Shown one piece after another: positions 1 through 62,431 of a DNA stretch of 62,431 nucleotides (positions are counted from its first letter, which is position 1; the number at the start of each line of letters is the position of its first letter). Below the pieces are notes generated by a model. The model searched no databases. It was not told the DNA's origin and saw nothing but the letters and a program-made list of their open reading frames with translations. The position numbers were made by a program, and so were the translations under genes. Origin of the DNA: Acidobacteriota bacterium (GTDB lineage: Bacteria; Acidobacteriota; Vicinamibacteria; Vicinamibacterales; JAFNAJ01); NCBI GenBank assembly GCA_023384575.1, contig JAHDVP010000033.1, positions 1-62,431 on the forward strand, in the 5' to 3' direction.

Positions 1-27
1 GTCGTCACACCCATCGACCGCGCGCGC

Positions 28-33
28 TATGAT
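28..33 (+). promoter_or_regulatory. possible -10 box upstream of the methyltransferase
   Basis: TATGAT matches the sigma70 -10 consensus at five of six positions and lies 46 bases upstream of the first gene. No good -35 box is visible in the few bases before it, so this is weak. Confidence 0.25.
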
Positions 34-78
34 GCCCAGACGCCAGGGACAGGATGTCTTCTTCAGGGAGAACGTGAC

Positions 79-795
79 GTGAGCCCATCGACGCTGCGCG
101 TGGCCAGCCTGATTGCCCTTCTCGTGGGACTTGGCGTCGACGCCGCCGCCCAGCAGGCGGCGACGCCCCACGAGATGCACGGTCGTCACCGCGACCCGAA
201 GGCGTACATCGCCTCGCTCGAGAATCCCGCGCGTGACGCCTACCAGAAGCCTGCCGAGGTCGTCGAGGCCCTCGGCCTCAGGCCGGGACAAGTCGTGGCC
301 GACATCGGTGCCGGCTCGGGGTACTTCGCGATTCGACTCGCCGAACCGGTGGGCGAGGCCGGCCGCGTGCTCGCCGTCGACGTGGATGCCCGACTGCTCG
401 AGCACCTCGAAGGGCGGGTGCGCGAGGCCTCACTCGGCAACGTCGAGACCATCCTCGCGCCACCAGACGACCCGCGTCTGCCAGAGGCGGGCGTCGACCT
501 GATCTTCTTCTGCAACGTGTGGCACCACATCGACGATCAGGACGGCTATCTCGCCAAGCTGCGACAGGCCCTCAAGCCCGGCGGCCGTCTCGTCATGATC
601 GACTTCCACAAACGCGACCTGCCTGTCGGGCCCGGCGTGGCGATGAAGATCGCGCGCGAGGATCTCCTCGCGCAACTCGAGGGCGCCGGCTGGCGTCTCG
701 TCCGCGAGCACGACTTCCTGCCCTACCAGTACTTCATCGAGTTCCAGCCCGGCACGGCCTCGGGACCCGAGCCGGAGGGCGCCCCACGGTCGTGA
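79..795 (+). CDS. exported class I SAM-dependent methyltransferase-like protein
   Basis: The 238-aa protein starts with GTG after an AGGGAGAA ribosome site. A hydrophobic segment (residues about 6-24) ending in DAAAQQ looks like a Sec signal peptide. The rest is a Rossmann methyltransferase: motif I DIGAGSGYFA from D75, an acidic strand-end AVDVDA, and a motif-IV-like FFCNVWHHI. Family knowledge predicts SAM-dependent methyl transfer, but the substrate is unknown. The odd point is the signal peptide, because SAM is cytoplasmic; either the signal is an uncleaved anchor or the domain has another role outside. It ends 78 bases before the deacetylase gene and may share its transcript. The methyltransferase fold is well supported; location and substrate are inference. 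Confidence 0.85.
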   Translation: MSPSTLRVASLIALLVGLGVDAAAQQAATPHEMHGRHRDPKAYIASLENPARDAYQKPAEVVEALGLRPGQVVADIGAGSGYFAIRLAEPVGEAGRVLAVDVDARLLEHLEGRVREASLGNVETILAPPDDPRLPEAGVDLIFFCNVWHHIDDQDGYLAKLRQALKPGGRLVMIDFHKRDLPVGPGVAMKIAREDLLAQLEGAGWRLVREHDFLPYQYFIEFQPGTASGPEPEGAPRS

Positions 796-873
796 ACACG
801 TCGCGACGGCCTCACTGCGGCTTCGTGTCGTGTTCGGGGTAAGCTCCGGGCGTGAGGGTCCTCGGGAGGTGTC

Positions 874-1872
874 GTGCCAGCCGGTGACGGCCGGACGTCG
901 GCCGGTGTTCATCCCGTCGTGGCGACCGCCGTGGTGGTCGTCGTCTTGCTCCTGTTCGTCGGTGTGGGCTCCATGCTCGCCCCCACCTCCACCGATCCGC
1001 CCCAGCGCCGCGCGGTGGCCCTGACCTTCGACGACCTGCCGTGGGTGACGCCCGGCGGCCGGCCGCTCGGAGACGCGCCAAGGCGCCTCTCGGCGCTGCT
1101 GGGCGCCCTGGCCACTGTCGACGCCCCGGCGGTGGGCTTCGTCAACGAGGGTCAGCTCGACCGTGCGGGCGAGCGGGCGGCCAGGCTGAGGATGGTCCAG
1201 ATCTGGGCCGGTGCCGGTCACGAGCTCGGCAACCACACGTATTCGCACCGATCGCTCAGTGCCACCCCGCTCGACGAGTTCACGGCGGACGTGCTGCGCG
1301 GGGCTGCGGAGATCCGCGCGATCGCCGAGCGGTACGGCGGCGAGGTTCGCTACTTCCGCCATCCCTTCACGCACACGGGTCCGACGCGCGAGATCCGCGA
1401 CGCTTTCGACGCGTTCCTCTCGGCCCACGGCTACGTCGTTGCCCCCTTCACGGTGGAGAACGCCGACTACCTGTACAACGCGGCGTACGTGCGGGCCCTC
1501 GAGCGAGAAGACGAAGCGCTGGCGGGCCGTCTGCGCGACCTGTACCTCGAGCACACGACCCGCATGTTCCTGTTCTTCGAGCGCCTGTCGGTCGAGACCT
1601 TCGGCCGGGAGATTCCCCAGGTGCTCCTCCTGCACGCCAATCACCTGAACGCCGACACGCTGCCGGATCTGCTCGGGCGCCTCGGGCAGCGCGGCTACCG
1701 GTTCATCCCGATCGAGGCCGCGCTCGCCGACGCGGCCTATGGGACGCCAGACGAGTACGTCGGACGATTCGGTCCGTCGTGGCTTCACCGCTGGCGCGTC
1801 GGCCGGGGCCTGCCCTCGAAGCTCGCCGACGAACCCGAGCCTCCGGCCTGGCTCGCCGATCTCGCGGAATAG
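874..1872 (+). CDS. polysaccharide deacetylase (NodB/CE4 fold), membrane-anchored
   Basis: The 332-aa protein starts with GTG behind GGGAGGT. One hydrophobic segment (about residues 15-33) anchors or exports it. NodB-homology motifs follow: TFDDLP at 51-56 (catalytic base and metal Asp), HTYSH at 121-125 (metal-binding His pair), and RHPFTHTG as motif 3. These residues are those needed for metal-dependent removal of N- or O-acetyl groups from envelope or capsule sugars. The enzyme would act at the periplasmic face. The true substrate (peptidoglycan, chitin-like polymer or exopolysaccharide) cannot be read from sequence. It is closely preceded by the exported methyltransferase and followed by a separate promoter at 1921. 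Confidence 0.88.
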   Translation: MPAGDGRTSAGVHPVVATAVVVVVLLLFVGVGSMLAPTSTDPPQRRAVALTFDDLPWVTPGGRPLGDAPRRLSALLGALATVDAPAVGFVNEGQLDRAGERAARLRMVQIWAGAGHELGNHTYSHRSLSATPLDEFTADVLRGAAEIRAIAERYGGEVRYFRHPFTHTGPTREIRDAFDAFLSAHGYVVAPFTVENADYLYNAAYVRALEREDEALAGRLRDLYLEHTTRMFLFFERLSVETFGREIPQVLLLHANHLNADTLPDLLGRLGQRGYRFIPIEAALADAAYGTPDEYVGRFGPSWLHRWRVGRGLPSKLADEPEPPAWLADLAE

Positions 1873-1920
1873 CCCCAAGCCGACAATCTGGCCAGCGGCT
1901 ACAGGCCGGTGGCTGATTGG

Positions 1921-1949
1921 TTGACAGGGTCCAGGGCGCCTGATATGAC
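1921..1949 (+). promoter_or_regulatory. sigma70-type promoter placing the start site on a GTG codon
   Basis: TTGACA (1921-1926) is followed after 17 bases by TATGAC (1944-1949). A start site about seven bases on falls at 1956, exactly the GTG of the next gene, so the mRNA would be leaderless. No Shine-Dalgarno sequence precedes that GTG. Confidence 0.65.
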
Positions 1950-1955
1950 TGCTCC

Positions 1956-2876
1956 GTGCACGGCTCGCCCGGCCGGCTGCACGCCGCCCACGCCTTCCCG
2001 CCCCTTGCAGTTCTCCTCTACTCACTGGCCACCCCAGTCCTCGCGCAGGAGCCGCCGCCGGAGTTGCCGCGTGTCGAGGTGTGGGGTGCGGTCGCCGGCG
2101 ATGCCGAAACGCTCGACGGCACCATGGCTTCCGCCTACGCTCCCCCGCTCATCGCGGGTACGGCCATCACGAGCCGCGCCTCGCAAGTCCTCGTGGTCGA
2201 CCCCGGCCGCGCGACGGGCGTTGAAGTCGGCGTCAACGTGTTCGTCACGAGGCGTGTCGGCGTGCAGGGGCTGGTCGGTGTGGCCACGGCCGACGTCTCG
2301 GGCCGCAACGGCCCCTACGACGTCTTTCTGCGCTACGAAACCCGCCAGCCGCCAGACTACGTGCCACGCGAGTTCGAAGTCAGCCACTCGACGCCCTGGC
2401 CCGATACCTCGGGATCGCTGCGCACGACCTCGGTGGCGGTGGGGCTCGTGGCCCGCTGGTGGACGGCGCGCAGGGATGGGGGAGGCACCGTCTCCGGTGG
2501 CCTCGGCTTCGAGCGCGCGGGTGGCGACGTCGCGAGCCTGGGCTACACGAGCTTCCGGCTTGGTGGCCACGGCGTGCTCTTCTCGTCCGACCACCGCATC
2601 GTCATGACCCCCGAAGGCGGTGGCACGTTCATCAGGCCCTACGTGCGGGCCGACGTGCACCGGCGCGTGGCGCCGCACGTGGCCCTCATGGCGAGCGCGC
2701 GCGTGCACCTCGCGACGACGCAGGATCTCCCCGTGCGCGTCGACCGCCTCGTCGACCGCGACGAGGCGCCGATCGTACCTGAGTTGGCCGATGTCGAGCG
2801 CGACCTCGGACGGCCGTCGCTCGTGCTGAGGGGCACGCGCTGGCAGGTGGCGGCCGGACTCAAGTTCTGGTTCTGA
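1956..2876 (+). CDS. predicted outer-membrane barrel-like protein of unknown function
   Basis: The 306-aa protein has a signal peptide (hydrophobic LAVLLYSLATPVLAQ, cleavage after about residue 30). The body alternates short amphipathic strands and glycine-rich turns and ends in LKFWF, a terminal aromatic typical of outer-membrane barrels. No family was recognised. The GTG start was chosen because it coincides with the predicted transcription start of the promoter just upstream and gives a proper signal peptide. The next gene follows after 55 bases with its own strong ribosome site, so the two may be co-transcribed. The barrel call rests on strand pattern and C-terminus only. Confidence 0.6.
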   Translation: MHGSPGRLHAAHAFPPLAVLLYSLATPVLAQEPPPELPRVEVWGAVAGDAETLDGTMASAYAPPLIAGTAITSRASQVLVVDPGRATGVEVGVNVFVTRRVGVQGLVGVATADVSGRNGPYDVFLRYETRQPPDYVPREFEVSHSTPWPDTSGSLRTTSVAVGLVARWWTARRDGGGTVSGGLGFERAGGDVASLGYTSFRLGGHGVLFSSDHRIVMTPEGGGTFIRPYVRADVHRRVAPHVALMASARVHLATTQDLPVRVDRLVDRDEAPIVPELADVERDLGRPSLVLRGTRWQVAAGLKFWF

Positions 2877-2931
2877 CGACCGCACCGCCTTCGCACTTGC
2901 CGACGTCGACCGCCAGCGCAAGGAGGGTGGC

Positions 2932-5900
2932 ATGACGAAGGTGTTCACCATCCTCGGACAGGCCATCGCCACGACCCAGCGACGGCTCGTCGGGCTGTGG
3001 CGACGCGTGCCGGGCAGCGCGGCGATCGATGAACTCGCCGAACTGCTGACGCGTCCCATTCGCGCGCTGGCCGACGGGTGCCTGCGGCGGTGGCCGTGGC
3101 TCGCCCGCTGGGAGTGGCTGCTCGAGGTCGACCGGCTCCGTCGCATCCCGCCGGTGATGCTCGTGCTCGTGCTTGGTTACGTCTTCTACCGCGGGATCCA
3201 GACCACGCACCTTGGTCACATCGGGACGGACCGGCTGATCTATCCGCTGCTCAGCGCCATCTCGTACTTCAACCCGTTTCTCGGCATCGTGTCGGCCGCG
3301 CTCTTCGGCATCGGCGACCTCCTGCAGAAGCTCGTGGTGAACGACATCTACGGCAGCCGTGGCGTGGGACGTCTCGCACCGCTTGCGGCCTACGGGGATC
3401 TCAACTACTGGGGCGGCGTCGTCGGCTACGCGGTGGCCTACAGCTCGCTCGTCATGGCAGGCCTCGTGCCCGGGTTGCTGGCGCGTGTCTTCCGCCTCGC
3501 CGTGCAACGGACCATCACCTTCGTCCTCTTCAGGCGGGCGGCGGCCGCAGCCGACGGCGCATCGTCCGCCTCGCCCTACGCGGGCGCCCACGTGAGTGCC
3601 AGCCCGGTGAGCGTGCTCATGCCGGGAGGCGTCGAGCCGAGGTATCCGGTCGCGGAGCTGGCCGCGGCGGTGATCGGGGCCGGCGTCGGCGGTGCGGGCG
3701 TGATGTACTTCGTGGCGCCGACGCTCGAAGCGCCTGCCTTCCTGTGGCGTCCCAACCCCGACGTCTCGTGCCACAACCTCGAGGTGTCGACCTTTCTGCA
3801 ACAGCCGGCGCTCAGCCGGGGCGGCGTGGGCGGTGCGAGTGGCGGCCTGGTGATGAACAGCCTCGTGCCGATGCCACCCACTCCAGGCGCACCCGCAGGT
3901 CCCGAGGTGAGAGACGAGCCCGTTGCTCGGGAGCACCTGTCGCGGCCGCTCGTCGATCCTGAAACCGGGCGCGAGTTACTGGTGCACGACGGCTCGTACG
4001 AGGGAGGTTGGCCAGGGCAGGTCTGGCACCAGGGGCGCTGGATGGATCCGGCTGAAGCGGCCGCGTTGATCACGCGTTGGGACGAGGCGCTCTCGCGCGA
4101 CCGCCGCGAGTGGTTCGACCGCGAGACGAGGCAGTGGGAGGCGGACGTCGAGCGACGGCGCCGCGAGGAGGGCTACGGCCACGATCCGTATCGCGACGAG
4201 TGGCGCGAGCTGCCGCCCGAGGTCGCTCCAGTCGAGATTCCGCCCGAGGACCCCGACATCTGGAAGGTGCAGCGCACGAAGGAGGATCCGGGGTTCCTGC
4301 ATCGCATGTTCGTGGGGCCGAGCAGCGCCGATCACGTGAAGATGCACGAGCGGTTCACCGAACTCGACACGCTCCACACGCGAGCCCTCACCGAGTACCT
4401 CGACACCGTGCGCGCCGAGCGCGAAGCGCGCGAGAAAGGCGACACGTGGCTGGCCGAGGTGTATCGCGCCCGCCGCGAGCCCTGTCGGGCCAACGTCACG
4501 GCGATCCGCGGGGCGACGCTCGACCTCACCGGGCGCGTGGCCGACACCGCTGAGGGTGGCCGAGTTCACCGGCAGAATCTGGCGAAGCAGACGCAGTTCA
4601 GTTGGTGGAAAGTCGGCAGGGAACTCGTGTGGGATCCCGTCAAGGCGATCTTCAAACCCGATGTGGCCGACGAGCGGGGTGATGGCCCGATCGGCACGGC
4701 ATTCAAGCGGCTCAAGGCCGCCTCGGACGCGATGCGCGAGAACGCCCGCGAGCAACCCGCCCTCGAGGAGCGGTTTCGCGACGCGATGAACGCGACGAAG
4801 CTCCACATGGAGCAGTTGACGGCCGCGCGGCTGCGGGGCGATGCCACGGCCGTTCGCGTGCTCGAGGAGCAGGTGCGCGCCGCCCGCGAGCAGGCCCTCG
4901 AAGCCAATCACCAGCGCGGAGAGCTCTCGGCGAAGACGCGAGACTGGGAGAGGGCAGCCGCGCGCGTGACGCACCAGTACTACAAGTCGATGTCGGAGCG
5001 CATCGGTGCCGGGCAGGTTCAGTACAAGATTGGCCGGGCCGGGTCGCGCGTGGCCGCAAAGGTCACCGGAGCGTTCGATGCCGACCCGCGGATGCCGAAG
5101 AGCGTCAAGGGCGAAGCCGATGCCTGGGACAGGCTCCAGAAGGAGCACCGTCACGAGATGCAGCGCGCGCGTGAGCATCTGAGGGCGGGCACCGAGGGCC
5201 AGCATTCACCGGTCACGCTGACCAAGTACGAGGTCGAACTCGATCGGCGGTGGAAATTTCAGCAGTCAGTGGCCGAGCGCAAGATCGTGCGCTACGAGAC
5301 GAACCGCGCGGCATGGGAGCGTACGGGTGAGCAACTGAAGGCCGCGCGTCGGAGCGGCGATTCCGAGCGCATCATGGAGGCCTTCAAGGCGCACGAGGCC
5401 GCCGAGCGTCGCCTCGGCCAGTCGGTCAATCGCGGGCTGTCGGACGTCGACGTCAAGATGCAGCTCAAGCGGGCCCCCTCTGACGTCCAGCACGCCTGGA
5501 ACACCGACGTCGAGCGGTTCCGTACGACTCCCGTCCGCAGCCGCACCGTCGATCTCATCAACCAGAAGAAGCCCTGGGTCGTTGAACAGGCACCCGGGAA
5601 GTTCCGGCGCTTGTCGACAGACGACCTGAAGAGCGTGAGCAGCCGCAAGGGCGCGGGTCTCGACCTCGACCTGAACCCCGACGCGAAGGTCGTCGACATG
5701 CGCACGGGCCAGCGCGTGTCGGATGCGCAGCTGCAGGGGGCGGTGAACGAGGCCTGTCGCAGCCTGCGCATCGATGCGGCCCGGCAGGACATCCACGTGT
5801 CGAGCACGCGTCACCCGTCGGCCTATCGCGTGCCGGCGGGGCACGAGCCGTCCGACGTCCTCAAGCCCGACTACGTGCGGCGGTCGGGTCCGATGGACGG

Positions 5901-7389
5901 CGAACAGATGAAGCAGGTGTCGGATTTCAAGCGGCTGCAGGAGGTGGCCCCTGGCGACCTCGCCGGCAAGGCGTACCAGGCGGTCAAAGACTACCGGCGC
6001 TTCACGAAGGAGATGATCGAGGCCCACCCTGGTGCCCGGCCACCTCGCGTGCTGAACGAGAAGACGATCGCCACGCTCGAAGACCTCGGCAATCGGAAGA
6101 TCGGCCCGGGCACCGCGGCCGCACGCATCAAGCACGCGACGGGCATGAGCATCGACGAGGCGTGCGAGAAGCTGAACTCGCTTCAGCAGTCGGTGCCGAC
6201 GCTCGACTCGCCGGCCCGGCGCATCGACCTCGCCAACGCGCGTGCCGCGGCGGCTCCACCCGGATCCGCGGCCTCGGCTCCCCCGAGCGGGTACGACCTC
6301 CGTGGCCTTGTCGGCGACAAGACACCGGCCTTGCGCACGAAGAGCGCGCGGGAACTCTACGACGCGCTCAAGCAGCGCGACCCGGCGTCGTTTGTCGACG
6401 CGGACGGCAACGTGCGGGCCGTGGGCACCGTCCCGACGCCTGAGATCACCAACACGAAGGCGGCGATCGAGGCTCGCGCCGCCGCCCGCGGGTACGTCGA
6501 CTCGGGGGCGTCGGGCCGGCGGGCGTTTGCCGAACGCCTCGACGACGTGCGAGCGGCCGACCCGGTGTTCCGAGGCGCACACGACAAGGTCCAGAAGGCC
6601 ATGGGCGAGGGCTTCAGTCGTCGCATCGACGAGATTGCACAAGAACACAGCGCAAAGGTTGCGGGTGAGGGTAGATGGGGCGAACCCGGGTCGACGCCGT
6701 TCAAGGCCGAGGTGGGACGGCGCATCAACATCACCCCCCTCGACGACCCCAGGGCGGTGCAGCACCAGCAACGCGCCATGTTCGAGCATGGCGTCACCGA
6801 GGCGGAGTTCGATGCGTATGTTGGGGTTCGGCAGAAGGTCTGGCAGGGTGAGCCCGTGGCGCCCGTGAAACCGCTGCCACCGGCCGATGGCCGTACCCCG
6901 CACTACGTCGACATCGAACAGCGTCTCGGATCAGGGCCGGAAGCATCACCATCGGCGACCCCCATGATGTCACCGCCCGGGCAGACGGCCCCATCCGCGA
7001 CGCAGGCACCGCAGCCTCCGCCGGTCGAACCCCCGCCGCAGGCGCCAGCTGCCCCCGTTCGACGTGCTTTGGTGTCAAGCGAGCCCGCGGCAGGCGCGGA
7101 GGCCCCTGGCGCGGCCCCCGATCCCGTCAGGCCCGCACCAGAGAGGCCTGCGGCGTCCACGCGCGAGCCCGTGCGGCCAGAGCCGTCGCGTCCCGACCCG
7201 GTCAGCAGGGAACGCGTGCGCCCCGAGCCACCGCGTCCCGAGCCGTCACCCCCGGAGGTCCGACGCCCTGAACCAGCACGACCCGTCGCGACACGTCCGA
7301 CACCAGAGCCCCCGGTGGCGCCAGCGCGAATTGCTCCGGAACGCGTGAAGCCAGCTCGCCGGTTCCTCGACTTCTTCACCAGGCGGTGA
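2932..7389 (+). CDS. giant membrane-anchored helical/coiled-coil protein, unknown function
   Basis: The 1485-aa protein starts with ATG after a near-perfect AAGGAGG (2920-2926). Hydrophobic segments lie within the first about 265 residues: PVMLVLVLGYVFY near 76, a pair around 100-135, one around 165-195, and a glycine-rich segment near 245. A long charged, Arg/Glu/Ala-rich helical region of about 1000 residues follows, with likely coiled coils. The last about 170 residues are Pro-rich with repeated RPEP/RPEPSRP-type units and end in a basic RRFLDFFTRR tail. I do not recognise the family. It is followed at four bases by two zinc-ribbon proteins, so the three probably form one operon. The architecture (membrane N-terminus, long stalk, extended tail) suggests a scaffold or secreted-machine component, but that is speculation. 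Confidence 0.6.
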   Translation: MTKVFTILGQAIATTQRRLVGLWRRVPGSAAIDELAELLTRPIRALADGCLRRWPWLARWEWLLEVDRLRRIPPVMLVLVLGYVFYRGIQTTHLGHIGTDRLIYPLLSAISYFNPFLGIVSAALFGIGDLLQKLVVNDIYGSRGVGRLAPLAAYGDLNYWGGVVGYAVAYSSLVMAGLVPGLLARVFRLAVQRTITFVLFRRAAAAADGASSASPYAGAHVSASPVSVLMPGGVEPRYPVAELAAAVIGAGVGGAGVMYFVAPTLEAPAFLWRPNPDVSCHNLEVSTFLQQPALSRGGVGGASGGLVMNSLVPMPPTPGAPAGPEVRDEPVAREHLSRPLVDPETGRELLVHDGSYEGGWPGQVWHQGRWMDPAEAAALITRWDEALSRDRREWFDRETRQWEADVERRRREEGYGHDPYRDEWRELPPEVAPVEIPPEDPDIWKVQRTKEDPGFLHRMFVGPSSADHVKMHERFTELDTLHTRALTEYLDTVRAEREAREKGDTWLAEVYRARREPCRANVTAIRGATLDLTGRVADTAEGGRVHRQNLAKQTQFSWWKVGRELVWDPVKAIFKPDVADERGDGPIGTAFKRLKAASDAMRENAREQPALEERFRDAMNATKLHMEQLTAARLRGDATAVRVLEEQVRAAREQALEANHQRGELSAKTRDWERAAARVTHQYYKSMSERIGAGQVQYKIGRAGSRVAAKVTGAFDADPRMPKSVKGEADAWDRLQKEHRHEMQRAREHLRAGTEGQHSPVTLTKYEVELDRRWKFQQSVAERKIVRYETNRAAWERTGEQLKAARRSGDSERIMEAFKAHEAAERRLGQSVNRGLSDVDVKMQLKRAPSDVQHAWNTDVERFRTTPVRSRTVDLINQKKPWVVEQAPGKFRRLSTDDLKSVSSRKGAGLDLDLNPDAKVVDMRTGQRVSDAQLQGAVNEACRSLRIDAARQDIHVSSTRHPSAYRVPAGHEPSDVLKPDYVRRSGPMDGEQMKQVSDFKRLQEVAPGDLAGKAYQAVKDYRRFTKEMIEAHPGARPPRVLNEKTIATLEDLGNRKIGPGTAAARIKHATGMSIDEACEKLNSLQQSVPTLDSPARRIDLANARAAAAPPGSAASAPPSGYDLRGLVGDKTPALRTKSARELYDALKQRDPASFVDADGNVRAVGTVPTPEITNTKAAIEARAAARGYVDSGASGRRAFAERLDDVRAADPVFRGAHDKVQKAMGEGFSRRIDEIAQEHSAKVAGEGRWGEPGSTPFKAEVGRRINITPLDDPRAVQHQQRAMFEHGVTEAEFDAYVGVRQKVWQGEPVAPVKPLPPADGRTPHYVDIEQRLGSGPEASPSATPMMSPPGQTAPSATQAPQPPPVEPPPQAPAAPVRRALVSSEPAAGAEAPGAAPDPVRPAPERPAASTREPVRPEPSRPDPVSRERVRPEPPRPEPSPPEVRRPEPARPVATRPTPEPPVAPARIAPERVKPARRFLDFFTRR

Positions 7390-7393
7390 CGTG

Positions 7394-8527
7394 ATGCCCA
7401 CCGAGCTTCACGAGACGGATGAGATCGCACAGCGCGCCGTCGGCACGGACGACATCGCCAGGGTCCTCGACCGACTCGGCATCGCCCCCGCCGAGGCGTC
7501 GCCGCTCGTCGACATCGTGCCGTCGGCCGGCGACCCCTCCGGCGTCGACCAACTCGTGGCCGACGACACCACCCGCGAAGCCGTCGCCCGCATCGCCAAC
7601 CCGGCGCGCGTCGTCACGCTCGTGACGGCATGTCCGCCGGACGAGGCCACGACCTTCTGGTTCTACGGGCGGCGTGACGAGGCCGACCTCGCCTTCCATG
7701 TGCTCGGTGCTGACGGATGGCATCACGTCGCGTGGCCCATCGACCGTCTTGCCGTGCTGGATCTCGCGGCAGCGCCGCTCGAGTTGTCGACACCGACCGA
7801 GTCGTTCGCCATCTCGCTCGCCCTCGGCAGAGACGAACTCGCCACGCTTGCCGCGGTGTGTGACGCCGTGCAGTACGACATTCTGCAGGGGGCGCTCGTC
7901 GCGTCGCCGTCCGCGGCCGGACCGGTACAGTTCTCGGTCGACGATCTCGTGGCACTGGCCGCGTCCCTCCGGCGGCGAGACGACGTGCGGTGGATGGTCT
8001 CGCGCGCCGAGTGGCTTGCGCCGATCGAACTCGACTTCTCCTCGTCGGCCCTCTCGACGGGCCTCGACGCGTTGCTCGCGGTTGGCCTGATCGTCGACGA
8101 AGGCGGGCTCTTCGAGCCCACGCCCACGCTCTCGAGGCTCTGCCACACGCTTGGCACGTCCATCGGCTGCTCGGCCATCACCACACGCGAACGCGACGAG
8201 GCCGGCGCGTGGTCGTTCGAGCACGTCGCCGTGATCCGTGGGCCAGAGAGTCTGCTGCTCATGGAGTTCTCAGACGTCTCGGCCACCGACTTCCTTCTCT
8301 CGATCGACGATGTGACACCCGCGATGGCGTTTGAATGGCTGAAGTCGGCCGTGTGGCTGGCCGACGTGGTGTCGCCCGTGTCGGACGAGAGCCCTGCGTT
8401 CGACGCAAACACGCCGCCGGCGCCGGTGGCCGTGCGCTCCTGTCCGACGTGCGGCCGGGCCCTCAAGGTCGGCAAGCGGTTCTGCGCGCAGTGCGGCACC
8501 GCGACTGGCGAGGAGCCGAGGCCATGA
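7394..8527 (+). CDS. unknown protein with C-terminal zinc ribbon
   Basis: About 377 aa; a GTG one codon earlier (7391) is an alternative start. The N-terminal about 330 residues are soluble, acidic and alpha/beta, and I do not recognise them. The last 30 residues hold CPTCG, ten residues, then CAQCG, a four-cysteine zinc ribbon of the kind found at the ends of many bacterial membrane or regulatory proteins. The gene begins four bases after the giant protein and its TGA overlaps the ATG of the next gene, so all three are translationally coupled. The shared zinc ribbon with the downstream partner suggests the two proteins belong to one system. Confidence 0.6.
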   Translation: MPTELHETDEIAQRAVGTDDIARVLDRLGIAPAEASPLVDIVPSAGDPSGVDQLVADDTTREAVARIANPARVVTLVTACPPDEATTFWFYGRRDEADLAFHVLGADGWHHVAWPIDRLAVLDLAAAPLELSTPTESFAISLALGRDELATLAAVCDAVQYDILQGALVASPSAAGPVQFSVDDLVALAASLRRRDDVRWMVSRAEWLAPIELDFSSSALSTGLDALLAVGLIVDEGGLFEPTPTLSRLCHTLGTSIGCSAITTRERDEAGAWSFEHVAVIRGPESLLLMEFSDVSATDFLLSIDDVTPAMAFEWLKSAVWLADVVSPVSDESPAFDANTPPAPVAVRSCPTCGRALKVGKRFCAQCGTATGEEPRP

Positions 8528-9237
8528 CTGCGCCCACGTGTCCGGCCTGTGGCGACGCGGTCGAACCGGGAGAACGCTTCTGCGGCACCTGCGGTGCTGG
8601 TCTTGTCGACGAGGCGCGGCTGGTGCCCGGTCCTTCCATCGAGCCCCCTGCGGCGCCGCGCTCCCGCCTTGCGGGAGCGACGCCCGCGCCGTCAGCGGCA
8701 GCCGAGCCCATCGGTCAGCAGCAGGACGTGTCGGCCAGCCCTCGGATGGCCGAGCAGGTGCCCGCACGGGTCGCCACCGTTCAGTCCGGCGAGGACCGGG
8801 TGGCGGCCGTCGAGCGGCGTCCCCGAGACGTCGGGCTGGCGATGATCCGTCTCGCGCTCGGGCTGGCGTGGGCCTATCCGCGGAACCCCCTGTTTCACGG
8901 GGCCGATGGGCAGCTTCCGGGCACAGAGGGGTTCGCCTGGTCCAATCTCGCTCCAGTCGAGTTCTGGGCCGGCACGGCGGTGAGGCTGTTCGACATGCCC
9001 TTCCTCGGTGTCGTGGCGGCGGTGCAATTGGTGACCGGAGTGCTCATCGTCGTCGGCGTGTGGTTCCGGACCGTCTGTGCCATCGCAGCGCTCACGTGGC
9101 TCGTCATCGTCGGATACGTGGTCGTCCAGGGCTCATCCTTCGAGATGCAGCTCGCCTACGCGTTGACGGCGCTGGCTTTTGCCGGATTGGGGTGGGCCGG
9201 GCCCGGGCGATGGAGAGCCGGCGGGCGGGCCCGCTGA
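8524..9237 (+). CDS. zinc ribbon fused to a DoxX-like four-helix membrane domain
   Basis: The 237-aa protein starts at the ATG that overlaps the previous stop (ATGA). Residues 5-26 form a zinc ribbon (CPACG, ten residues, CGTCG). A Pro/Ala-rich linker follows to about residue 100. Then come four hydrophobic segments (around 108-125, 140-160, 163-185, 200-220), a DoxX-like arrangement. The ribbon faces the cytoplasm if the usual topology holds. Function is unknown. An upstream in-frame extension exists but lies wholly inside the previous gene and is rejected. Confidence 0.6.
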   Translation: MTAPTCPACGDAVEPGERFCGTCGAGLVDEARLVPGPSIEPPAAPRSRLAGATPAPSAAAEPIGQQQDVSASPRMAEQVPARVATVQSGEDRVAAVERRPRDVGLAMIRLALGLAWAYPRNPLFHGADGQLPGTEGFAWSNLAPVEFWAGTAVRLFDMPFLGVVAAVQLVTGVLIVVGVWFRTVCAIAALTWLVIVGYVVVQGSSFEMQLAYALTALAFAGLGWAGPGRWRAGGRAR

Positions 9238-9296
9238 CAGCGTCCTGCTCCGGGCCGGCGCGTTCCGAGGGTGGAGTGCCGGCGTTGCCCCTCCCG

Positions 9297-9326
9297 CTGA
9301 CAATGCCGGCCGATCGGGTGTAGCAT
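9297..9326 (+). promoter_or_regulatory. sigma70-type promoter for glutamate dehydrogenase
   Basis: CTGACA (9297-9302), an 18-base spacer and TAGCAT (9321-9326) give a plausible promoter, with a start near 9333 and a leader of about 50 bases before the dehydrogenase ATG. Confidence 0.4.
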
Positions 9327-9383
9327 CGGCCGTGGCACTCGAGGTGCCGACCAGCCCGCCCCCGATCTCCAGGACCCGACGCC

Positions 9384-12300
9384 ATGATCACCGCCGATCC
9401 GCATCGACGCGCCGCCACGTTCGACGAGGTCTGCCGCATCCTCGAAAGACAAGGCCCATCAGAGGATCATGAACGTCTGGTCGCCTTCGCGCGGGTGGCG
9501 TTCGCCGAGATGCCCGATGCGATGGCGCTCACGCTCGAGCCGCCGGCGCTCGCCGCGCGGCTGGCGGGGTACTTCCACTTCGTCACCTCGAAGATGCCGC
9601 CGGAGCACCAGCTGTACCGCGGTTTGCCGGGCATCCACGTCGTGGTACGCAACCCGTCCAACGAGGAAGAGGCGGCCACCGGCAGCGCCAGCGGGCATCA
9701 CCACGAGACGACGATCGTCGAGACGCACCTGCCCGACGCACCGTTCATCTTCGAGAGCCTGAAGAACTTCTTCCAGAAGGAAGGTCTGCGCGTGTTCTCG
9801 GCGGTGCACCCGATCTTCACCGTGCGCCGGCAGTGGGAGCGCGTCGTGTGGGTCGGCGGGCCAACCGAGGACGGGTCACGCGAGCTGTATACCCAGTTTC
9901 GCATCGAGCGCGTCGAGAGCCGCGAGCGCCTGCGGCGGCTCGAGCACCAGGTGCACGCCCTCCTGAAGAGCGTGATCCTCGCCGTCGAAGACTTTCCCGA
10001 GATGAGCCGCGTCTCGCGTGAGCTGGCCGATCGCGTGCACGGCCGAACGGGCAGCGCTTCGGACATGGCGGCGGCTCGCGCGTTCCTCACGTGGCTGCTC
10101 GACGAGAACTACGTCCACGTCGGGATGCTGCGGTGCACGATGGGCAGTGACGGGGCCCTGCATCCGACGCAGGACGTGGCGCTCGGCGCCTTCCGCGACC
10201 CGTCGCTCGTCGAGACGGTGTTTCCGGGGTTGAGCGATCGGTTGGCGACGCACCTGGCACCGAGACCCGACGACGATCGCATCGTGCACATCGACTTCTG
10301 CACGAACGCGGGCGCCATTCACTTCCTGGACCCGATCGACGATCTCGTGATCCGCGAGTGGGCGCCCGACGGACGATTGGCGGCCGCGACGGTCGTGCTC
10401 GGCCGCCTCGCGAAGAGCGCGTTCACCGAGCGTGCGCAGGACATCCCGCTGCTCAGGGAGAAGGTCACCTGGCTGCTCGACCACAGCGGAGCGCTGCCCA
10501 ACTCGCACGCCTACCGGGAGATTCGCGCGATCTTCAATCACTTCCCGAAGCGCGAGCTGTTCTACGCCGACGCCGGGGCGCTCAAGACGATCATCGATCA
10601 GATGGCCTACATGGCCAGCGACGACGAGATCGCGGTGGCGACCCGGGCCGGCGAGGGGTACGCGGCGGCGTCGATCGCCTTCTCGGACACGCGGTATTCC
10701 CACCGCGTCGAAGAGGACCTCAAGGCCGTCCTGGCCGAGAGGTTCGGTCCGATCTCGTTCAACACGTGGGCCGACTGCGGCACCAACGGCGTGCTGGTCT
10801 ACTACTTCGACCAGGCGACGCTCGAGCACCCGCTCGATCCGGACCGGATCCGCGATCTCACCCGGCGGATCATCATGACGTGGGAGGATCGCACGGCGCT
10901 GACGCTCGAGCGGGCGTTCGGTCCGACCGAGGGGCGGCGGCTGTTCAAGAAGTACGTGCGCAACGAGAGCCGCAGCGGGCTCTACCGCGAGACGACGGCT
11001 CCGGAGGAGGTGCCCGAGGATCTGAAGCGCTTCGAGCGGCTCGAAGGCCGGATGGAGCTGGCGATCGAGCCGCGGTCGGCCGAACAGGCGACGCTGAAGC
11101 TGTTCTCGCCGCGCCCGATGCCGCTCACCGAGATGCTCACCATGCTCCAGAACCTGGGGCTCGCGGTGGTCGACGAGATGAACATCCCGCTCGTCCTGCC
11201 AGACGGGCGACGGGCGTGGCTCGAGCGCCTGCGCATCGAAGGCGAGGCCGCCCAGGTCGCGGCCCTGGTCACCGGTGAGCAGAGGCTCCTCGACGCGATC
11301 CGCGCGCTGCAGGAGGGACGTGGCACCGACGACTCGCTGAACGCCCTCGTGCTGGCGCAGGATCTCGGCTGGCGCGAGGTCGAGATCCTGCGCACGTTCC
11401 GCAATCACCTGCTCCAGATCCGCCCGGCCTACAACGCCGAGACGCTGAACGGGGTCCTGCTGCGCAACGGTCACGTGTCACGGGCGTTGTTCGATCACTT
11501 CGCGGCCCGCTTCGACCCACGGCTCGAGGGCGACCGGCGCGCGGCGATGGACGAGGGCGCCGGCCGCGTCCGGACGGCCCTCCGCCGGGTCGGCTCACTG
11601 CTCGACGACGAACTGCTCAGGGGCCTCGACAACCTGATCGAGTCGACCGTGCGGACGAACTACTACCAGCACCCGGAGCGGCCGGTCTTCTCGGTCAAGG
11701 TCGACTGCGGGAAGGTCGAGCGGATGGTGTCGCCGCGGCCCATGTTCGAGATCTACGTGCACTCGCGGCTGCTCGAGGGAATCCACCTGCGCGGCGGCAA
11801 GGTGGCGCGGGGCGGCCTGCGGTGGAGCGACCGGCACGACGACTTCCGGACCGAGGTCCTCGGGCTGATGAAGACGCAGATGGTCAAGAACTCGATCATC
11901 GTCCCGGTGGGCTCGAAGGGCGGGTTCGTGCTGAAGGGAGACGTGCCGCCACGACCGGCCCTCGACGCGTATCTGATCGACCGCTATCGGCAGTTCATCT
12001 CCGGCCTGCTCGACGTGACCGACAACCTGGTCAACGGCGAGGTCGTGCACCCGCCCGAGGTGGTGTTCCACGACGAGCCCGACCCGTATCTCGTGGTCGC
12101 CGCCGACAAGGGTACGGCCCACCTCTCCGACACGGCGAACGCCGTGTCGGCGCAGTACGGCTTCTGGCTCGGTGACGCGTTCGCCTCGGGTGGCAGCGTC
12201 GGCTACGACCACAAGAAGGAGGGCATCACGGCGCGCGGCGCGTGGGAATGCGTGCGCGAGCACTTCCGCAATCTCGGCACCGATATCCAGAAGGAGCCCT

Positions 12301-13667
12301 TCACGGCGGTCGGCATCGGCGACATGTCAGGCGACGTGTTCGGCAACGGCATGCTGCTGTCCCGCGCCACGCGCCTGCTCGGGGCCTTCAACCACCAGCA
12401 CATCTTCATCGACCCGGACCCTGACATCGAGGCGAGCTTCACCGAGCGAGAGAGGCTGTTCGCGCTGCCACGGTCGACGTGGCGAGACTACGATGCTTCA
12501 CTGATCAGCGCGGGCGGCGGCATCTTCGACCGGGCCGCGAAGTCGATCCCGATCAGCCAGAAGATGCGCGCGCTGCTCGAGATCGAGGGCGACGAGGCGA
12601 GCGGCGAGGAGGTCATCCGCCGCATTCTCATGGCGAAGGTCGATCTGCTCTACAACGGTGGCATCGGGACCTACATCAAGGCCTCGAGCGAGACCGACCA
12701 GCAGGTGGGCGACCGCACCAACGACCGCGTGCGGATCGACGCGAACCAGGTGCGCGCGCGCGTGGTCGGCGAAGGCGGCAACCTCGGACTCACCCAGAGG
12801 GCGCGCATCGAGTACTGGATGCACGGCGGGCGCGTCAATACCGACGCCGTCGACAACTCCGGCGGCGTCGACATGTCGGACCACGAAGTCAACATCAAAA
12901 TCCTGCTCGGCGTGCTCCTGCGGTCGGGCGTGGTGAAGGACCGGGCCGAGCGCAACGCGATCCTCGCGGAGATGACCGACGACGTCTCGTCGCTCGTCCT
13001 GCTCGACAACCAGCATCAGGCCCGCGCCCTCACGCTGGCCGGCCTCCGCAGCATCAACCGGTACGAGGAGTTCGTCGACCTCATCGACGATCTCGTGGCC
13101 AGGGGCATCATGAACCGGAAGGACGACGGCCTGCCGTCGCGCGAGGAACTGCTGGCGAGCCCCGCCCGGGAGCGCGGCATCCCGCGGCCCGTGCTCGCCG
13201 TCATGCTCGGGCACATGAAGAACTGGGCCTTCCGGGAGGTGATGACGACCAGCCTGCCGGATAGCCCGGTCGGCGAGGGCTTCCTGCACGCCTACTTCCC
13301 TCGACGGATGCGCGAGAGCTTCGCAGAGCACTTCGTCACCCACCCGCTCCGGCGCGAGATCGTGGCGACCTGCGCCGTGAACCACCTCGTCAACCACGCG
13401 GGCATCAGCTTCCTGCCCCGAGTGATGGGCGCGGCCGGGGCCGGCCTGGCGCCGGTCGTGGCGGCCTATCTCGAGGTCGACCGCGCGAGCCGTGCTCAGG
13501 AGCTTCGTGAGGCCGTGCTCGCGACGGGCATGAAGATCGAGGACGAACTCCAGGCGCTGCTCTCGCTCGAGGAGGCCCTCGAAGGCGCCGTGCGGGCCAG
13601 GCTCGAGGGCAAGACGGACGATGCCGCCACGGTGCTCGATCCGCTTCGCCGGACGCTGAGGCTGTAG
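9384..13667 (+). CDS. NAD-dependent glutamate dehydrogenase, large type
   Basis: The 1427-aa protein is a Bac_GDH-type dehydrogenase, a little shorter than the usual about 1600 aa. It converts L-glutamate and NAD to 2-oxoglutarate, ammonium and NADH in the cytoplasm. The N-terminal half is the ACT-like regulatory region of this family. The catalytic domain shows GGLRWSDR near residue 813, the lysine-rich substrate motif VGSKGGFVLKG near 845, and AADKGTAHLSDTAN near 908, followed by GIGDMSGDVFGNGMLLS of the nucleotide-binding fold. The size class suggests a catabolic role in glutamate use. It is transcribed alone or with the two small downstream genes. Identification is firm. Confidence 0.95.
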   Translation: MITADPHRRAATFDEVCRILERQGPSEDHERLVAFARVAFAEMPDAMALTLEPPALAARLAGYFHFVTSKMPPEHQLYRGLPGIHVVVRNPSNEEEAATGSASGHHHETTIVETHLPDAPFIFESLKNFFQKEGLRVFSAVHPIFTVRRQWERVVWVGGPTEDGSRELYTQFRIERVESRERLRRLEHQVHALLKSVILAVEDFPEMSRVSRELADRVHGRTGSASDMAAARAFLTWLLDENYVHVGMLRCTMGSDGALHPTQDVALGAFRDPSLVETVFPGLSDRLATHLAPRPDDDRIVHIDFCTNAGAIHFLDPIDDLVIREWAPDGRLAAATVVLGRLAKSAFTERAQDIPLLREKVTWLLDHSGALPNSHAYREIRAIFNHFPKRELFYADAGALKTIIDQMAYMASDDEIAVATRAGEGYAAASIAFSDTRYSHRVEEDLKAVLAERFGPISFNTWADCGTNGVLVYYFDQATLEHPLDPDRIRDLTRRIIMTWEDRTALTLERAFGPTEGRRLFKKYVRNESRSGLYRETTAPEEVPEDLKRFERLEGRMELAIEPRSAEQATLKLFSPRPMPLTEMLTMLQNLGLAVVDEMNIPLVLPDGRRAWLERLRIEGEAAQVAALVTGEQRLLDAIRALQEGRGTDDSLNALVLAQDLGWREVEILRTFRNHLLQIRPAYNAETLNGVLLRNGHVSRALFDHFAARFDPRLEGDRRAAMDEGAGRVRTALRRVGSLLDDELLRGLDNLIESTVRTNYYQHPERPVFSVKVDCGKVERMVSPRPMFEIYVHSRLLEGIHLRGGKVARGGLRWSDRHDDFRTEVLGLMKTQMVKNSIIVPVGSKGGFVLKGDVPPRPALDAYLIDRYRQFISGLLDVTDNLVNGEVVHPPEVVFHDEPDPYLVVAADKGTAHLSDTANAVSAQYGFWLGDAFASGGSVGYDHKKEGITARGAWECVREHFRNLGTDIQKEPFTAVGIGDMSGDVFGNGMLLSRATRLLGAFNHQHIFIDPDPDIEASFTERERLFALPRSTWRDYDASLISAGGGIFDRAAKSIPISQKMRALLEIEGDEASGEEVIRRILMAKVDLLYNGGIGTYIKASSETDQQVGDRTNDRVRIDANQVRARVVGEGGNLGLTQRARIEYWMHGGRVNTDAVDNSGGVDMSDHEVNIKILLGVLLRSGVVKDRAERNAILAEMTDDVSSLVLLDNQHQARALTLAGLRSINRYEEFVDLIDDLVARGIMNRKDDGLPSREELLASPARERGIPRPVLAVMLGHMKNWAFREVMTTSLPDSPVGEGFLHAYFPRRMRESFAEHFVTHPLRREIVATCAVNHLVNHAGISFLPRVMGAAGAGLAPVVAAYLEVDRASRAQELREAVLATGMKIEDELQALLSLEEALEGAVRARLEGKTDDAATVLDPLRRTLRL

Positions 13668-13703
13668 ACCGATGTGCGGTACGATGCTGGCAGGGGGAAC
13701 GTC

Positions 13704-13988
13704 ATGGACGAGCAGGTCCAGAGCGTGTTCGTCGCCAGCGGCGAGATCGAGGCGCAGCAGGTGTGTGCCTTTCTCGAAGCGGCCGGCATCAGGACGGCCG
13801 TGCGTGGCGAGTCGCTGAGGCTGACCCACGGCCTCACGCTCGATGGCCTCGGTGCCGTCGAGATCCTCGTCGCCGACGTCGACGCGGAGCGGGCGCGCCA
13901 GATGCTCGCTTCTGCCGAAGAGGGCCGGTTGCGTCTCGACGAGGACGCCTCGCCCGGCCCCGCCCCCGCGGATCCGCCGGGCGAGTGA
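13704..13988 (+). CDS. DUF2007-like small protein
   Basis: The 94-aa protein starts with ATG after CAGGGGG. Its sequence (QSVFVASGEIEAQQVCAFLEAAGI, a central variable strand, then VEILVADVDAERARQML) fits the DUF2007 putative signal-transducing family, a single alpha/beta domain. Its molecular role is not known. It lies 36 bases after the glutamate dehydrogenase and 50 before another small protein, so it may be in the same transcript. Confidence 0.7.
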   Translation: MDEQVQSVFVASGEIEAQQVCAFLEAAGIRTAVRGESLRLTHGLTLDGLGAVEILVADVDAERARQMLASAEEGRLRLDEDASPGPAPADPPGE

Positions 13989-14038
13989 CGGTTGTCGATG
14001 CCGATGTCGCGGCATCCCCTTCGACTGCGGAGCCACCG

Positions 14039-14458
14039 ATGAACGACACGCTCACCCTCGTCGGTCTCGTCGTCGCCGCGTTGCTCATCTTCCTTTACTT
14101 GCGTCGCCGCGGCGAGGCGCGACCGGCCCCGCCGCCGCAGCTGGCGCACGACCAGAGACCGGCTGCGGCGCCGCCGCCGTCACCGTCGGTCGACCCTTCG
14201 GCCGCGCTCACCGGGTACCGGCAGGTGCGCATCACGCACCCGCTCGTGCAGAAGGCCGCGCGCCGGGCGGCGTCGAGCGGAACGGCCGCGGCGAAGATGG
14301 TCGTGACCGACGGCCGGGAGATGTACTTCTCGCTCGACGCGATCGGGGACGACGCCGAGCGACGGCGCGCGCACGAGCTGCTCACGCGGTTCCAGGCCGG
14401 CGAGGAGGCCGACCTTGCGGAGGTGATGGCGCTGCTCGGCCGGCTCGGTGGTGACTGA
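14039..14458 (+). CDS. small single-pass membrane protein, unknown function
   Basis: The 139-aa protein has one membrane segment (residues about 5-21, LTLVGLVVAALLIFLYLRRR). A Pro/Ala-rich linker follows, then a soluble helical C-terminal half with two helices around ITHPLVQKAARRA and RRRAHELLTRFQ. The positive residues just after the membrane helix put the soluble part inside the cell. No family was recognised. It is the last gene of the plus-strand run before a hairpin that separates it from the convergent decaheme locus. Confidence 0.6.
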   Translation: MNDTLTLVGLVVAALLIFLYLRRRGEARPAPPPQLAHDQRPAAAPPPSPSVDPSAALTGYRQVRITHPLVQKAARRAASSGTAAAKMVVTDGREMYFSLDAIGDDAERRRAHELLTRFQAGEEADLAEVMALLGRLGGD

Positions 14459-14472
14459 TGCAGAAAGCGAGG

Positions 14473-14497
14473 CGCCGGGGCCAGAACGGCCCCGGCG
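14473..14497. terminator. bidirectional hairpin between convergent genes
   Basis: CGCCGGGGCC and GGCCCCGGCG form a perfect 10-bp stem around a 5-base loop. It sits between genes that converge on it. There is no T-run, so release may depend on the stem alone or on Rho. Confidence 0.6.
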
Positions 14498-14518
14498 TCG
14501 ACGTCCGCACGCGGACGC

Positions 14519-14944
14519 TCAGAAGATCCAGCTCACGCCGACGAACCCGTTGACGTACCGGCCCGACTGATCGATCAACAGGTACGACGACTTGTCGTCG
14601 TACCGGCTCACTTCGACCATCGTGTTCACCATCAGCTCGTTCGTCAGGCGGTAGTTCACGCCGACACTCTGCGTGAACTGGCCGATGTCCAGGTTCGAGA
14701 AGCCCGGCGTCGACGACGACTGCAGGACGAAGTCGAGGCCGAGGGTTTTCGACACGAGATCGGCACTCGGCGCGTACGTGAAGTTGTAGATGGACGCCTT
14801 ACCGCGGTTCCAGGCCGTGTTGGCGAAGATCTCGGCCCGCGCCGAGGGGTAGACCTGGAGACCGGCCCAGGCGTTGTGCGCGTCGTTCTCGTAGCCGCCG
14901 TCGGCGTCGAGGGAGCCAAACTGGCCCCCGGTGATGCCGGCCGC
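14519..14944 (-). pseudogene. C-terminal part of the MtrB/PioB-like barrel, beyond an in-frame TGA
   Basis: Reading on past the TGA at 14945-14947 in the same frame gives 141 more residues with no other stop. They look like barrel strands (AGLQVYPSARAEIFANTAW, TQSVGVNYRLTNELMVNTMVE) and end in GVSWIF, the aromatic end expected for an outer-membrane barrel. The upstream part alone lacks such an end. So this is the real C-terminus of the same protein, cut off by one stop codon. Options are a recent nonsense change, a sequencing error, or recoding. A hairpin starting 16 bases after the TGA is noted under the findings. No internal start with a ribosome site supports independent translation. Confidence 0.7.
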
Positions 14945-16741
14945 TCAACCGACGAAGGCAAGGGTGGAGAAGAGCGTCTCCAGCCGCTCGCGTTGATACT
15001 GGTAGCCCGCCGAGAGGGTCCAGCGCTCGCCTCCCGCAAACCAGAGGTCGACGCCGGGCGAGTGCGCCGAGCGCGTCCAGTCGGAGTAGTTCAGCTCGTC
15101 GTTCTTCGAATCGCGATACCGATAGCTGGCCGAGATCGCGACACGTTCGTCCGGCGTCCACGACACCGTCTGGTCGAAGCGCAGGTCGCGTGACGGAAAC
15201 GACGTCAGGTCGGTCGACCGGGTCCGGTAGAACTCGTAGTACTGCAGGCCGAGCAGCGGTGACGGCGGCGACCCCGGGCTCGGGAAGGGCTGCAGCACCG
15301 CCGGCGTCGCGGCGTGCACGTACCGGAAGGGTTCGTCGATCCAGTCGTTCCTGACCCGGAACCGGTACTGCGCCTGCCTGCCGAGCGGCGCCCGGCCGCT
15401 CACGAGCACGGTGTTCGTGGTCGTCTGGTCGATCTCCCCGTGCGGGCGATCGATCCGCTCCCACTCGTACCCGAATCGCAACGAAGTCTTCTTCCGCGGA
15501 CGGTAGTTCAGCTCGACCGCCATCTCGGTCGGCGTACGCGACCGCTCGGAGTAGCGCGTCCAGTCGAGCTCGCCGACCGTCGGGTACGCTTGCTCGTAGG
15601 TGAGTCCGGCGATTGGGCCGGCGGGGTTCGGCTTCTCGGGCACGTGAATGAAGACATCGTCGGCCTCGATGCTGTAGCGGCGCAGGTCGGCCCGGAGCGT
15701 GAGCTTCGGGTGGATCGGCACGACGAGCCGTCCGCTGCCTCCCGTGTAATCGACCTCGAGCCGGGTGTCTTCGTTGCGCGAGACGCTCTTCGTGAACTGC
15801 CCCGAAAGCGCCGCGTCGCGCGGGAGCGCGACGTTCGCGCGCACGACGTGCATGTCCTTGCGCAGGCCCGGAACGGTCGCCATCGGCAGCGGACCGTCCT
15901 CCTCTTCGTACCACAGCCGGTTGAGGAAGATGTCCTGGAGCGTGGCCGGGTGCACGCCGTTGATGTACTGCGTGATGATGGTCGGCGCGTCGCTCCGGAA
16001 CAGGCGATTGGTGTAGGTGTAGTCGACGCTCACCGCGCCCATCGCGATCTTCGCGCCCGCCGAGAGGTCGCGCGTCGTCTCGTCGACCTCGCGCGTGTAG
16101 CCGCGCACGTGGCACGTCGCGCAGTGGTTCACCGTCGTCGACTGGCGCGCGCCGTCGCGCATCTGCTGCCGGTGGCCGACGAAGAACGAGACGCCCGCCG
16201 GGAGGTTGGTCGAGACGCGCGCGTCGAGCTCGCCCACGTTCACCTGGTAGCGCGCCCCGGGATCGGTGTCCTCGTGCGTCACGACGAAGGTGCCGTTGAT
16301 GTTCGACGCCGAGTCGAGGTAGGCGAGCGAGTCGTGCTCGATGCGGTGCGGGAAGCGCTGGTAGCGCACGTGCGCGCGCACCCACCGGTTGAAGTCGATG
16401 TCGGCGAGGTAGCGTTGCGCCCGGGCATCACCCGAGTTCCGTGCCGAGACGTCGAAGTGGAAGCCGCTGTGGCCCCCCCAGAACTCGGCGGCGAGCGAGG
16501 GCACGGCGCCCGGCCTCAGCACCTGGAACTCGCCGACGCGCCCGAGGTCGTTTCTGCCGTCGGTGGCCAGCGTGCCGAAGGTGAACATGCCCTCCCACTT
16601 CAGACCCGGTGGGGAAGGGGCGACCTGAGCCGGGTCGGCTGGTGGTGACGCCGGCGTCTGGCCGTCGGCGGCCGGCGGTGCGAGGCCGAGCGCCAGGGCG
16701 ACGGCGACCACGGGCAGGATGAGACTCGATCCGGTTCGCAT
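14945..16741 (-). CDS. MtrB/PioB-family decaheme-associated outer-membrane barrel (main part)
   Basis: ATG at 16741 follows GGAGGGA and lies 11 bases after the decaheme cytochrome stop, so the two are one operon. Residues 1-26 are a signal peptide ending in ADGQ. The rest reads as repeated beta strands with long loops, as in MtrB/PioB barrels, which hold a periplasmic decaheme protein and let electrons cross the outer membrane. A single heme motif, CATCH, lies near residue 205. The frame stops at TGA after residue 598; with the following 141 residues the protein would be about 740 codons, within the family range. The family call rests on architecture and the decaheme partner. Confidence 0.75.
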   Translation of the reverse strand: MRTGSSLILPVVAVALALGLAPPAADGQTPASPPADPAQVAPSPPGLKWEGMFTFGTLATDGRNDLGRVGEFQVLRPGAVPSLAAEFWGGHSGFHFDVSARNSGDARAQRYLADIDFNRWVRAHVRYQRFPHRIEHDSLAYLDSASNINGTFVVTHEDTDPGARYQVNVGELDARVSTNLPAGVSFFVGHRQQMRDGARQSTTVNHCATCHVRGYTREVDETTRDLSAGAKIAMGAVSVDYTYTNRLFRSDAPTIITQYINGVHPATLQDIFLNRLWYEEEDGPLPMATVPGLRKDMHVVRANVALPRDAALSGQFTKSVSRNEDTRLEVDYTGGSGRLVVPIHPKLTLRADLRRYSIEADDVFIHVPEKPNPAGPIAGLTYEQAYPTVGELDWTRYSERSRTPTEMAVELNYRPRKKTSLRFGYEWERIDRPHGEIDQTTTNTVLVSGRAPLGRQAQYRFRVRNDWIDEPFRYVHAATPAVLQPFPSPGSPPSPLLGLQYYEFYRTRSTDLTSFPSRDLRFDQTVSWTPDERVAISASYRYRDSKNDELNYSDWTRSAHSPGVDLWFAGGERWTLSAGYQYQRERLETLFSTLAFVG

Positions 16742-16752
16742 GGCGTCCCTCC

Positions 16753-17760
16753 TCAGCGCGTCATGGCCTTGCCGCGGCCGGTGACGCCCTGCGACGGCAG
16801 ATCCGAGCCGTGGATCTTGTTGTGGCACGCCGTGCACCGCGTGCCGTAGGCGCGCATGAACCCGGTCGGGCCGTTGGGGTTCGTCGAGCCGCCAGCCGGC
16901 AGGAAGAACGGCGTGCTCGGCGCGAGTCGCGCGTTGTGGAAGTGCATCTCGTGGCACTGCAGGCACAGGAACGGCTCGCCCTGCTTGAGCAGGTTGTTTG
17001 CCACCGTCCCGTGCGGCGAATGGCAGCTCGTGCAGCTCTCCTCGACCGGCGCGTGCTCGAAGACGAAGGGGCCGGCCTTCGACGTGTGACACGACGTGCA
17101 CAACTCGTTCGGCCGCTCGGCCGAGCGGACCATGCCGAGGCCAGTGCCGTGGACCTCGTGACAGGAGCTGCATGTCATCAGCCCCTCGCGCACGGGGTGC
17201 CGCGAGCTGCCCATGAACTGCGCCCGCTGTTGCCTGTGACAGTCGAAGCACAGCTCCGGCTCGGACTTCGCCAGTGAGCCGCGTGGCGCCGGGGCCGTCG
17301 CATGCGAGGCCACCATCCCTTCGGCCGACGTCAGACGCCCTGCGACCTGGCGCGACTGGTGAATCCTGTGGCAGCTGGTGCAGCCGACGTCAGACATCGC
17401 GTGCTCGCTGCCGGCCCAGGCCATCGCCGAGTCGCCGCGATGGCACGACAGGCACGCTCGCGCCGACTCCTCGACGGTCAGATCCTTGAAGCCCCTGATC
17501 GCCGCCGCGTCGCCGCTCTCGGCGTGCGTGCTGCCTGGGCCATGGCAGGACTCGCAGCGCTCGTGCGGCGCGCGGTGCTCCCACGCCGCGAGCCGGCCGT
17601 GCGCCGATCGGTCGAACTGAGTCGCGACCTCTTCGTGACACATCGCGCAGGTGTCCTGGCCCACGGCCGTCGCCGGCGGACCTGCCGACTGTGCCGACAG
17701 CAGGCCCGCGGCGCCCACGGCGAGGGCGCCGACGAAGCCTGCCAGGTGGGGAAGACGCAT
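16753..17760 (-). CDS. periplasmic decaheme c-type cytochrome (MtrA/DmsE type)
   Basis: The 335-aa protein has a signal peptide (residues 1-24, GALAVGAAGLLSAQS) and exactly ten CxxCH motifs, from CAMCH at 38-42 to CTACH at 309-313: CAMCH, CESCH, CLSCH, CTSCH, CFDCH, CSSCH, CTSCH, CTSCH, CLQCH, CTACH. Length and heme number match MtrA/DmsE/PioA. Such proteins carry electrons across the periplasm into a barrel partner, and that partner gene follows at 11 bases. The start at 17760 was chosen for its GAGGGGG ribosome site and clean signal peptide; a longer frame up to 18021 would run through the promoter. No surface cytochrome gene accompanies it here. A sigma54-type promoter lies about 64 bases before the start codon's leader. 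Confidence 0.92.
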   Translation of the reverse strand: MRLPHLAGFVGALAVGAAGLLSAQSAGPPATAVGQDTCAMCHEEVATQFDRSAHGRLAAWEHRAPHERCESCHGPGSTHAESGDAAAIRGFKDLTVEESARACLSCHRGDSAMAWAGSEHAMSDVGCTSCHRIHQSRQVAGRLTSAEGMVASHATAPAPRGSLAKSEPELCFDCHRQQRAQFMGSSRHPVREGLMTCSSCHEVHGTGLGMVRSAERPNELCTSCHTSKAGPFVFEHAPVEESCTSCHSPHGTVANNLLKQGEPFLCLQCHEMHFHNARLAPSTPFFLPAGGSTNPNGPTGFMRAYGTRCTACHNKIHGSDLPSQGVTGRGKAMTR

Positions 17761-17835
17761 GATGAAGCCCCCTCTCGAGTTGTCTGGCTCGGTCGGCCCG
17801 CCGGGCGGCAGACACAACCTCGACACACGGCAGGG

Positions 17836-17850
17836 GCAAGCGTCGTGCCG
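17836..17850 (-). promoter_or_regulatory. sigma54 promoter of the decaheme/barrel operon
   Basis: Read on the minus strand, CGGCACG, four bases, TTGC matches the -24/-12 consensus TGGCACG-N4-TTGC at all but the first base, with GG and GC ten bases apart. The start would be near 17825, leaving a leader of about 64 bases before the cytochrome ATG. Confidence 0.75.
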
Positions 17851-17980
17851 CACACCGCCGCATCGTTCGTCACCACCTTCAAGTCCTTTCTCACGTGACA
17901 GATGCCTGGCTCGGGCGAGCCGGCGGGCCTGGGCCATCGCTCGACTGGTGCGACAAGATGGCAGGGTTTCGGCCGCGTCG

Positions 17981-18067
17981 TTGACAGATTGTCCAGACAG
18001 GTTCCGACTGACGGTGCCCACGCCACGGAAAGTCGGCGAAACCTGCGGGATCCTGACAATCTGTCAA
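17981..18067. promoter_or_regulatory. paired dyads, likely enhancer sites for the NtrC-type regulator
   Basis: TTGACAGATTGTC (17981-17993) and its exact inverse GACAATCTGTCAA (18055-18067) lie in the 455-bp gap between divergent operons. Each is itself a dyad of the form TGACA-N3-TGTC(A/C). Their centres are 74 bases apart, seven helical turns. They are about 140 and 105 bases from the -24 elements on either side, a normal distance for enhancer sites. A lone TGACAGAT half-site lies at 17896. Nothing else gene-like is visible in the gap. Confidence 0.7.
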
Positions 18068-18166
18068 TGGTCCGCGTCGCGTCGGATGGCGGTTGACGTT
18101 CGCTAACTCGCTGAGCGCGTGTGTGTTGCAGGCGTGTGACGACTCCGTGCCGACGCCCGCAGCGGG

Positions 18167-18181
18167 TGGCGTCTGAATTGC
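18167..18181 (+). promoter_or_regulatory. sigma54-type promoter of the kinase/regulator operon
   Basis: TGGCGT, five bases, TTGC followed by TTTT fits the -24/-12 pattern, with GG and GC spaced by ten. The start would be near 18193, 23 bases before the kinase ATG and just upstream of its GGGGAGGG ribosome site. This would make the regulator autoregulated. Confidence 0.65.
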
Positions 18182-18215
18182 TTTTACGACCTCATCGACC
18201 GGGGAGGGCACGCGC

Positions 18216-19394
18216 ATGGCACTGGCGGCGGGAACGGTCGGGCGAGTCGGCACACCGCCGCAAAGCGACGCCTGTGACGTGGTACCACACGCCGTTGCGG
18301 CCGCCAGGCGCGACGACGTGGCGGCTCCGCTGAGGGGACCGTCGGCCGACGAGTACCGGGAGATCCTCGCCACGATCGACGCCCTGCACCGGCCGCCCGA
18401 GCTGTCGCCCTCGTCGCGTGCGCTCGACATCTTCGCGGTCGGCTTGCCGCTCGTGGCCGCCACGGTGACCGCCGGCTTCGTGTTGACGAGAGTTGTCCCC
18501 CGAGGCCAGCTCGTCTGGCTCGGTCTGGCGCTGGCCGCCCTCGTTGCGGGTCATGTCCTGCTGCGCCTGCGCCGACAGCGTCACCTGGCCGAGCGCGAGA
18601 CGGAGCAGGTGAGGCGCGAGCTGGCCCTGCAGGCCCGTGTGGCCGCCTGCGAGTCGCGTCGCCATCGCCTCGCCGCCTTCTCGCGCCTCGCCGCGCAGAT
18701 TGCCCACGAGGTCCGGAATCCGCTCAGTTCGATCGTGCTCAATACGGAACTGCTGGAAGAGGAGCTGGGGAGCGCGCCGTCGGCGCCGCAGGCCGAGATG
18801 CTCGGCCTCGTCACGTCGATCAAGTCCGAAGCCGAGAGGCTCCACCTGCTCACGAACGAGTACCTGGCGTTTGCCCGGATGCCCGAGCCGGAGCCCCAGT
18901 CCATCTCGCTCGGCCGGCTCGTGGCGGACGTCGCGGGATTCGTCCGCGAGGAAGCGGCCCGGCAAGGTGTGGTCATCGACACGCGTCTGCCCTCGACCGG
19001 CCCGCCGGTGTCCGCGGATCCGCGCCTCGTCAGGCAGGCGGTCGTCAACCTCGTGCGCAACGCCCTCGAGGCCATGCCCTCGGGAGGCCGGCTCACGCTG
19101 TCGGCGCGTCAGGTCGGCGCGTTCGGAGTGCTCGACGTGGCCGACACCGGCCCGGGCGTTCCGGAGGAATACCTCGACGAGATCTTCGAGCCGTTCTTCA
19201 CGACCCGCCCCCAGGGGACGGGCCTCGGGCTCTCGGTCGCCGCCCGGATCGTGCGCGAGCACGGCGGCCGGCTCGAGGTGCGAAACGACGGGGGCGCCGT
19301 CTTCACGGCGTGGCTGCCGACGACGGTGTCCACGGCCGTCCGGCCGGTCGGACGCGTCGCGGAGGTGCCCGACCTCGTCGGTGAGGAGGCCTGA
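18216..19394 (+). CDS. membrane histidine kinase of the NtrB/ZraS-like class
   Basis: The 392-aa protein starts with ATG after GGGGAGGG. Two membrane helices (about residues 70-89 and 97-115) are separated by only a few residues, so there is no real periplasmic sensor domain. A coiled-coil linker follows, then the H-box AAQIAHEVRNPLSS with phospho-acceptor H164, the N-box LVRNALEAMPSG, and G-boxes DTGPGVP and GTGLGLSVAARIV. It should autophosphorylate and pass phosphate to the regulator encoded one base after its stop. The sigma54 promoter in front and the divergent decaheme operon suggest it senses a redox or electron-acceptor cue, possibly within the membrane. The signal is unknown. Confidence 0.9.
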   Translation: MALAAGTVGRVGTPPQSDACDVVPHAVAAARRDDVAAPLRGPSADEYREILATIDALHRPPELSPSSRALDIFAVGLPLVAATVTAGFVLTRVVPRGQLVWLGLALAALVAGHVLLRLRRQRHLAERETEQVRRELALQARVAACESRRHRLAAFSRLAAQIAHEVRNPLSSIVLNTELLEEELGSAPSAPQAEMLGLVTSIKSEAERLHLLTNEYLAFARMPEPEPQSISLGRLVADVAGFVREEAARQGVVIDTRLPSTGPPVSADPRLVRQAVVNLVRNALEAMPSGGRLTLSARQVGAFGVLDVADTGPGVPEEYLDEIFEPFFTTRPQGTGLGLSVAARIVREHGGRLEVRNDGGAVFTAWLPTTVSTAVRPVGRVAEVPDLVGEEA

Positions 19395-19395
19395 C

Positions 19396-20769
19396 GTGCC
19401 CAATCGCATCCTGGTCGTCGACGACGAGGAGGAGCTGAGGCGGTCGGTCGAGAAGATCCTTCGCCGCTGCGGCCACGAGGTCGACACGGCGGCGACCGGG
19501 GCGGCCGCCATCGAGCTGGTGCGCCACCGGCCCTACAGTCTGGTGATCACCGACTTCCGCCTGCCCGACACCGACGGCCTGGAGTTGCTGCGGCAGGTGA
19601 GGACGCTGCTGCCCGACGTCGAGGTCCTCGTCATCACGGCGTTCGGCAACATTCCGCTGGCGGTCGACGCCATCCGGCACGGCGCCTACGACTTCCTGTC
19701 GAAGCCCTTCAAGCGGGCCGAGCTCGAGCACGCCGTCGCGCGCGCCGTCGAGCGGCAGGCGCTCGCGGCCGAGAACCGGCGGCTGAAGCTGGAACTGGCC
19801 GAGCGGGGCTCGTCGCCGTTCTCGCGGGTAGTGGGCCAGAGCCCCGCGATTCAGCGGGTGCTGCAGATGGCGGAGCAGGTCGCGCCGAGCAGTGCGACCG
19901 TCCTGGTGGTCGGCGAGAGCGGCACGGGCAAGGAGGTCGTGGCCGAGACCATCCATCGCCTCGGACCCCGCCGCGATCGTCCGCTGGTCAAGGTGAACTG
20001 CGCGGCCCTGCCCGAGACGCTCCTCGAGGCCGAACTCTTCGGTCACGAACGGGGTGCGTTCACCGGCGCGCTCGGGCGTCGAGAGGGACGGTTCGCGCTC
20101 GCGCACCAGGGCACGTTGTTCCTCGACGAGATTGGCAGCGTCAACCTGGCCGTGCAGGTCAAGCTGCTGCGCGTGCTGCAGGACGGGACGTACGAGCCCC
20201 TCGGATCGACGCGCACTGCCCGATCCGATTGCCGCATCGTCGCCGCGACGAACCTGGATCTGGCAGAGGAGGTCGCCGCCGGACGGTTTCGCGAGGACCT
20301 GTACTACCGGCTGAACGTGATCACGATAGAGATGCCTCCGCTGCGCGAGCGGATCGAGGACGTGCCGCTGCTCGCCGCTCATTTCCTGCGCGTCTACGCA
20401 GCCCGCAACGGGAAGGACATCGACGCCATCGCTCCGGCGGCGATGCAGCGGCTGATGGCGTGGCACTGGCCCGGCAACATTCGTGAGCTCGAACACGCCG
20501 TCGAGCGCGCCGTCGTCCTGGCCACCGGGCGAATCATCGAGGAGGGCCACCTGCCCCAGAGCCTCAGGGGCCGGCTGGCGACAGGCACGGGCCCGGCGGC
20601 CGAGCCGCCAGCCGATGCCGCCGTCATTCCGGTGCCCGTGGGACTGCCTCTCGAAGACGTCGAGCGGCTGCTCATCCAGGAGACCCTTCGTCGTACCGGC
20701 GGCAACAAGCAGCGCGCGGCCGAACTGCTCGGCATCGCGTCGCGGACCATCTACCGGAAGCTCGGATGA
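19396..20769 (+). CDS. NtrC-family sigma54-dependent response regulator
   Basis: The 457-aa protein starts with GTG one base after the kinase stop; GAGGAGG lies eight bases upstream. Receiver domain: VVDDEEE at 7-13, phospho-acceptor D53, LSKPFK near 110. AAA+ domain: Walker A GESGTGKE near 173-180, the sigma54-contact loop GAFTGA near 221-226, Walker B LFLDEIG, and the R-finger region RFREDLYYRLNV. C-terminal Fis-type helix-turn-helix (NKQRAAELLGIASRTIYRKL) at the very end. All residues needed to bind sigma54 polymerase and remodel it are present. Its likely sites are the paired dyads in the upstream gap, between two sigma54 promoters. Confidence 0.95.
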   Translation: MPNRILVVDDEEELRRSVEKILRRCGHEVDTAATGAAAIELVRHRPYSLVITDFRLPDTDGLELLRQVRTLLPDVEVLVITAFGNIPLAVDAIRHGAYDFLSKPFKRAELEHAVARAVERQALAAENRRLKLELAERGSSPFSRVVGQSPAIQRVLQMAEQVAPSSATVLVVGESGTGKEVVAETIHRLGPRRDRPLVKVNCAALPETLLEAELFGHERGAFTGALGRREGRFALAHQGTLFLDEIGSVNLAVQVKLLRVLQDGTYEPLGSTRTARSDCRIVAATNLDLAEEVAAGRFREDLYYRLNVITIEMPPLRERIEDVPLLAAHFLRVYAARNGKDIDAIAPAAMQRLMAWHWPGNIRELEHAVERAVVLATGRIIEEGHLPQSLRGRLATGTGPAAEPPADAAVIPVPVGLPLEDVERLLIQETLRRTGGNKQRAAELLGIASRTIYRKLG

Positions 20770-20832
20770 CCGGTGTGCCGTGATCTCGAAACCCGCAGAC
20801 CCGTTCCCAGCCCCAGCCGAAAGGACCGCATC

Positions 20833-23139
<2,307 letters not shown>

Positions 23140-23166
23140 CCGGTGTCGTGACAGCAGTGGGCGGCG

Positions 23167-23186
23167 CGCGCACACCCGTGTGCGCG
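23167..23186 (+). terminator. hairpin after the malic enzyme gene
   Basis: CGCGCACAC and GTGTGCGCG form a tight inverted repeat 28 bases after the maeB stop, followed shortly by a pyrimidine-rich stretch with TTTT. It fits an intrinsic terminator, though the T-run is short and distant. Confidence 0.5.
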
Positions 23187-23297
23187 TTCCGCCCGTTTTC
23201 GTGCGCGTCCGGCACGTCCCGCCCGGCGCGCACTCATGTTCCAGCCGGGCTGGCCGATTGGTGTGAGCGAACTGTTCCGTCTCGTCTGGTGCGCGCC

Positions 23298-24386
23298 ATG
23301 GCCTCGAAGCCCATCGAACTCGCCCTCAACCGTCCGGACGCCTCGCCAGCCCAGGCGGCGCGTCTGCGCGACCTCGTCGGCCGTTTACTGGATCTGCTCG
23401 CCGAGCACGTCCCCGACCACCAGGGACTGAAGAGCGACGACTTCCGGAGGCGGCTCGAGCGTTATCAGCGCGACCTCGAGGCGGCCGTCTCGCTCAAGGA
23501 CACCGACACGGCAGCCGCGGCGTGTGTCGAGGACTGCGACCGCTTTCTCAAGGAAGTGCGCAAGTACGGCGCCGACCGCGAGGCCGAGTTCGTCGGGGTC
23601 ATCGACTTCCTCCGTCAGCTCATCGAGACGGTCAAGGGCGATGCCAAGGAATTCCAGGCCGGTCTCGACCGATCGACGGCGCAGTTTGCCCGCCTCGTCG
23701 ATCTCGAGGACATCCGCCAGATCAAGACGGCCCTCGCCAGGGAGGTCGTTGAACTGAAGCGCGTCGTGGCGGAACGCGAGAAGAAGGAACAGGCCCAGAT
23801 CACGACCCTGGTCGGGCGCATGCAGACGCTCGAGGCCAACCTGGTCGCCGCCAAGGAGGAGGCCCAGAAGGATGGGCTGACGGCCGTGGCCAACCGGAAG
23901 ACCTTCGATCGGACGCTGCCGCAGTGGCTGGCGGCCTCCCGGCAGAACGGCGGCCGGTTCGCCCTGGCGATGATTGACCTCGACAACTTCAAGGTCATCA
24001 ACGACACGCACGGGCACCAGGTGGGCGACCGGGTCCTCGTGTGCGCGGCGCGGCTCTTCGAGGCCAACGTGCGGGCCACCGACATCGTCTCGCGTTATGG
24101 GGGAGAGGAGTTCGCGATCCTCTTCGCGGGTGCCTCGGCCGCGCAGGCCCGCGCTCGTCTGGCGGCCATGATGGGCCAGGTCGCACCGGCCTACGAGTAC
24201 CAGGCGGCCGGCCAGACGCGCCACGTGAGCTTCACCTTTTCGGTCGGGCTGACCGAGTTCCAGGGCAACGACACGGCCGATTCGATCGTCCGCCGCGCCG
24301 ATGAGGCGCTCTACGAGGCCAAGCGTCGGGGGAAGAACCGGATCGAGATGTCCGGCACCTCCTTCCTGAAGCGCCTGCTGGCCTGA
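23298..24386 (+). CDS. GGDEF diguanylate cyclase
   Basis: The 362-aa protein is soluble. Residues 1-205 are mostly helical with a coiled coil (KRVVAEREKKEQAQITTL) joining to the cyclase. The GGDEF domain has DLDNFKVINDTHGH and the active-site loop GGEEF at about 268-272. The inhibitory I-site RATD lies exactly five residues before it, so product feedback is intact. It makes cyclic di-GMP from two GTP. The N-terminal helical region is probably a sensory or dimerisation module of unknown input. ATG 23298 was chosen; a GTG three codons earlier is possible. The longer frame upstream has no ribosome site. Confidence 0.92.
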   Translation: MASKPIELALNRPDASPAQAARLRDLVGRLLDLLAEHVPDHQGLKSDDFRRRLERYQRDLEAAVSLKDTDTAAAACVEDCDRFLKEVRKYGADREAEFVGVIDFLRQLIETVKGDAKEFQAGLDRSTAQFARLVDLEDIRQIKTALAREVVELKRVVAEREKKEQAQITTLVGRMQTLEANLVAAKEEAQKDGLTAVANRKTFDRTLPQWLAASRQNGGRFALAMIDLDNFKVINDTHGHQVGDRVLVCAARLFEANVRATDIVSRYGGEEFAILFAGASAAQARARLAAMMGQVAPAYEYQAAGQTRHVSFTFSVGLTEFQGNDTADSIVRRADEALYEAKRRGKNRIEMSGTSFLKRLLA

Positions 24387-24404
24387 GCCATCAGCGCCTG
24401 GATC

Positions 24405-25886
24405 TCAGCGGCAGGCCGGTATGGGTCCGGCGGCGAGCTGGACCCGCCCCGCGGCACCATCCCACCAGAGCACCGCTTCGCAGGCGCCACGCTCGCGCAC
24501 GGCTCTGGCGATGGCTTCGTCCTCCTGTGCGTGCTCGAAACGCACATCGAGGTCGTCGCGTCCGTAGGCCCGCGCGATCGCCACGTGGAACGACGTGATG
24601 AACACGTACGCCCGGCCGTGGTTGAGCGGCACGCGGAAGAACCGAAGGGTCGCACCCGTGGGAGGAGCGGGGAGCAGGGTACGCGCCTGGGAGGGAATGG
24701 CCTCGGCGATGGCGCCGGCAGCGATCCAGTCCGCCGCGGTCAACCGCAGCTGCCGCGTCCAGAGGCCGGCCATGGGCAGCGCGACCGCCAGCGCGATCGC
24801 GAGCGTCGCCGGGGGACGCCTGCGGGCCAGCGCCACCAGTCCCGTGGCCAGTGCCAGCGACAGGCCGGCCACGCTGGCGTAGGCGAACCGGTCGGTATAG
24901 CCCGGGAACGTGGCGAACGGGACGAACCAGATCACCGCGAGGGCGGCGCCCGCGAGCCACGGGGCTCGTGCGCCTTTCTCGGTGCGCGCCGAGAGGGCGG
25001 CGCCGGCACCCGACAGCGCCAGGGTGCCCGCGGTCGCCCAGAACGTCGTGCTCTGCGCGGCGGTGCCTCCCAGGCCGCACGAGCCGCACGCGAGCAAACG
25101 GACGGCCAGCGCGCGCGCGTTCGACCACGCGACCGCGGGGTCGAGGGTGATGGCCGTCGCCTCGCTGCTCGAGAGTCCCACGCGCCGGAACACCAGGTAG
25201 GCGACGACCAGGACGGCGTACGGGAGCGTTGTCCGGGCGACGTGCCGAAGCCTCGACGGCGCCGGAAGGCTGCCGGCCTGGAGCCACACGACCATGGCGA
25301 CGGCGCCGGGCACCGTGACGGCTGCCTCGTAGCTCGAGAGCGCCGCCCACGCCGAGAAGATGGCGAGGGCCGACGCCGTCGGCGACACCTGGCCGGGTGG
25401 CCTGGCGAGCAGTGCCAGCGTCGCCAGCACGAACACGGTCGCGGTCGAGTGGGTCCGTCCCGAGATCCAGACGACGTTCTCGTGGACCGCCGGGTGCAGC
25501 ACGAAGAGCACGCCGGCCACGATGCCGGCCGCACGCGATCCGGTCAGGCGTCGCGCCAGCAGCGCGAGCAGCGCGGCCGCGACACCGTGCAGCAGGAAGT
25601 TCGTGACGTGAAAGGCGAACGGGCGGCCCCGGCCGACGAGCTGGTCGATCCCGTAGAGCACCGTCACGACGGGCCGGTAGCGCGCCGGGTCCCCGGGCGA
25701 GTGTCCCCAGTCGGTCCCGAGCAGTCCGGTGACGGACCAGCGGACGGGCTCGAGCGCCACGGCGAAGTCGTCGGCGACGAACCCGGCGTGCCTCGCGTGG
25801 AGGAGCACGATGGCGGGAAGGAGGATGATCCCGACGAGGCCGAGCCGGAACCCTGACTCTCGACGCACCGGCCGCGAGTGTGTCAT
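24405..25886 (-). CDS. polytopic GT-C-type glycosyltransferase-like membrane protein
   Basis: The 493-aa protein has about ten hydrophobic segments. Near the N-terminus FVADDF carries the paired Asp typical of GT-C enzymes. YRPVVTVLYGID and FHVTNFLLHGVAAALLALL are followed by LFVLHPAVHENVVWISGRT, a pattern close to TMTC/PMT-like glycosyltransferases that use lipid-linked sugars at the outer face of the membrane. The last about 100 residues form a soluble tail. Donor and acceptor are unknown. It converges with the diguanylate cyclase and diverges from the rhodanese/ATP-grasp cluster. Confidence 0.75.
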   Translation of the reverse strand: MTHSRPVRRESGFRLGLVGIILLPAIVLLHARHAGFVADDFAVALEPVRWSVTGLLGTDWGHSPGDPARYRPVVTVLYGIDQLVGRGRPFAFHVTNFLLHGVAAALLALLARRLTGSRAAGIVAGVLFVLHPAVHENVVWISGRTHSTATVFVLATLALLARPPGQVSPTASALAIFSAWAALSSYEAAVTVPGAVAMVVWLQAGSLPAPSRLRHVARTTLPYAVLVVAYLVFRRVGLSSSEATAITLDPAVAWSNARALAVRLLACGSCGLGGTAAQSTTFWATAGTLALSGAGAALSARTEKGARAPWLAGAALAVIWFVPFATFPGYTDRFAYASVAGLSLALATGLVALARRRPPATLAIALAVALPMAGLWTRQLRLTAADWIAAGAIAEAIPSQARTLLPAPPTGATLRFFRVPLNHGRAYVFITSFHVAIARAYGRDDLDVRFEHAQEDEAIARAVRERGACEAVLWWDGAAGRVQLAAGPIPACR

Positions 25887-25966
25887 GCGGCCCAGCGAGG
25901 GTCAAGGTGGCAGCGTGACGGGCCTTGCCGCTTCGGCTCGGTTGGCCGGAACGAGCCGTCAAGGAT

Positions 25967-25972
25967 TACAAT
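25967..25972 (+). promoter_or_regulatory. -10 box upstream of the rhodanese gene
   Basis: TACAAT matches five of six -10 bases and lies 96 bases before the rhodanese ATG in the divergent gap. A -35 box is poor, so this may be an activated promoter. Confidence 0.35.
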
Positions 25973-26068
25973 GCGGGTTCCCGTGCCAGTCAGGCGATCT
26001 GGCGGCCCGGCCCCCTCCGGGTCGCGCCCCTCCGCGCGGCGTGGCCGGCCAATACCAAGGAGCAGTCG

Positions 26069-26521
26069 ATGACACGTGTGGCCCTCGCCCGGGCCGCGAC
26101 GACACTGGCAGCTGGCGCCCTGCTGATCGCGGCGCTCGCTCCCGTCGTGGCGCGGGCCCAGTATCGTCAGCCGGACAACCCCGCGGCCGTGGTCCGCATC
26201 GCCGTCGTGGAATTCAAGAAGCTCGTCGATGCCGGGCAGGTCGTCGTGATCGACGTGCGCGGACCTGCCGAGTACGCCGCCGGACACATCCCCGGGGCGA
26301 TCAGCGTGCCGCTCGAGACCGTCGCCGCCCGCGCGTCGACGTGGAAGGACTCGACCAAGCTGGTGGTGACGTATTGCGCTTGACCGGCCGAGAACACGAG
26401 CGCCCGTGCGGCGCTCACGCTCGCCCAGGCCGGAGTGAAGGACGCGCGCACGCTGCTCGGCGGGTGGGCCGCCTGGGTGTCCGCGGGCCATCCCGTGAGC
26501 AGGCGACCGACGCCCGAGTAG
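26069..26521 (+). CDS. exported rhodanese-like protein, probable selenoprotein (Sec at codon 105)
   Basis: ATG follows AAGGAG at six bases. Residues 1-31 are a signal peptide (ALLIAALAPVVARAQ). A rhodanese domain follows: VVVIDVRGPAEYAAGHIPGA, then VVTYCA and an in-frame TGA (26381-26383). Reading through gives PAENTSARAALTLAQAGV, then LLGGWAAW, the normal end of a rhodanese fold, and TAG at 26521 (150 codons). Relatives usually carry YCxCP here, so the TGA stands where an active-site cysteine is expected. A hairpin with G and U in its tip follows directly. Decoded as selenocysteine this is a periplasmic sulfur- or selenium-handling enzyme; decoded as stop it is a dead fragment lacking the active site's end. 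The next gene starts 16 bases on. Confidence 0.75.
26384..26433 (+). promoter_or_regulatory. candidate bacterial SECIS hairpin
   Basis: Directly after the TGA, CCGGCC (26384-26389) can pair with GGCCGG (26428-26433). Inside, GAGCGCC (26398-26404) pairs with GGCGCTC (26410-26416), leaving a five-base tip CGTGC. The tip's GU lies 23-24 bases after the TGA, in the window used by bacterial SelB. Confidence 0.6.
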
Positions 26522-26537
26522 CCGGAGCCGATACGCC

Positions 26538-27530
26538 ATGCCGACCGACGTCCCGATGATCGTTGGCCTCCTCGTGGGGCGCGAGTACGCGTTTCCACCG
26601 GCGTTTCTCGAGCGCGTGAACGCGCTCGGGGCGCCGCACGGCATCACGGCCGAGCACGTCAAGCTCGGAGGCACGCGGATGGGCGAACCCGCCCGCTACA
26701 AGGTCATCGTCGACCGGATCTCACACGAGGTCGACTACTACCGCGCGTACTTGAAGCACGCGGCCCTGTCGGGGACGTACGTGATCAACAACCCGTTCTG
26801 GTGGACGGCCGACGACAAGTTCTTCAACTACACGATTGCGTCCCGGCTCGGCGTGGCCATTCCGAAGACGGTCCTGCTGCCCCAAAAGGGGTACCCGGCC
26901 GACGTCGACATCCAGCCAGAGTCGCTGCGCAACCTGGAGTACCCGATCGACTGGGACGCGCTGCTCGACTACGTGGGGCGCCCCGCCATCCTCAAGCCGT
27001 ACTCCGGCGGCGGCTGGAAGCACGTCTACAAGGTTCACACCCGCGAGGAGCTGCTCGCCGCCTACGACGGTACCGCGCCCTACTGCATGACGCTGCAGGA
27101 GTTCGTCGACTTCGATCGGTACGTGCGGTGCTTCACCTTCGGCAAGACCGACATCGTGCCCGTCGCCTACGACCCCAGGGAGCGCCGGTACATCGTCGAT
27201 CACCACTACCTCGACGACGACCTGGGGGCGAGAGTCGTGCGTGACGCCCAGACGATCAACCTCGCGCTCGGCTACGAGATGAACACGATCGAGTTCGCGA
27301 TCAAGGACGGCGTGCCGTACGCGATCGACTTCCTCAACCCGGCGCCCGATTTCGAGCGCGACCGCATCACCGACCACTACTTCGATCTGGTGCTCGACCG
27401 CATGTCGAAGCTCGTGGTCGACCGGGCCCTGAACGGACCGGTCTCGGGGCCGTGGCCGCGGTGGGCCGAGATGGTCCGACTCGGGGCCGCGTCGGGCTTC
27501 GTCGGCGAGCCGTCGAGCGGCGGGGAGTGA
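26538..27530 (+). CDS. ATP-grasp ligase-like protein
   Basis: The 330-aa protein has an ATP-grasp layout: AILKPYSGGGWKHVYKV is the nucleotide-binding lysine/glycine loop, LQEFVDFDRYVR the hinge, and NTIEFAIKDGVPYAIDFLNPAPD the metal-binding strand pair. Such enzymes activate a carboxylate as acyl phosphate and join it to an amine or thiol. The N-terminal 120 residues are a substrate or pre-ATP-grasp lobe. It opens a run of four genes with gaps of 3-16 bases that encode three ATP-grasp-type proteins and an amidotransferase-like protein, so it probably works in a small-molecule or peptide pathway. Substrate unknown. Confidence 0.75.
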   Translation: MPTDVPMIVGLLVGREYAFPPAFLERVNALGAPHGITAEHVKLGGTRMGEPARYKVIVDRISHEVDYYRAYLKHAALSGTYVINNPFWWTADDKFFNYTIASRLGVAIPKTVLLPQKGYPADVDIQPESLRNLEYPIDWDALLDYVGRPAILKPYSGGGWKHVYKVHTREELLAAYDGTAPYCMTLQEFVDFDRYVRCFTFGKTDIVPVAYDPRERRYIVDHHYLDDDLGARVVRDAQTINLALGYEMNTIEFAIKDGVPYAIDFLNPAPDFERDRITDHYFDLVLDRMSKLVVDRALNGPVSGPWPRWAEMVRLGAASGFVGEPSSGGE

Positions 27531-27534
27531 GGCC

Positions 27535-28899
27535 GTGGCGACGGGAGCCGCCGAGGCGTGGCACGCCCTGCTCAGGACCGACGTCGAGCTGTCGGCGGCG
27601 TACTGGGAGGCGCTCTCGGCCGACATGCGGGCGGCGCGCCTGACGTTTGGCGATCGTCTGCACTGTCCGTTCCTGCGACCGTTCTTCCTCGGCCGAGCCG
27701 ACGTGCACCGGGTGACGCGCGTGGCCGAAGCCGTGGCGCGGGTGGGGGAGAGGGTCGTCGACGCCGCGATGGACTCGCCGGCGCTGCTCGACGACCTGGG
27801 GCTGTCGGACGCCGAGCGGGTACTCGCGGCGATCGAACCCGGGTACGGGACGGCGAGCACGGCATCGCGCCTCGACGCGTTCCTCCTGCCCGACGCGCTC
27901 AGCTTCGCCGAGTACAACGCCGAGTCGCCTGCCGGGCTCGGCTACTCGGAGACGCTCGCCGAGATTTTCGACGCGTTGCCGGTCATGGCGCGCTTCAGGT
28001 CGGACTACGACGCGTCGTTCTTCCGGCCGAGCAGCCAGATGCTCGACGCGCTGCTCGAGAGCTACCGCGACTGGGGCGGCACGGCCGACCCGCCGACCAT
28101 CGCCATCGTCGACTGGCGTGACGTGCCGACCTGGACCGAGTTCGAGATCCTGCAGGCGCGCTTCGAGGCGCGCGGCGTGCCGACGCTCGTCTGCGATCCG
28201 CGCGAGCTCGTGTTCGACGGGACCACGCTCGCCGCCGAGGGGCGGCGGATCGACCTCGTCTACCGCCGCGTGCTGATCAACGACATCGTGGCCCGTCCCG
28301 ACGAGACACGGGCGCTCGTCGACGCCTACCGGGCACGCGCGGCCTGCGTCGCCAACACCCTGCGGTGCAAGATCCCGCACAAGAAGGCGTTCTTCGCCGT
28401 GCTGACCGACGAGCGGTACCAGCACCTCTTCACCATCGAGGAGCGGGCGATGATCGCCGCTCACGTGCCGTGGACCCGGCTCCTGCGCGACGGCCGGACC
28501 ACGGCGCCCGGCGGAGTCTCCATCGATCTCGTCGACTACGTCCGCCGGTTGCGCGACGACTTCGTGATCAAGCCGAACGACGAGTACGGGGGAAGCGGGG
28601 TGGTGCTCGGCTGGGAGTGCGACGCGCGCGCCTGGGACGAAGCGATCGCCCGGGCGCTTGCCGATACCTCCGGCGTCTGGGTGGCCCAGCGCAAGGTGCG
28701 CGTCAGGCGAGAGGTCTTTCCGCTGGTCGAGACGCCGCATCGTGTGGCGATGCGCGACATGCTCGTCGACCTCGCCCCCTACCTGTTCCGCGGTCGTGTC
28801 GGGGGCTTCCTCACGCGGTTGTCCGCGACCGGGCTGGCCAACGTCACGTCGGGTGGCGGGCAGGTGCCCGCCTTCGTGGTGGAGCCCAGGCAGGAGTAG
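27535..28899 (+). CDS. circularly permuted ATP-grasp-like protein
   Basis: The 454-aa protein starts with GTG after GGGGAG, four bases after the previous stop. AEYNAESPAGLGYSE in the N-terminal half and FVIKPNDEYGGSGVVLGWE late in the protein are what one sees in permuted ATP-grasp proteins, where metal-site and nucleotide-site lobes have exchanged order. The last 60 residues (LAPYLFRGRVGGFLTRLSATGLANVTSGGG) carry the conserved end of that group. It should form amide bonds with ATP. Operon position makes it a partner of the two other ligases and the amidotransferase-like protein. The exact reaction is unknown. Confidence 0.7.
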   Translation: MATGAAEAWHALLRTDVELSAAYWEALSADMRAARLTFGDRLHCPFLRPFFLGRADVHRVTRVAEAVARVGERVVDAAMDSPALLDDLGLSDAERVLAAIEPGYGTASTASRLDAFLLPDALSFAEYNAESPAGLGYSETLAEIFDALPVMARFRSDYDASFFRPSSQMLDALLESYRDWGGTADPPTIAIVDWRDVPTWTEFEILQARFEARGVPTLVCDPRELVFDGTTLAAEGRRIDLVYRRVLINDIVARPDETRALVDAYRARAACVANTLRCKIPHKKAFFAVLTDERYQHLFTIEERAMIAAHVPWTRLLRDGRTTAPGGVSIDLVDYVRRLRDDFVIKPNDEYGGSGVVLGWECDARAWDEAIARALADTSGVWVAQRKVRVRREVFPLVETPHRVAMRDMLVDLAPYLFRGRVGGFLTRLSATGLANVTSGGGQVPAFVVEPRQE

Positions 28900-28902
28900 C
28901 GC

Positions 28903-30057
28903 GTGCCGTTCGACTGCCAGGTCCGCCAGCGTTTCGGCCAGGACGCCTGCCTGCTCGATTGCCCGACGCGCGTTCCGGTCGGGGGCTTCCTCTTCGAACG
29001 GATCGAACGCGAGACCCCGGTGCCGCCCGCCGACGCCAGGGTCATCGACATCGCGGTGCTCGACATGCACCACGGGTGGCCGAACCTCGGCCACGACGCC
29101 ATCGTCCACGCGCTGCAGACGGCCGTCTGCGACCTCCGACCGGCGCTCTCGGCGGCAGGGCTCAGCGTTCGCGCGCTGTCGTACGACGTCAGGCGCGGCC
29201 TTCGGATCCCCGAGCCGCCCGGCGGACGGCACGAGCTCTACCTGGGCACGGGCGGGCCGGGACACCTCGACCCGGCGATGAACGACGGCCGGCGCGAGGG
29301 CGCCCAGGGCATCGTCGAGGACGCGTCGTGGGAGGCCCCGTTGTTTGCCCTCTTCGACCGGATCCGCGCCGACGGCAGGGCAGCGCTCTTCGGCGTCTGT
29401 CACACCTTCGGCGTGATGTGTCGCTGGCTGGGCCTCGCCGTGCCGGTGCTGCGGGGGGACGTGAAGGGCGGCAAGAGCACCGGCATCGTCGAGAACATCC
29501 TCACGCCCGAGGCGCTCGCCCACCCGTGGTTCTCGCGGTTCGCGGCCGAGTTGCCCGATCACCGCCGCTTCCGCGTGCTCGACAGCCGGCTGTACGACCT
29601 GATCCCCGTCGGCGACTGGCGGAGCGACGATGTCGCGATCCTGGCCTACGAGACGCTTCGGGGCGGGCGGGTGCCGGGTGACGCCATCACGATGATCGAG
29701 GTGTCGCGGGATCCGGCCCAAGTCGTGCCACGGATCCTCGCGGCGAACCACCATCCCGAGATCGTGAATCGGGCGAGGCAGGTGACCATCCTCAGGCTGA
29801 AGAGGCGGCGCGGCCACGTCGACCCCGACTGGTACGCGGAACGTCTCAAGGCCCTGACCGAGCCGATCGCCGACGAGTTCGGCGACCGGTTGCTGCACCT
29901 GACGTCGAGCTACACCCTGCTCGCCCCGGTGCGGTACCACGTGCACCGCCTGGTGCGGGAGCGCGCGGCACGGCTCGGCGTGTCGATCGACGTCGACGAA
30001 CGGACCGCCGCCCTCGTCTACAGCCTGGCGCACGACCCGGTGCCCGCAGCGCTCTGA
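28903..30057 (+). CDS. class I glutamine amidotransferase-like protein
   Basis: The 384-aa protein has the nucleophile elbow ALFGVCHTFGVM with C166 and a later NHHPEI that supplies the His and Glu of a class I glutaminase triad. An N-terminal extension (about residues 1-45) and a C-terminal helical tail of about 100 residues are unlike plain GATase domains. It has no synthetase domain, so ammonia or a glutamyl unit would go to a partner, most simply one of the adjacent ATP-grasp ligases. The gaps on either side are 3 and 16 bases. Function in the pathway is inference. Confidence 0.75.
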   Translation: MPFDCQVRQRFGQDACLLDCPTRVPVGGFLFERIERETPVPPADARVIDIAVLDMHHGWPNLGHDAIVHALQTAVCDLRPALSAAGLSVRALSYDVRRGLRIPEPPGGRHELYLGTGGPGHLDPAMNDGRREGAQGIVEDASWEAPLFALFDRIRADGRAALFGVCHTFGVMCRWLGLAVPVLRGDVKGGKSTGIVENILTPEALAHPWFSRFAAELPDHRRFRVLDSRLYDLIPVGDWRSDDVAILAYETLRGGRVPGDAITMIEVSRDPAQVVPRILAANHHPEIVNRARQVTILRLKRRRGHVDPDWYAERLKALTEPIADEFGDRLLHLTSSYTLLAPVRYHVHRLVRERAARLGVSIDVDERTAALVYSLAHDPVPAAL

Positions 30058-30073
30058 CGCGCAGGAGACGCCC

Positions 30074-31612
30074 GTGATCCCGAAGCCGCCGTTTGCCAGC
30101 GACCTCACCCTGGAGCGGGAGCTGGCCGAGTTCGAAGCGCTCAAACCGCGCCTCGCCTCGGTGTGGGACGCGATGATCGGACGCGACGAGCACCACTGCA
30201 CGTCGGTCGTCGTGCCCTCGCTGACGCTCGACCAGGACGAGTTGAGCAAGCTCGCCGGCGCGGCCTTCTACGAGGAGCGTCTGCTCTTCCTGTTGATTCG
30301 CCTGCGCAACCCACGGGCGCACCTCGTGTACGTGACGTCGCAGCCCGTGCACCCGCTCGTGCTCGAGTACTACCTGCACCTGCTCGCCGGCGTGCCCGCC
30401 AGCCACGCGCGGGCGCGGCTCACGATGCTCTGCTGCTACGATGGGTCTCCGCGGCCGCTCACCGAGAAGATCCTCGAGCGCCCGCGCCTGGTCCAGCGGA
30501 TCCGCTACGCCATCCAGGACACCTCCCGCGCCTACCTGACCGTCTTCAACTCGACGCCCATCGAGCGCAAGCTCGCGGTGCTGTTGGGCATCCCGCTCAA
30601 CGGGCTCGACCCGAACCTGTCGTACTTCGGCACGAAGTCGGGCAGCCGCCGCGTGTTCAGGGAGGCCGGCGTCGACCTGCCGATCGGGCACGAGGACCTG
30701 CACGATCGCGACGACATCGCGCGGGCGCTCGTCGACATCCGCCACCAGCGGCCCGGCGTGCGCAAGGCGGTGATCAAGCTGAACGAGAGCTTCTCCGGCG
30801 AGGGCAACGCCCTCTTCACCTACCCGAAGGATCCCGGGCCGTCGGCCGTCCTCGATTCGCTCGACGGCGTCGAGTTCGCGGTCGATTCCGAGTCGCCCGA
30901 TCGGTACTACGAGAAGTTCCGGCGCATGGGGGGCATCGTCGAGGAGTTCGTCGACGCGGCCGAGAAGACCTCGCCCTCGTCACAGTACCGGACCACGCCG
31001 CGCGGCGAGGTCGAGCTCATCTCGACCCACGACCAGATTCTCGGCGGCGAGTCGGGGCAGATCTATCTCGGGTGCAGTTTCCCCGCGCACGGCGACTACC
31101 GGCGCAAGATCCAGGATGCCGGTACGGCCATCGGCCTGGTGCTCGTGGGCTACGGCGTGGTGAGCCGGTACGGGGTCGACTTCCTCGCGTGGCGGAACTC
31201 ACCGCACGAGGACTGGCGGGTCACCGCCCTCGAGATCAACCTGCGGGTCGTCGGGACGACCCACCCGTTTCTCGCCCTCAAGCTGCTGACGGGCGGAGAG
31301 GTGGACACCGGCTCGGGCGACTTCCTGGCGCTGAGCGGGCGCCCCAAGTACTACCGCGCCACCGACAACCTGCGGTCGTCTCGGTACCGTGGCCTGCTGC
31401 CCGAGGACCTGTTCGACATCGTGACGATGAACGGGCTCCACTACAGCCATCGGACCGAGTCGGGCGTGCTCTTCCACATGGTCGGCGCGGTGTCCGAGTT
31501 CGGGAAGCTCGGCATGACCGTCATCGCGAGCACGCCCGAGGAGGTCGACGAGTTGTACCGCCGCGCCCTCGACGTGCTCGACGCGGAGACGACGTACGGG
31601 CACGCGCGGTGA
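30074..31612 (+). CDS. peptide ligase PGM1-related ATP-grasp protein
   Basis: The 512-aa protein resembles the PGM1 peptide-ligase group, ATP-grasp enzymes first known from pheganomycin biosynthesis. KAVIKLNESFSGEGNALF is the nucleotide loop, ALEINLRVVGTTHPF the metal-binding strand, and the final about 100 residues (YYRATDNLRSSRYRGLLPEDLFD, GVLFHMVGAVSEFGKLGMTVIA) form a characteristic C-terminal domain. It probably joins amino acids or short peptides with ATP. It is last in the four-gene run; the next gene encodes a transporter. No obvious precursor peptide gene lies in the gaps. Confidence 0.75.
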   Translation: MIPKPPFASDLTLERELAEFEALKPRLASVWDAMIGRDEHHCTSVVVPSLTLDQDELSKLAGAAFYEERLLFLLIRLRNPRAHLVYVTSQPVHPLVLEYYLHLLAGVPASHARARLTMLCCYDGSPRPLTEKILERPRLVQRIRYAIQDTSRAYLTVFNSTPIERKLAVLLGIPLNGLDPNLSYFGTKSGSRRVFREAGVDLPIGHEDLHDRDDIARALVDIRHQRPGVRKAVIKLNESFSGEGNALFTYPKDPGPSAVLDSLDGVEFAVDSESPDRYYEKFRRMGGIVEEFVDAAEKTSPSSQYRTTPRGEVELISTHDQILGGESGQIYLGCSFPAHGDYRRKIQDAGTAIGLVLVGYGVVSRYGVDFLAWRNSPHEDWRVTALEINLRVVGTTHPFLALKLLTGGEVDTGSGDFLALSGRPKYYRATDNLRSSRYRGLLPEDLFDIVTMNGLHYSHRTESGVLFHMVGAVSEFGKLGMTVIASTPEEVDELYRRALDVLDAETTYGHAR

Positions 31613-31658
31613 TTGACGCAGCCGATCCGGCGTGCGCTGGAACGTGGCGCCTGATGAC

Positions 31659-33161
31659 ATGACGACGGTGGTGGAGACGCGTGACGGCGATCGCGGCGAG
31701 TACGGCCTGCGGCAGTGGATCGGCTGGGTGGTCGGGCCTTCCGCGCTCCTCCTGACCCTGCTGCTGCCACCTCCTCCGGGCCTCAGCGTCGAAGGCTGGC
31801 GCACGGCTGGCGCCGCCGGGCTGATGGCCGTGTTCTGGATCGCCGAGTCGATCCCGATTCCGGCGACCGCCCTGCTCCCGCTCGTGCTCTTCCCGGCCCT
31901 CGGGCTCGGCGACATCCGCGAGAGCGCGGCGCCCTTCGCCAACCCGATCATCTTCCTCTTCCTCGGCGGCTTCATCCTGGCGCTCGGGATGCAGCGCTGG
32001 CAGCTGCACCGTCGCCTCGCCATCGGCCTCATCGGCCTGATCGGCACCAGGCCTTCCGCCATCATTGCCGGGTTCCTGCTGTCGTCGGCCATCGTCAGCA
32101 TGTGGGTGAGCAACACCGCCACCGCGTTGATGATGCTGCCGATTGCCATGTCGGTCGTGCAGCTCGTGCCGCCTGGACCCGCGGCAACCGGCCGATACCG
32201 CTTCGGCGCCGCCCTGTTGCTGGCGGTCGCCTACGGCGCGACGACCGGCGGCATGGCCACCCCCATCGGGACGCCGCCCAACGCGCTGCTCGCGGCGTAC
32301 GTCGGCGAGATCTACGATCTCACCATCGGCTTCGGTCAGTGGATGCTGCTCGGCGTGCCGGTGGTCGTCGTGACGCTGCCCCTCGTTCACCTCGTGCTGA
32401 CGCGAGTCATGTTCACCCTCGACCGCGTGCCGCTCCCAGGCATGGCAGAGATGATCGCGCGCGAGAAGTCGCGGCTCGGCCGGCCGGGCAGGGCCGAGGT
32501 GGCGGTGGCGGTGGTCTTCGCGCTCACCGCGGCGGGCTGGATCTTCCAGCCGCTCGTGGCCAGGGTCGTCCCGCTCGTCTCGGATACGACCATCGCGATC
32601 TCCGGCGCCCTGCTGCTGTTTGCCATCCCCGTCGACCTCAGGCGAGGCGAGTTCGTCATGAACTGGGATGCGACCAAGGACGTGCCCTGGGGCGTGCTCC
32701 TGCTCTTTGGCGGCGGTCTCAGTCTCGCGGCCAACATCGACCGCCACGGGCTGTCGACCTACCTGGGCAGCCTCGCTGGCGGTCTCGAGGGCCTGCCGCA
32801 CGTCGTCATCCTGTGCGTCATCTGCTTCGGGATCCTGATGCTCACCGAGTTGACGAGCAATACGGCGACGGCCGCGACGTTCCTCCCAATCGCCGGCGCC
32901 TTCGCCCTGAGCCTCGGCGAGAACCCCCTGCTGTTCCTCATCCCGACGGCACTCGCCGCCAACTGCTCGTACATGATGCCGGTCGGCACGCCACCAAACG
33001 CCATCGTGTACGGCAGCGGCCTCGTGACGCTGCCGCAGATGGCGCGGGCCGGGTTCCTGCTGAACGTCGCGCTGGTACCCGTCGTTGTCGGGCTGCTGCT
33101 GCTGCTCGGTCCCTTCGTGTTCGGTATCGAAAGTGGGATCGTTCCCGACTGGGCCAGGTAG
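31659..33161 (+). CDS. SLC13/DASS-family sodium-anion symporter
   Basis: About 500 aa with 11-12 hydrophobic segments. The two inverted-repeat SNT signatures of this family are present: VSNTATALMMLPIA and LTSNTATAATFLPIA, each followed by a TPPNA loop (MATPIGTPPNALLAA and VGTPPNAIVYG). They form the sodium and carboxylate sites. Family members import dicarboxylates, citrate or sulfate; the exact substrate is not readable. A GTG nine codons upstream (31632) is an alternative start. It follows the peptide-ligase gene by 46 bases and might move a substrate or product of that pathway, or simply feed central metabolism. Confidence 0.9.
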   Translation: MTTVVETRDGDRGEYGLRQWIGWVVGPSALLLTLLLPPPPGLSVEGWRTAGAAGLMAVFWIAESIPIPATALLPLVLFPALGLGDIRESAAPFANPIIFLFLGGFILALGMQRWQLHRRLAIGLIGLIGTRPSAIIAGFLLSSAIVSMWVSNTATALMMLPIAMSVVQLVPPGPAATGRYRFGAALLLAVAYGATTGGMATPIGTPPNALLAAYVGEIYDLTIGFGQWMLLGVPVVVVTLPLVHLVLTRVMFTLDRVPLPGMAEMIAREKSRLGRPGRAEVAVAVVFALTAAGWIFQPLVARVVPLVSDTTIAISGALLLFAIPVDLRRGEFVMNWDATKDVPWGVLLLFGGGLSLAANIDRHGLSTYLGSLAGGLEGLPHVVILCVICFGILMLTELTSNTATAATFLPIAGAFALSLGENPLLFLIPTALAANCSYMMPVGTPPNAIVYGSGLVTLPQMARAGFLLNVALVPVVVGLLLLLGPFVFGIESGIVPDWAR

Positions 33162-33183
33162 GGGCGGGGCGTGGCCCCGCCCC
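33161..33183. terminator. strong hairpin between convergent genes
   Basis: GGGGCGGGGC and GCCCCGCCCC form a perfect 10-bp stem with loop GTG, directly at the SLC13 stop and 25 bases before the end of the convergent esterase gene. No T-run follows on either strand. Confidence 0.65.
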
Positions 33184-33207
33184 GATCCGGCAGGCCTCGC
33201 GCCGGTC

Positions 33208-33936
33208 TCAGTACATCCCGCTCACGTACTGACGCATGATGTGCTTCCAGTGCGGCCAGTCGTGCCCGCCGATGTCACCCCAGTCGTCGAGGCTGTGCGG
33301 GATGCCCTTGTCGCGCAGGATCGCAGCGAGCTGGTAAGTGGGCCCCTTGTCCTCCCATGGCCCGTGGCCGGTGATGAGGCGGATGTCGCAGCCCGCGAAC
33401 TGCTGGAAGAACCACGGGTCGGACAGGTTCGCGAGGTAGTCGACCGGGTTGTTGAAGTAGAAGTTGTCGTCGTACATCCCGTCCATGAACCGCTTCATGT
33501 CGTACACGCCCGAGAGGGCGAAGCAGCGCCTGAAGACGTCCGGGTGCTTGAAGAGCATGTTCGCCGCGTGGTACGCACCGAGCGACATGCCCATCGTCGC
33601 GATGGGAAGGACCGACTGGCAGTGCGCGTGCACGAAGGGCACGACCTCTTCGCGGATGTACTGCGCGTACATGCGCTGCATCCAACTCCGGTGGTACGGG
33701 TGCGCCCCCCGGTTGTAGAACGATTCGCTCGTATTGCTGTTGATCGAGAAGACCTTGATACGGCCGGCCTCGATGAACTCGGAGAGCGCGCCGATCATGC
33801 TCTGGCCCGCCATCTCCCACTCGTCACCGCCGCTCGTGGGAAACGTGAGCATCGGCGCGCCCCAGTGCCCGTAGACGGCGACGCCCATGTCACGGCCCAG
33901 GCGATGAGAGAACCAGCGATGGTAGTCGGTGCGCAT
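33208..33936 (-). CDS. alpha/beta-hydrolase fold esterase
   Basis: The 242-aa protein has the nucleophile elbow GMSLGA with S118, an oxyanion-side HWGAPMLTFPTSGG near the start, and GGHDWPHW near the end supplying the catalytic His. This layout matches small esterase-family (esterase D/antigen 85-like) hydrolases. There is no signal peptide, so it is probably cytoplasmic. The start at MRTDYHRW was chosen because relatives begin there; an ATG seven codons upstream (33957) is possible. A GATAAT box on the minus strand at 33991-33996 could be its -10. Substrate unknown. Confidence 0.82.
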   Translation of the reverse strand: MRTDYHRWFSHRLGRDMGVAVYGHWGAPMLTFPTSGGDEWEMAGQSMIGALSEFIEAGRIKVFSINSNTSESFYNRGAHPYHRSWMQRMYAQYIREEVVPFVHAHCQSVLPIATMGMSLGAYHAANMLFKHPDVFRRCFALSGVYDMKRFMDGMYDDNFYFNNPVDYLANLSDPWFFQQFAGCDIRLITGHGPWEDKGPTYQLAAILRDKGIPHSLDDWGDIGGHDWPHWKHIMRQYVSGMY

Positions 33937-34186
33937 AGTGTGTCCGGATGTCGGCATTCGCCAGCCGCGACGGGCTGCGAACCCCGCCGTATTATCACTG
34001 ATGTGGCAGTCCGGCTGGCGCGCCAGACTGCCGGCCAGGCTGGAAGACGCACGACCACCCTGCCGGAGACCATCGTCAATCGTCCGCGACACGAGGCAGG
34101 CCGCGGCGTGGCGCTGGCCCGTGCCTTGCGGTAGTGTGGTGCAAACGGGCGATCCTCTACCGGAATGTCCTATTGAGGAGACGATC

Positions 34187-34804
34187 ATGAAATCAGGAAT
34201 GTCCCTCGTTGTCGCTTTGACGGTCGGGCTCTCGGCCGGTGCAGTCTTTGCGCAGGAACCGCTGCCGAGCGTCGGTCAGCTGTACGAGTCCGGGAAGAAC
34301 CAGCAGGTCGTCGAGACGGTGATGGCCGAGGGCGAGGCCGCTCCCCCCGACCACCTCTACCTCGCGGGCCAGAGTCTCATGAAGCTCGAGAGCCGCGAGC
34401 ACGCGCGCGACGTCTTCGGCCGGCTGATCAACGACGACGAGGCCAGCCCGTGGCGGGCACTGGGCGCGTCGGCCACCGCGGTCATCGACGGCGACTACGA
34501 ACGCGCGTACGCCGAGGCCGCCCGAGCCGCCGAACTGGCGCCAGGCCTCTTCTACGCGCACTACCAGGTGGGCCTCACCGAGGGCTACCGCGGGAACCCG
34601 GCGGCGTCGGCGTCGGCCTTCGAACGGGCCATCGCGCTCAACCCCGGGTCGGCTTACGCCCACTACTACGCCGGTATGGCGCACTACAAGGCCCGACGCG
34701 TCGACCAGATGGGCCGGCACTTCGAACAGTTCGTGAAGCTCGCGCCGGAGGCCCCGGAGCGGCCGGCCGTCGAGTCGATCATGCGTTCGCTCAGGGGGCG
34801 CTGA
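34187..34804 (+). CDS. exported TPR-repeat protein
   Basis: The 205-aa protein starts with ATG after TTGAGGAG. Residues 1-22 are a signal peptide ending in VFAQ. The rest is helical pairs fitting tetratricopeptide repeats, clearest at AYAEAARAAELAPGLFYAHY and AASASAFERAIALNPGSAYAHYY. Such repeats bind partner proteins; the protein should sit in the periplasm. No enzyme domain is present. Its stop lies 14 bases inside the 3' end of the convergent PhzF-like gene, so the two messages overlap tail to tail. Confidence 0.8.
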   Translation: MKSGMSLVVALTVGLSAGAVFAQEPLPSVGQLYESGKNQQVVETVMAEGEAAPPDHLYLAGQSLMKLESREHARDVFGRLINDDEASPWRALGASATAVIDGDYERAYAEAARAAELAPGLFYAHYQVGLTEGYRGNPAASASAFERAIALNPGSAYAHYYAGMAHYKARRVDQMGRHFEQFVKLAPEAPERPAVESIMRSLRGR

Positions 34805-35612
34805 GCGCGTCCGCGATCGTGTCCGTCCAGTCGGGGACGTGAACCTCGGCGGTCATGTAGTCGACGGCACGCCCCGACAGCAGCACGCGGCTGCCGCTCA
34901 CCTCGCAGGCCACCGTGCCGCCCCGTTTCGAGCGCTGCCGGCCGACGAGGTGCGTACGGCCGAGTCTTCTGGCCCAATAAGGAGCCAGCTCGCAGTGGGC
35001 CGAGCCGGTCACCGGGTCTTCGTCGACGCGAAGTTTCGGGAAGAAGCAACGGCTCACGAAGTCGGTGTCGCCGCCTGGCGCCGTCGCGACGACGCCCCGC
35101 AGGCCGACGCGCCGCAGCATGGCGAAGTCCGGGGCGAGTGCCACGACCTGCTGCTCGGTCTCGTAGACGACGACGTAGTCGAACGCCGCGAGGACCTCGC
35201 ACGGCTGGCTTCCGAGCGCCTCGACGAGAGCGACGGGCGTTTCGGTCGGCGCTGGCAGTGCCGCGGGGAAGTCCATGCAGAGTCCGAGCGGACCGCGGTG
35301 CACGACGAGTTGGCCGCTGCGGGTCGAGAAGCGCACCTCGGGCCGTTGGTAGCCAAGGTGCGTGAAGAGCACGTGCGCGCTCGCCAGCGTCGCGTGCCCG
35401 CAGAGGTCGACCTCCTCGGCCGGCGTGAACCACCGCAGCTCGAACCCGTCGGCCGCCGGCACGAAGAACGCGGTTTCCGACAGGTTGTTCTCCTCGGCAA
35501 TGGCCAGGAGCAGACCAGCGTCGAGCCAGGCCTCGAGCGGGCACACGGCAGCCGGATTCCCTTCGAAGACCCGGTCGGCGAAGGCGTCGACCTGGAACAT
35601 CCTGAGCTTCAT
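34791..35612 (-). CDS. PhzF-family isomerase/epimerase-like protein
   Basis: The 273-aa protein has the two-lobed PhzF fold. FEGNPAAVC and the catalytic glutamate in NNLSETAFF (E46, equivalent to PhzF Glu45) are in lobe one, with DLCGHATLASAHVLF; DPVTGSAHCELAPYW is in lobe two. Family members catalyse proton-transfer isomerisations; most, including this one without phenazine genes nearby, have unknown substrates. ATG 35612 is preferred because GGAG lies six bases upstream, while the ATG at 35618 abuts the same GGAG. It lies just downstream of the large TamB-BamA gene on its strand end. Confidence 0.9.
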   Translation of the reverse strand: MKLRMFQVDAFADRVFEGNPAAVCPLEAWLDAGLLLAIAEENNLSETAFFVPAADGFELRWFTPAEEVDLCGHATLASAHVLFTHLGYQRPEVRFSTRSGQLVVHRGPLGLCMDFPAALPAPTETPVALVEALGSQPCEVLAAFDYVVVYETEQQVVALAPDFAMLRRVGLRGVVATAPGGDTDFVSRCFFPKLRVDEDPVTGSAHCELAPYWARRLGRTHLVGRQRSKRGGTVACEVSGSRVLLSGRAVDYMTAEVHVPDWTDTIADALSAP

Positions 35613-35640
35613 GGCCATCTCCGCAGGGGCGCGGGCTCGA

Positions 35641-38600
35641 TCAGAACGCCTGGCCGATCGAGAAGAACCAGCGGGCGCCCCGTTCGCCGCGTGGCCGGCT
35701 GACTGGCACGCCGTAGTCGATTCTGAGCAGGGCGAAGGGCGTGTCGAGGCGCAGGCCGGCGCCTACGCCGACCTCGAGCTCGCCAAGGGCGATACGCGCC
35801 GGGTTCGCGAAGACGTTCCCCGCATCAGCGAACGCGACGCCCCGGACGAACCCGCGGATCGGGAAGCGCACCTCCTGATTGAGCACCAGCAGGGCCTCGC
35901 CGCCGCGGGGATCGCCGAGGAAGCTGCGCTCGCCGAGGGAGTCCTCCGCGTATCCTCGGACGCTGTTGCCGCCTCCGGCGAAGAACCGCTCGCTTGGAAC
36001 GATCTCCTGGCCGAAGCCCTGCGAGAGCCCAACGCGGGCGGCCGACGCCAGCACGATGCCTCGTCCGACCGGGCGGTAGTCATAGTGCTGGAGCAGGTAC
36101 TTGACGAAGCGCAGATCCGAACCGAGTCGCTCGGAGGAGTACTCCACGTTCGAGGTGTGGAACCAGCCACGGGTGGCGTCGAACGGGTCGTCGCGCGTGT
36201 CGATGGCGATGCCGGACGTCAGCCGCGCGATGTTGATCGTGATGTCGAGGCCAAAGGGGTCGTCCGGGTCGCGCGCGGGGTCGAACGTCCGGTTCCACTC
36301 GTACCGGTAGCCGTAGTTGAGCGATACCGCCCGGCCGCGGCGGTACCGCTGCTCGGCAGCGACGTCCCAGCGCGTGGTCACGAACCGCAGGGTCTCACCG
36401 CCGCCGAAGGTCTCGCGCGACCTCGTCACGAACAGGTTCGTCGTGAGCGGGAGCGCGAAGAAGCGCGGCGCGCTGGCGAAGCCACGCACCAGCCAGCGAC
36501 GGTTCTCGATCCGCACCGCGGCACCTGCGCTGTCGGCGATGCCAATCAGGTTCCGACGCTGCAGATCGAACACGACGCCGGGCCTGACGCGGCGTCGCTC
36601 GCTCTCGGGTGAGCGATCGTCGGTGACCTGGAAGCCGTAGCGGAACCGGTAGAGAGGCCATTCGACGAGGGAGACGCGCGCCTGCACTTCCTCGACCCGG
36701 GGACCCGGCGCCGCGGACTGCGCGGCCTCGGGAACCACCTCCGTCCGCTCGGCCCCCGCGTCCGGGCCATCGGCTTCGACGGGCACCGGCTCAACGTCGG
36801 CCCGGCGGAACACCCCTGTCTGATAGAGCCGTCGACGCGCCTGGTACCACTCGGACAGGTCGACGGGGGCGCCCCGCTCCAGGCTCAGCGCTCGCTCGAT
36901 GACGCCGGCGCGGGTCCGATCGGCTCCCTCGACCACGATCTCGCCGAGCACCTGCTGTGGACCCTCGTCGATGGCGAGGTCGACGGCGACCGTCGCGGCG
37001 TCGCGTTCGACCTTCTGGCGCACCACGAGGCGCGCGGCGTTGTAGCCGTGTCGACGGTACAGCTGCTCCACGCGCCGCCGCGCGCTGTCGACGCGGTCGG
37101 GATCGTACGCATCGCCCGGCTGAAGCCTGAACGCCTCGCGCACGGCGTCTTCCGCGATCCCGCTCGCGCCGGCGACGCTCACGTTCCCGACGACGAATGG
37201 CGGACCCTCGTCGATCGCCACGAGGAGGCGGCCGCGGTCGCCCTCGATCGCCGGCGGGCTGGTCTCGACGGACGCGCCGAGTCTGCCCTGCCGCTCGTAG
37301 GCCGCGCGAATCGGGCGCTCCGCCAGCGCGGGTTCCCTCCACACCTCGTCGGCGATGCCGGCCTCCTCGATGATCTGCTCCAGCCGCCGCGCGCTCAGCA
37401 CGCCGTGTCCGGTGAACTCGATCCGGCGGTCCGTCGTGCGGCGACCTGCGGTCACGCGGACGACGACATGCTTGTCGCCCGGAGGGGTGCCGGGGCGCAC
37501 CTCGGCGCGCACGTCCGCCTCGAGGTATCCGTCGGCGAGCAGCGCGCCTTCGACGATGCCACGGAGATCGTCGAGCAGGAACCCGTCGTAGACCGTTCGC
37601 GTCCACGCGTCGACCATCTCGCGCTCGACACGTGCCGGAAGCTCGACCCCCTCGATCTCCAGCGTGGTCCTGGGCCCGGGGTCCACGACGTACGCAAGCG
37701 CCACCGACCCGCCGTCGGGGCCGGGCTCGGTGTCGTCACGGGTCGCGTCGACCGAGGCCTCGAAGAACCCGAGCTCGTGGAAGTAGGCGAGCACGCGCTC
37801 CCGGTCGTCCTGCCACCGGAAGAAGTCGAACCGCGAGCCGCGGTCGACCCTGAGCCGCCGTTCGAGCGCCGCGCGAACGGTCGCGTCGACGCCTTCGATG
37901 ACGACGCTCGATACCCTCGGGGCGGGTGGGCGGCTCCGCCGGAGGGTCTGCCCGCCAGCCGCGCCGCCGAAGGACACGTCCTGTCGGGCTTCGTACGCCA
38001 TCGAGGTGTTGTCGCGTGAGATCACCCGCAGGTCGACGTTGCGACCCGGACGATACGTGGCAATCCAGGTGAGCGAGTTCGAGTCGCGCAAGCTCTGCGA
38101 CAGCGCGAGCTCGAACTGCTGCCCCAGGTTCTTCGACAGCGTGATCCGCGAACTGGGGTCGGTCTCGTCCGAGAGCGCCCATGGCCCGACGTCGAACGTA
38201 TCGGCCCCGTCGCTGCGCTCGATTCGGACGGCATCGAGGCCCACGGCCCGACCCGCCGCGCCGAGCAGCTCGCCCGAGAGCAGCCCGAGCAGCTGGTCGC
38301 GCGCCACCTCGGCCTCGGCGCCTCCTGTCTCGTCGCGCGTCCGCCCGGTCAGCAGCAGCGACACGAGGTCGCCCTGGGCGAGCGACGGGTCGTCCGACGT
38401 GAGATCGGCCGTGATGGTCTCGGGCGTGCCGCTCACGTTCAGCGTGATCTCGTGACCGCGCACCCGTGTCCTTGCCGTCAGGTCGATTTCGGGTTCGATG
38501 CGGGCTGGATTGGTGAAGTCGACCGTGCCGCGTTCGATCTGGTAGCGATTGCCTCCGAGGAAGACCTGGCCGCCCTCGCGCAGTTCGGCACGCCCAGCCA

Positions 38601-41600
38601 GTGAGGGTTCGGCCAGCGTGCCGATCGCCCGCAGGTCGGCGCCCATCTCGAAGCGGCCGTAGTTGTTGTCGAACGCCAGGTCCTCGCGCGTGATGACGGC
38701 CACGTCGAGCCGCGTGGCCATCAGGCCGGTGCCGGCCGCCGGTGCCGCCTGAGGCGCCGCGGGCGCCCCCTGTCCCCGCAGGAGCTGGGCGAGGCTGAGC
38801 GGCCGCCGGTAGCCGCCGCGCACCACGGTCACCTCGCCGAAGAGCCGGGGAACGACCGCCGTGGGCGGCTGCGACAGCGTCACGGCGACGTTGACCTCGC
38901 TCTGGAGGCCCTCGATGTCCATGGCGATGCCACGACCAGTGAGCGAGACGTCGAGCTCGCCGATGGCGAACGCGGGAAAGCGCGCCCGGCCGCCGACCTC
39001 GATCGGTCCTCCGTTGGCCGTTCCTGTCATGCGGTCGATGCGCAGCTCGTCGCCCCGCAGGACGAGCGATCCCGAGACGCCGCTCACCGCGAGGCGCGGC
39101 TCTCGCAGGCGCGCCTCGCCGCCGCTGACGATGATGCGGCCGTCGATCTCCGGCGCGCCCACCGGCCCGCCTGCGGCCAGGGAGACATCGACGCGGCCCG
39201 CCGTGGCCACACCCTCGACGAACGCGCCGATCAGCCTGAGGTCGATGAGCGCATCCGCCGCGGCATCGACGCGCACCTCGCCTTCATCGGTGAACGAGAG
39301 GCCGCCGACCACCTCGAGGCGGTTGCCAGCGCCCGCCCACACCCACTCCTCGACGCGCAGCCGCCCGTCGTCGAGGACGAGGCGCGTCGGAGAGACCTGC
39401 GCGAGTGGCACCTGCGCGATCTCGACGGCCGCCCGCTCGAACTCGACCCGCCCGCGCACGGCCGACACGCGTATCTCGTCCGCCTCGAACCACGCCGTCG
39501 CGGCGAGGACGCCCTCGAGCGCCGCCGCGGTCTCCGCGTCGACGAACGGCGCCAACGCGCGCTCCGTCAGATCGTCCACCCGGGCGTCGATGCGGGCCGA
39601 CTCCCCGGCGGCAGGCAGCCCGTCGACGTAGGCTGCCGGCAGCCAGGGTGCGACGAGTCGCATCGGCACCCGACCCGTCGCCGACGCTCGGGCGCCCTGC
39701 CAGGCGGCTTCGGCGCCGGTGAGGTGGATCACCCCGGCGTCGAGCGACGCGTCGAGCCGGCCCACGATGAACGGGGGCAGCGAGCCGAGGCGCACCGACC
39801 CGTTCTCCACGTGCACGGCGGCGTCGAGGCCAGGTCGTTCGAGTGTGTCGAGCAGGCCGACCCTGACGTCGAGGGTGCCGGCGAGCGCGACCTCGTCGTC
39901 GAGGCCGGCCAGCGAGAGAAGCGACGCGAGGTCGTCCGCCGGGCCGGCGACGGTCAGCGACAGCCGGTCGCCAGGCCGACCGAAACGTCCCGCCGCCACG
40001 AGGCGCGTCCGACCGAGTCGTACCGCGAGACCCGGGATCTCGCCCTCCCGATCGGCCCACCGCATCTCGTCGGCTCGTTCGAGCACGAGCGGTGTCGTGC
40101 CGATTCGCGCCTCGAGTGTCAGCAGGCGTGCCGTGATCTCCACGTCGGCCGGGGCCGCGAGCGTGCCCGCCGCCGTCGACTCGACGTGCAGACGGCCGAG
40201 GACGCGGTCGGTGTCGCGGAGCCGTGGAGGCAGGGGCTTGCGCAGGTCGTCGGTGTCGACACGTGCGTTCAGCGCGAAGTCCCATGGCGAGGCGAGAGCG
40301 ACCTGCCCGTCGGCGGTCACGTCGAGGTCGTACAACGCGACGTCGAGCCGTGCGGTGCCGGCGTCGAGCTCGACGTCGACGCCCATGCGGCCAATCGAGT
40401 ACTCGTCGAGTCCCACGCCCGACAGGTCGACGCGGCCCCCTCCGGCAAGGTGCGCCAGCGGTCCCCGCGCGTCCAGACGGAGCTCGTCGATCAGCGCCTC
40501 GACGCCGATCGCCTCGGTGTCTGGCGCCACGACGACCGGAGCGATCGCCAGGCGCCGGCCTTCGACGCGAATCTCGACCTCGTTCCCCCGGAGATCGATC
40601 GTTCCCGCCGCCGTGAGCGCACCACCGTCCTGGCGCAGGTCGAGGCGATCGAGGAAGACGCGGCCCCCGTCGAGTCGCACGCTCGCCTCACCGCCATCCA
40701 GGTGTTGTCCGAAGGCCCTGATGCCGTCGAGGGTGGCGGTGGCGTCGACGGTGGGTCGCGCCCACGTGCCACCAAGACCGACGTCGATCCGGGCGCGGCC
40801 AGCGAGCGGCCACGGCCCGTCCGTGCGGCCGGCGAGACGGTTCACCGCGTCGATGTCTGCAGCCATCGCGACGAGGCGTCCCGCGAGCGTCTCGCCCTCG
40901 AGTCCGAGCGTGACCTCGCCGCGCGCGGAGACGTCGTCCAGCGTGGCGTCGAGGTCGGTGAATGCCAGCGTCGCGGGGTCGGCGAGCACCGTCGCCGAGA
41001 GACGCCCGCCCCGCGCCGCCTCGAGACGCAGGTCTTCGACCTCGAGCCGTGCCGAGACTCGAGGGGCCGACACCGTTCCCGCCAGCGAACCGTCGAGCGC
41101 GATCCGCCCGTCGAGGCGGTCCTCGAGGCCTGCGGGCAGCGACACGCCGGCCGATCGCGCGAGGTCCAGCAGGGCGGGGATCCCCGGAACGTCGACCTGC
41201 AGGCTGCCCCCGAGCGTGGTGTCGGCGAACGACTCGGCGAGGCGGCCCGACGCCCGGCCGCTGACGACGGCTGCCTCACCCGCACGGTGCGCGTGGTCGA
41301 GCGTCCACGCGCCGGCCCACGCCGTGAGTGAGGCCCTGCCGGACAGCGGCACCATGGACGGCGCACCAGCGCCTCGAGCCTCGTGCGTCAGCGTGAGGTC
41401 GACAGACGGGAGGCCGCGGTGCCAGGTGGCCTCGACCTGGCCGGCCAGCACGGCGCCGATGCCGGCGTCGATGCCGAGGGCCGACGCCACGTCGTTCACC
41501 CGGAGGTCCTGCCACCGGGCCGAGAATGCGCCTCCGGTCGTCTCGCCGAGTCCGACACTCCCCGCGGCCGTGATCTCGCCGCCCGCGAGGCCCACGCGCA

Positions 41601-42639
41601 GGCGGTCGACACGCAGGGCCTCCGTGGAGACCTCCACGCCGATGTCGAGGTCGATTCGCGCCAGCGTCTCGTATGCGATCTCGGTCGAGGTCGCCGTGAG
41701 GCCGACGAGCGGCGAGGTCAGTGGTCCACTGATGGTGCCGTGCCAGTCGATGGGGCCCGAGGGCGCGGGGTCGACGTCGAGCCACCGAGCCAGGGGGCCG
41801 GCGCGCAGCGTGCCACCCACCGTGACATCGGCCTCAGGCGAAGCGAAGACGTCGGTGATCCGCCCGTCGACACGGACCGAAGCCATGGCCGGCGAGCGCC
41901 CCGAGCGACCCTCCGTCAGCGACGGCGGTGTCGGACGTCGGTCCGATCGGGCGTGCGGCGCAGGGTGTGTGTCGCCTCCGGTGACCTCGAAACGCAGTTC
42001 GTCGAGCGACACCGATGCGCCATCGAACTCGACGTACCCCGCGACGTCGTGCACGTGCAGGGCCAGGGTGCCGAACTCGAGCACGACGGGGCCGCCCGTG
42101 CTCACGGTGCCTCGCGTCCCGTCCGGTGCCGGGTGGAGGTCGAGGGCGAGGTCGGCAGCCCGGACGTGCACGGCGTCGGGACGGTGGTCGTAGTGGACGG
42201 CGAAGCCTCGTACCGAGGCACGACCCACATCGAGCCGCGTCAGGCCACCCTCGCCGTCGCCGCCCGCTGGAAGGTTGTCGCGTCCCTCCTCGTCGACGAC
42301 GACCGTCAGCGTCGTCTCACGGACATCGACGGACGACAGGGCCAGCCCGCCGAGGAGCACCCGCCAGGACAGCACCACCTCGACCGCAGCGGCCTCGAGA
42401 AACGGCGTGTCGGGCGTCTCGGCGGCGGCAAGGCGCACTCCCCTCGCGGCGACGCGTCGCGTCAACAGGTTGTAGTCGAGTCGGTCGACACGAGCGACGA
42501 GGCCGGCGTCGCCGAGCGCGCGAACCACACGGGTGGCTACGGCCGACTGGACGGGCGGCAGATGAGCCGCCGCGAACAGGACCGCCACCACGACCAACGC
42601 GGCCAGCAGGATCGACCGCCGGCGGGAGGGCGAAGGCAC
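35641..42639 (-). CDS. TamB-like / BamA-like (Omp85) fusion protein
   Basis: A single frame of 2332 codons with no break. Residues 9-26 form one inner-membrane anchor (ILLAALVVVAVLFAAAH). Residues about 30-1250 are the repeated AsmA/TamB beta-groove; about 1250-1560 are the TamB C-terminal domain (GNRYQIERGTVDF, SLLLTGRT). From about 1577 come five POTRA-like repeats, each opening with a strand such as VSSVVIEGV, TTLEIEGVEL, DRRIEFTGHG, VGNVSVAGA and LGEIVVEGA. From about 1990 there is an Omp85 barrel with VRGY (GGGNSVRGYAED) and a terminal FSIGQAF. GTG 42639 was chosen for its GGAAGAG site; a frame 25 codons longer is less likely. It would span the envelope and serve in barrel insertion or lipid transport. 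Confidence 0.9.
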   Translation of the reverse strand: MPSPSRRRSILLAALVVVAVLFAAAHLPPVQSAVATRVVRALGDAGLVARVDRLDYNLLTRRVAARGVRLAAAETPDTPFLEAAAVEVVLSWRVLLGGLALSSVDVRETTLTVVVDEEGRDNLPAGGDGEGGLTRLDVGRASVRGFAVHYDHRPDAVHVRAADLALDLHPAPDGTRGTVSTGGPVVLEFGTLALHVHDVAGYVEFDGASVSLDELRFEVTGGDTHPAPHARSDRRPTPPSLTEGRSGRSPAMASVRVDGRITDVFASPEADVTVGGTLRAGPLARWLDVDPAPSGPIDWHGTISGPLTSPLVGLTATSTEIAYETLARIDLDIGVEVSTEALRVDRLRVGLAGGEITAAGSVGLGETTGGAFSARWQDLRVNDVASALGIDAGIGAVLAGQVEATWHRGLPSVDLTLTHEARGAGAPSMVPLSGRASLTAWAGAWTLDHAHRAGEAAVVSGRASGRLAESFADTTLGGSLQVDVPGIPALLDLARSAGVSLPAGLEDRLDGRIALDGSLAGTVSAPRVSARLEVEDLRLEAARGGRLSATVLADPATLAFTDLDATLDDVSARGEVTLGLEGETLAGRLVAMAADIDAVNRLAGRTDGPWPLAGRARIDVGLGGTWARPTVDATATLDGIRAFGQHLDGGEASVRLDGGRVFLDRLDLRQDGGALTAAGTIDLRGNEVEIRVEGRRLAIAPVVVAPDTEAIGVEALIDELRLDARGPLAHLAGGGRVDLSGVGLDEYSIGRMGVDVELDAGTARLDVALYDLDVTADGQVALASPWDFALNARVDTDDLRKPLPPRLRDTDRVLGRLHVESTAAGTLAAPADVEITARLLTLEARIGTTPLVLERADEMRWADREGEIPGLAVRLGRTRLVAAGRFGRPGDRLSLTVAGPADDLASLLSLAGLDDEVALAGTLDVRVGLLDTLERPGLDAAVHVENGSVRLGSLPPFIVGRLDASLDAGVIHLTGAEAAWQGARASATGRVPMRLVAPWLPAAYVDGLPAAGESARIDARVDDLTERALAPFVDAETAAALEGVLAATAWFEADEIRVSAVRGRVEFERAAVEIAQVPLAQVSPTRLVLDDGRLRVEEWVWAGAGNRLEVVGGLSFTDEGEVRVDAAADALIDLRLIGAFVEGVATAGRVDVSLAAGGPVGAPEIDGRIIVSGGEARLREPRLAVSGVSGSLVLRGDELRIDRMTGTANGGPIEVGGRARFPAFAIGELDVSLTGRGIAMDIEGLQSEVNVAVTLSQPPTAVVPRLFGEVTVVRGGYRRPLSLAQLLRGQGAPAAPQAAPAAGTGLMATRLDVAVITREDLAFDNNYGRFEMGADLRAIGTLAEPSLAGRAELREGGQVFLGGNRYQIERGTVDFTNPARIEPEIDLTARTRVRGHEITLNVSGTPETITADLTSDDPSLAQGDLVSLLLTGRTRDETGGAEAEVARDQLLGLLSGELLGAAGRAVGLDAVRIERSDGADTFDVGPWALSDETDPSSRITLSKNLGQQFELALSQSLRDSNSLTWIATYRPGRNVDLRVISRDNTSMAYEARQDVSFGGAAGGQTLRRSRPPAPRVSSVVIEGVDATVRAALERRLRVDRGSRFDFFRWQDDRERVLAYFHELGFFEASVDATRDDTEPGPDGGSVALAYVVDPGPRTTLEIEGVELPARVEREMVDAWTRTVYDGFLLDDLRGIVEGALLADGYLEADVRAEVRPGTPPGDKHVVVRVTAGRRTTDRRIEFTGHGVLSARRLEQIIEEAGIADEVWREPALAERPIRAAYERQGRLGASVETSPPAIEGDRGRLLVAIDEGPPFVVGNVSVAGASGIAEDAVREAFRLQPGDAYDPDRVDSARRRVEQLYRRHGYNAARLVVRQKVERDAATVAVDLAIDEGPQQVLGEIVVEGADRTRAGVIERALSLERGAPVDLSEWYQARRRLYQTGVFRRADVEPVPVEADGPDAGAERTEVVPEAAQSAAPGPRVEEVQARVSLVEWPLYRFRYGFQVTDDRSPESERRRVRPGVVFDLQRRNLIGIADSAGAAVRIENRRWLVRGFASAPRFFALPLTTNLFVTRSRETFGGGETLRFVTTRWDVAAEQRYRRGRAVSLNYGYRYEWNRTFDPARDPDDPFGLDITINIARLTSGIAIDTRDDPFDATRGWFHTSNVEYSSERLGSDLRFVKYLLQHYDYRPVGRGIVLASAARVGLSQGFGQEIVPSERFFAGGGNSVRGYAEDSLGERSFLGDPRGGEALLVLNQEVRFPIRGFVRGVAFADAGNVFANPARIALGELEVGVGAGLRLDTPFALLRIDYGVPVSRPRGERGARWFFSIGQAF

Positions 42640-42751
42640 GGGCTCTTCCGATTCTATCAGTCGGTCCGGTCGAGGTCGTGCAGCCGCGAACTCGACGGGG
42701 CGAATTCTCGTCAAACTTCAGCACCGGGTGTGTCCACCGAGTGCCTGTCGT

Positions 42752-42770
42752 CGGGGACGGTTCGTCCCCG
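42752..42770. repeat. hairpin in the divergent TamB-BamA / LytS gap
   Basis: CGGGGACG and CGTCCCCG form an 8-bp perfect inverted repeat with loop GTT. It lies 113 bases from each divergent start and could be an operator or a leader hairpin. The rest of this 243-base gap shows no clear promoter. Confidence 0.35.
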
Positions 42771-42882
42771 GTTGGAGGCGGTCCGTCACAACCTGCTTGC
42801 CAGTTCCGTGGGCTCATCACATTCTCGCTCCGATTCGTCCACCCTCTTGCTTCAGCTGCCGCAGTCGCCGAGGGGACGTGGG

Positions 42883-44031
42883 ATGTCGATGTTCGACGAA
42901 CAGGTCGACGCGCTGCCGGCGCCACGGGATTCGGGCTCCGAGGCCTTGAGGCCGCTCGTGCTCCGGGCGCTGCTGTTTCTCGCGGGCCTCACCGTGCTCA
43001 GCGTGTTCACCGCGGTGCACATGTACTTCTTCTACCGGCAGCGCGATCCCATCGACTGGCTCGAGGCGTTCCTGTCCGGCTTCGCGACGTGGTACCCGTG
43101 GGTGCTGCTCGGTCCGGGAGTGTTCTTTCTCGGGCGGCGGGTTCCGTTCGAGCCCGGGCGCTGGCGCCTTGCGGTACTGGTCCACCTGCCGGCCGCTCTG
43201 GTCTTCGGCGTGCTCCATGGAGGCCTGCGCGCCGCGGCTGGTCCCTTCGTCGACACTCAGCCCATCCCCGCCGGCCGGATCATCCTCGGGCAGCTTCTCC
43301 TCACGGCGCTCTCGTACTGGGTCCTCCTGGCCACCCACCAGGCGTGGATGTACTACCGCCGGTACCGCGCTCGCGAGCTGAGGACGTCCCAGCTCGAGTC
43401 GAAGCTGGCCCAGGCCCAGCTCGAGGTCCTCCGGATGCAGCTGCATCCGCACTTTCTCTTCAACACGCTCCACGCCGTCTCGGCCCTCGTCCATCGCGAT
43501 CCGGACGCCGCCGACGAGATGATCTCGCAGCTGTCCGACCTGCTCCGCATGACGCTCGACAACTTCGGCGTCCAGGAGGTGTCCCTGCGTGAGGAGCTCG
43601 AGTTCATCGAGAAGTACCTCGACATCCAGCAGACGCGCTTCCGCGATCGCCTGCGCGTCGTGATGGACGTGCCCGCCGAGACACTCGACGCACGCGTGCC
43701 GAACCAGGCCCTTCAGCCGATCGTCGAGAACGCGATCAAGCACGGCGTGGCCGCCAGGACGGGTGAGGGCCAGATCGAGATTCGCGCTCGAGGCGGACGG
43801 TCGATGCTTCGGCTCACGGTGCGCGACGACGGGCCGGGGCTCCCGGCCACCGTCAACGGCCGGTCCGTGGGCATCGGGCTGGCGAACATCCGGGCTCGCC
43901 TGAAGCAGCTGTACGGGCCGCTTGCCACGCTCGATCTCGCCAACCATCCGAGGGGCGGCACCCTGGTGACGCTGCTCGTTCCGCAACCGTCGCCGTGTCC
44001 TCCGGGAGCGGCGCGTGGAGAGGCCGCATGA
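42883..44031 (+). CDS. LytS/YehU-type sensor histidine kinase
   Basis: The 382-aa protein starts with ATG after AGGGGACG. Four or so membrane helices span residues 28-165. A coiled coil (SQLESKLAQAQLEVLRMQ) leads into the His_kinase domain with QLHPHFLFNTLH (phospho-acceptor H190) and the ATPase N-box PIVENAIKHG plus DDGPGLP and GIGLANIRARL. This is the class that pairs with LytTR regulators, and such a gene overlaps its stop (ATGA). The membrane part has no recognised ligand domain. The signal and targets are unknown; envelope stress or peptide signals are typical for the class. Confidence 0.92.
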   Translation: MSMFDEQVDALPAPRDSGSEALRPLVLRALLFLAGLTVLSVFTAVHMYFFYRQRDPIDWLEAFLSGFATWYPWVLLGPGVFFLGRRVPFEPGRWRLAVLVHLPAALVFGVLHGGLRAAAGPFVDTQPIPAGRIILGQLLLTALSYWVLLATHQAWMYYRRYRARELRTSQLESKLAQAQLEVLRMQLHPHFLFNTLHAVSALVHRDPDAADEMISQLSDLLRMTLDNFGVQEVSLREELEFIEKYLDIQQTRFRDRLRVVMDVPAETLDARVPNQALQPIVENAIKHGVAARTGEGQIEIRARGGRSMLRLTVRDDGPGLPATVNGRSVGIGLANIRARLKQLYGPLATLDLANHPRGGTLVTLLVPQPSPCPPGAARGEAA

Positions 44032-44801
44032 CCATCCGAACGTGTATCGTCGACGACGAGCCGCTCGCCCGCGAACGGCTCCGCACCCTGCTGGCGCAGG
44101 AGTCGGACATCGAAGTCATCGCCGAATGCGCCGATGGCGGCGAGGCCATCCGCGCGATCAGGGAGCAGAGGCCCGACCTGGTGTTTCTCGACGTCCAGAT
44201 GCCCGTCGTCGACGGCTTCGGCGTGCTGGAGTCGCTCGAGGGCGACGCGCCGCCCGTCGTGGTGTTCGTGACGGCCTACGACCAGTACGCGCTGCAGGCA
44301 TTCGACGTGCACGCCCTCGACTACCTGCTCAAGCCTTTCAACGGGCGTCGATTCAGGCGAGCCGTGCAACGGGCGCGCTTCGAGCTCCTCAAGGACGGAC
44401 AGGCGGCCGGCGGCGTGAGCCAGCGGCTGCTGTCGCTGCTCGAGACGTTGCGCCAGGACAAGAAGCCGCAGGAACGGCTGGTGCTCAAGACCGCTGGCCG
44501 CGTCACCTTTCTCAAGGTCGACGAGATCGACTGGATCGAAGCGGAGGGCAACTACGTCCGGCTCCACGTCGGGGCGCATTCCCACCTGCTGCGCGAGACG
44601 ATGAAGGGCATCGAGACGAAGCTCGACCCCGAGCGGTTCATCCGCATCCACCGATCGACCATCGTGAACACGGATCGCATCAAGGAGCTCCAGCCGCTGT
44701 TCCATGGCGAGTACGCCGTGACGCTGCAGGACGGAACCCGTCTGACGGCGAGCCGAGGGCCCGAGAACAAGCTCCGGAGGATGATCGACACCCGGCTCTG
44801 A
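44028..44801 (+). CDS. LytTR-family response regulator
   Basis: The 257-aa protein overlaps the kinase stop by four bases. Receiver: IVDDEPLARERL near the start, phospho-acceptor D55 in LVFLDVQMP, VTAYDQYALQAF and LLKPFN. From about 145 the LytTR DNA-binding domain follows: VDEIDWIEAEGNYVRLH, then RFIRIHRSTIVNTDRIKEL, both standard for AlgR/AgrA/LytR proteins. It binds DNA through beta strands in pairs of sites. No clear target repeats were found nearby. With the LytS-type kinase it forms a complete two-component system; the M1 peptidase 54 bases downstream may be co-transcribed. Confidence 0.95.
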   Translation: MTIRTCIVDDEPLARERLRTLLAQESDIEVIAECADGGEAIRAIREQRPDLVFLDVQMPVVDGFGVLESLEGDAPPVVVFVTAYDQYALQAFDVHALDYLLKPFNGRRFRRAVQRARFELLKDGQAAGGVSQRLLSLLETLRQDKKPQERLVLKTAGRVTFLKVDEIDWIEAEGNYVRLHVGAHSHLLRETMKGIETKLDPERFIRIHRSTIVNTDRIKELQPLFHGEYAVTLQDGTRLTASRGPENKLRRMIDTRL

Positions 44802-44855
44802 GGCCGATTTCCCTTCGACGCGGTTTTCTGTTTGAATTGGGCCGCTGGACTGTCG

Positions 44856-46916
44856 ATGCGGCCCTGCCCGCGCGCCACGGGCGCGCTCGTCGTCGTGCTC
44901 GCGGTGGGTGCCGGTTCCGGGGCACTGGCCCAGGTGCCCTCGCGATCGGCACGCGTGGTCGACTACCGCATCGAGGCCAGTCTCGACCCATCGGCCCACC
45001 GGGTCGACGGGCGGCAGCGCCTGACGTGGCGCAACCCGTCATCGACCGACACCGTCGGCGAAGTCTGGTTCCACCTCTACCTCAACGCGTTCAGGAACTC
45101 GCAGAGCACCTTCCTGCGCGAGCGCCCGGCGCTGCGCGCATCGATGGCCGGTACCGACGACGCGTGGGGCAGCATCGTGCTGACGTCGTTCCGGCTCGCA
45201 GGCGGGGCCGACCTGACGAACGCCGTGAGGTTCGCCGACCCACGTGGCATCAACCCCGACGATCGCACGCTCGTCAGGGTGCCCCTGCCACGTCCCGTGC
45301 CCCCGCGGGGCACGGCCGTCTTCGAGATCGACTTCGTGGCACGGCTGCCGAAGGTGGTCGAACGCACGGGACACGCGGGTGACTTCCACATGGTCGCGCA
45401 GTGGTTCCCGAAGATCGCCGTGTACGAACCGGCGGGGCGGCGCGGCCGGACCGACGGCGGGTGGAACGCCCACCAGTTCCACGCCAATGCCGAGTTCTAC
45501 TCGGACTTCGGCCGGTACGAGGTCGCGCTGACCGTGCCCTCCCGCTTCACGGTCGGCGCCACCGGCGTGCGGACCGCGCGGGTCGACCACGGCGACGGCA
45601 CGGTGACCTCGACCTACGTCCAGGAGGACGTGCACGATTTCGCGTGGACGGCCGACCCGAACCTCGTCGAACTGCGCGAGACGTTCTCCGCAACCGCCGA
45701 CGTGTCGCCGGCGGAGTACGAAGAGACCGCCGCGCTCCTCGGGCGGTCGGTCGAGGAGCTGCGCCTGTCGGACGTCGAGATCATCCTGCTCGTCCAGCCG
45801 CTGCACCGGCGGCAGGCGAACCGGTACTTCGCCGCAGCGAAGCTCGCGCTGAAGTGGTTCGGCCTGTGGTACGGCCGCTACCCGTACCGCACGCTGACCA
45901 TCGTCGACCCTCCGCGTCGAGGCGCCGGTGCGGCTGGCATGGAATACCCGACCCTGGTCACTGGCGGCACCCTCCAGGCCGTCGGCTACTGGCCGCTCTC
46001 TGGCCTGCGCATGCCGGAGGTGGTGACCGTGCACGAGGTCGGCCACCAGTTCTGGCAGGGACTCGTCGCCAATCACGAGGGAGAGGAGGCGTGGCTCGAC
46101 GAGGGGCTGACGAGCTACGTCACGGGCAAGGCCCTGGAGCGGGCGTTCGGCCGCGATGCGACGTACGTCGACCTGCCGGGGTTGCGCGCCGGCGTCGCCG
46201 ACCTGGCCCGGATGGGCAACACCCCCTGGCGGCGTTTCGCGCGAATCCGCCAGCCGTCCTGGTCGTACGACGCCGGGTACGGCTTCTATTCGTACCAGAA
46301 GCCCGAGCTGGCCTTGCGGACGCTCGAGTACCTGCTCGGCTCCGAGACGATGGCGCGCGTGATGCGCGCGTATCACGAGCGCTGGCGTTTCGGGCATCCG
46401 TCGGGTGACGACTTCCTGGCCGTCGTGCGCGAGGTCGCCGGCGGCGATCTCGACGGGTTCTTCTCGCAGGTCTTCGACGGATACGGCGTGCTCGACTACG
46501 AGGTCGCCGCTGTGTCGACCGAACGCGTCGCGCCAGCGCACGGCCTATTTGACGACGGCCGCCTCGTGTCGAGACGCGCGGCGCAGCAGGAGGCTGACCG
46601 CCGGCCTTTGTACGAGAGCACCGTGGTCGTGCGGCGGCTCGGCGAGGTCATCGTCCCGACGCACATTGCGCTGAAGTTCGAAGGCCGCGAGCCCGAACGG
46701 CTCGCATGGGACGGTCAGGCGCCGCGGAAGCGCTTCACGTTCACCCGTCCGGAGCGCCTCGAATGGGCCGACGTCGACCCCGACCGCGGCCTGTGGCTCG
46801 ACGTCAACTGGCTGAACAACGCCCGCCGGGTCGAGCCAGATCGACGGGCGCCGACGATCTGGACCGCCCGCTGGATGCTGCTGATGCAGTACGTGTTCAC
46901 GTGGCTGGGGTTGTGA
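44856..46916 (+). CDS. exported M1-family metallopeptidase
   Basis: The 686-aa protein has a signal peptide (LVVVLAVGAGSGALAQ). The gluzincin zinc site HEVGH at H393-H397 is followed 19 residues later by E416 in AWLDEGL, exactly the M1 spacing. GMEYPT upstream is the exopeptidase GxMEN-like substrate strand. After the catalytic domain come an alpha-helical part and a C-terminal beta domain. It should remove N-terminal residues from peptides outside the cytoplasm. The ATG at 44856 gives a clean signal peptide; a TTG eight codons earlier is possible. It follows the LytTR regulator and overlaps the next gene. Confidence 0.92.
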   Translation: MRPCPRATGALVVVLAVGAGSGALAQVPSRSARVVDYRIEASLDPSAHRVDGRQRLTWRNPSSTDTVGEVWFHLYLNAFRNSQSTFLRERPALRASMAGTDDAWGSIVLTSFRLAGGADLTNAVRFADPRGINPDDRTLVRVPLPRPVPPRGTAVFEIDFVARLPKVVERTGHAGDFHMVAQWFPKIAVYEPAGRRGRTDGGWNAHQFHANAEFYSDFGRYEVALTVPSRFTVGATGVRTARVDHGDGTVTSTYVQEDVHDFAWTADPNLVELRETFSATADVSPAEYEETAALLGRSVEELRLSDVEIILLVQPLHRRQANRYFAAAKLALKWFGLWYGRYPYRTLTIVDPPRRGAGAAGMEYPTLVTGGTLQAVGYWPLSGLRMPEVVTVHEVGHQFWQGLVANHEGEEAWLDEGLTSYVTGKALERAFGRDATYVDLPGLRAGVADLARMGNTPWRRFARIRQPSWSYDAGYGFYSYQKPELALRTLEYLLGSETMARVMRAYHERWRFGHPSGDDFLAVVREVAGGDLDGFFSQVFDGYGVLDYEVAAVSTERVAPAHGLFDDGRLVSRRAAQQEADRRPLYESTVVVRRLGEVIVPTHIALKFEGREPERLAWDGQAPRKRFTFTRPERLEWADVDPDRGLWLDVNWLNNARRVEPDRRAPTIWTARWMLLMQYVFTWLGL

Positions 46917-47965
46917 GCCGGGTCATGCCGAGGACACCCACCGTCGCGAAGTCGCTGAGCTACGGCGTGCGGACCGCGGCGGCCGCGCCCGGTCTCGTTC
47001 TCGTCCTCTGGTGCTGGAGTCTGGTGCTGGGTCTCGCGGCCACGGCGCCGGTGGCACCGTGGTGGCACCGAACGATCGCCTGGCTGCCCGAGACCGACCG
47101 GCTCACCGACGACATACCCTGGCGTGTTCTGGCGGAACTGGTGAACTACGATCGCACGCCGATCGGCCTCATCGTGATTGGCGCGATGGCCGGCCTCGCG
47201 CTGGTCGCCATCGTCGGGAACTCCTTCCTGGTCGGTGGCGCGATCGCGGTGCTCATCGGCGCGCGGCAGCGTCTGGAGGAGAAGGGCCGCAGCCCCGATG
47301 CGCCCGAGGGCGGCCCGTCGGGCGAGCGGCCAGGCGCCACGCCGGTGGAGGGCGAGCCGATGTCGGCTTCCGGCGAGGCACCGGAGCCGCCACGGCCCAT
47401 CGTCGTGCCCCTGCTCGAGGACGACAGCCCGCTGATGCACCGGTTCGGTCGCGGCGCGGGCCGTTTCTTCGTGCGGAATCTCCGTCTGCTGCTGCTGCAC
47501 CTCGTCGCGGCCGGGGCCATCGTCGTGGCCGTGGCAGCCGTCGGCGTGGGCATCACGTGGCCGTGGCGCCATTCGGTGCACGCGATCCCGGCGCTGCTGG
47601 CCGTCGCGGTGCCTGGCGTGCTGGCGCTGCTCGGCCTGGCCTTCTTCTCGATCGTGCTCGACTACGCTCGAATCCGGCTCGTCGCCGGCGATGGGCGATT
47701 GATGGTGTCGGTCTGGCTCGGCGCCTTGCGCTTCGTCGTTCGTCGCTTCGGAGGAGCGCTCGGTGTCTGGGTCTCGCTCACGGCGGTGATCGTCCTGGCC
47801 ACGCTGCTCTTCGGGGCGTATCGCCAGTTCGTGCCCGCGGCGACGTGGACGCAGATCGTGCTGCTGGTCGTCGCACAACAGGCGTTCATGATCGTCCGGA
47901 GCGGTTTGCGGATCGCGTTGCTCTCGGCGGAGATCGACTACTACACGCACCGCGGCCGGTGGTGA
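46913..47965 (+). CDS. polytopic membrane protein of unknown function
   Basis: About 350 aa from the GTG that overlaps the peptidase stop (GTGA), or 346 from ATG 46925. Six hydrophobic segments lie at about 25-45, 80-110, 180-205, 210-240, 265-290 and 295-320. A Pro/Gly/Glu-rich loop of about 55 residues sits between the second and third. The N-terminal part recalls membrane proteins with a central linker next to peptidases, but I recognise no family. Translational coupling suggests it acts with the M1 peptidase. It ends 22 bases before the convergent acyltransferase gene. Confidence 0.6.
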   Translation: MSRVMPRTPTVAKSLSYGVRTAAAAPGLVLVLWCWSLVLGLAATAPVAPWWHRTIAWLPETDRLTDDIPWRVLAELVNYDRTPIGLIVIGAMAGLALVAIVGNSFLVGGAIAVLIGARQRLEEKGRSPDAPEGGPSGERPGATPVEGEPMSASGEAPEPPRPIVVPLLEDDSPLMHRFGRGAGRFFVRNLRLLLLHLVAAGAIVVAVAAVGVGITWPWRHSVHAIPALLAVAVPGVLALLGLAFFSIVLDYARIRLVAGDGRLMVSVWLGALRFVVRRFGGALGVWVSLTAVIVLATLLFGAYRQFVPAATWTQIVLLVVAQQAFMIVRSGLRIALLSAEIDYYTHRGRW

Positions 47966-47987
47966 GGCCCACGCGCGGCGCGGGCGG

Positions 47988-49373
47988 TCACGCCCTGGCG
48001 TCACCGCTGGCATCCTCCTCCAGGGCCGTGAGCCATCTGTGTGTCTCGTCCAGCAGGTCGGCGAGGGCCTCCTGCTCGCGCCTGATCCGCGCTGCGGCAC
48101 GGGGCCCGATGCGTCGTCTCAGGAAGTAGCTGCGGGCGGCTGCCGCGACCTCGGTCTCGCGTTCGATGGCGAGCAGCGAGCCCACCGCCAGGACCGGAAG
48201 GCCGATGGCGACCGCGATGGCCGCCGGCCCCCCGAGCAGCAACGAGATCGTGGTGACGATCAGGCTGAGCCAGGCGCCGTACGTGGCGACGCCGGCGCCG
48301 ATTTTCCACGTTGCCCGCATGTCGAGGGAGATACCTTCTCGTCCCGCGATGGCGTGAACGGCCGAATACGGCACCGCGAAGACCGCGAGACCGAGCGCCG
48401 CGACCGGCAGGAGCACCAGCGCGAGCACCGTCTCACGTACCGTGAACCGGATCACGGTGCCGAAGTCGGCGGCGGGGCCGACGCTGCGCGGGTCGAGGCC
48501 GAACCTCGCAAGCCGTCTCTCGTGGGCGCGGAGGTGGTCGGCCAGTCGGCCCAGTCTCTCGGGATCCTTTTCGCGGAGTGCGTCCAGCCCGGCCGCGATG
48601 ACGCGACGTCGCGCCAGTTTCGCGTCGGCCGTGCGCGGAAGCTGACGGGCCGACGCGTAGAGCCGATCGACGCGGGCGACGAGGCCCACCTCGGTCTCGG
48701 GATCGGCCTCCACGAGGAGGTCTCGGAGGTGACGAGCGATCTCGTCGGTCAGGGTCCGCACCGCCCCGGGTGGGTCGGCGTGGTACGCGTCGACATGGTG
48801 GGCGCAGCCGAACCCCGGTCCGAAGGCGACGACCGCGCGGGAACGGAAGACCGCCTTCCGGTCGAAGTTCAGCCCGGCGGCCACGATCGTCACCGGGATG
48901 CCACGCGCGGCCGCGTCGAGCGCGATGCGGGCCGCTCCGGTCTTGAGCGGCTCGAGATGGCCCGTGGAATGTGAGATGCCCTCCGGAAAGAGGCACACGA
49001 CCTCGCCCCGGGCCAGCACGTCGCCGACTGCCGCGAACATCTCGGCGTTCTTCGACGGGTCGACGCCGGGGTCGTGGCGGCGATAGACGGGAATCGCCCC
49101 GGCGGCCCGGATGAGGGGCGATATTGGCGAGCCGGACACCAGCGTCGACTTGGCCAGGAACCGCAGTGGTCGCCCCGCGGTCGACGCGACAAGGGCGGGA
49201 TCGAGCAGCGCGTTGGGGTGGTTCGCGACGACGAGCACCGGACCATCCGGCAGCGGCGGGCCGAGGCGCTCGACGCGGTAAAACACCCACGCGGCGGCGC
49301 GGGCGATGCTCCACACGGCACGGAATCCCGCAGGAAGGCGGCCCGCGGGCGTGACGCGCCTCGTCGACGTCAT
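47988..49373 (-). CDS. PlsC-type acyltransferase with membrane C-terminal domain
   Basis: The 461-aa protein has the glycerolipid acyltransferase motifs: VVANHPNALLDP (catalytic NHx4D), the FLAKSTLV substrate strand, and LFPEGISHS (motif III). It should move an acyl chain from acyl-CoA or acyl-ACP to a lysophospholipid or similar acceptor at the membrane. Beyond residue 300 are three hydrophobic segments and a charged helical tail, an extension longer than plain PlsC. Its ATG overlaps the stop of the MFS gene, so both are one operon, possibly a tail of the his transcript. Confidence 0.88.
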   Translation of the reverse strand: MTSTRRVTPAGRLPAGFRAVWSIARAAAWVFYRVERLGPPLPDGPVLVVANHPNALLDPALVASTAGRPLRFLAKSTLVSGSPISPLIRAAGAIPVYRRHDPGVDPSKNAEMFAAVGDVLARGEVVCLFPEGISHSTGHLEPLKTGAARIALDAAARGIPVTIVAAGLNFDRKAVFRSRAVVAFGPGFGCAHHVDAYHADPPGAVRTLTDEIARHLRDLLVEADPETEVGLVARVDRLYASARQLPRTADAKLARRRVIAAGLDALREKDPERLGRLADHLRAHERRLARFGLDPRSVGPAADFGTVIRFTVRETVLALVLLPVAALGLAVFAVPYSAVHAIAGREGISLDMRATWKIGAGVATYGAWLSLIVTTISLLLGGPAAIAVAIGLPVLAVGSLLAIERETEVAAAARSYFLRRRIGPRAAARIRREQEALADLLDETHRWLTALEEDASGDARA

Positions 49374-50704
49374 TGCGCAAGCGGCTCGGCCTCGGCCTCT
49401 CGCGCGGCCTTCTGGCCGGCGGCGACGTCGACGAACGAGAGCAGCACGGCGCCAATGACGAAGAACCCGATGACCGAGAGAATCGCCACCCGGCTCGACC
49501 CCGTCTGAGCGATGGCGTAGGCGAAGATGGCTGGTCCGATGATGCCCGCGAACTTCTCGAACACGGCGAAGAAGGCGAAGAACTCCGCCGACTGCTGCCG
49601 CGGGATCATGGCGGCGAAAAGCGAGCGGCTGAGCGCCTGGCTGCCCCCCTGCACCGTGCCGACGAGGATGGCGAGCGCGTAGAAGTGCACTGCGGACGTC
49701 ATGTGGTAGCCGAGGATGCTGATGCCGGTGTACACCGCGAGCGCCAGGAAGATGGACCGCTTCGCGCCGATGTGGGAGGCGAGCCGCCCGAAGCCGAACG
49801 CGAACGGGATGCCGACGAACTGCACGAGGAGCAGCGCCGCGATCAGATGGCCCTGGGCGATCCCGATCTGGGCCCCGTAGATGGACGCCATCCGGATGAT
49901 CGTGTTGATGCCGTCGTTGTAGATGAGGAACGCGACGAGCATCAGCAGCGCGTGCTTGAACCGTCGGAGCTCGCGCAACGTGTGCATCAGCTGCCCGAAC
50001 GAGACGCGAAGCAGCGCGAACCCACGCGGGAGGTCGCCGAGCACCTGCGTCGGCGGCTCGGGCACGCGCCTGAAGATCGGGATCGAGAAGAGGGCCCACC
50101 AGACGGCCACGCTCAGGAACGACAGCCGGCTGGCCGACGCGGCGTCGGCTAGGCCGAACCACTCAGGCTTCGAGATCCACAGCAGGTTGATGGCGAGCAG
50201 CAGGCCGCCGCCGAGGTATCCCAGCGCGTACCCGGCGGTCGACACGCGGTCGAGCTCGTCGCGGCTCGCGATGTTGGGCAGCAGCGAATCGTAGAAGGTG
50301 AACGCCCCGGACACCCCGATGTTGCCGACGACGAACAGCACCAGGGCGAGCGACCAGTCGCCCTCGTAGATGAAGAACATGCCGGCCGTGGCGAGCACGC
50401 CAATCGACTGGAACGTGAAGAGGAGCGTCTTCTTCATCGCCGCGTAGTCGGCGAGTGCGCCCAGGACGGGCGCCGTGATCGCCACGATCGTCAGGGCGAG
50501 CGTGGTGGCGACGCTGAAGCGGAACGTGGCGTCGTTCGGGTCGAGGCCGGCGGCGGCCACGGTCGCGAAGTAGACCGGGAAGACCGCGGCGATGATCGTG
50601 GTCATGAAGGCCGAGTTGGCCCAGTCGTACATCGCCCACGCGCGCAGCTCCGGGCGATGGAGCCCGAATCGCTCGGCCAGTGAAGGAGGGGTCGTCTCGC
50701 TCAT
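49370..50704 (-). CDS. MFS transporter, UMF1/Atg22-like
   Basis: The 444-aa protein starts with ATG after GGAG at five bases. About twelve membrane helices are visible. AWAMYDWANSAFMTTIIAAVFPVYF at the start and FLIYNDGINTII, GSQALSRSLFAAMIP in the second half are typical of UMF1-family transporters (vacuole effluxer Atg22-like). Members are thought to export amino acids or small metabolites, but bacterial substrates are unproven. It begins 43 bases after hisA on the same strand, so it may be transcribed with the his genes, which would fit amino-acid export or exchange. Confidence 0.88.
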   Translation of the reverse strand: MSETTPPSLAERFGLHRPELRAWAMYDWANSAFMTTIIAAVFPVYFATVAAAGLDPNDATFRFSVATTLALTIVAITAPVLGALADYAAMKKTLLFTFQSIGVLATAGMFFIYEGDWSLALVLFVVGNIGVSGAFTFYDSLLPNIASRDELDRVSTAGYALGYLGGGLLLAINLLWISKPEWFGLADAASASRLSFLSVAVWWALFSIPIFRRVPEPPTQVLGDLPRGFALLRVSFGQLMHTLRELRRFKHALLMLVAFLIYNDGINTIIRMASIYGAQIGIAQGHLIAALLLVQFVGIPFAFGFGRLASHIGAKRSIFLALAVYTGISILGYHMTSAVHFYALAILVGTVQGGSQALSRSLFAAMIPRQQSAEFFAFFAVFEKFAGIIGPAIFAYAIAQTGSSRVAILSVIGFFVIGAVLLSFVDVAAGQKAAREAEAEPLAQ

Positions 50705-50747
50705 GTGAGCTCCACGTGACATCTTCGTGTCGGGTCGGGCGCGTCCG

Positions 50748-51440
50748 TCACGCCGGGGGCGGCGGGGCGATCTCGAGCGTGCCAGTGTAGATCGCCATCC
50801 CCACGACTGCGTCGATTCCGAGACGATCGAGCGATTCGATCTCCTCGCGTGTCGTGATGCCGCCGGCGGCGGTGACCCGGCGCGTCGTGGCGTCGCGCAC
50901 CGCGCGGACCGCCTCCATGTCGATGCCGCGCATCAAGCCCTCCGTGTCGACGTGCGTGTAGAGGAACTCGTCGCAGTACGGTTCGAGGGCCCTGACGGCG
51001 TCGGCGGCCGAGACGCCGGTGGCCTCTCTCCAGCCCCTGACGACGACGCGACCCTCGAAGCTGTCGACCGCCGCGATGACGTGCTCGGCGCCGACCGCCT
51101 CGGCCAGTGCCCGGGCGAACCCAACGTCGGGTTGGCCGTCGCGGAAAAGCGACGAGCCGACGATCGCCGCCCGCGCCCCGCCCGCCAGCACGTATCGCGC
51201 CCGCTCCACCGTGCGGATGCCCCCGCCCACTCGGCACGGCAACGCCCGGCAGATGCGCCGCACCAGGAAGTCGTTGGCCCCCGACTCCATCGCCCCGTCG
51301 AGATCGATGACCTGCACCTTGGGAAAGCCCTCGAAGCGCTGGACCCAGGCGAAGACGTCGTCGGACGCGAGAGCGAGGTCGCGGCCCTGGACGAGCTGCA
51401 CGACCTGGCCCCCCTTGAGATCGATCGAAGGAATGAGCAT
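50748..51440 (-). CDS. hisA: phosphoribosylformimino-AICAR-phosphate isomerase HisA
   Basis: The 230-aa TIM barrel carries IPSIDLKGGQVVQL with the first catalytic Asp, the phosphate-binding GGGIRT, THVDTEG with the second catalytic Asp, and AAGGITT. It performs the Amadori rearrangement of ProFAR to PRFAR, the fourth step of histidine synthesis. It starts 5 bases after hisF and is last in the his gene order. Length is slightly under the common 240 aa but all motifs are present. Confidence 0.95.
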   Translation of the reverse strand: MLIPSIDLKGGQVVQLVQGRDLALASDDVFAWVQRFEGFPKVQVIDLDGAMESGANDFLVRRICRALPCRVGGGIRTVERARYVLAGGARAAIVGSSLFRDGQPDVGFARALAEAVGAEHVIAAVDSFEGRVVVRGWREATGVSAADAVRALEPYCDEFLYTHVDTEGLMRGIDMEAVRAVRDATTRRVTAAGGITTREEIESLDRLGIDAVVGMAIYTGTLEIAPPPPA

Positions 51441-51445
51441 GCGTT

Positions 51446-52204
51446 TCAGCCGAGGCGCACGGGCACGCCGTGCGCGTGAAGGTGGATCTTGAGGTCGTGT
51501 ACCGCGTGCTCGGCGAAGTGGAAGATGGACGCGGCGAGCGCTGCGTCGGCTCGGCCCACCGTGAACACGTCGACGAAGTGATCGAACCCGCCCGCGCCGC
51601 CAGAGGCGATGACCGGGATCGGCACGGCCGACGACACGGCCGCCGTGAGCTCGCAGTCGAACCCGCTCTTCGTGCCGTCGCGGTCGATCGACGTGAGCAG
51701 GATCTCGCCGGCACCGCGGTCGGCGGCTTCCCGGGCCCACTCGACCGCATCGCGCGCCGCGGCGGCCTGCCCGCTCCTGGCGTAGACGTCGAAGCCGCGG
51801 TCGCCCCGCTTGGCGTCGATGGCGACGATCACCGCCTGGCTGCCGTACCGGTTGGCCAGCGTGGTGATCAAGGCGGGCTGCGAGAGCGCTGCGGTATTCA
51901 GGCTGACCTTGTCGGCACCCGCATCGACGGCGGCACCCGCGTCGGCCTCGGACCGGATGCCGCCGCCCACGGCGAGCGGGATGAACAGCTCCCGCGCGAC
52001 GGCGCGGATCGTGTCGCCGAGCGCTTGCCGCCCTTCGAGCGTGGCCGTGACGTCGAGAATGACGAGTTCGTCGATGCCCTCGACGTTGTAGCGCCGGGCG
52101 AGCTGGGCCGGATCCCCGGCGTGCCGCAGCCCCTCGAACCTGACCCCCTTCACGACCCCGCCGTCGCGAACGTCGAGGCACGCGATGATCCGCTTCGCCA
52201 GCAC
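51446..52204 (-). CDS. hisF: imidazole glycerol phosphate synthase cyclase subunit HisF
   Basis: The 252-aa TIM barrel starts with GTG four bases after hisH. It shows [17 protein letters not shown] (catalytic Asp), [15 protein letters not shown], the second catalytic Asp in [10 protein letters not shown], and ASGGAGG. With HisH it turns PRFAR and ammonia into IGP and AICAR; ammonia passes through the barrel. Gene order HisH-HisF-HisA keeps both subunits adjacent. Confidence 0.97.
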
Positions 52205-52208
52205 CGTG

Positions 52209-52823
52209 CTACCTCGCTCCGGCCGCGGCCGACAGGAAGTTCCCGAGAATCAGGAGCCCGACCTCGCCGGACTTCTCGGGATGGAACTGCGCGCCGAACA
52301 CATGGCCACGCTCGACGACGCTCGCGAACGTCTCGCCGTGCGTGGTCGTGGCGAGCGTGTCCTGCGTGAGCGGCGCGACGTACGAGTGGGTGAAGTAGGC
52401 GTACCCGCCGGGTGGGACTCCCCACAGGAGCCGTCCGCGCTCGGGCGAGAACGCGAGGGCGTTCCAGCCGACGTGCGGCACCTTCAGGCCCTCACCTGCC
52501 GGCAACAGGTGGCAACGCCCGGACATCAGGCCGAGGCCGGGCAGGTCCGGCGCCTCGTCGCTCGCCTCGAAGAGCCACTGCATGCCGAGGCAGATCCCGA
52601 GCAGCGGGCGGCCCCGTGCGACGGCGCCCCCGATGGCCTCGCGCCACCGGGCATCGAGCACCGCCGTGGCCGAGAAGTGCCCGACGCCCGGCACGATCAC
52701 GGCCGACGCGCGTGCAAGGTCTGAGGGTGACGCCGGCGTGAAGACCTCGGCCCCGGACGCGGCCAGCGCCTTGCGCACCGACGTGAGGTTGCCCGCACCG
52801 TAGTCGACGAGCGCCACGGCCAT
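52209..52823 (-). CDS. hisH: imidazole glycerol phosphate synthase glutaminase subunit HisH
   Basis: The 204-aa class I glutaminase has [15 protein letters not shown], the oxyanion strand VIVPGVGHF, the nucleophile in LLGICLGMQ, and the His-Glu pair in AQFHPEKSG. It releases ammonia from glutamine for HisF. Its ATG overlaps the hisB stop by four bases. Confidence 0.97.
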
Positions 52824-53410
52824 CAGAGCAGCCCCTTCGTCGACGGCAGCATCCGCGAGAGCTGACGGTCCTTCGAACAGGCCACGCGCATGGCCCGCGC
52901 GAACGCCTTGAACACCGACTCCACGCGATGATGGCTCGACCGTCCGTACATCACCTTGACGTGGACGTTGGCGCGGGCGCCGATTGCGAAGCCCTCGAAG
53001 AAGTCGTGCACGAGCTCGGTCTGCAGGTCGCCCACGAGCCGCGTGCGCACTCCCAGGCCGACCACGGCGTGCGGCCGGCCGCCGAGGTCGACCGCCGCGA
53101 GACCGAGCGTCTCGTCCATCGGCATCAGGAAGTAGCCGGCGCGGTTGATGCCCCGCCGGTTCCCGAGCGCCTGCGAGAAGGCTTCGCCGAGGGCGATGCC
53201 GACGTCCTCGACCGTGTGGTGCTGGTCGACATCGAGATCGCCCCGGGCGTCGATCGCCAAATCGAAGGCCCCGTGCCGGGCGAAGAGCTCGAGCATGTGG
53301 TCGAAGAACCGGATGCCGGTCGACACGGCGTAGCGGCCCTGGCCCTCGAGAGCCAGACGGATGGCGATCTGCGTCTCCGTCGTGTGCCGTTCGATCACCG
53401 CGCGACGCAC
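52823..53410 (-). CDS. hisB: imidazoleglycerol-phosphate dehydratase HisB
   Basis: The 195-aa protein is the monofunctional dehydratase. The metal motifs [22 protein letters not shown], and [15 protein letters not shown] are intact and bind two manganese ions. It dehydrates IGP to imidazole acetol phosphate. The GTG at 53410 was chosen because it has GGAGG four bases upstream and gives the usual family start (xRRAxIERxTxET); a GTG four codons later overlaps the hisC stop. Either way it overlaps hisC. Confidence 0.96.
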
Positions 53411-54444
53411 AGGACCTCCTCGATGGCCCGGATGCAGGCCTCGGTGTGGGCGACGACGCCGGCCGTGATCCGAAGGCACCCCTCGCAGCCGGGCTGTCGC
53501 GAACGGTCGCGCACGAAAATGCCACGGGCGGCGAGCCCGTCGACGATGGCGCGCAGCCGGACGCCGGCGCGCACCAGCACGAAGTTCGCCTCGCTTGGCC
53601 AGTAATCGAGTCCGACCCGTTCGCAGGCTTCGTACAACAGCTGCTTCGACCGGGTGACCTGGCTGCGGTACCACTCGACGTACTCATGGTCGTCGAGCGC
53701 GGCGCGGACGGCGGTGGCGGCGAACACGTTGAGCCCGTACGGCGGCAGCACCCGCTTGAACCGCGCGATCACGTGGCCGGCCCCGACGACGACCCCGACC
53801 CTGACCGCGGCCAGCCCGTGCGCCTTCGCGAACGTGCGGCCGACGACGACGTTGGGAGTGGCGGCCAGGTGCGCGAGGTAGTCGGCGCTTGCGAAGTCGG
53901 CGTACGCTTCGTCGAGCAGGACGATGGCCCCGTCCGGAAGGGCGCCAGCGACGGCGACCACGTCCTCGTGGTCGATTCGCAGCCCGGTCGGGTTGTTGGG
54001 GCTCGTGAGGAACACGAGGCGCGTCAGCGGCGTGATGGCGGCGACGACGTCGGCGAGCGGGAAGGCGAAGTCGGCGCGCGGCATGACTCGTACGACGCGG
54101 CCGCCGGCCGCGTCCGCGCACGCCGCGTACATGTCGAAGGCCGGCTCGACCACCACCACCTCGAGCTGCCGGCCGTCGTCACCGCGCAGGAGCCAGGCGA
54201 GACAGGCGGCGTGCAGCCCCTCGTCGAGGCCGTTGGTCAGCGCCACCTCCGTCGTCGTCCGGCGGAAATGGGCCGCCACCGCTCGTTCGACCTCCCCGTA
54301 GTCCGGATAGAACGCCGCATCGAGCCGCGTGAGGGCCCTCATGGCATCGAGGACTTTCGGCGAGCATCCGGCCGTGTTCTCGTTGAGGTGAAGGCGCAGC
54401 GCGTCCGGCCCCACCTCGGGCACCTTCTCGTATTCGAAGCTCAT
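53395..54444 (-). CDS. hisC: histidinol-phosphate aminotransferase HisC
   Basis: The 349-aa fold-type I PLP enzyme has [20 protein letters not shown], the PLP ring pocket [19 protein letters not shown], and the Schiff-base lysine in [11 protein letters not shown]. The C-terminal arginine region [11 protein letters not shown]...LRITAG holds the substrate carboxylate site. It makes histidinol phosphate from imidazole acetol phosphate. Its ATG overlaps the hisD stop. The lysine context is slightly unusual (TFAKAHG instead of TFSKAFG). Confidence 0.93.
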
Positions 54445-55679
54445 GCGAGACGCATCCTCACCGACGCGGCGTGGGCGGCGAGCCCTTCGGCCTCGGCGAG
54501 CGCGACCGCGGCCGGGCCGATGCGGCGAATGCCAGCGCGCGACAGACGCTGCACGCTGGCGATCCGGACGAAGTCGGCCGCGCTCAATCCGCCGCGGAAG
54601 CGCGCCGCGCCCGACGTGGGCAGCACGTGGTTCGACCCCGTCACGTAGTCGCCTGTCGCCTGGGCGCTCCAGTCGCCGACGAAGATGGCACCCGCGCACC
54701 TCACGGCCGAAGCCATGGCCTCGTCGTCGACCACGAGGTGCTCTGGCGCCAGGCGGTTGGCGAGCTCGACCGACTCGCGCACGCCGCGCGTCAGGACGAT
54801 GCCGCCGTTGCGGTCGAGCGACTCGCGCGCCGGGCCCTCGGGCGGCAGCTGGTTCGCGACGTGCCGGCGGACCTGGGTCGCCAGGCGCTTGCTCGACGTG
54901 ATGAAGATGGCGCGGGCGTCGACGTCGTGCTCGGCCTGCGCGATGAGGTCGGCGGCGATCCACTCGGGGTTGCCGCGCGTCGACACGATGACGATCTCGC
55001 TCGGCCCGGCATGGAAGTCGATGGCGCAGTCGGGCGCCACGAGCGCCTTCGCCGCCGCGACGTAGGCGTTGCCTGGCCCCACGATCTTGTCCACGCGCGG
55101 GATCGACGGCGTGCCATACGCGAGCGCCGCCACCGCGTGCGCCCCACCGACGCGGAAGAGGCGTGAAACGCCGGCTTCGATGGCCGCCGCGAGCACGGCG
55201 GGTTCCGGCCGAGGGCAGACGGCGACGACGTCGGTCACACCGGCGACACGCGCGGGCACGGCGGTCATCAGCAGTGACGAAGGGAGCGGGTACCGCCCGC
55301 CCGGGACGTAGCAGCCGACACGTTCGAGTGGCAGCACCCGCTGCTCGACGACGACGCCCGGCGCGACCACGAGCTTCGACCCGCGTGGGACCTGCGTCCG
55401 GGCGACGGCACGGATGTGCCGCGCCGCGAGCCGGATGGCACGTCTGACCGGGGTCGGAACGGCCCGTGCCCCGGCCTCCATGTCGGCCCGGCTCACCTCG
55501 AGGGCGGCGTCGAGCCCGTCGAACCTCCTGGCGTACGCGACGACGGCGCGATCGCCGCCCTTCCGGACGTCGGCCACGATGGCCGCCACCCGGCGGGCGA
55601 ACGAGGGGTCGACCGTGTCGCGGCGTTCGACGAGGCGGGCGAGAGCGCTGGCGTCCGAGGCGCTAATCAGCTTCAACAT
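54441..55679 (-). CDS. hisD: histidinol dehydrogenase HisD
   Basis: The 412-aa protein shows the NAD- and zinc-binding stretches of histidinol dehydrogenase: RVGCYVPGGRYPLPSS, GPGNAYVAAAKAL, GPSEIVIVS, LIAQAEHDVDARAIF, NRLAPEHLVV, and GSNHVLPTSGAARF. It oxidises histidinol to histidine in two steps. It begins 32 bases after hisG, the largest gap inside the operon. Confidence 0.97.
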   Translation of the reverse strand: MLKLISASDASALARLVERRDTVDPSFARRVAAIVADVRKGGDRAVVAYARRFDGLDAALEVSRADMEAGARAVPTPVRRAIRLAARHIRAVARTQVPRGSKLVVAPGVVVEQRVLPLERVGCYVPGGRYPLPSSLLMTAVPARVAGVTDVVAVCPRPEPAVLAAAIEAGVSRLFRVGGAHAVAALAYGTPSIPRVDKIVGPGNAYVAAAKALVAPDCAIDFHAGPSEIVIVSTRGNPEWIAADLIAQAEHDVDARAIFITSSKRLATQVRRHVANQLPPEGPARESLDRNGGIVLTRGVRESVELANRLAPEHLVVDDEAMASAVRCAGAIFVGDWSAQATGDYVTGSNHVLPTSGAARFRGGLSAADFVRIASVQRLSRAGIRRIGPAAVALAEAEGLAAHAASVRMRLA

Positions 55680-55711
55680 GCGTCATCCATGCGTGCCGGG
55701 GTCACTGTCGA

Positions 55712-56599
55712 TTAGAGCACGATCTTGTTCAGCGGGTACTCGACGATGCCCTCGGCCCGGGCCGCCTTGAGCCGGGGAATGAGATCGCGCACCGTGCGTT
55801 CCTCGATGATCGTGTTGAGGGCCACCCACTCGTCGTCGCTGAGCGACGAGATGGTCGGCCGGCGCAGCGCCGGCAGCAGGGCGAGAATCGAGGGCAGGTC
55901 GACTCGCCGGACGTTCAGCATGATGCCGACGCGCCCCTGCGCCTCGATCGCCGCCTTGAGCAGCAGCGCGATGTTCTCGATCTTCTCCTGCTTCCACCGA
56001 TCGGCCCATGCGGTGGTATTCGCGATCAGCTGCGTGTTCGACTCCATTACCGTGTCGATGATGCGAAGGCGGTTGGCGCGCAGCGTCGATCCCGTCTCGG
56101 TGGCCTCGACGATGCCGTCGGCGAGGACCGGCGGCTTGACCTCGGTCGCCCCCCACGAGAACTCGACGTTCACCTTCACGCCGAGACGCGTGAAGTAGTC
56201 CTGTGTCACGCGCACGAGCTCGGTGGCGATCGTCGCGCCCTCGAAGTCCTGCGGGGCGTGGAAGCGGGAGTCCTCAGGGGCGGCCAGCACCCACTTCACC
56301 TTGCCGAAGCTCTGCTTCGAGTAGACCAGATCGACCACGGGCCTCACTGCATCGCCGCCGCCGTTTGTCAGGGCCTGCTCGGCGATCCAGTCGAGTCCGG
56401 TGAGACCTGCGTCGAGCACGCCGTCGGCGACGTAGCGCGCCATCTCCTGAGCCCGGATCAGCATGCACTCGATCTCGGGGTCGTCGATGGCCGGGAAGTA
56501 CGAGCGCGAGCCGACGTAGATGTTGAAGCCGGCCCGCGCGAAGAGCTGCACGGTGGCGTCCTGCAGCGAGCCCTTGGGAATACCGAGCCGAAGTGTCAT
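55712..56599 (-). CDS. hisG: ATP phosphoribosyltransferase HisG, long form
   Basis: The 295-aa protein starts [11 protein letters not shown] and carries LTGLDWIAE, the PRPP-binding loop [12 protein letters not shown], and a C-terminal ACT-like region (about 215-290), so it is the long HisG that is feedback-inhibited by histidine and needs no HisZ. It joins ATP and PRPP, the first step. Its ATG overlaps the hisI stop by four bases. Confidence 0.97.
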
Positions 56600-56913
56600 T
56601 TGCCTTCCACCTCACGGAAGAAGCAGGTGCGCTCGCCGGTGTGGCACACGTTGCCGTCGCCCTGGCGCTCGACGAGCAGCAGCACCGTGTCGTCGTCGCA
56701 GTCGACGAGGATGCGTTTCACCGCCAGGCGGTTCCCTGACGTCTCGCCCTTCATCCAGAGGGCGCCGCGGGTCCGGCTGAAGAAGGTGGCGAAACCGGTC
56801 CGGCGGGTCTGCTCGAACGCCGTCTCGTTCATGAAGCCGACCATGAGCACTTCGCGGCTCTCCACGTCCTGCACGACGGCGGGAATCAGGCCATCGAGCT
56901 TGCTGTAGTCCAT
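56596..56913 (-). CDS. hisI: phosphoribosyl-AMP cyclohydrolase HisI (no HisE domain)
   Basis: The 105-aa protein has [19 protein letters not shown], the metal motif DCDDDTVLL, and [10 protein letters not shown] with the zinc cysteines. It opens the adenine ring of PR-AMP. It starts with ATG eight bases after GGGAGGA and is first in the operon, downstream of the attenuator. The HisE pyrophosphatase domain often fused here is missing and is not seen elsewhere in the window. Confidence 0.96.
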
Positions 56914-56951
56914 CGTTCACGTCCTCCCGCGCGCCGGTCACGTCTTCGCAC

Positions 56952-56987
56952 AAAGAAAAAGCCCCGCCGGGGTGTACCCGGCGGGGC
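56952..56987 (-). terminator. his attenuator terminator
   Basis: GCCCCGCCGGG and CCCGGCGGGGC form an 11-bp perfect stem with a 5-base loop, followed on the minus strand by CTTTTTCTTT. It lies between the leader peptide and hisI. Its left arm can also pair with CCCGGCGG at 57047-57054 inside the leader, an antiterminator. Confidence 0.9.
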
Positions 56988-57024
56988 CTGGCTGGTTCGT
57001 GGTGTCGCGCTCGTCTGCCGCGGC

Positions 57025-57096
57025 CTACCGACGTACCTCCACCGGGCCGCCGGGGCGGCGGTGATGGGGGTGCCCGTGGTGGTGGTGCCGCGCCAT
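57025..57096 (-). CDS. hisL: histidine operon leader peptide
   Basis: A 23-codon frame begins MARHHHHGHPHHRR and ends at TAG. Seven of codons 4-12 are His. A ribosome slowed on these codons by lack of charged His-tRNA would cover the first arm of a leader hairpin (57046-57051 with 57054-57059), freeing the other arm to pair with the terminator's left arm and let transcription into hisI continue. No Shine-Dalgarno sequence is present; the predicted transcript start lies only about three bases upstream, so the leader is nearly leaderless. Confidence 0.88.
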   Translation of the reverse strand: MARHHHHGHPHHRRPGGPVEVRR

Positions 57097-57105
57097 GAGA
57101 CAGTG

Positions 57106-57135
57106 AGGGTAGTGCACGGCCGAGGGTACTGTCAA
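57106..57135 (-). promoter_or_regulatory. promoter of the his operon
   Basis: On the minus strand TTGACA (57130-57135), an 18-base spacer and TACCCT (57106-57111) place the start near 57099, three bases before the leader peptide ATG. The -35 is perfect; the -10 is weak. Confidence 0.6.
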
Positions 57136-57335
57136 CTGCTGCTGGGGCACCGTGTGTTGGGCACCGTGCTGTATGGGGCGCTGTGGTGCGCCACTGCGTG
57201 GCCTTGCTGGCGGCCCTGGAACTGCGGCACGGCAGCCATTCGCCAGGGAGCGTGCTTGGTGACAAAAGATGACGACGGCTGCGTCGGCCCGCTGCTACCA
57301 TGAGGCGCTACCCGCCCGACGCGTTCTGAAATTGC

Positions 57336-59651
57336 ATGCGCCGCCCGCTCGCCTCGCGCCTCGCGTTCGTGCTGTCGCTCGCCTCCGCGCTTCCGGCCGC
57401 CGGCCAGACGTCGGCGGCCACGGCTGGCGACGCGGCGGGGCCGCGAGCGACGCCCGGTGTCGAGGCGCCGGTCGACGTCCACGCGATCCCACCCGACAGC
57501 TACCGGGCCACGGCCGCGCGGTTGCCGGAGGGGCGCGCGCCTCGCATCGACGGCCGCCTCGACGACGAGGTGTGGGCGCTCGCGCCGGCTCACGGGGCCT
57601 TCATCCAGCGTGAGCCGCACTTCGGGTACCTGACGACCGAGCCGACCGAGTTCCGCATCCTGTACGACGACAAGCGCCTCTACATCGGCATCTGGGCCTA
57701 CGACAGCGACCCCGCCGGCATCCGGGCGAGCGAGTTGAAGCGCGACTCGGGTCTCTCGAAGGGCGATCAGATCAAGATCGTGCTCGACACCTTCCACGAC
57801 CACCGCAACGCCTACTACTTCAGCACCAACCCGCTCGGCGCGTTCAAGGACGCGCACATGGTCGACAACGGCCGGACGATCAACTACGACTGGAACGCGG
57901 TGTGGGAGAACCGGACGAGCATCGACGCGCGCGGCTGGTACGTCGAGATCGCCGTGCCGCTCAACCAGCTGCGATTCAACGGCAGCCCCGGCGAGACGGC
58001 CTGGGGCCTGAACGTCTGCCGCATCATCGCGCGCAAGAACGAGGAGACCTACTGGGTGCCGTTCCCGCGCGAGTGGAACGCGATCGGCTTCGCGCGGCTG
58101 TCGAACGCCGGCCTGCTGACGGGTCTCCATGGTCTCGAGTCGAGGCGCAGGCTCGAGCTCGTCCCGTACGTCTCGCCGCGCGTCTCGGAGGACCGGGCGA
58201 ACCGCCTGCCGCGCCACGCCGACACGGGCTACGGTCTCGACGCGCGCGTCGGCCTGACGTCGAATCTGGTCGCCGACCTGACCTACAAGACCGACTTCGC
58301 GCAGGTGGAGGCCGACCAGGAGGTGGTCAACCTCTCGCGCTTCAGCCTCTTCTTCCCCGAGAAGCGGCAGTTCTTCACCGAGAGCGCGGCGGTGTTCGAC
58401 TACGGCCAGGTCGGCACCAGCCGCACGGGCGGCGATGCGGTCGGCGAGGCCGGCCTGCTGCAGCTCTTCTACAGCCGCCGCATCGGGCTCGACGAGGGAC
58501 GGCAGGTCCCGATCGTCGGCGGGGGCAAGCTCACCGGGCGCGCCGGGCGGTACTCGCTCGGCGTGATGAACGTCGTCACCGACGCCACGCGGCAGCGGGT
58601 CGACGCCGAGACCGAGCGCGTGGTGCCGCGCGCCAACTACACGGTCGGCCGCATCAAGCGCGACGTGCTGTCGCAGTCGTCCGTCGGCCTCATCTTCACC
58701 AACCGGCAGGGCGGAGCGGGAGCCGACTACAACCGTGCTCTGGGCATCGATGCGGGGCTCAACCTCGGACGCGCGCTCAACGTGTCGGGGTTCCTCGCGA
58801 AGACGTTCTCGCCGGAGACCTCCAGGGCCGACGTCGCCGGCGCCGTCGACGTCGCCTGGCGCAGCGATCGCTTCAGCCACGGCGCGACGTACCTGGACGT
58901 CGGGTCGCGGTTCAATCCCGAGATGGGCTTCGTGGTGCGCCGCGACATCCGCAACTGGCGGGGCCGAGCGGCGTGGACGCCGCGGCCCCGCTGGCCCGGC
59001 GTCCGCCAGGTCACGCTCGGCGCGAGCGTGAATTTCTTCGAGACGCACGACGGCGTCGTCGACTCCCGTACCGAGCAGGCCGAGTTCGTGGTGCAGCGCC
59101 AGGACAGCTCGTCGGTTCGCTTCACAGCCATTCGCGAGTACGACCTGCTGCCATCGACCTTCACCGTCGGAGCCGGCGCCATCGCACCCGGCGAGTACGG
59201 CTGGACGGCGTGGCGCGTGAACTACGTCTCGAACGCCAGCCGGCGGGTCTACGGATCGGCCACGGTCGAGCGCGGCGGCTACTACGACGGCGAGAAGGCC
59301 ACGTACCGGGCCGCGCTCAACCTCGTACTGAAGGACACGCTGCTCATCGAACCGAACTTCACCGTCAACGTCATCGACCTGCCTGACCGGCCCACTCACA
59401 CGACGAACACGCTCAACACGCGTGTCAGCTACTCGTTCTCGCCCGACCTGTTCGTGAAGGGCTTCGCACAGTACAACAGCGATCGCCAGATCGCGACCTT
59501 CAACGCCCTGCTGTGGTACGTGTACCGGCCGGGCAGCGACCTGTACGTGGTCTACGAGCACGGGTGGGACACCGATCTGCCGGGACCGGCATCGACGCGC
59601 ACGAGGAGCCGGTCGCTCGCCGTGAAGATGACCTACTGGCTGGCGCGCTGA
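57336..59651 (+). CDS. DUF5916 protein: CBM9-like domain plus outer-membrane barrel
   Basis: The 771-aa protein has a signal peptide (FVLSLASALPAAGQ). Residues about 65-230 form a carbohydrate-binding CBM9-like beta sandwich (APRIDGRLDDEVW, FRILYDDKRLYIGIWAYDS). The rest is DUF5916: VEADQEVVNLSRFSLFFPEKRQFF, then a long series of barrel strands ending in AVKMTYWLAR. It should lie in the outer membrane with a sugar-binding-like domain. Function is unknown; such proteins are common in gliding and polymer-degrading bacteria. No good ribosome site precedes ATG 57336. Its promoter is not clear in the 239-base divergent gap. Confidence 0.88.
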   Translation: MRRPLASRLAFVLSLASALPAAGQTSAATAGDAAGPRATPGVEAPVDVHAIPPDSYRATAARLPEGRAPRIDGRLDDEVWALAPAHGAFIQREPHFGYLTTEPTEFRILYDDKRLYIGIWAYDSDPAGIRASELKRDSGLSKGDQIKIVLDTFHDHRNAYYFSTNPLGAFKDAHMVDNGRTINYDWNAVWENRTSIDARGWYVEIAVPLNQLRFNGSPGETAWGLNVCRIIARKNEETYWVPFPREWNAIGFARLSNAGLLTGLHGLESRRRLELVPYVSPRVSEDRANRLPRHADTGYGLDARVGLTSNLVADLTYKTDFAQVEADQEVVNLSRFSLFFPEKRQFFTESAAVFDYGQVGTSRTGGDAVGEAGLLQLFYSRRIGLDEGRQVPIVGGGKLTGRAGRYSLGVMNVVTDATRQRVDAETERVVPRANYTVGRIKRDVLSQSSVGLIFTNRQGGAGADYNRALGIDAGLNLGRALNVSGFLAKTFSPETSRADVAGAVDVAWRSDRFSHGATYLDVGSRFNPEMGFVVRRDIRNWRGRAAWTPRPRWPGVRQVTLGASVNFFETHDGVVDSRTEQAEFVVQRQDSSSVRFTAIREYDLLPSTFTVGAGAIAPGEYGWTAWRVNYVSNASRRVYGSATVERGGYYDGEKATYRAALNLVLKDTLLIEPNFTVNVIDLPDRPTHTTNTLNTRVSYSFSPDLFVKGFAQYNSDRQIATFNALLWYVYRPGSDLYVVYEHGWDTDLPGPASTRTRSRSLAVKMTYWLAR

Positions 59652-59658
59652 GCTTCGG

Positions 59659-60279
59659 TCAGCGCCGCTCGAGCGACGCGCGCACCATCGCCGGGTCGAC
59701 CGAGCCCGCACGCTCGATGGCGGTGAGGGCCGCGCGCGCGGTGGCGTACGAGCGGGTCTCCGGGTCCGGGCCGTCGGCCTCGACGATGACACTCCAGCGC
59801 GAGTGCTCGGTCGAGAGCCCCGCCGCCTCGGCCGGGTTGACGACGTGCGGCCGTTCTGCGCTCTCGGCCACGACCGCCTGGATGACGGCCCGCACGCCCG
59901 TGGATGTCGAGAGCAGCACGTGCGCGCCCTGTTCGAACAGGGTCCGGGCGAGCGCTTCCGCCCGGGCCGCGTCGGCCTGGTCGTCGCGCAGGTCGAGGCG
60001 CACCGCCACGCGTCGATCGGCTTCGGCGAGCCGCACGCCGCCGGCCTCGTTGATCTCGACGACGGCTCGGCGATAGCCGTGCGCCATGGCCTCGCCGAGC
60101 GCCGCGTCGCGGCCCGAGAGCGGCAACGTGCCGCCGAGAACGACCTCATCAACGGGGCGTGGCGCATCACAGCCACAGAGCAGCCCGATCGCCAGACACG
60201 CCGAGGCCAGCCCCTGCCATCGCGACCGCACAGGCGCGCGTCGCCGTGCGCTCCACCAGGTGCTCGAGCGCACGATCAT
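59659..60279 (-). CDS. shortened substrate-binding-like lipoprotein
   Basis: The 206-aa protein has a signal peptide with lipobox LLCGC, so it should be lipidated. Residues 45-150 match the first part of a leucine/amide-type periplasmic binding protein: VVLGGTLPLSGRDAALGEAMAHGYRRAVVEINEAGG, GAHVLLSTSTG. The last 40 (YATARAALTAIERAGSVDPAMVRASLERR) look like that family's C-terminal helix. The roughly 200 middle residues of a normal about 400-aa protein are missing, without any frameshift, so it is a compact relic or a reshaped domain. Its ATG overlaps the stop of the S9 peptidase gene. Confidence 0.65.
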   Translation of the reverse strand: MIVRSSTWWSARRRAPVRSRWQGLASACLAIGLLCGCDAPRPVDEVVLGGTLPLSGRDAALGEAMAHGYRRAVVEINEAGGVRLAEADRRVAVRLDLRDDQADAARAEALARTLFEQGAHVLLSTSTGVRAVIQAVVAESAERPHVVNPAEAAGLSTEHSRWSVIVEADGPDPETRSYATARAALTAIERAGSVDPAMVRASLERR

Positions 60280-62276
60280 CGGCCGCCGGCCGTCGTGCCG
60301 GTCGCGGCGAAGAGGTGACGGTCGAACCAGTCGAGGTTGTGCTCCATCGCCGCCCGCTGGGCCTTCGGCTTCGTGAGCCCGTGACCGAAGCCCTTGTAGA
60401 CGATGAGGCGCGTCGGCACGCCCTGGTCCTGCAGACCCTGATACAGCTCGAAGGCGTTCGGAATCGGCACGCGCCGGTCGTTCTCACCGTGCTGGATGAG
60501 GGTCGGCGTCCGCGCGCGTGTGATGTACGTCATCGGCGAGGTCTTCGCGTAGATGTCGGGGTCGTCCCACGGCGTCGCGCGCAGGTACTGACGCGTGAAC
60601 GGGTGGATGTCGGTGTTGACGTAGTACGTCATCCAGTTCGAGATGCCGGCGCCGACCGAGGCCGCCTTGAACCGCGCGCTGTCGTGGGTGGCGAGGAAGG
60701 CCGAGATGTATCCGCCCTGGCTCCAGCCCAGCGTCCCGACACGGTCGCCATCGACCAGTCCCTGCGCCACGAGATGGTCGACGCCCGACACGACGTCCCA
60801 TGCGTCGCCGATGCCGAGATTGCGCACGTTCAGCGAACGGAACCGCTCGCCGTACCCCGCGCTGCCGCGGTAGTTCGGCTCGAGCACCAGCGCGCCCTGT
60901 GCCAGCCAGATCGGTACCGGGTACACGTACGTCGAGAGCGGCGTGGTGCGAGAGATGCCGGTCGGCCCCCCGTGGATCAGCACGAGCAGCGGGTAGCGCC
61001 GTCCGGCCGTGAAGCCGGAGGGCTTGTGCAATACCCCCTCGATCTCGGTGCCGTCGGGGCTCCTCCACGAGATGACCTCTCGAGTGCCGAGGTCCCAGCC
61101 CGTGGCTTCGTGCGACACGTCGGTGACGCGGCGTCCTTCGAGCGTGGCCGCAGGGGCGACCACGATCTCCATCAGGCGCGCGGCGTCCGCTTCGAGAAAC
61201 GCCGCACGGGTGGCGTCCCGGTCGAGGCTGAAGGCCACCCTGACGGCCCCGTCGGCCGGCCCGAGTCGTGTGACCGTGCCGGTCGAGGGATCGAGCCGGA
61301 AGAGCGTGGACGCCGTGCGCTCGCTCGCGGAGAAGTAGAGGCCGCCCGGCGTCCACGTCACGATCGAGGGCTGCTCGTCGAACGTCGTGGTGAGGGGCCG
61401 GATGTCGCCGCCGGCGGCCGGAATCGTGGCCACCACGCGGTTGGTGTAGTAGAACCACTCGCTGCCCATGGCCGACTCGAAGGCGACCGTCCGGCCGTCG
61501 GGCGACCAGCGCGGGTTGGTGTCGGGGCTTGGCTGGGTGACGAGCGCCCGCACGGCGCCGTCGGAGACGCTGACGACGGAAATGTCGGTCGCGCCGCTCG
61601 TCGACGGGTCGCGGCTCGGGCGATGGTCGAACGCGATGGCGGAGCCGTCGGGCGACCACGAGAAGCTGCCAACCACGAACGACCCCTCGGTGAGGCGCCT
61701 GACCTCGCGCGACGCCAGGTCGACGAGGTGTAGGTGGGCGAAACGCAGGTCCTCGTCGACGACCTCGAAGTCGCCGTACTTCTTGTCGCGGTCCTTGCGG
61801 GCCCCTGCGACCGGGTCGTTCGCCACGAAGGCGATCGTCCTGCCGTCGGGCGCCCAGGCGAACGTCTCCACACCTTCGTCGTACGATGTCGCCGCCTCGG
61901 ACTCGCCGCCTCGCAGGTCGATGACGTGCACCTGTTGTTTACCGGAGCGGTCGGTGAGGAAGGCGAGACGGCCTCCGTCGGGCGACCAGGCCGGCGCGCT
62001 GCTCGACCGGGGAGCGTTGGTGAGCTGGCGCGTCGTGCCGGTTTCGACCTCGGAGAGCCAGATCTCCGTCTCGAACGCGTCTTCTTCCCAGTTCGCCTCG
62101 CGTACGGTGTACGCGACGAGCCGCCCGTCGGGCGAGAGCGCCGGTGTGCTCACGCGGGCGAGCCCGACCATCTCGTCGATCGTCGGCACCCGCCGCTCGG
62201 CGTCAGCGGGTCCAGCGTGACAGACGACAAGAAGCGCGGCGGACAGCGCCAGGCGTGGCAGGCAAGACGGAGACAT
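60276..62276 (-). CDS. exported S9 (prolyl oligopeptidase-type) serine peptidase
   Basis: The 666-aa protein has a signal peptide (ALSAALLVVCHAGPADA). Residues about 35-400 are a beta propeller of WSPDG/APDG repeats (PALSPDGR, PAWSPDGG, FAWAPDGR, FSWSPDGS, PRWSPDGR). The alpha/beta-hydrolase domain carries the nucleophile in GWSQGGY (S519), the Asp in HGENDRRVP and the His in GFGHGL. It should cleave short peptides outside the cytoplasm, as acylaminoacyl or dipeptidyl peptidases do. ATG follows GGAGGGA. The lipoprotein gene overlaps its stop. Confidence 0.95.
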   Translation of the reverse strand: MSPSCLPRLALSAALLVVCHAGPADAERRVPTIDEMVGLARVSTPALSPDGRLVAYTVREANWEEDAFETEIWLSEVETGTTRQLTNAPRSSSAPAWSPDGGRLAFLTDRSGKQQVHVIDLRGGESEAATSYDEGVETFAWAPDGRTIAFVANDPVAGARKDRDKKYGDFEVVDEDLRFAHLHLVDLASREVRRLTEGSFVVGSFSWSPDGSAIAFDHRPSRDPSTSGATDISVVSVSDGAVRALVTQPSPDTNPRWSPDGRTVAFESAMGSEWFYYTNRVVATIPAAGGDIRPLTTTFDEQPSIVTWTPGGLYFSASERTASTLFRLDPSTGTVTRLGPADGAVRVAFSLDRDATRAAFLEADAARLMEIVVAPAATLEGRRVTDVSHEATGWDLGTREVISWRSPDGTEIEGVLHKPSGFTAGRRYPLLVLIHGGPTGISRTTPLSTYVYPVPIWLAQGALVLEPNYRGSAGYGERFRSLNVRNLGIGDAWDVVSGVDHLVAQGLVDGDRVGTLGWSQGGYISAFLATHDSARFKAASVGAGISNWMTYYVNTDIHPFTRQYLRATPWDDPDIYAKTSPMTYITRARTPTLIQHGENDRRVPIPNAFELYQGLQDQGVPTRLIVYKGFGHGLTKPKAQRAAMEHNLDWFDRHLFAATGTTAGGR

Positions 62277-62431
62277 GAGTCCCTCCAGAGCGACGGGTCG
62301 ACGTCCAGCCGGCCCAGGGTCACGTCTTCCCGGGCCGGGACGTCGGCCTCTGTGCCGCCAGGGCGTCAGTAAGCGGTCGACGCCGCAGTGGAGGACATGG
62401 TGCCACGGTTTCAGGCGGTCTGCCGCATTCC
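62277..62431. other. window end, no gene seen
   Basis: The last 155 bases hold only the ribosome site of the S9 peptidase and GC-rich DNA. No promoter is clear. Confidence 0.5.

What the first reader, a model, noticed from the sequence alone, without database searches (positions are those of the whole stretch)
17836..18181. Two divergent sigma54 promoters around paired enhancer dyads control a decaheme/barrel operon and its own regulator
Seen: CGGCACG-N4-TTGC facing the cytochrome operon, TGGCGT-N5-TTGC facing the kinase operon, and between them TTGACAGATTGTC and its exact inverse with centres seven helical turns apart. The plus-strand operon encodes a kinase and an NtrC-type regulator with an intact GAFTGA loop. 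Known: such regulators bind dyads 100-200 bases upstream of -24/-12 promoters. Inferred: one regulator switches trans-outer-membrane electron transfer and itself. The whole switch is readable from one 455-bp gap.
Basis: partly seen in the sequence, partly recalled or inferred. Interest (0 to 1): 0.85.

Follow-up and report, generated by a model that had tools for sequence, protein, structure and literature searches.

The report
Sigma54 switch for electron-export selenoprotein operon
A soil or groundwater acidobacterium carries a real, evolutionarily conserved two-way genetic switch in which a two-component regulator most likely turns on both itself and a small gene set for passing electrons through the outer membrane; the design is of a known type, but this wiring, and the fact that one of the controlled genes is a selenoprotein, look new for this group.

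Summary
Two sigma54 (-24/-12) promoters face away from each other in the 455-bp gap between a decaheme cytochrome gene and a histidine-kinase gene. Between them lie two TGACA-N3-TGTCA-type palindromes. In five relatives whose intergenic DNA is otherwise saturated (about 40% identity), the cytochrome-facing promoter is kept in all five. The palindromes are kept in four, with compensating outer-base changes (T..A to C..G), and the kinase-facing promoter in both relatives that retain that gap. The sharpened palindrome YGACARATTGTCR occurs exactly only at this operon in three genomes including the window's own. Paired AT-core palindromes mark only this operon among 162 genomes of the order. rpoN is present; kinase and activator carry all catalytic motifs. 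Activator binding and transcript ends remain untested. "Seven helical turns" is not conserved (72-95 bp). I file it as a new member of a known kind: a divergent sigma54/bEBP control unit on a GSU2203/GSU2204-type porin-cytochrome pair.

The parts
17835..17850 (-). sigma54 -24/-12 promoter of the decaheme/barrel operon, CGGCACG-N4-TTGCC
   Evidence: PWM 13.1 bits, shuffle P=0.006; kept upstream of the orthologous gene in all five relatives
18167..18182 (+). sigma54 -24/-12 promoter of the kinase operon, TGGCGT-N5-TTGCT; predicted start site about 23 bp before the kinase ATG
   Evidence: PWM 11.7 bits, shuffle P=0.025; TGGCGTCCCGCTTGCA in G003 and TGGCACCCCCTTTGCG in G002 at the same place
17982..17994 (+). 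activator-site palindrome 1, TGACA-GAT-TGTCC (one mismatch)
18054..18066 (.). activator-site palindrome 2, TGACA-ATC-TGTCA (perfect)
   Evidence: only perfect copy in the 5.9-Mb genome
17895..17903 (+). possible extra half-site GTGACAGAT nearer the cytochrome promoter
   Evidence: direct repeat D6; a half-site TGACAGATT also occurs in G003; weak
16753..17760 (-). decaheme c-type cytochrome, 335 aa, ten CXXCH, signal peptide
   Evidence: NF041028 GSU2203 family 368.9 bits (cut-off 325), TIGR03508 DmsE family 241.4 bits (cut-off 192.2)
14519..16741 (-). MtrB/PioB-like outer-membrane barrel with one CXXCH, 598 aa + UGA(Sec) + 141 aa
   Evidence: NF041027 GSU2204 (seleno)protein 578.9 bits, match ends at the residue before the TGA; PF11854 46.4 bits
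14945..14947 (-). in-frame TGA, predicted selenocysteine codon
   Evidence: FSTLAF-x-G-U-AAGITGG in G002, G003 and G097, and FSTLNFGGUAGGVTG in G038 (the G001 contig ends before this point); tRNA-Sec 61.8 bits and SelB 314 bits in the genome
18216..19394 (+). sensor histidine kinase, 392 aa, two TM helices with a very short loop, no PAS or periplasmic domain, Cys in the linker just before the H-box
   Evidence: HisKA and HATPase_c; H164, N-, G1- and G2-boxes and TM helices
19396..20769 (+). NtrC-type response regulator, 457 aa (GTG start)
   Evidence: PF00072 + PF00158 234 bits + HTH_8; TDFRLPD, GESGTGKE, GAFTGA, LFLDEIG and HTH present
20833..23139 (+). malic enzyme-phosphotransacetylase fusion, probably last gene of the kinase operon (first ATG in the open frame at 20833; frame open from 20773)
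   Evidence: PF00390, PF03949, PF01515; HK-RR-malic order also in G003 and G038

Best explanation
The gap is a divergent, sigma54-dependent control unit. A membrane kinase, likely redox-responsive (inferred), phosphorylates the NtrC-type regulator encoded behind it. The active oligomer binds the two YGACARATTGTCR palindromes in mid-gap (inferred from position and specificity). By looping it remodels sigma54-RNA polymerase at the -24/-12 promoter on either side. One promoter drives the decaheme cytochrome and the selenocysteine-containing barrel, a trans-outer-membrane electron conduit. The other drives kinase, regulator and probably malic enzyme-phosphotransacetylase, giving positive autoregulation. 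Shown: the elements, their conservation, their specificity to this operon, intact catalytic motifs, and RpoN in the genome. Inferred: binding, transcription starts, signal, autoregulation and direction of electron flow.
For: Promoters and palindromes are above chance in the window and recur in relatives although the gaps align at only about 40% identity. Palindromes covary: TGACA..TGTCA becomes CGACA..TGTCG in G001. Exact YGACARATTGTCR is found only at this operon in G000, G002 and G038; paired AT-core sites only at this operon among 162 genomes. Distances are steady: near site 120-163 bp and far site 203-239 bp from the cytochrome promoter, and near site about 97-101 bp from the kinase promoter (from positions). 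RpoN is present. Regulator motifs are intact. The HK-RR pair is adjacent in G003 and G038.
Against: No transcript or binding data. The kinase-facing promoter is individually the weaker one, could be tested in only three genomes, and is absent or very weak facing the regulator in G001 (7.2 bits, P=0.25). G097 keeps the cytochrome sigma54 promoter but has a different activator and only a weaker AGACA-N3-TGTCG site. In G038 the cytochrome operon is separated from the kinase operon by citrate synthase, so the divergent layout is not universal.
Confidence: 0.83

Rival explanations
1. Only the cytochrome promoter is activated by sigma54 and the regulator; the kinase-facing -24/-12 match is fortuitous or minor and the kinase operon is expressed constitutively.
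For: The kinase-facing match has P of only 0.01-0.025 per region; there is no good regulator-facing promoter in G001.
Against: The site recurs at the same place 31-49 bp before the start codon in three genera with unalignable gaps, with an ideal GG-N10-GC spacing each time.
Confidence: 0.15
2. The palindromes are operators of some other transcription factor (repressor or redox regulator), not of the adjacent NtrC-type protein.
For: No binding test; 13-bp N3 palindromes are not unique to bEBPs; the nearby activator differs in G001 and G097.
Against: They sit at enhancer distance from sigma54 promoters, which require a bEBP, and nearly nowhere else in the genome; the AAA+ activator gene is next to them. 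In G001 the activator beside perfect palindromes is a homologue (56% identity) that lost its receiver, consistent with a changed input and a kept output.
Confidence: 0.1
3. The TTGACA strings are sigma70 -35 elements and the dyad arrangement is coincidental.
For: Both palindromes contain TTGACA in the window.
Against: No -10-like hexamer at 16-18 bp on either strand by eye; relatives keep the palindrome but not TTGACA (CTGACA, GTGACA, GCGACA).
Confidence: 0.02

Closest known systems
DVU3142-ohcBAC regulon of Desulfovibrio (PMC4641369)
   Same: A sigma54 activator gene divergently transcribed from a multihaem cytochrome operon, with conserved -24/-12 promoter and activator sites upstream of the cytochrome operon.
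   Different: DVU3142 is a one-component activator and Ohc passes electrons from a periplasmic cytochrome to inner-membrane proteins; here a two-component pair, an outer-membrane porin-cytochrome pair, and a second sigma54 promoter for the regulator.
orp divergent operons of D. vulgaris co-regulated by sigma54 and a cognate regulator (Fievet et al. 2011, cited in PMC4641369)
   Same: Two divergent operons under sigma54 and one local regulator.
   Different: Different cargo; compared from title and citation only.
GSU2203 (OmcK)/GSU2204 of Geobacter sulfurreducens (NF041028/NF041027; PMC4070692, PMC13188914)
   Same: Same NCBIfam families: decaheme cytochrome plus CXXCH-containing barrel (seleno)protein; in Geobacter both are up-regulated with hematite or magnetite.
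   Different: I could not examine the Geobacter promoter; no GSU22xx locus tag appears in the text of the RpoN regulon paper (PMC2725144). The switch described here is in Vicinamibacterales.
RpoN regulon of Geobacter sulfurreducens (PMC2725144)
   Same: Sigma54 control of genes including cytochromes for extracellular electron transfer; consensus TTGGCACGGTTTTTGCT.
   Different: A global study; no description of this divergent unit found in the passages read.
LuxO/NtrC/ZraR/AtoC-type response regulators
   Same: Receiver-AAA+-Fis HTH architecture; a 13-bp, N3-spaced palindrome like the LuxO site (LuxO site from memory).
   Different: Below every equivalog cut-off (AtoC 467.5 vs 714, ZraR 427.6 vs 760, LuxO 386.3 vs 800); palindrome sequence differs.

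Membership tests
Sigma54 (-24/-12) promoter | GG-N10-GC with YTGGCACG-N4-TTGCW context | tested here: met
   Both sites have exact spacing; 13.1 and 11.7 bits
Sigma54 (-24/-12) promoter | RpoN encoded in the genome | tested here: met
   TIGR02395 457 bits, cut-off 277
Sigma54 (-24/-12) promoter | Transcription start about 12 bp past the -12 GC and rpoN dependence | not testable with these tools
   needs RNA data or a mutant
Two-component bEBP (NtrC family) | Phospho-acceptor Asp, Walker A/B, GAFTGA, R-finger region, Fis-type HTH | tested here: met
Two-component bEBP (NtrC family) | Tandem upstream palindromic sites at enhancer distance, conserved | tested here: met
Two-component bEBP (NtrC family) | Direct binding of the regulator to the sites | not testable with these tools
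   gel shift or footprint needed
AtoC, ZraR, LuxO or NtrC equivalog | NCBIfam equivalog cut-off | tested here: not met
   all scores below cut-off
GSU2203 decaheme cytochrome (NF041028) | curated cut-off 325 bits, ten CXXCH | tested here: met
   368.9 bits, ten motifs
GSU2204 CXXCH (seleno)protein (NF041027) | curated cut-off 350 bits, model ending at the Sec position, TGA in frame | tested here: met
   578.9 bits, match to profile end 580/580 at residue 598, next codon TGA
Bacterial selenoprotein gene | SelB, tRNA-Sec and a SECIS stem-loop just after the UGA | tested here: inconclusive
   SelB and tRNA-Sec found; a small stem-loop recurs about 18 nt after UGA in all five genes folded, but folding energy is not better than shuffles
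Mtr/Pio/Pcc trans-outer-membrane conduit | periplasmic decaheme plus porin-like barrel | tested here: met
   no outer-surface cytochrome gene recognised beside the pair
Mtr/Pio/Pcc trans-outer-membrane conduit | demonstrated electron transfer | not testable with these tools
   needs biochemistry

The most novel reading that the evidence does not exclude
One sigma54 two-component switch couples a selenium-dependent outer-membrane electron conduit to central carbon flux (malic enzyme-phosphotransacetylase in the regulator operon, citrate synthase next door in one relative), with a near-loopless membrane kinase reading quinone or membrane redox state through a linker cysteine conserved in the three kinases read. 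Lineages rewire only the input: kinase plus receiver in some, a dead kinase-dimerisation remnant fused to the AAA+ domain in another, and a PAS-like AAA+ activator in a third.
Probability: 0.2. Interest if true: 0.65.

Novelty: new member of a known kind. Interest (0 to 1): 0.46.

Why it matters
Electron-export genes occur in Acidobacteriota, but I found no held paper describing how such genes are switched there. This locus gives a complete, specific and testable prediction: one regulator, one 13-bp site and two promoters. It also places a selenoprotein porin-cytochrome pair under dedicated two-component sigma54 control, so expression conditions and function could be probed by reporter assays.

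Tried and rejected
A wider regulon: exact YGACARATTGTCR or one-mismatch sites elsewhere in six genomes; the ones opened (G001 C425, G000 C36 and C107, G097 C8) showed no paired second site or convincing sigma54 promoter next to the site. YGACANNNTGTCR without the AT core is too common to be useful (29-77 per genome). Strict seven-turn spacing: not conserved. Sigma70 reading of TTGACA: rejected. Pseudogene or sequencing-error reading of the barrel TGA: rejected, because TGA and context recur in independent genomes. Distant GSU2203 homologues (Desulfuromonadota, Krumholzibacteria, Gemmatimonadota and others): no palindrome pair, and only two with convincing -24/-12 candidates (L082, L083), so the switch as such is a Vicinamibacterales feature. 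MAFFT could not align the gaps, so motif positions, not alignment columns, were compared.

Full report
What is there. The window is 70% G+C and lies in a genome whose closest held relatives are Vicinamibacteraceae (Acidobacteriota): contig G003:C319 of a same-family genome has the same length and content as the public record titled Vicinamibacteraceae bacterium ACI2. On the minus strand lie a 335-aa decaheme cytochrome (17760-16753) and an MtrB/PioB-like barrel (16741-14519). On the plus strand lie a histidine kinase (18216-19394), an NtrC-type response regulator (19396-20769) and a malic enzyme-phosphotransacetylase fusion (ATG at 20833, to 23139).

Is it more than chance. With a sigma54 weight matrix written from the published consensus, the cytochrome-facing site scores 13.1 bits and the kinase-facing site 11.7. 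They rank second and third of all positions on both strands of the 62-kb window; the top one lies inside the decaheme coding region. Against dinucleotide shuffles of the gap the probabilities are 0.006 and 0.025, and 0.0003 for two GACA-N3-TGTC palindromes. TGACANNNTGTCA occurs once in the 5.9-Mb genome, here.

Relatives. Only six of 100 related genomes have a decaheme over the GSU2203-family cut-off, the window's own included. I read the sequence around the other five. G003: kinase and cytochrome divergent, 460-bp gap, cytochrome promoter GGGCACAGTGCTTGCC, kinase promoter TGGCGTCCCGCTTGCA, one perfect palindrome TGACAGGTTGTCA and a half-site. G002: 442-bp gap, promoters TGGCACTCCGCTTGCG and TGGCACCCCCTTTGCG, two perfect palindromes TGACAATTTGTCA and TGACAAATTGTCA. 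G001: divergent from an AAA+ activator, cytochrome promoter GGGCACACCCATTGCG, two palindromes CGACAGATTGTCG and CGACATTCTGTCG. G038 (another family): kinase-regulator-malic enzyme, then citrate synthase, then the cytochrome operon with promoter CGGTACTCCTCTTGCA and palindromes TGACAATCTGTCG and TGACAGATTGTCA. G097: a different AAA+ activator (PAS-like N-terminus, domain call by reading only) directly upstream, promoter CGGCACCTGACTTGCT, and a weaker site AGACATCCTGTCG. The five long gaps are otherwise at about 40% pairwise identity, no better than unrelated DNA. The recurrence of the elements in the same order and at similar distances therefore reflects selection. The outer bases change together (T..A to C..G), which is what a palindromic protein site predicts.

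Specificity. The sharpened site YGACARATTGTCR has exact matches only at this operon in G000 (1), G002 (2) and G038 (2), and at one further place in G001. Searching 162 genomes of the order for two GACA-N3-TGTC sites 58-88 bp apart gave 11 genomes. Only four have the AT-rich core, and all four are this operon. The single-site matches elsewhere that I opened have no paired second site or convincing sigma54 promoter beside them. The switch thus looks dedicated to one locus.

How it probably works. RpoN is present. The regulator has the phospho-acceptor region, Walker A, GAFTGA, Walker B and a Fis-type HTH; the kinase has H, N, G1 and G2 boxes. Palindromes lie about 120-163 and 203-239 bp from the cytochrome promoter and about 97-101 and 173-177 bp from the kinase promoter (derived), within or near the usual enhancer range. 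The simplest mechanism is one phosphorylated activator, bound mid-gap, looping to either promoter, which drives the conduit and its own operon. Binding, start sites and autoregulation are inferred. The kinase has two membrane helices with almost no loop and no recognised sensor domain. A cysteine (CESRR/CEARR) precedes the H-box in all three kinases read; a redox role is speculation by analogy with RegB (from memory).

The barrel frame continues 141 codons past a TGA. NCBIfam NF041027, GSU2204 family CXXCH-containing (seleno)protein, matches 578.9 bits and ends exactly before that codon. The codon and its context (FSTLAF-x-G-U-AAGITGG) recur in G002, G003 and G097, with a variant in G038 and in a Desulfobacterales homologue, L084. 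The genome has SelB and tRNA-Sec. Selenocysteine in this family is known (PMC13188914). The kinase operon probably includes the malic enzyme, since the order is kept in G003 and G038.

Known or new. Local bEBPs beside divergent sigma54 promoters are a known design; the closest published case for multihaem cytochromes is DVU3142-ohc in Desulfovibrio (PMC4641369). RpoN also affects cytochromes in Geobacter (PMC2725144). The Geobacter family members GSU2203 (OmcK) and GSU2204 rise with iron oxides (PMC4070692). I found no report of this control in Acidobacteriota or for a GSU2203/2204 pair in the searches run. I file it as a new member of a known kind.

Noticed in passing
window 14945-14947 (-): In-frame TGA in the barrel gene is very likely a selenocysteine codon (GSU2204 family), conserved in four relatives whose contigs reach it; SelB and tRNA-Sec are in the genome.
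   Followed up: yes
L071 (G001:C56) 3-1070 (-): The activator beside the cytochrome operon in G001 has lost its receiver; its N-terminus is a remnant of the kinase dimerisation domain (38% identity to the G003 kinase over 69 aa) with the phospho-accepting His replaced by Arg, fused straight to the AAA+ domain.
   Followed up: partly
window 20833-23139 (+): Malic enzyme-phosphotransacetylase gene directly follows the regulator, also in G003 and G038; in G038 citrate synthase (by reading) sits between it and the cytochrome operon.
   Followed up: partly
window 18216-19394, residue about 151: Cysteine in the coiled linker before the H-box (CESRR/CEARR) kept in the window, G003 and G002 kinases although their N-termini differ; possible redox sensor.
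   Followed up: partly
L032 279-1547: The G038 regulator reading frame lacks roughly 44 residues of the receiver and linker; assembly error or true deletion.
   Followed up: no
G000:C6:146094-149113: A run of tandem multihaem matches in the window's own genome suggests a giant multihaem cytochrome elsewhere.
   Followed up: no
window 9384-13667 (+): A 1427-aa protein, taken to be a large NAD-type glutamate dehydrogenase (recognised by eye; no NCBIfam hit), sits downstream of the barrel and is kept there in G002 and G003.
   Followed up: partly

What the first reader, a model, noticed from the sequence alone, without database searches (positions are those of the whole stretch)
26069..26521. Exported rhodanese with TGA at a catalytic-cysteine position and a SECIS-like hairpin: probable selenoprotein
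The TGA falls directly after YCA, where relatives have a second cysteine (YCxCP). The rest of the rhodanese fold continues in frame to a TAG. A nested hairpin starts right after the TGA, with GU at the tip 23-24 bases on. All three are what selenocysteine coding predicts, and standard gene callers would cut this gene. A Sec rhodanese in the periplasm next to ATP-grasp ligases is unusual.
Basis: partly seen in the sequence, partly recalled or inferred. Interest (0 to 1): 0.85.

Follow-up and report, generated by a model that had tools for sequence, protein, structure and literature searches.

The report
Exported selenocysteine rhodanese (CxU type)
The stop codon in this gene is almost certainly read as selenocysteine, which makes a selenium-containing rhodanese; it belongs to a kind of selenoprotein already described, but to a much wider and mostly uncatalogued branch of it.

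Summary
The ORF at 26069-26521 encodes an exported single-domain rhodanese with one in-frame TGA (26381-26383), in YCA-TGA-PAENTSARAA. Every comparative test favours selenocysteine. The genome carries SelA, SelB, SelD (itself with an in-frame TGA) and tRNA-Sec. At least 128 other distinct sequences from several phyla keep TGA at exactly this codon, and 11 distinct relatives carry Cys there. The hairpin after the TGA meets the published bacterial SECIS rules, shows compensatory changes, and is absent from the Cys forms. A covariance model trained without the window finds it at 52.5 bits; Cys relatives score at most 10.4. It is not a new kind of thing: CxU rhodanese selenoproteins are listed in reviews and as NCBIfam NF041203. 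The window protein scores 77.7 bits against that model (cut-off 115), so it is a relative outside the curated set; only 7 of 61 Sec members pass. Function is untested. Most likely C103 and Sec105 in the rhodanese loop act together in sulfur or thiol transfer outside the cytoplasm. The ATP-grasp neighbourhood is conserved in part of the order only.

The parts
26069..26521 (+). selenorhodanese gene (150 residues with Sec105, then TAG)
   Evidence: Pfam Rhodanese 67 bits over residues 48-138 read through the TGA; AlphaFold2 model with a rhodanese fold
26069..26158 (+). predicted Sec-type signal peptide (residues 1-30)
   Evidence: by inspection of the sequence (n-, h-, c-regions, ARA-Q); pLDDT about 60 in this part; no signal-peptide program was available
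26381..26383 (+). UGA codon read as selenocysteine (Sec105 of YCAU)
   Evidence: TGA in 129 distinct sequences counting the window, Cys codon in 11 distinct relatives
26375..26377 (+). codon of C103, invariant partner cysteine of the CxU motif
   Evidence: invariant in 61 aligned Sec members
26381..26428 (+). bacterial SECIS element (UGA plus downstream hairpin)
   Evidence: covariance model R1 trained on 47 loci, window and known Vicinamibacterales left out: 52.5 bits, E 1.1e-13
26398..26416 (+). SECIS apical stem-loop, 7 bp, loop 26405-26409 with GU at 26406-26407
26538..27530 (+). neighbour d1: RimK-like ATP-grasp ligase, 16 bases after the rhodanese stop
   Evidence: TIGR00768 32 bits, far below its cut-off; linkage
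27535..28899 (+). neighbour d2: circularly permuted ATP-grasp type 2
   Evidence: linkage
28903..30057 (+). neighbour d3: no Pfam match; resembles a class I glutamine amidotransferase by eye only
   Evidence: no match; linkage

Best explanation
The gene encodes an exported selenoprotein. SelB with Sec-tRNA reads UGA 26381-26383 as selenocysteine, directed by the SECIS hairpin just downstream, and translation continues to the TAG at 26519. The product is a single rhodanese domain whose active-site loop holds a Cys-x-Sec pair (C103, Sec105). Inferred, not shown: Sec105 is the attacking nucleophile and C103 resolves it through a selenenylsulfide bond, so the protein transfers sulfane sulfur or exchanges thiols with a small acceptor outside the cytoplasm. 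The Sec reading is held at about 0.97; the mechanism at about 0.4. The confidence below is for the Sec reading together with the rhodanese fold and export.
For: Machinery: SelB 314 bits, SelA 529 bits, SelD 342 bits with an in-frame TGA (SACAG-TGA-AGK), tRNA-Sec 61.8 bits with anticodon TCA. Conservation: TGA at the same codon in 20 of 100 genomes of the order (own included), all with SelA, while none of about 17 genomes without a convincing SelA has the TGA form (Fisher p 0.02). 80 of 81 examined hits of a genome-wide pattern scan are real rhodaneses with the TGA, in Acidobacteriota, Chloroflexota, Myxococcota/Thermodesulfobacteriota, Rokuibacteriota, Gemmatimonadota, Nitrospirota and others. 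Cys relatives keep Cys at the codon. SECIS: synonymous sites frozen only in the hairpin (AGY 128/129, GCC 127/129, third base of codon 8 always U or G); inner three pairs formed in 129/129 Sec sequences, pair 21-33 CG 110 and UA 10; covariation above all 500 shuffles. All 20 TGA relatives score 38-62 bits with R1, Cys relatives at most 10.4; it is the only strong site in the 5.9-Mb genome. The hairpin meets the four published bSECIS constraints (PMC13188914). Fold: confident rhodanese model, best match 3tp9 Z 18.0, GlpE Z 15.2.
Against: No protein-level proof (no mass spectrometry, no 75Se labelling). Hairpin stability of the single sequence is not exceptional against synonymous recoding. Export is inferred from the signal peptide by eye. 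For the mechanism: no activity data, and which of C103 and Sec105 occupies the canonical catalytic position is unresolved.
Confidence: 0.93

Rival explanations
1. The TGA is a true stop or a decaying pseudogene; the downstream frame is a relic.
For: At this GC content an open frame of 45 codons after the TGA is expected about 60% of the time.
Against: The same codon is TGA in at least 128 other sequences across phyla, at 33-52% protein identity to the window in the aligned set and with invariant residues on both sides of it; no other lesions; hairpin conserved and covarying.
Confidence: 0.01
2. The UGA is decoded by general read-through or as tryptophan or cysteine, not as selenocysteine.
For: Cys is the residue in the non-TGA relatives.
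Against: The complete Sec machinery is present; the covarying SECIS hairpin exists only in TGA forms; no TGA form was found in a genome without SelA.
Confidence: 0.02
3. The protein is a redox (thiol or peroxide) enzyme using a CxU selenenylsulfide couple, and not a sulfurtransferase.
For: Most selenoproteins of unknown function resemble thiol oxidoreductases, as the 2022 review argues (PMC9312934); the CxU pair is invariant in 61 members; export fits redox roles.
Against: The fold is that of rhodaneses; nothing here measures either activity.
Confidence: 0.45
4. The selenorhodanese is a working part of the ATP-grasp gene cluster (handling a sulfur or thiol moiety of a peptide-like product).
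For: Rhodanese and d1-d2-d3 or d1-d2 are neighbours in G000, G002, G003, G038, G047 and G053, with partial evidence in G015 and G091; in the L183 (G002) neighbourhood a YbdK/GCS2 ligase, 520.9 bits, lies between them, and by eye others look the same.
Against: Many genomes have one without the other; no linkage was seen in the loci outside the order that were checked; the window's own genome has no GCS2 gene.
Confidence: 0.3

Closest known systems
NCBIfam NF041203 rhodanese_LYCAU / 'rhodanese-like domain-containing protein form 3' (CxU) of PMC13188914
   Same: Single rhodanese domain, YC-x-U motif at the same place, in-frame UGA
   Different: The window protein scores 77.7 bits against a cut-off of 115; the members found to pass group with Myxococcota/Thermodesulfobacteriota/Nitrospirota records, while the window sits in an Acidobacteriota (Vicinamibacterales) clade
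GlpE / PspE single-domain thiosulfate sulfurtransferases
   Same: Fold (GlpE 1gmx Z 15.2), overall motifs DxR, GH, GG
   Different: Active-site loop is CAUPAENTSAR in place of a single-Cys loop (CYHGNSS in GlpE); Sec; signal peptide
BH2092-type rhodaneses (3nhv, loop YCWGPACNGA)
   Same: Loop of the same length, gapless alignment with YC on C103
   Different: Gly where the window has Sec; no selenocysteine
TsoB (NF045694), rhodanese/DsbD fusion selenoprotein
   Same: Rhodanese-type domain with Sec
   Different: Fusion with UxxxxU motif (PMC13188914); window 26 bits against a cut-off of 805

Membership tests
Bacterial selenoproteins (UGA-Sec) | Sec decoding machinery (SelA, SelB, SelD, tRNA-Sec) in the genome | tested here: met
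Bacterial selenoproteins (UGA-Sec) | In-frame UGA conserved across species, with Cys in other homologues | tested here: met
   129 Sec (with the window) and 11 Cys distinct sequences
Bacterial selenoproteins (UGA-Sec) | bSECIS: 3-9 nt loop, 4-16 bp stem, G in the first two loop positions, 16-37 nt spacing, MFE at most -7.5 | tested here: met
   5-nt loop, 7 bp, G second then U, 21 nt spacing, -20.9 kcal/mol
Bacterial selenoproteins (UGA-Sec) | Selenium present in the protein | not testable with these tools
   needs mass spectrometry or 75Se labelling
Rhodanese domain (Pfam PF00581) | Profile score above the gathering cut-off | tested here: met
   67.1 bits against 22.2
Rhodanese domain (Pfam PF00581) | Rhodanese fold | tested here: met
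   AlphaFold2 model, 3tp9 Z 18.0 over 105 residues at 1.3 A, Foldseek E 8.7e-10
NF041203 rhodanese_LYCAU | CxU motif in the rhodanese loop | tested here: met
   YCAU
NF041203 rhodanese_LYCAU | Score above the curated cut-off of 115 bits | tested here: not met
   77.7 bits; 0 of 100 genomes of the order over the cut-off
Thiosulfate sulfurtransferases (enzyme activity) | Sulfur transfer through a persulfide on the loop nucleophile | not testable with these tools
   no activity data

The most novel reading that the evidence does not exclude
NF041203 describes only one branch of a large selenorhodanese family spread over many phyla, with an almost frozen SECIS hairpin and Sec forms fused to CPA1 antiporters and DedA proteins; in Vicinamibacterales it has been recruited to an ATP-grasp/GCS2 cluster that makes a sulfur-containing peptide-like metabolite, which would give a Sec rhodanese a defined pathway.
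Probability: 0.15. Interest if true: 0.6.

Novelty: new member of a known kind. Interest (0 to 1): 0.4.

Why it matters
Standard gene callers truncate such genes at the TGA, and the one curated model misses most of them (7 of 61 pass). Recognising the wider family would correct many genomes of soil and sediment bacteria. The SECIS hairpin, almost invariant across phyla, is a clean marker for finding the rest. The gene also gives a small exported protein on which to test what selenium adds to rhodanese chemistry.

Tried and rejected
Hairpin stability alone as evidence: rejected, since synonymous recodings fold nearly as well. Length of the open frame after the TGA: rejected as evidence. Filing under NF041203: rejected because the cut-off is not met. 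Assigning Sec105 to the canonical catalytic position: not accepted. The profile aligns residue 105 without gaps to the catalytic Cys of 6mxv, but 3tp9 and BH2092 align C103 there, and the AlphaFold2 strand ends at residue 102, right before C103. Searches failed on a wrong frame and were repeated; one literature look-up failed on syntax. No paper in the held library combines DedA, rhodanese and selenocysteine.

Full report
Observation. The frame 26069-26521 on the + strand reads MTRVALARAATTLAAGALLIAALAPVVARAQ... through ...LVVTYCA-TGA-PAENTSARAALTLAQAGVKDARTLLGGWAAW... to TAG. The TGA is at 26381-26383. There is a good ribosome-binding site and, by inspection, a signal peptide. Pfam Rhodanese matches residues 48-138 across the TGA at 67.1 bits.

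Sec machinery. The genome (5.89 Mb, 112 contigs, rated 100% complete) has SelB (314 bits, over cut-off), SelA (529 bits), SelD (342 bits) and tRNA-Sec (61.8 bits, over the gathering score; ARAGORN calls tRNA-SeC with anticodon TCA). That SelD has its own in-frame TGA near the N-terminus (SACAG-TGA-AGK), where Sec-containing SelD proteins carry Sec (own knowledge), so it is a second likely selenoprotein in the genome.

Relatives. In 100 genomes of the same order (own included) the read-through protein finds many homologues with exactly one TGA. Translation shows YC[AST]-TGA at the same place, with Cys forms YCAC or YCSC in other lineages. All 20 genomes counted with the TGA form have SelA over the cut-off, while about 17 of the 100 lack a convincing SelA and none of those has the TGA form (Fisher p 0.02, modest because SelA is common in the order). 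Of the first 81 matches, 80 are real rhodaneses with the TGA on inspection; the exception is L099 (the script's own OK/NO flag was too strict and is not used). After removal of duplicates there are 129 Sec sequences including the window, and 11 Cys sequences. Named hosts include Acidobacteriota, Chloroflexota, Thermomicrobiota, Myxococcota and Thermodesulfobacteriota, Nitrospirota, Gemmatimonadota and Candidatus Rokuibacteriota. In 61 aligned members D62, R64, Y102, C103, residue 105, E108, S111, A112, A114, G131 and G132 are invariant, on both sides of the TGA. Several of these (Y102, C103, 105, E108, A112, A114) are invariant partly by selection, since the scan pattern required them; D62, R64, G131 and G132 are not.

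SECIS. The codons AGY GCC NGK GCG GYR after the TGA are nearly frozen at their third positions in the Sec forms only. Codon 6 is AGC or AGU in 128 of 129 although the scan pattern allowed TCN; codon 7 is GCC in 127; codon 8 ends in U or G in all 129; codon 9 is GCG in 124. The inner three pairs form in all 129 Sec sequences. Pair 21-33 is CG in 110 and UA in 10. Among 11 Cys sequences no stem exceeds two pairs from the loop. On 47 loci from outside the known members of the order, the covariation score (0.219) and cells changed on both sides (8) exceed all 500 shuffles, and slid controls fall to 0.11 or less; RNAalifold finds the same stem by itself. A covariance model from those 47 loci finds the window site at 52.5 bits, E 1.1e-13, next best 11.6. 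All 20 TGA relatives score 38-62 bits and all Cys relatives 10.4 or less. In the whole own genome the next site has 20.2 bits. Part of the score comes from the conserved protein motif, but the Cys relatives share some of it. The element meets the published bSECIS constraints (PMC13188914), including G followed by G or U in the loop. Single-sequence stability is unremarkable against synonymous recodings, so the case rests on comparison.

Structure and mechanism. AlphaFold2 gives a confident domain (ten-residue blocks at pLDDT 93-98 from residue 41 to 140). Rhodaneses fill the list of matches: 3tp9 Z 18.0, 1.3 A over 105 residues; 6mxv Z 16.8; GlpE Z 15.2. The loop is C103-A-U105-P-A-E-N-T-S111. 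Where the canonical cysteine lies is unsettled. The family profile puts residue 105 on the catalytic Cys of 6mxv without gaps. The same profile puts C103 on the Cys of 3tp9 with a two-residue gap and on YC of BH2092. The predicted strand ends at 102, which favours C103; the helix start at 109 favours residue 105. Either way Sec is in the active-site loop and C103 is its invariant partner. I commit to Sec105 as attacking nucleophile with C103 resolving it, in sulfur transfer or thiol exchange outside the cytoplasm, and hold that at about 0.4.

Relation to known families. PMC13188914 lists 'rhodanese-like domain-containing protein form 3', CxU, NF041203, and PMC9312934 lists a CxU rhodanese too. 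The window scores 77.7 bits against the NF041203 cut-off of 115. None of the 100 genomes of the order has a match over it, and 7 of 61 Sec members do, among them L106, L119, L147, L152 and L170. The tree puts these five in one well-supported group and the window in a Vicinamibacterales group of 30 rows (100/90) that includes ten Cys rows. Cys needs four changes on the tree, two of them forced by well-supported branches. So the gene is a selenoprotein of a known kind, outside the curated set.

Neighbourhood. Downstream in the window are a RimK-like ATP-grasp (26538-27530), a circularly permuted ATP-grasp (27535-28899), an unassigned protein (28903-30057), a BesA/PGM1-like ATP-grasp (30074-31612) and a DASS transporter (31632-33161). 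The rhodanese lies near two or three of the first genes in G002, G003, G038, G047 and G053, with partial evidence in G015 (a d2 fragment) and G091. In L183 a YbdK/GCS2 carboxylate-amine ligase lies between them (217 bits Pfam, 521 bits NCBIfam); similar frames in L188, L190 and L196 were seen by eye only. The own genome has no GCS2. Many genomes have the rhodanese without the cluster and the reverse. The linkage is real but not general.

Verdict. Confirmed as a selenoprotein on comparative grounds; novelty modest; function open.

Noticed in passing
L166:173-1759 (-), L175:1001-2635 (-), L138:2-2083 (+), L125:417-2042 (-), L059:235-1836 (+): Sec-rhodanese domain at the C-terminus of a Na+/H+ exchanger (PF00999 plus PF00581, read through the TGA), in Chloroflexota, Thermomicrobiota and Vicinamibacterales.
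   Followed up: partly
L124:5255-6202 (+), L148:5043-5975 (+), L157:2562-3566 (-): Sec-rhodanese domain fused to a DedA/VTT membrane domain (PF09335), in Acidobacteriota and a Pseudomonadota record.
   Followed up: partly
L134:3121-3462 and 3776-4117 (+): Two Sec-rhodanese genes side by side, both with the TGA and the hairpin.
   Followed up: no
L155, - strand, about 500 bases apart: A Sec form and a Cys form of the rhodanese next to each other, a natural pair for comparing Sec with Cys.
   Followed up: no
window 26538-33161: Cluster of three ATP-grasp proteins, an unassigned protein and a DASS transporter; relatives may add a YbdK/GCS2 ligase. Possibly a peptide-like or gamma-glutamyl metabolite.
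   Followed up: partly
L010 (own genome C14:89153-90079, - strand): SelD of the same genome has its own in-frame TGA (SACAG-TGA-AGK), and a second SelD-like gene without TGA lies at C50.
   Followed up: partly
own genome C16:44228-44287 (-), L203: Second-best match of the SECIS model in the genome (20.2 bits, E 0.03); not examined for an in-frame TGA.
   Followed up: no

Follow-up and report, generated by a model that had tools for sequence, protein, structure and literature searches.

In the Pseudomonadota, TamA and TamB are two proteins encoded by adjacent genes, with tamA before tamB, and TamA has three POTRAs. In the TamAB machinery of E. coli, the groove of TamB carries phospholipid, the last TamB strand pairs with strand 1 of TamA, and the C-terminal TamB strands lie inside the barrel (PMC12800296). 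Other pairings are known. In Borreliella the DUF490 domain of TamB binds the POTRAs of BamA (PMC11361582), and in the Acidobacteriota a duplicated, seven-POTRA BamA is encoded in an operon with tamB (Heinz et al., 2015; PMC4494059). The Bacteroidota likewise have TamB with a TamA-like Omp85, TamL, which is a separate lipoprotein. In chloroplasts, the TamB homologue TIC236 bridges to the Omp85 protein TOC75 across the envelope. The long lipid-groove fold is also found in eukaryotic Vps13 and LPD-3/BLTP1, which have no Omp85 barrel. Finally, extra domains can be carried on an Omp85 barrel, as in multi-domain Omp85s with WD40, patatin or metalloprotease domains (Heinz & Lithgow, 2014; PMC4104836); the text of that paper lacks the term DUF490 and names TamB once, as a partner of TamA, and no TamB-bearing class was found there. 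Similarly, Heinz et al. (2015) use neither the word fusion nor the word fused, and no description of a TamB-Omp85 fusion was found in the open full-text literature, as distinct from subscription papers and preprints.

Here we describe such a fusion, in which TamB and Omp85 are parts of one protein, unlike TIC236 and TOC75. The gene lies on a 62,431-nucleotide contig of an Acidobacteriota bacterium of the order Vicinamibacterales; this whole stretch of DNA is referred to below as the window. The gene, its parts (in the order of the protein) and the genes next to it are as follows:

35641..42639, minus strand: TamB-Omp85 fusion gene, 2332 aa from GTG, with even codon-position GC
42565..42630, minus strand: putative N-terminal inner-membrane signal anchor, RRR plus hydrophobic helix (AlphaFold2 helix; N-termini of homologues)
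38395..42501, minus strand: long beta-groove of TamB/AsmA type (AlphaFold2, pLDDT 83.8; Foldseek; VIA)
37969..38376, minus strand: TamB C-terminal domain, two helices and strands (Pfam TamB at 38008-39033; AlphaFold2; alignment)
37918..37968, minus strand: 17-residue linker from the last TamB strand to POTRA1 (AlphaFold2 model)
37681..37917, minus strand: POTRA1 (AlphaFold2, Pfam)
37450..37671, minus strand: POTRA2 (AlphaFold2)
37210..37431, minus strand: POTRA3 (AlphaFold2)
36967..37194, minus strand: POTRA4 (AlphaFold2, Pfam)
36661..36957, minus strand: POTRA5 with a disordered insert (AlphaFold2, Pfam)
35644..36651, minus strand: 16-strand Omp85 beta-barrel (Pfam Omp85; AlphaFold2; VIA)
34791..35618, minus strand: PhzF-family gene between the fusion and the TPR gene, outside the conserved set
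34187..34804, plus strand: secreted TPR protein (Pfam TPR), a conserved neighbour

A preliminary description of this DNA had proposed that all these domains lie in a single unbroken frame, and this is borne out. The frame is open for 2332 codons from the GTG at 42639, directly 5' of RRR and the hydrophobic segment, or for 2357 codons from an alternative upstream TTG at 42714, and ends with the stop at 35641-35643; codon-position GC is even over all 2357 codons, junction included. Residue numbers, in Pfam matches and AlphaFold2 models alike, are counted from the TTG.

The proposed order of domains (anchor, groove, TamB C-terminal domain, POTRAs, barrel) is supported, and TamB, POTRA and Omp85 all score above their Pfam cut-offs. 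The C-terminal TamB/DUF490 domain is recognised by PF04357 at residues 1228-1569 (E 1.1e-24, 87.8 bits vs a cut-off of 22.4), POTRA matches fall in four stretches (1.2e-32), and membership of the Omp85 superfamily follows from a match to PF01103 at 2055-2357 (E 1.7e-47, 163 bits vs a curated cut-off of 24). A fifth POTRA, as the preliminary description had claimed, is seen in the AlphaFold2 model, Pfam alone giving four. Profiles for the individual described families lie below threshold: the NCBIfam TamB equivalog scores 37.5 vs 825 bits, TamA 99 vs 625 bits, and the AsmA-like models PF05170 and PF05359 score 23.1 of 29.8 and 30.8 of 50 bits, respectively. The protein thus has the groove, C-terminal domain and Omp85 barrel of the TamA-TamB pair, differing in being one chain with TamB first, in its five POTRAs and in these equivalog scores; TAM is defined by two separate partner proteins, and the fusion is a single frame.

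The model of residues 27-1214 (mean pLDDT 83.8) opens with an N-terminal helix pair followed by near-continuous beta-strands. Foldseek ranks the bridge-like lipid transfer complex of LPD-3 first (E 1.4e-7), and VIA aligns the model with LPD-3 (Z 8.4), TamB of TamAB (Z 8.3; 190 residues, 4.6 Å) and Vps13 (Z 8.0). Since these Z-scores are modest and overall TM-scores are low, they support the groove fold and nothing beyond it; the resemblance to bridge-like lipid transfer proteins and TamB is one of predicted fold, from which binding or movement of lipid can at most be predicted. The model of residues 1190-2357 (pLDDT 73.8) comprises the groove end, the helices and strands of the TamB C-terminal domain, five POTRAs and 16 barrel strands. 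It matches BamA over ~850 columns (E about 1e-39), and by VIA it gives Z 19.4 with TamA over 516 residues and Z 19.1 with BamA over 688 residues, from POTRA1 onward. The same model places a 17-residue linker between the last TamB strand and POTRA1, the TamB C-terminal domain itself being of low confidence, with part of the region under pLDDT 50.

The junction is built alike in nearly all of the sequences printed, with a last TamB strand ending in an aromatic residue, then the linker, then POTRA1. The strand that closes the TamB side is conserved (of the type ELRAVSRDD..RSYEFRHDVTFGG) and in the window protein is followed by Phe-Gly-Gly. Most separate TamBs terminate at the same strand (for example VRHVF*, and QFEF* in E. 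coli TamB), an aromatic residue standing at or beside the C-terminus in most cases; an aromatic ending of the last TamB strand is therefore a further feature shared with the TamA-TamB pair. Across 83 fused frames, the gap between the TamB and POTRA profiles has a median of 31 residues. Taken as a group, the 83 fused junctions have a mean peak hydrophobicity of 0.55, with single junctions reaching 1.9, vs 2.12 for the signal-peptide-bearing N-termini of separate Omp85s, which indicates that the fused Omp85 part lacks a signal peptide of its own.

These features bear on whether the frame encodes a polyprotein, with cleavage near the linker or a second start yielding TamB and Omp85 as two proteins of the usual kind. 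The linker sequence varies and is R/P/A-rich, like exposed linkers, and an ATG (codon 1572) and a GTG (codon 1580) lie near the junction. However, translation of the Omp85 half from an internal start would give a protein with no signal peptide, no start codon with a Shine-Dalgarno-like sequence was found at the window junction, no conserved Met or internal start is present there in the aligned fused sequences, and the same genomes carry two-gene versions with proper signal peptides. The coexistence of two-gene versions with fused frames kept open across the phylum suggests selection for one chain, and we regard the polyprotein as distinctly unlikely.

A single chain need not be anchored in the inner membrane. 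Of 57 full-length fused proteins, 51 have a clearly hydrophobic N-terminal segment, in most cases preceded by basic residues, and the sequence and model of the window protein point to a signal anchor of the TamB kind. Were this segment a cleaved signal peptide, the protein would reside on the outer membrane only and the two membranes would not be tied together. An A-x-A follows the hydrophobic segment in 15 of the 57, and the window protein has LFAAA-H; in the remaining 42 the motif is absent, and in the AlphaFold2 model a second helix comes after the TM-like one, in keeping with TamB/AsmA signal anchors. Cleavage is accordingly judged doubtful, and an uncleaved anchor is the reading preferred here. 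Two fused frames of 2969 aa (L080 and L081, in genomes G025 and G028) lack the usual hydrophobic N-terminus in their first 260 residues; either the proteins carry a long extension or the open frame overlaps upstream.

Searches of the same genome returned eight Omp85 barrels and two TamB domains. As read from translations, contig 10 encodes a canonical bamA followed on the same strand by Skp-like, FabZ-like and LpxA-like genes. On contig 85 (C85), a stand-alone tamB is followed immediately by a stand-alone omp85, whose product has a signal peptide and seven POTRA matches, an arrangement that fits the acidobacterial seven-POTRA BamA/tamB operon (PMC4494059). Because both a bamA and a tamB-omp85 pair are present, the fused gene is an additional paralogue and not a replacement; that it makes good a missing TAM can be rejected. 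It shares with the operon-encoded protein the lineage of TamB-partner Omp85s, and differs from it in that its POTRAs number five and are not preceded by a signal peptide.

The barrel had been called BamA-like, which is apt for its fold and POTRA number, since the model and structural matches give the five POTRAs and 16-strand barrel of BamA, and inapt for its affinity. The tree of barrels, with canonical BamAs as outgroup, places 53 fused rows in one clade (support 99) and a further 12 in a separate second group. The fused barrel does not fall in the BamA clade and, on phylogenetic grounds, belongs with the TamB-partner Omp85s; a score of 226 vs 297 bits against the BamA equivalog TIGR03303 likewise speaks against canonical BamA identity, which is rejected. 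It could nevertheless be supposed that the protein acts mainly as an alternative BAM-type OMP insertase, its TamB part being a chaperone arm in place of a lipid conduit, given the five POTRAs, the full-length structural match to BamA, a TPR neighbour reminiscent of the TPR-containing BamD, and the insertion of Ag43 by TamAB as well (PMC12800296). A canonical BamA is, however, encoded separately, the tree position and TIGR03303 score are as just given, and the groove makes up more than half of the protein, all of which leaves such a role rather improbable beside that of a TAM-type conduit.

The TamB-domain tree gives a compatible picture of the other half. Separate acidobacterial TamBs form a clade (support 100), with the exception of L175, on a long branch; fused sequences occur in several groups, and the window protein falls within a 35-row set (support 97) of 34 fused sequences and L175. 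Both trees recover the same two main groups of fused sequences, which is what joint inheritance of the two halves would produce. Their history comprises either one old fusion with later splitting, or two fusions. At two loci (L162 and L174) a separate tamB and omp85 lie in the same frame with exactly one stop codon between them, the omp85 having its own signal-peptide-like start; this arrangement is possibly an intermediate between pair and fusion, in either direction.

Fused frames are widespread in the Acidobacteriota. They are about 2000-2450 aa long, with a few longer (median 2267 aa for 57 complete frames), and their aligned parts mostly share 22-43% identity with the window protein. The counts that follow are lower bounds, from sampled genomes (most of them draft metagenome assemblies) with limited candidates scored in each, and include only frames extracted in the analysis, since frames reported by searches can span stops; one reported frame of 2273 aa (G170) is in fact the two in-frame genes of L162. 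Within the same family, one genome (G003) has a complete fused frame of 2360 aa and in another (G001) the fused frame is truncated where a contig stops. Within the order, at least 30 of the 69 genomes sampled have fused frames, and other orders of the class have more divergent ones, up to three per genome; G020 encodes three different fused paralogues (L086, L091 and L092). Beyond the class, at least 31 acidobacterial genomes, spread over 19 families, have them; one of these (G161, L163) was called by TamB and POTRA profiles, with a barrel below the profile threshold. The fusion is not an isolated curiosity: it represents an old family that extends across the phylum. In this sampling, it was missing from about half of the genomes of the order, so not all of the group requires it; in a single-contig genome of the order (G029), these searches found only a separate pair (L116) and no fusion. 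Those relatives that carry names are metagenome-assembled genomes of Acidobacteriota, among them Vicinamibacterales, Vicinamibacteraceae and Luteitalea sp. A scan of named records with patterns near the relatives of the window protein returned acidobacterial metagenome-assembled genomes, one record labelled Acidimicrobiia, which is probably mislabelled, and one weak Opitutales Omp85 match.

This distribution also disposes of the concern that two genes were joined in assembly. The window does come from a 112-contig draft, but homologous fused frames occur in many independent genomes, including a single-contig genome of 5.985 Mb outside the class (G156; L139, 2086 aa). An artefact is thereby ruled out, its residual probability being negligible.

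The secreted TPR protein is the conserved neighbour of the fusion. Its gene lies beside the fused gene at 18 of the 20 loci with enough flank (L117-L136) and at a few more distant loci, is usually convergent (tail-to-tail) and immediately downstream, and is absent from every separate tamB-omp85 locus fetched; no close paralogue of the TPR protein was found in the genome. From this neighbourhood, a functional link with the fusion is likely. On the other side, directly upstream of the fused gene, a LytS-type histidine kinase and a LytTR response regulator are encoded divergently (42859-44801, plus strand). Elsewhere in the window, a gene at 14945-17251 (minus strand) matches an MtrB/PioB-like outer-membrane porin, and a 1485-aa open frame at 2932-7389 (plus strand) has no Pfam match; the DNA is GC-rich and this frame may be spurious.

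Collectively these observations make it probable, in our judgement, that the protein is a one-chain TAM, in which a short linker connects the C-terminal beta-domain of TamB to an Omp85 barrel of TAM type with five POTRAs. The chain would be exported by Sec with its N-terminal anchor left uncleaved, and the canonical BAM machinery would insert the fused barrel. The beta-groove would then form a fixed 1:1 conduit for phospholipid from the inner to the outer membrane, and/or the protein may assist a subset of OMPs; the TPR protein would probably act as a helper in the periplasm. We infer a trans-envelope role in lipid transport or OMP assembly; a one-chain tie between the membranes with 1:1 coupling is plausible from the sequence, and would hold only if the chain stays uncleaved. 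The fusion keeps every domain of E. coli TamAB, the difference being that the contact is covalent and at POTRA1, the POTRA farthest from the barrel. With a linker of 17 residues, estimated to span at most about 60 Å when extended, and five POTRAs, a hybrid barrel of the E. coli type may be out of reach within one molecule. The last TamB strand may instead dock on POTRA1 or on a neighbouring molecule.

The fusion is a further variant of the TAM-type machinery, whose parts are separate in well-studied species. It touches on the open questions of how phospholipid arrives at the outer membrane and whether TamB works with its Omp85 partner as a bridge of fixed 1:1 stoichiometry. A naturally occurring covalent link between the two provides Rosetta-stone evidence for direct coupling, sets stoichiometry and order, and offers one protein to be purified or imaged as a complete bridge. 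It also poses a problem, because, if the anchor is indeed retained, insertion of a barrel into the outer membrane would need to take place with the N-terminus still fixed in the inner membrane. Whether the wider implication holds seems to us evenly balanced: Acidobacteriota may long have used single-chain machines that are integral to both membranes, in which the lipid bridge is permanently coupled and a TPR protein is the dedicated helper.
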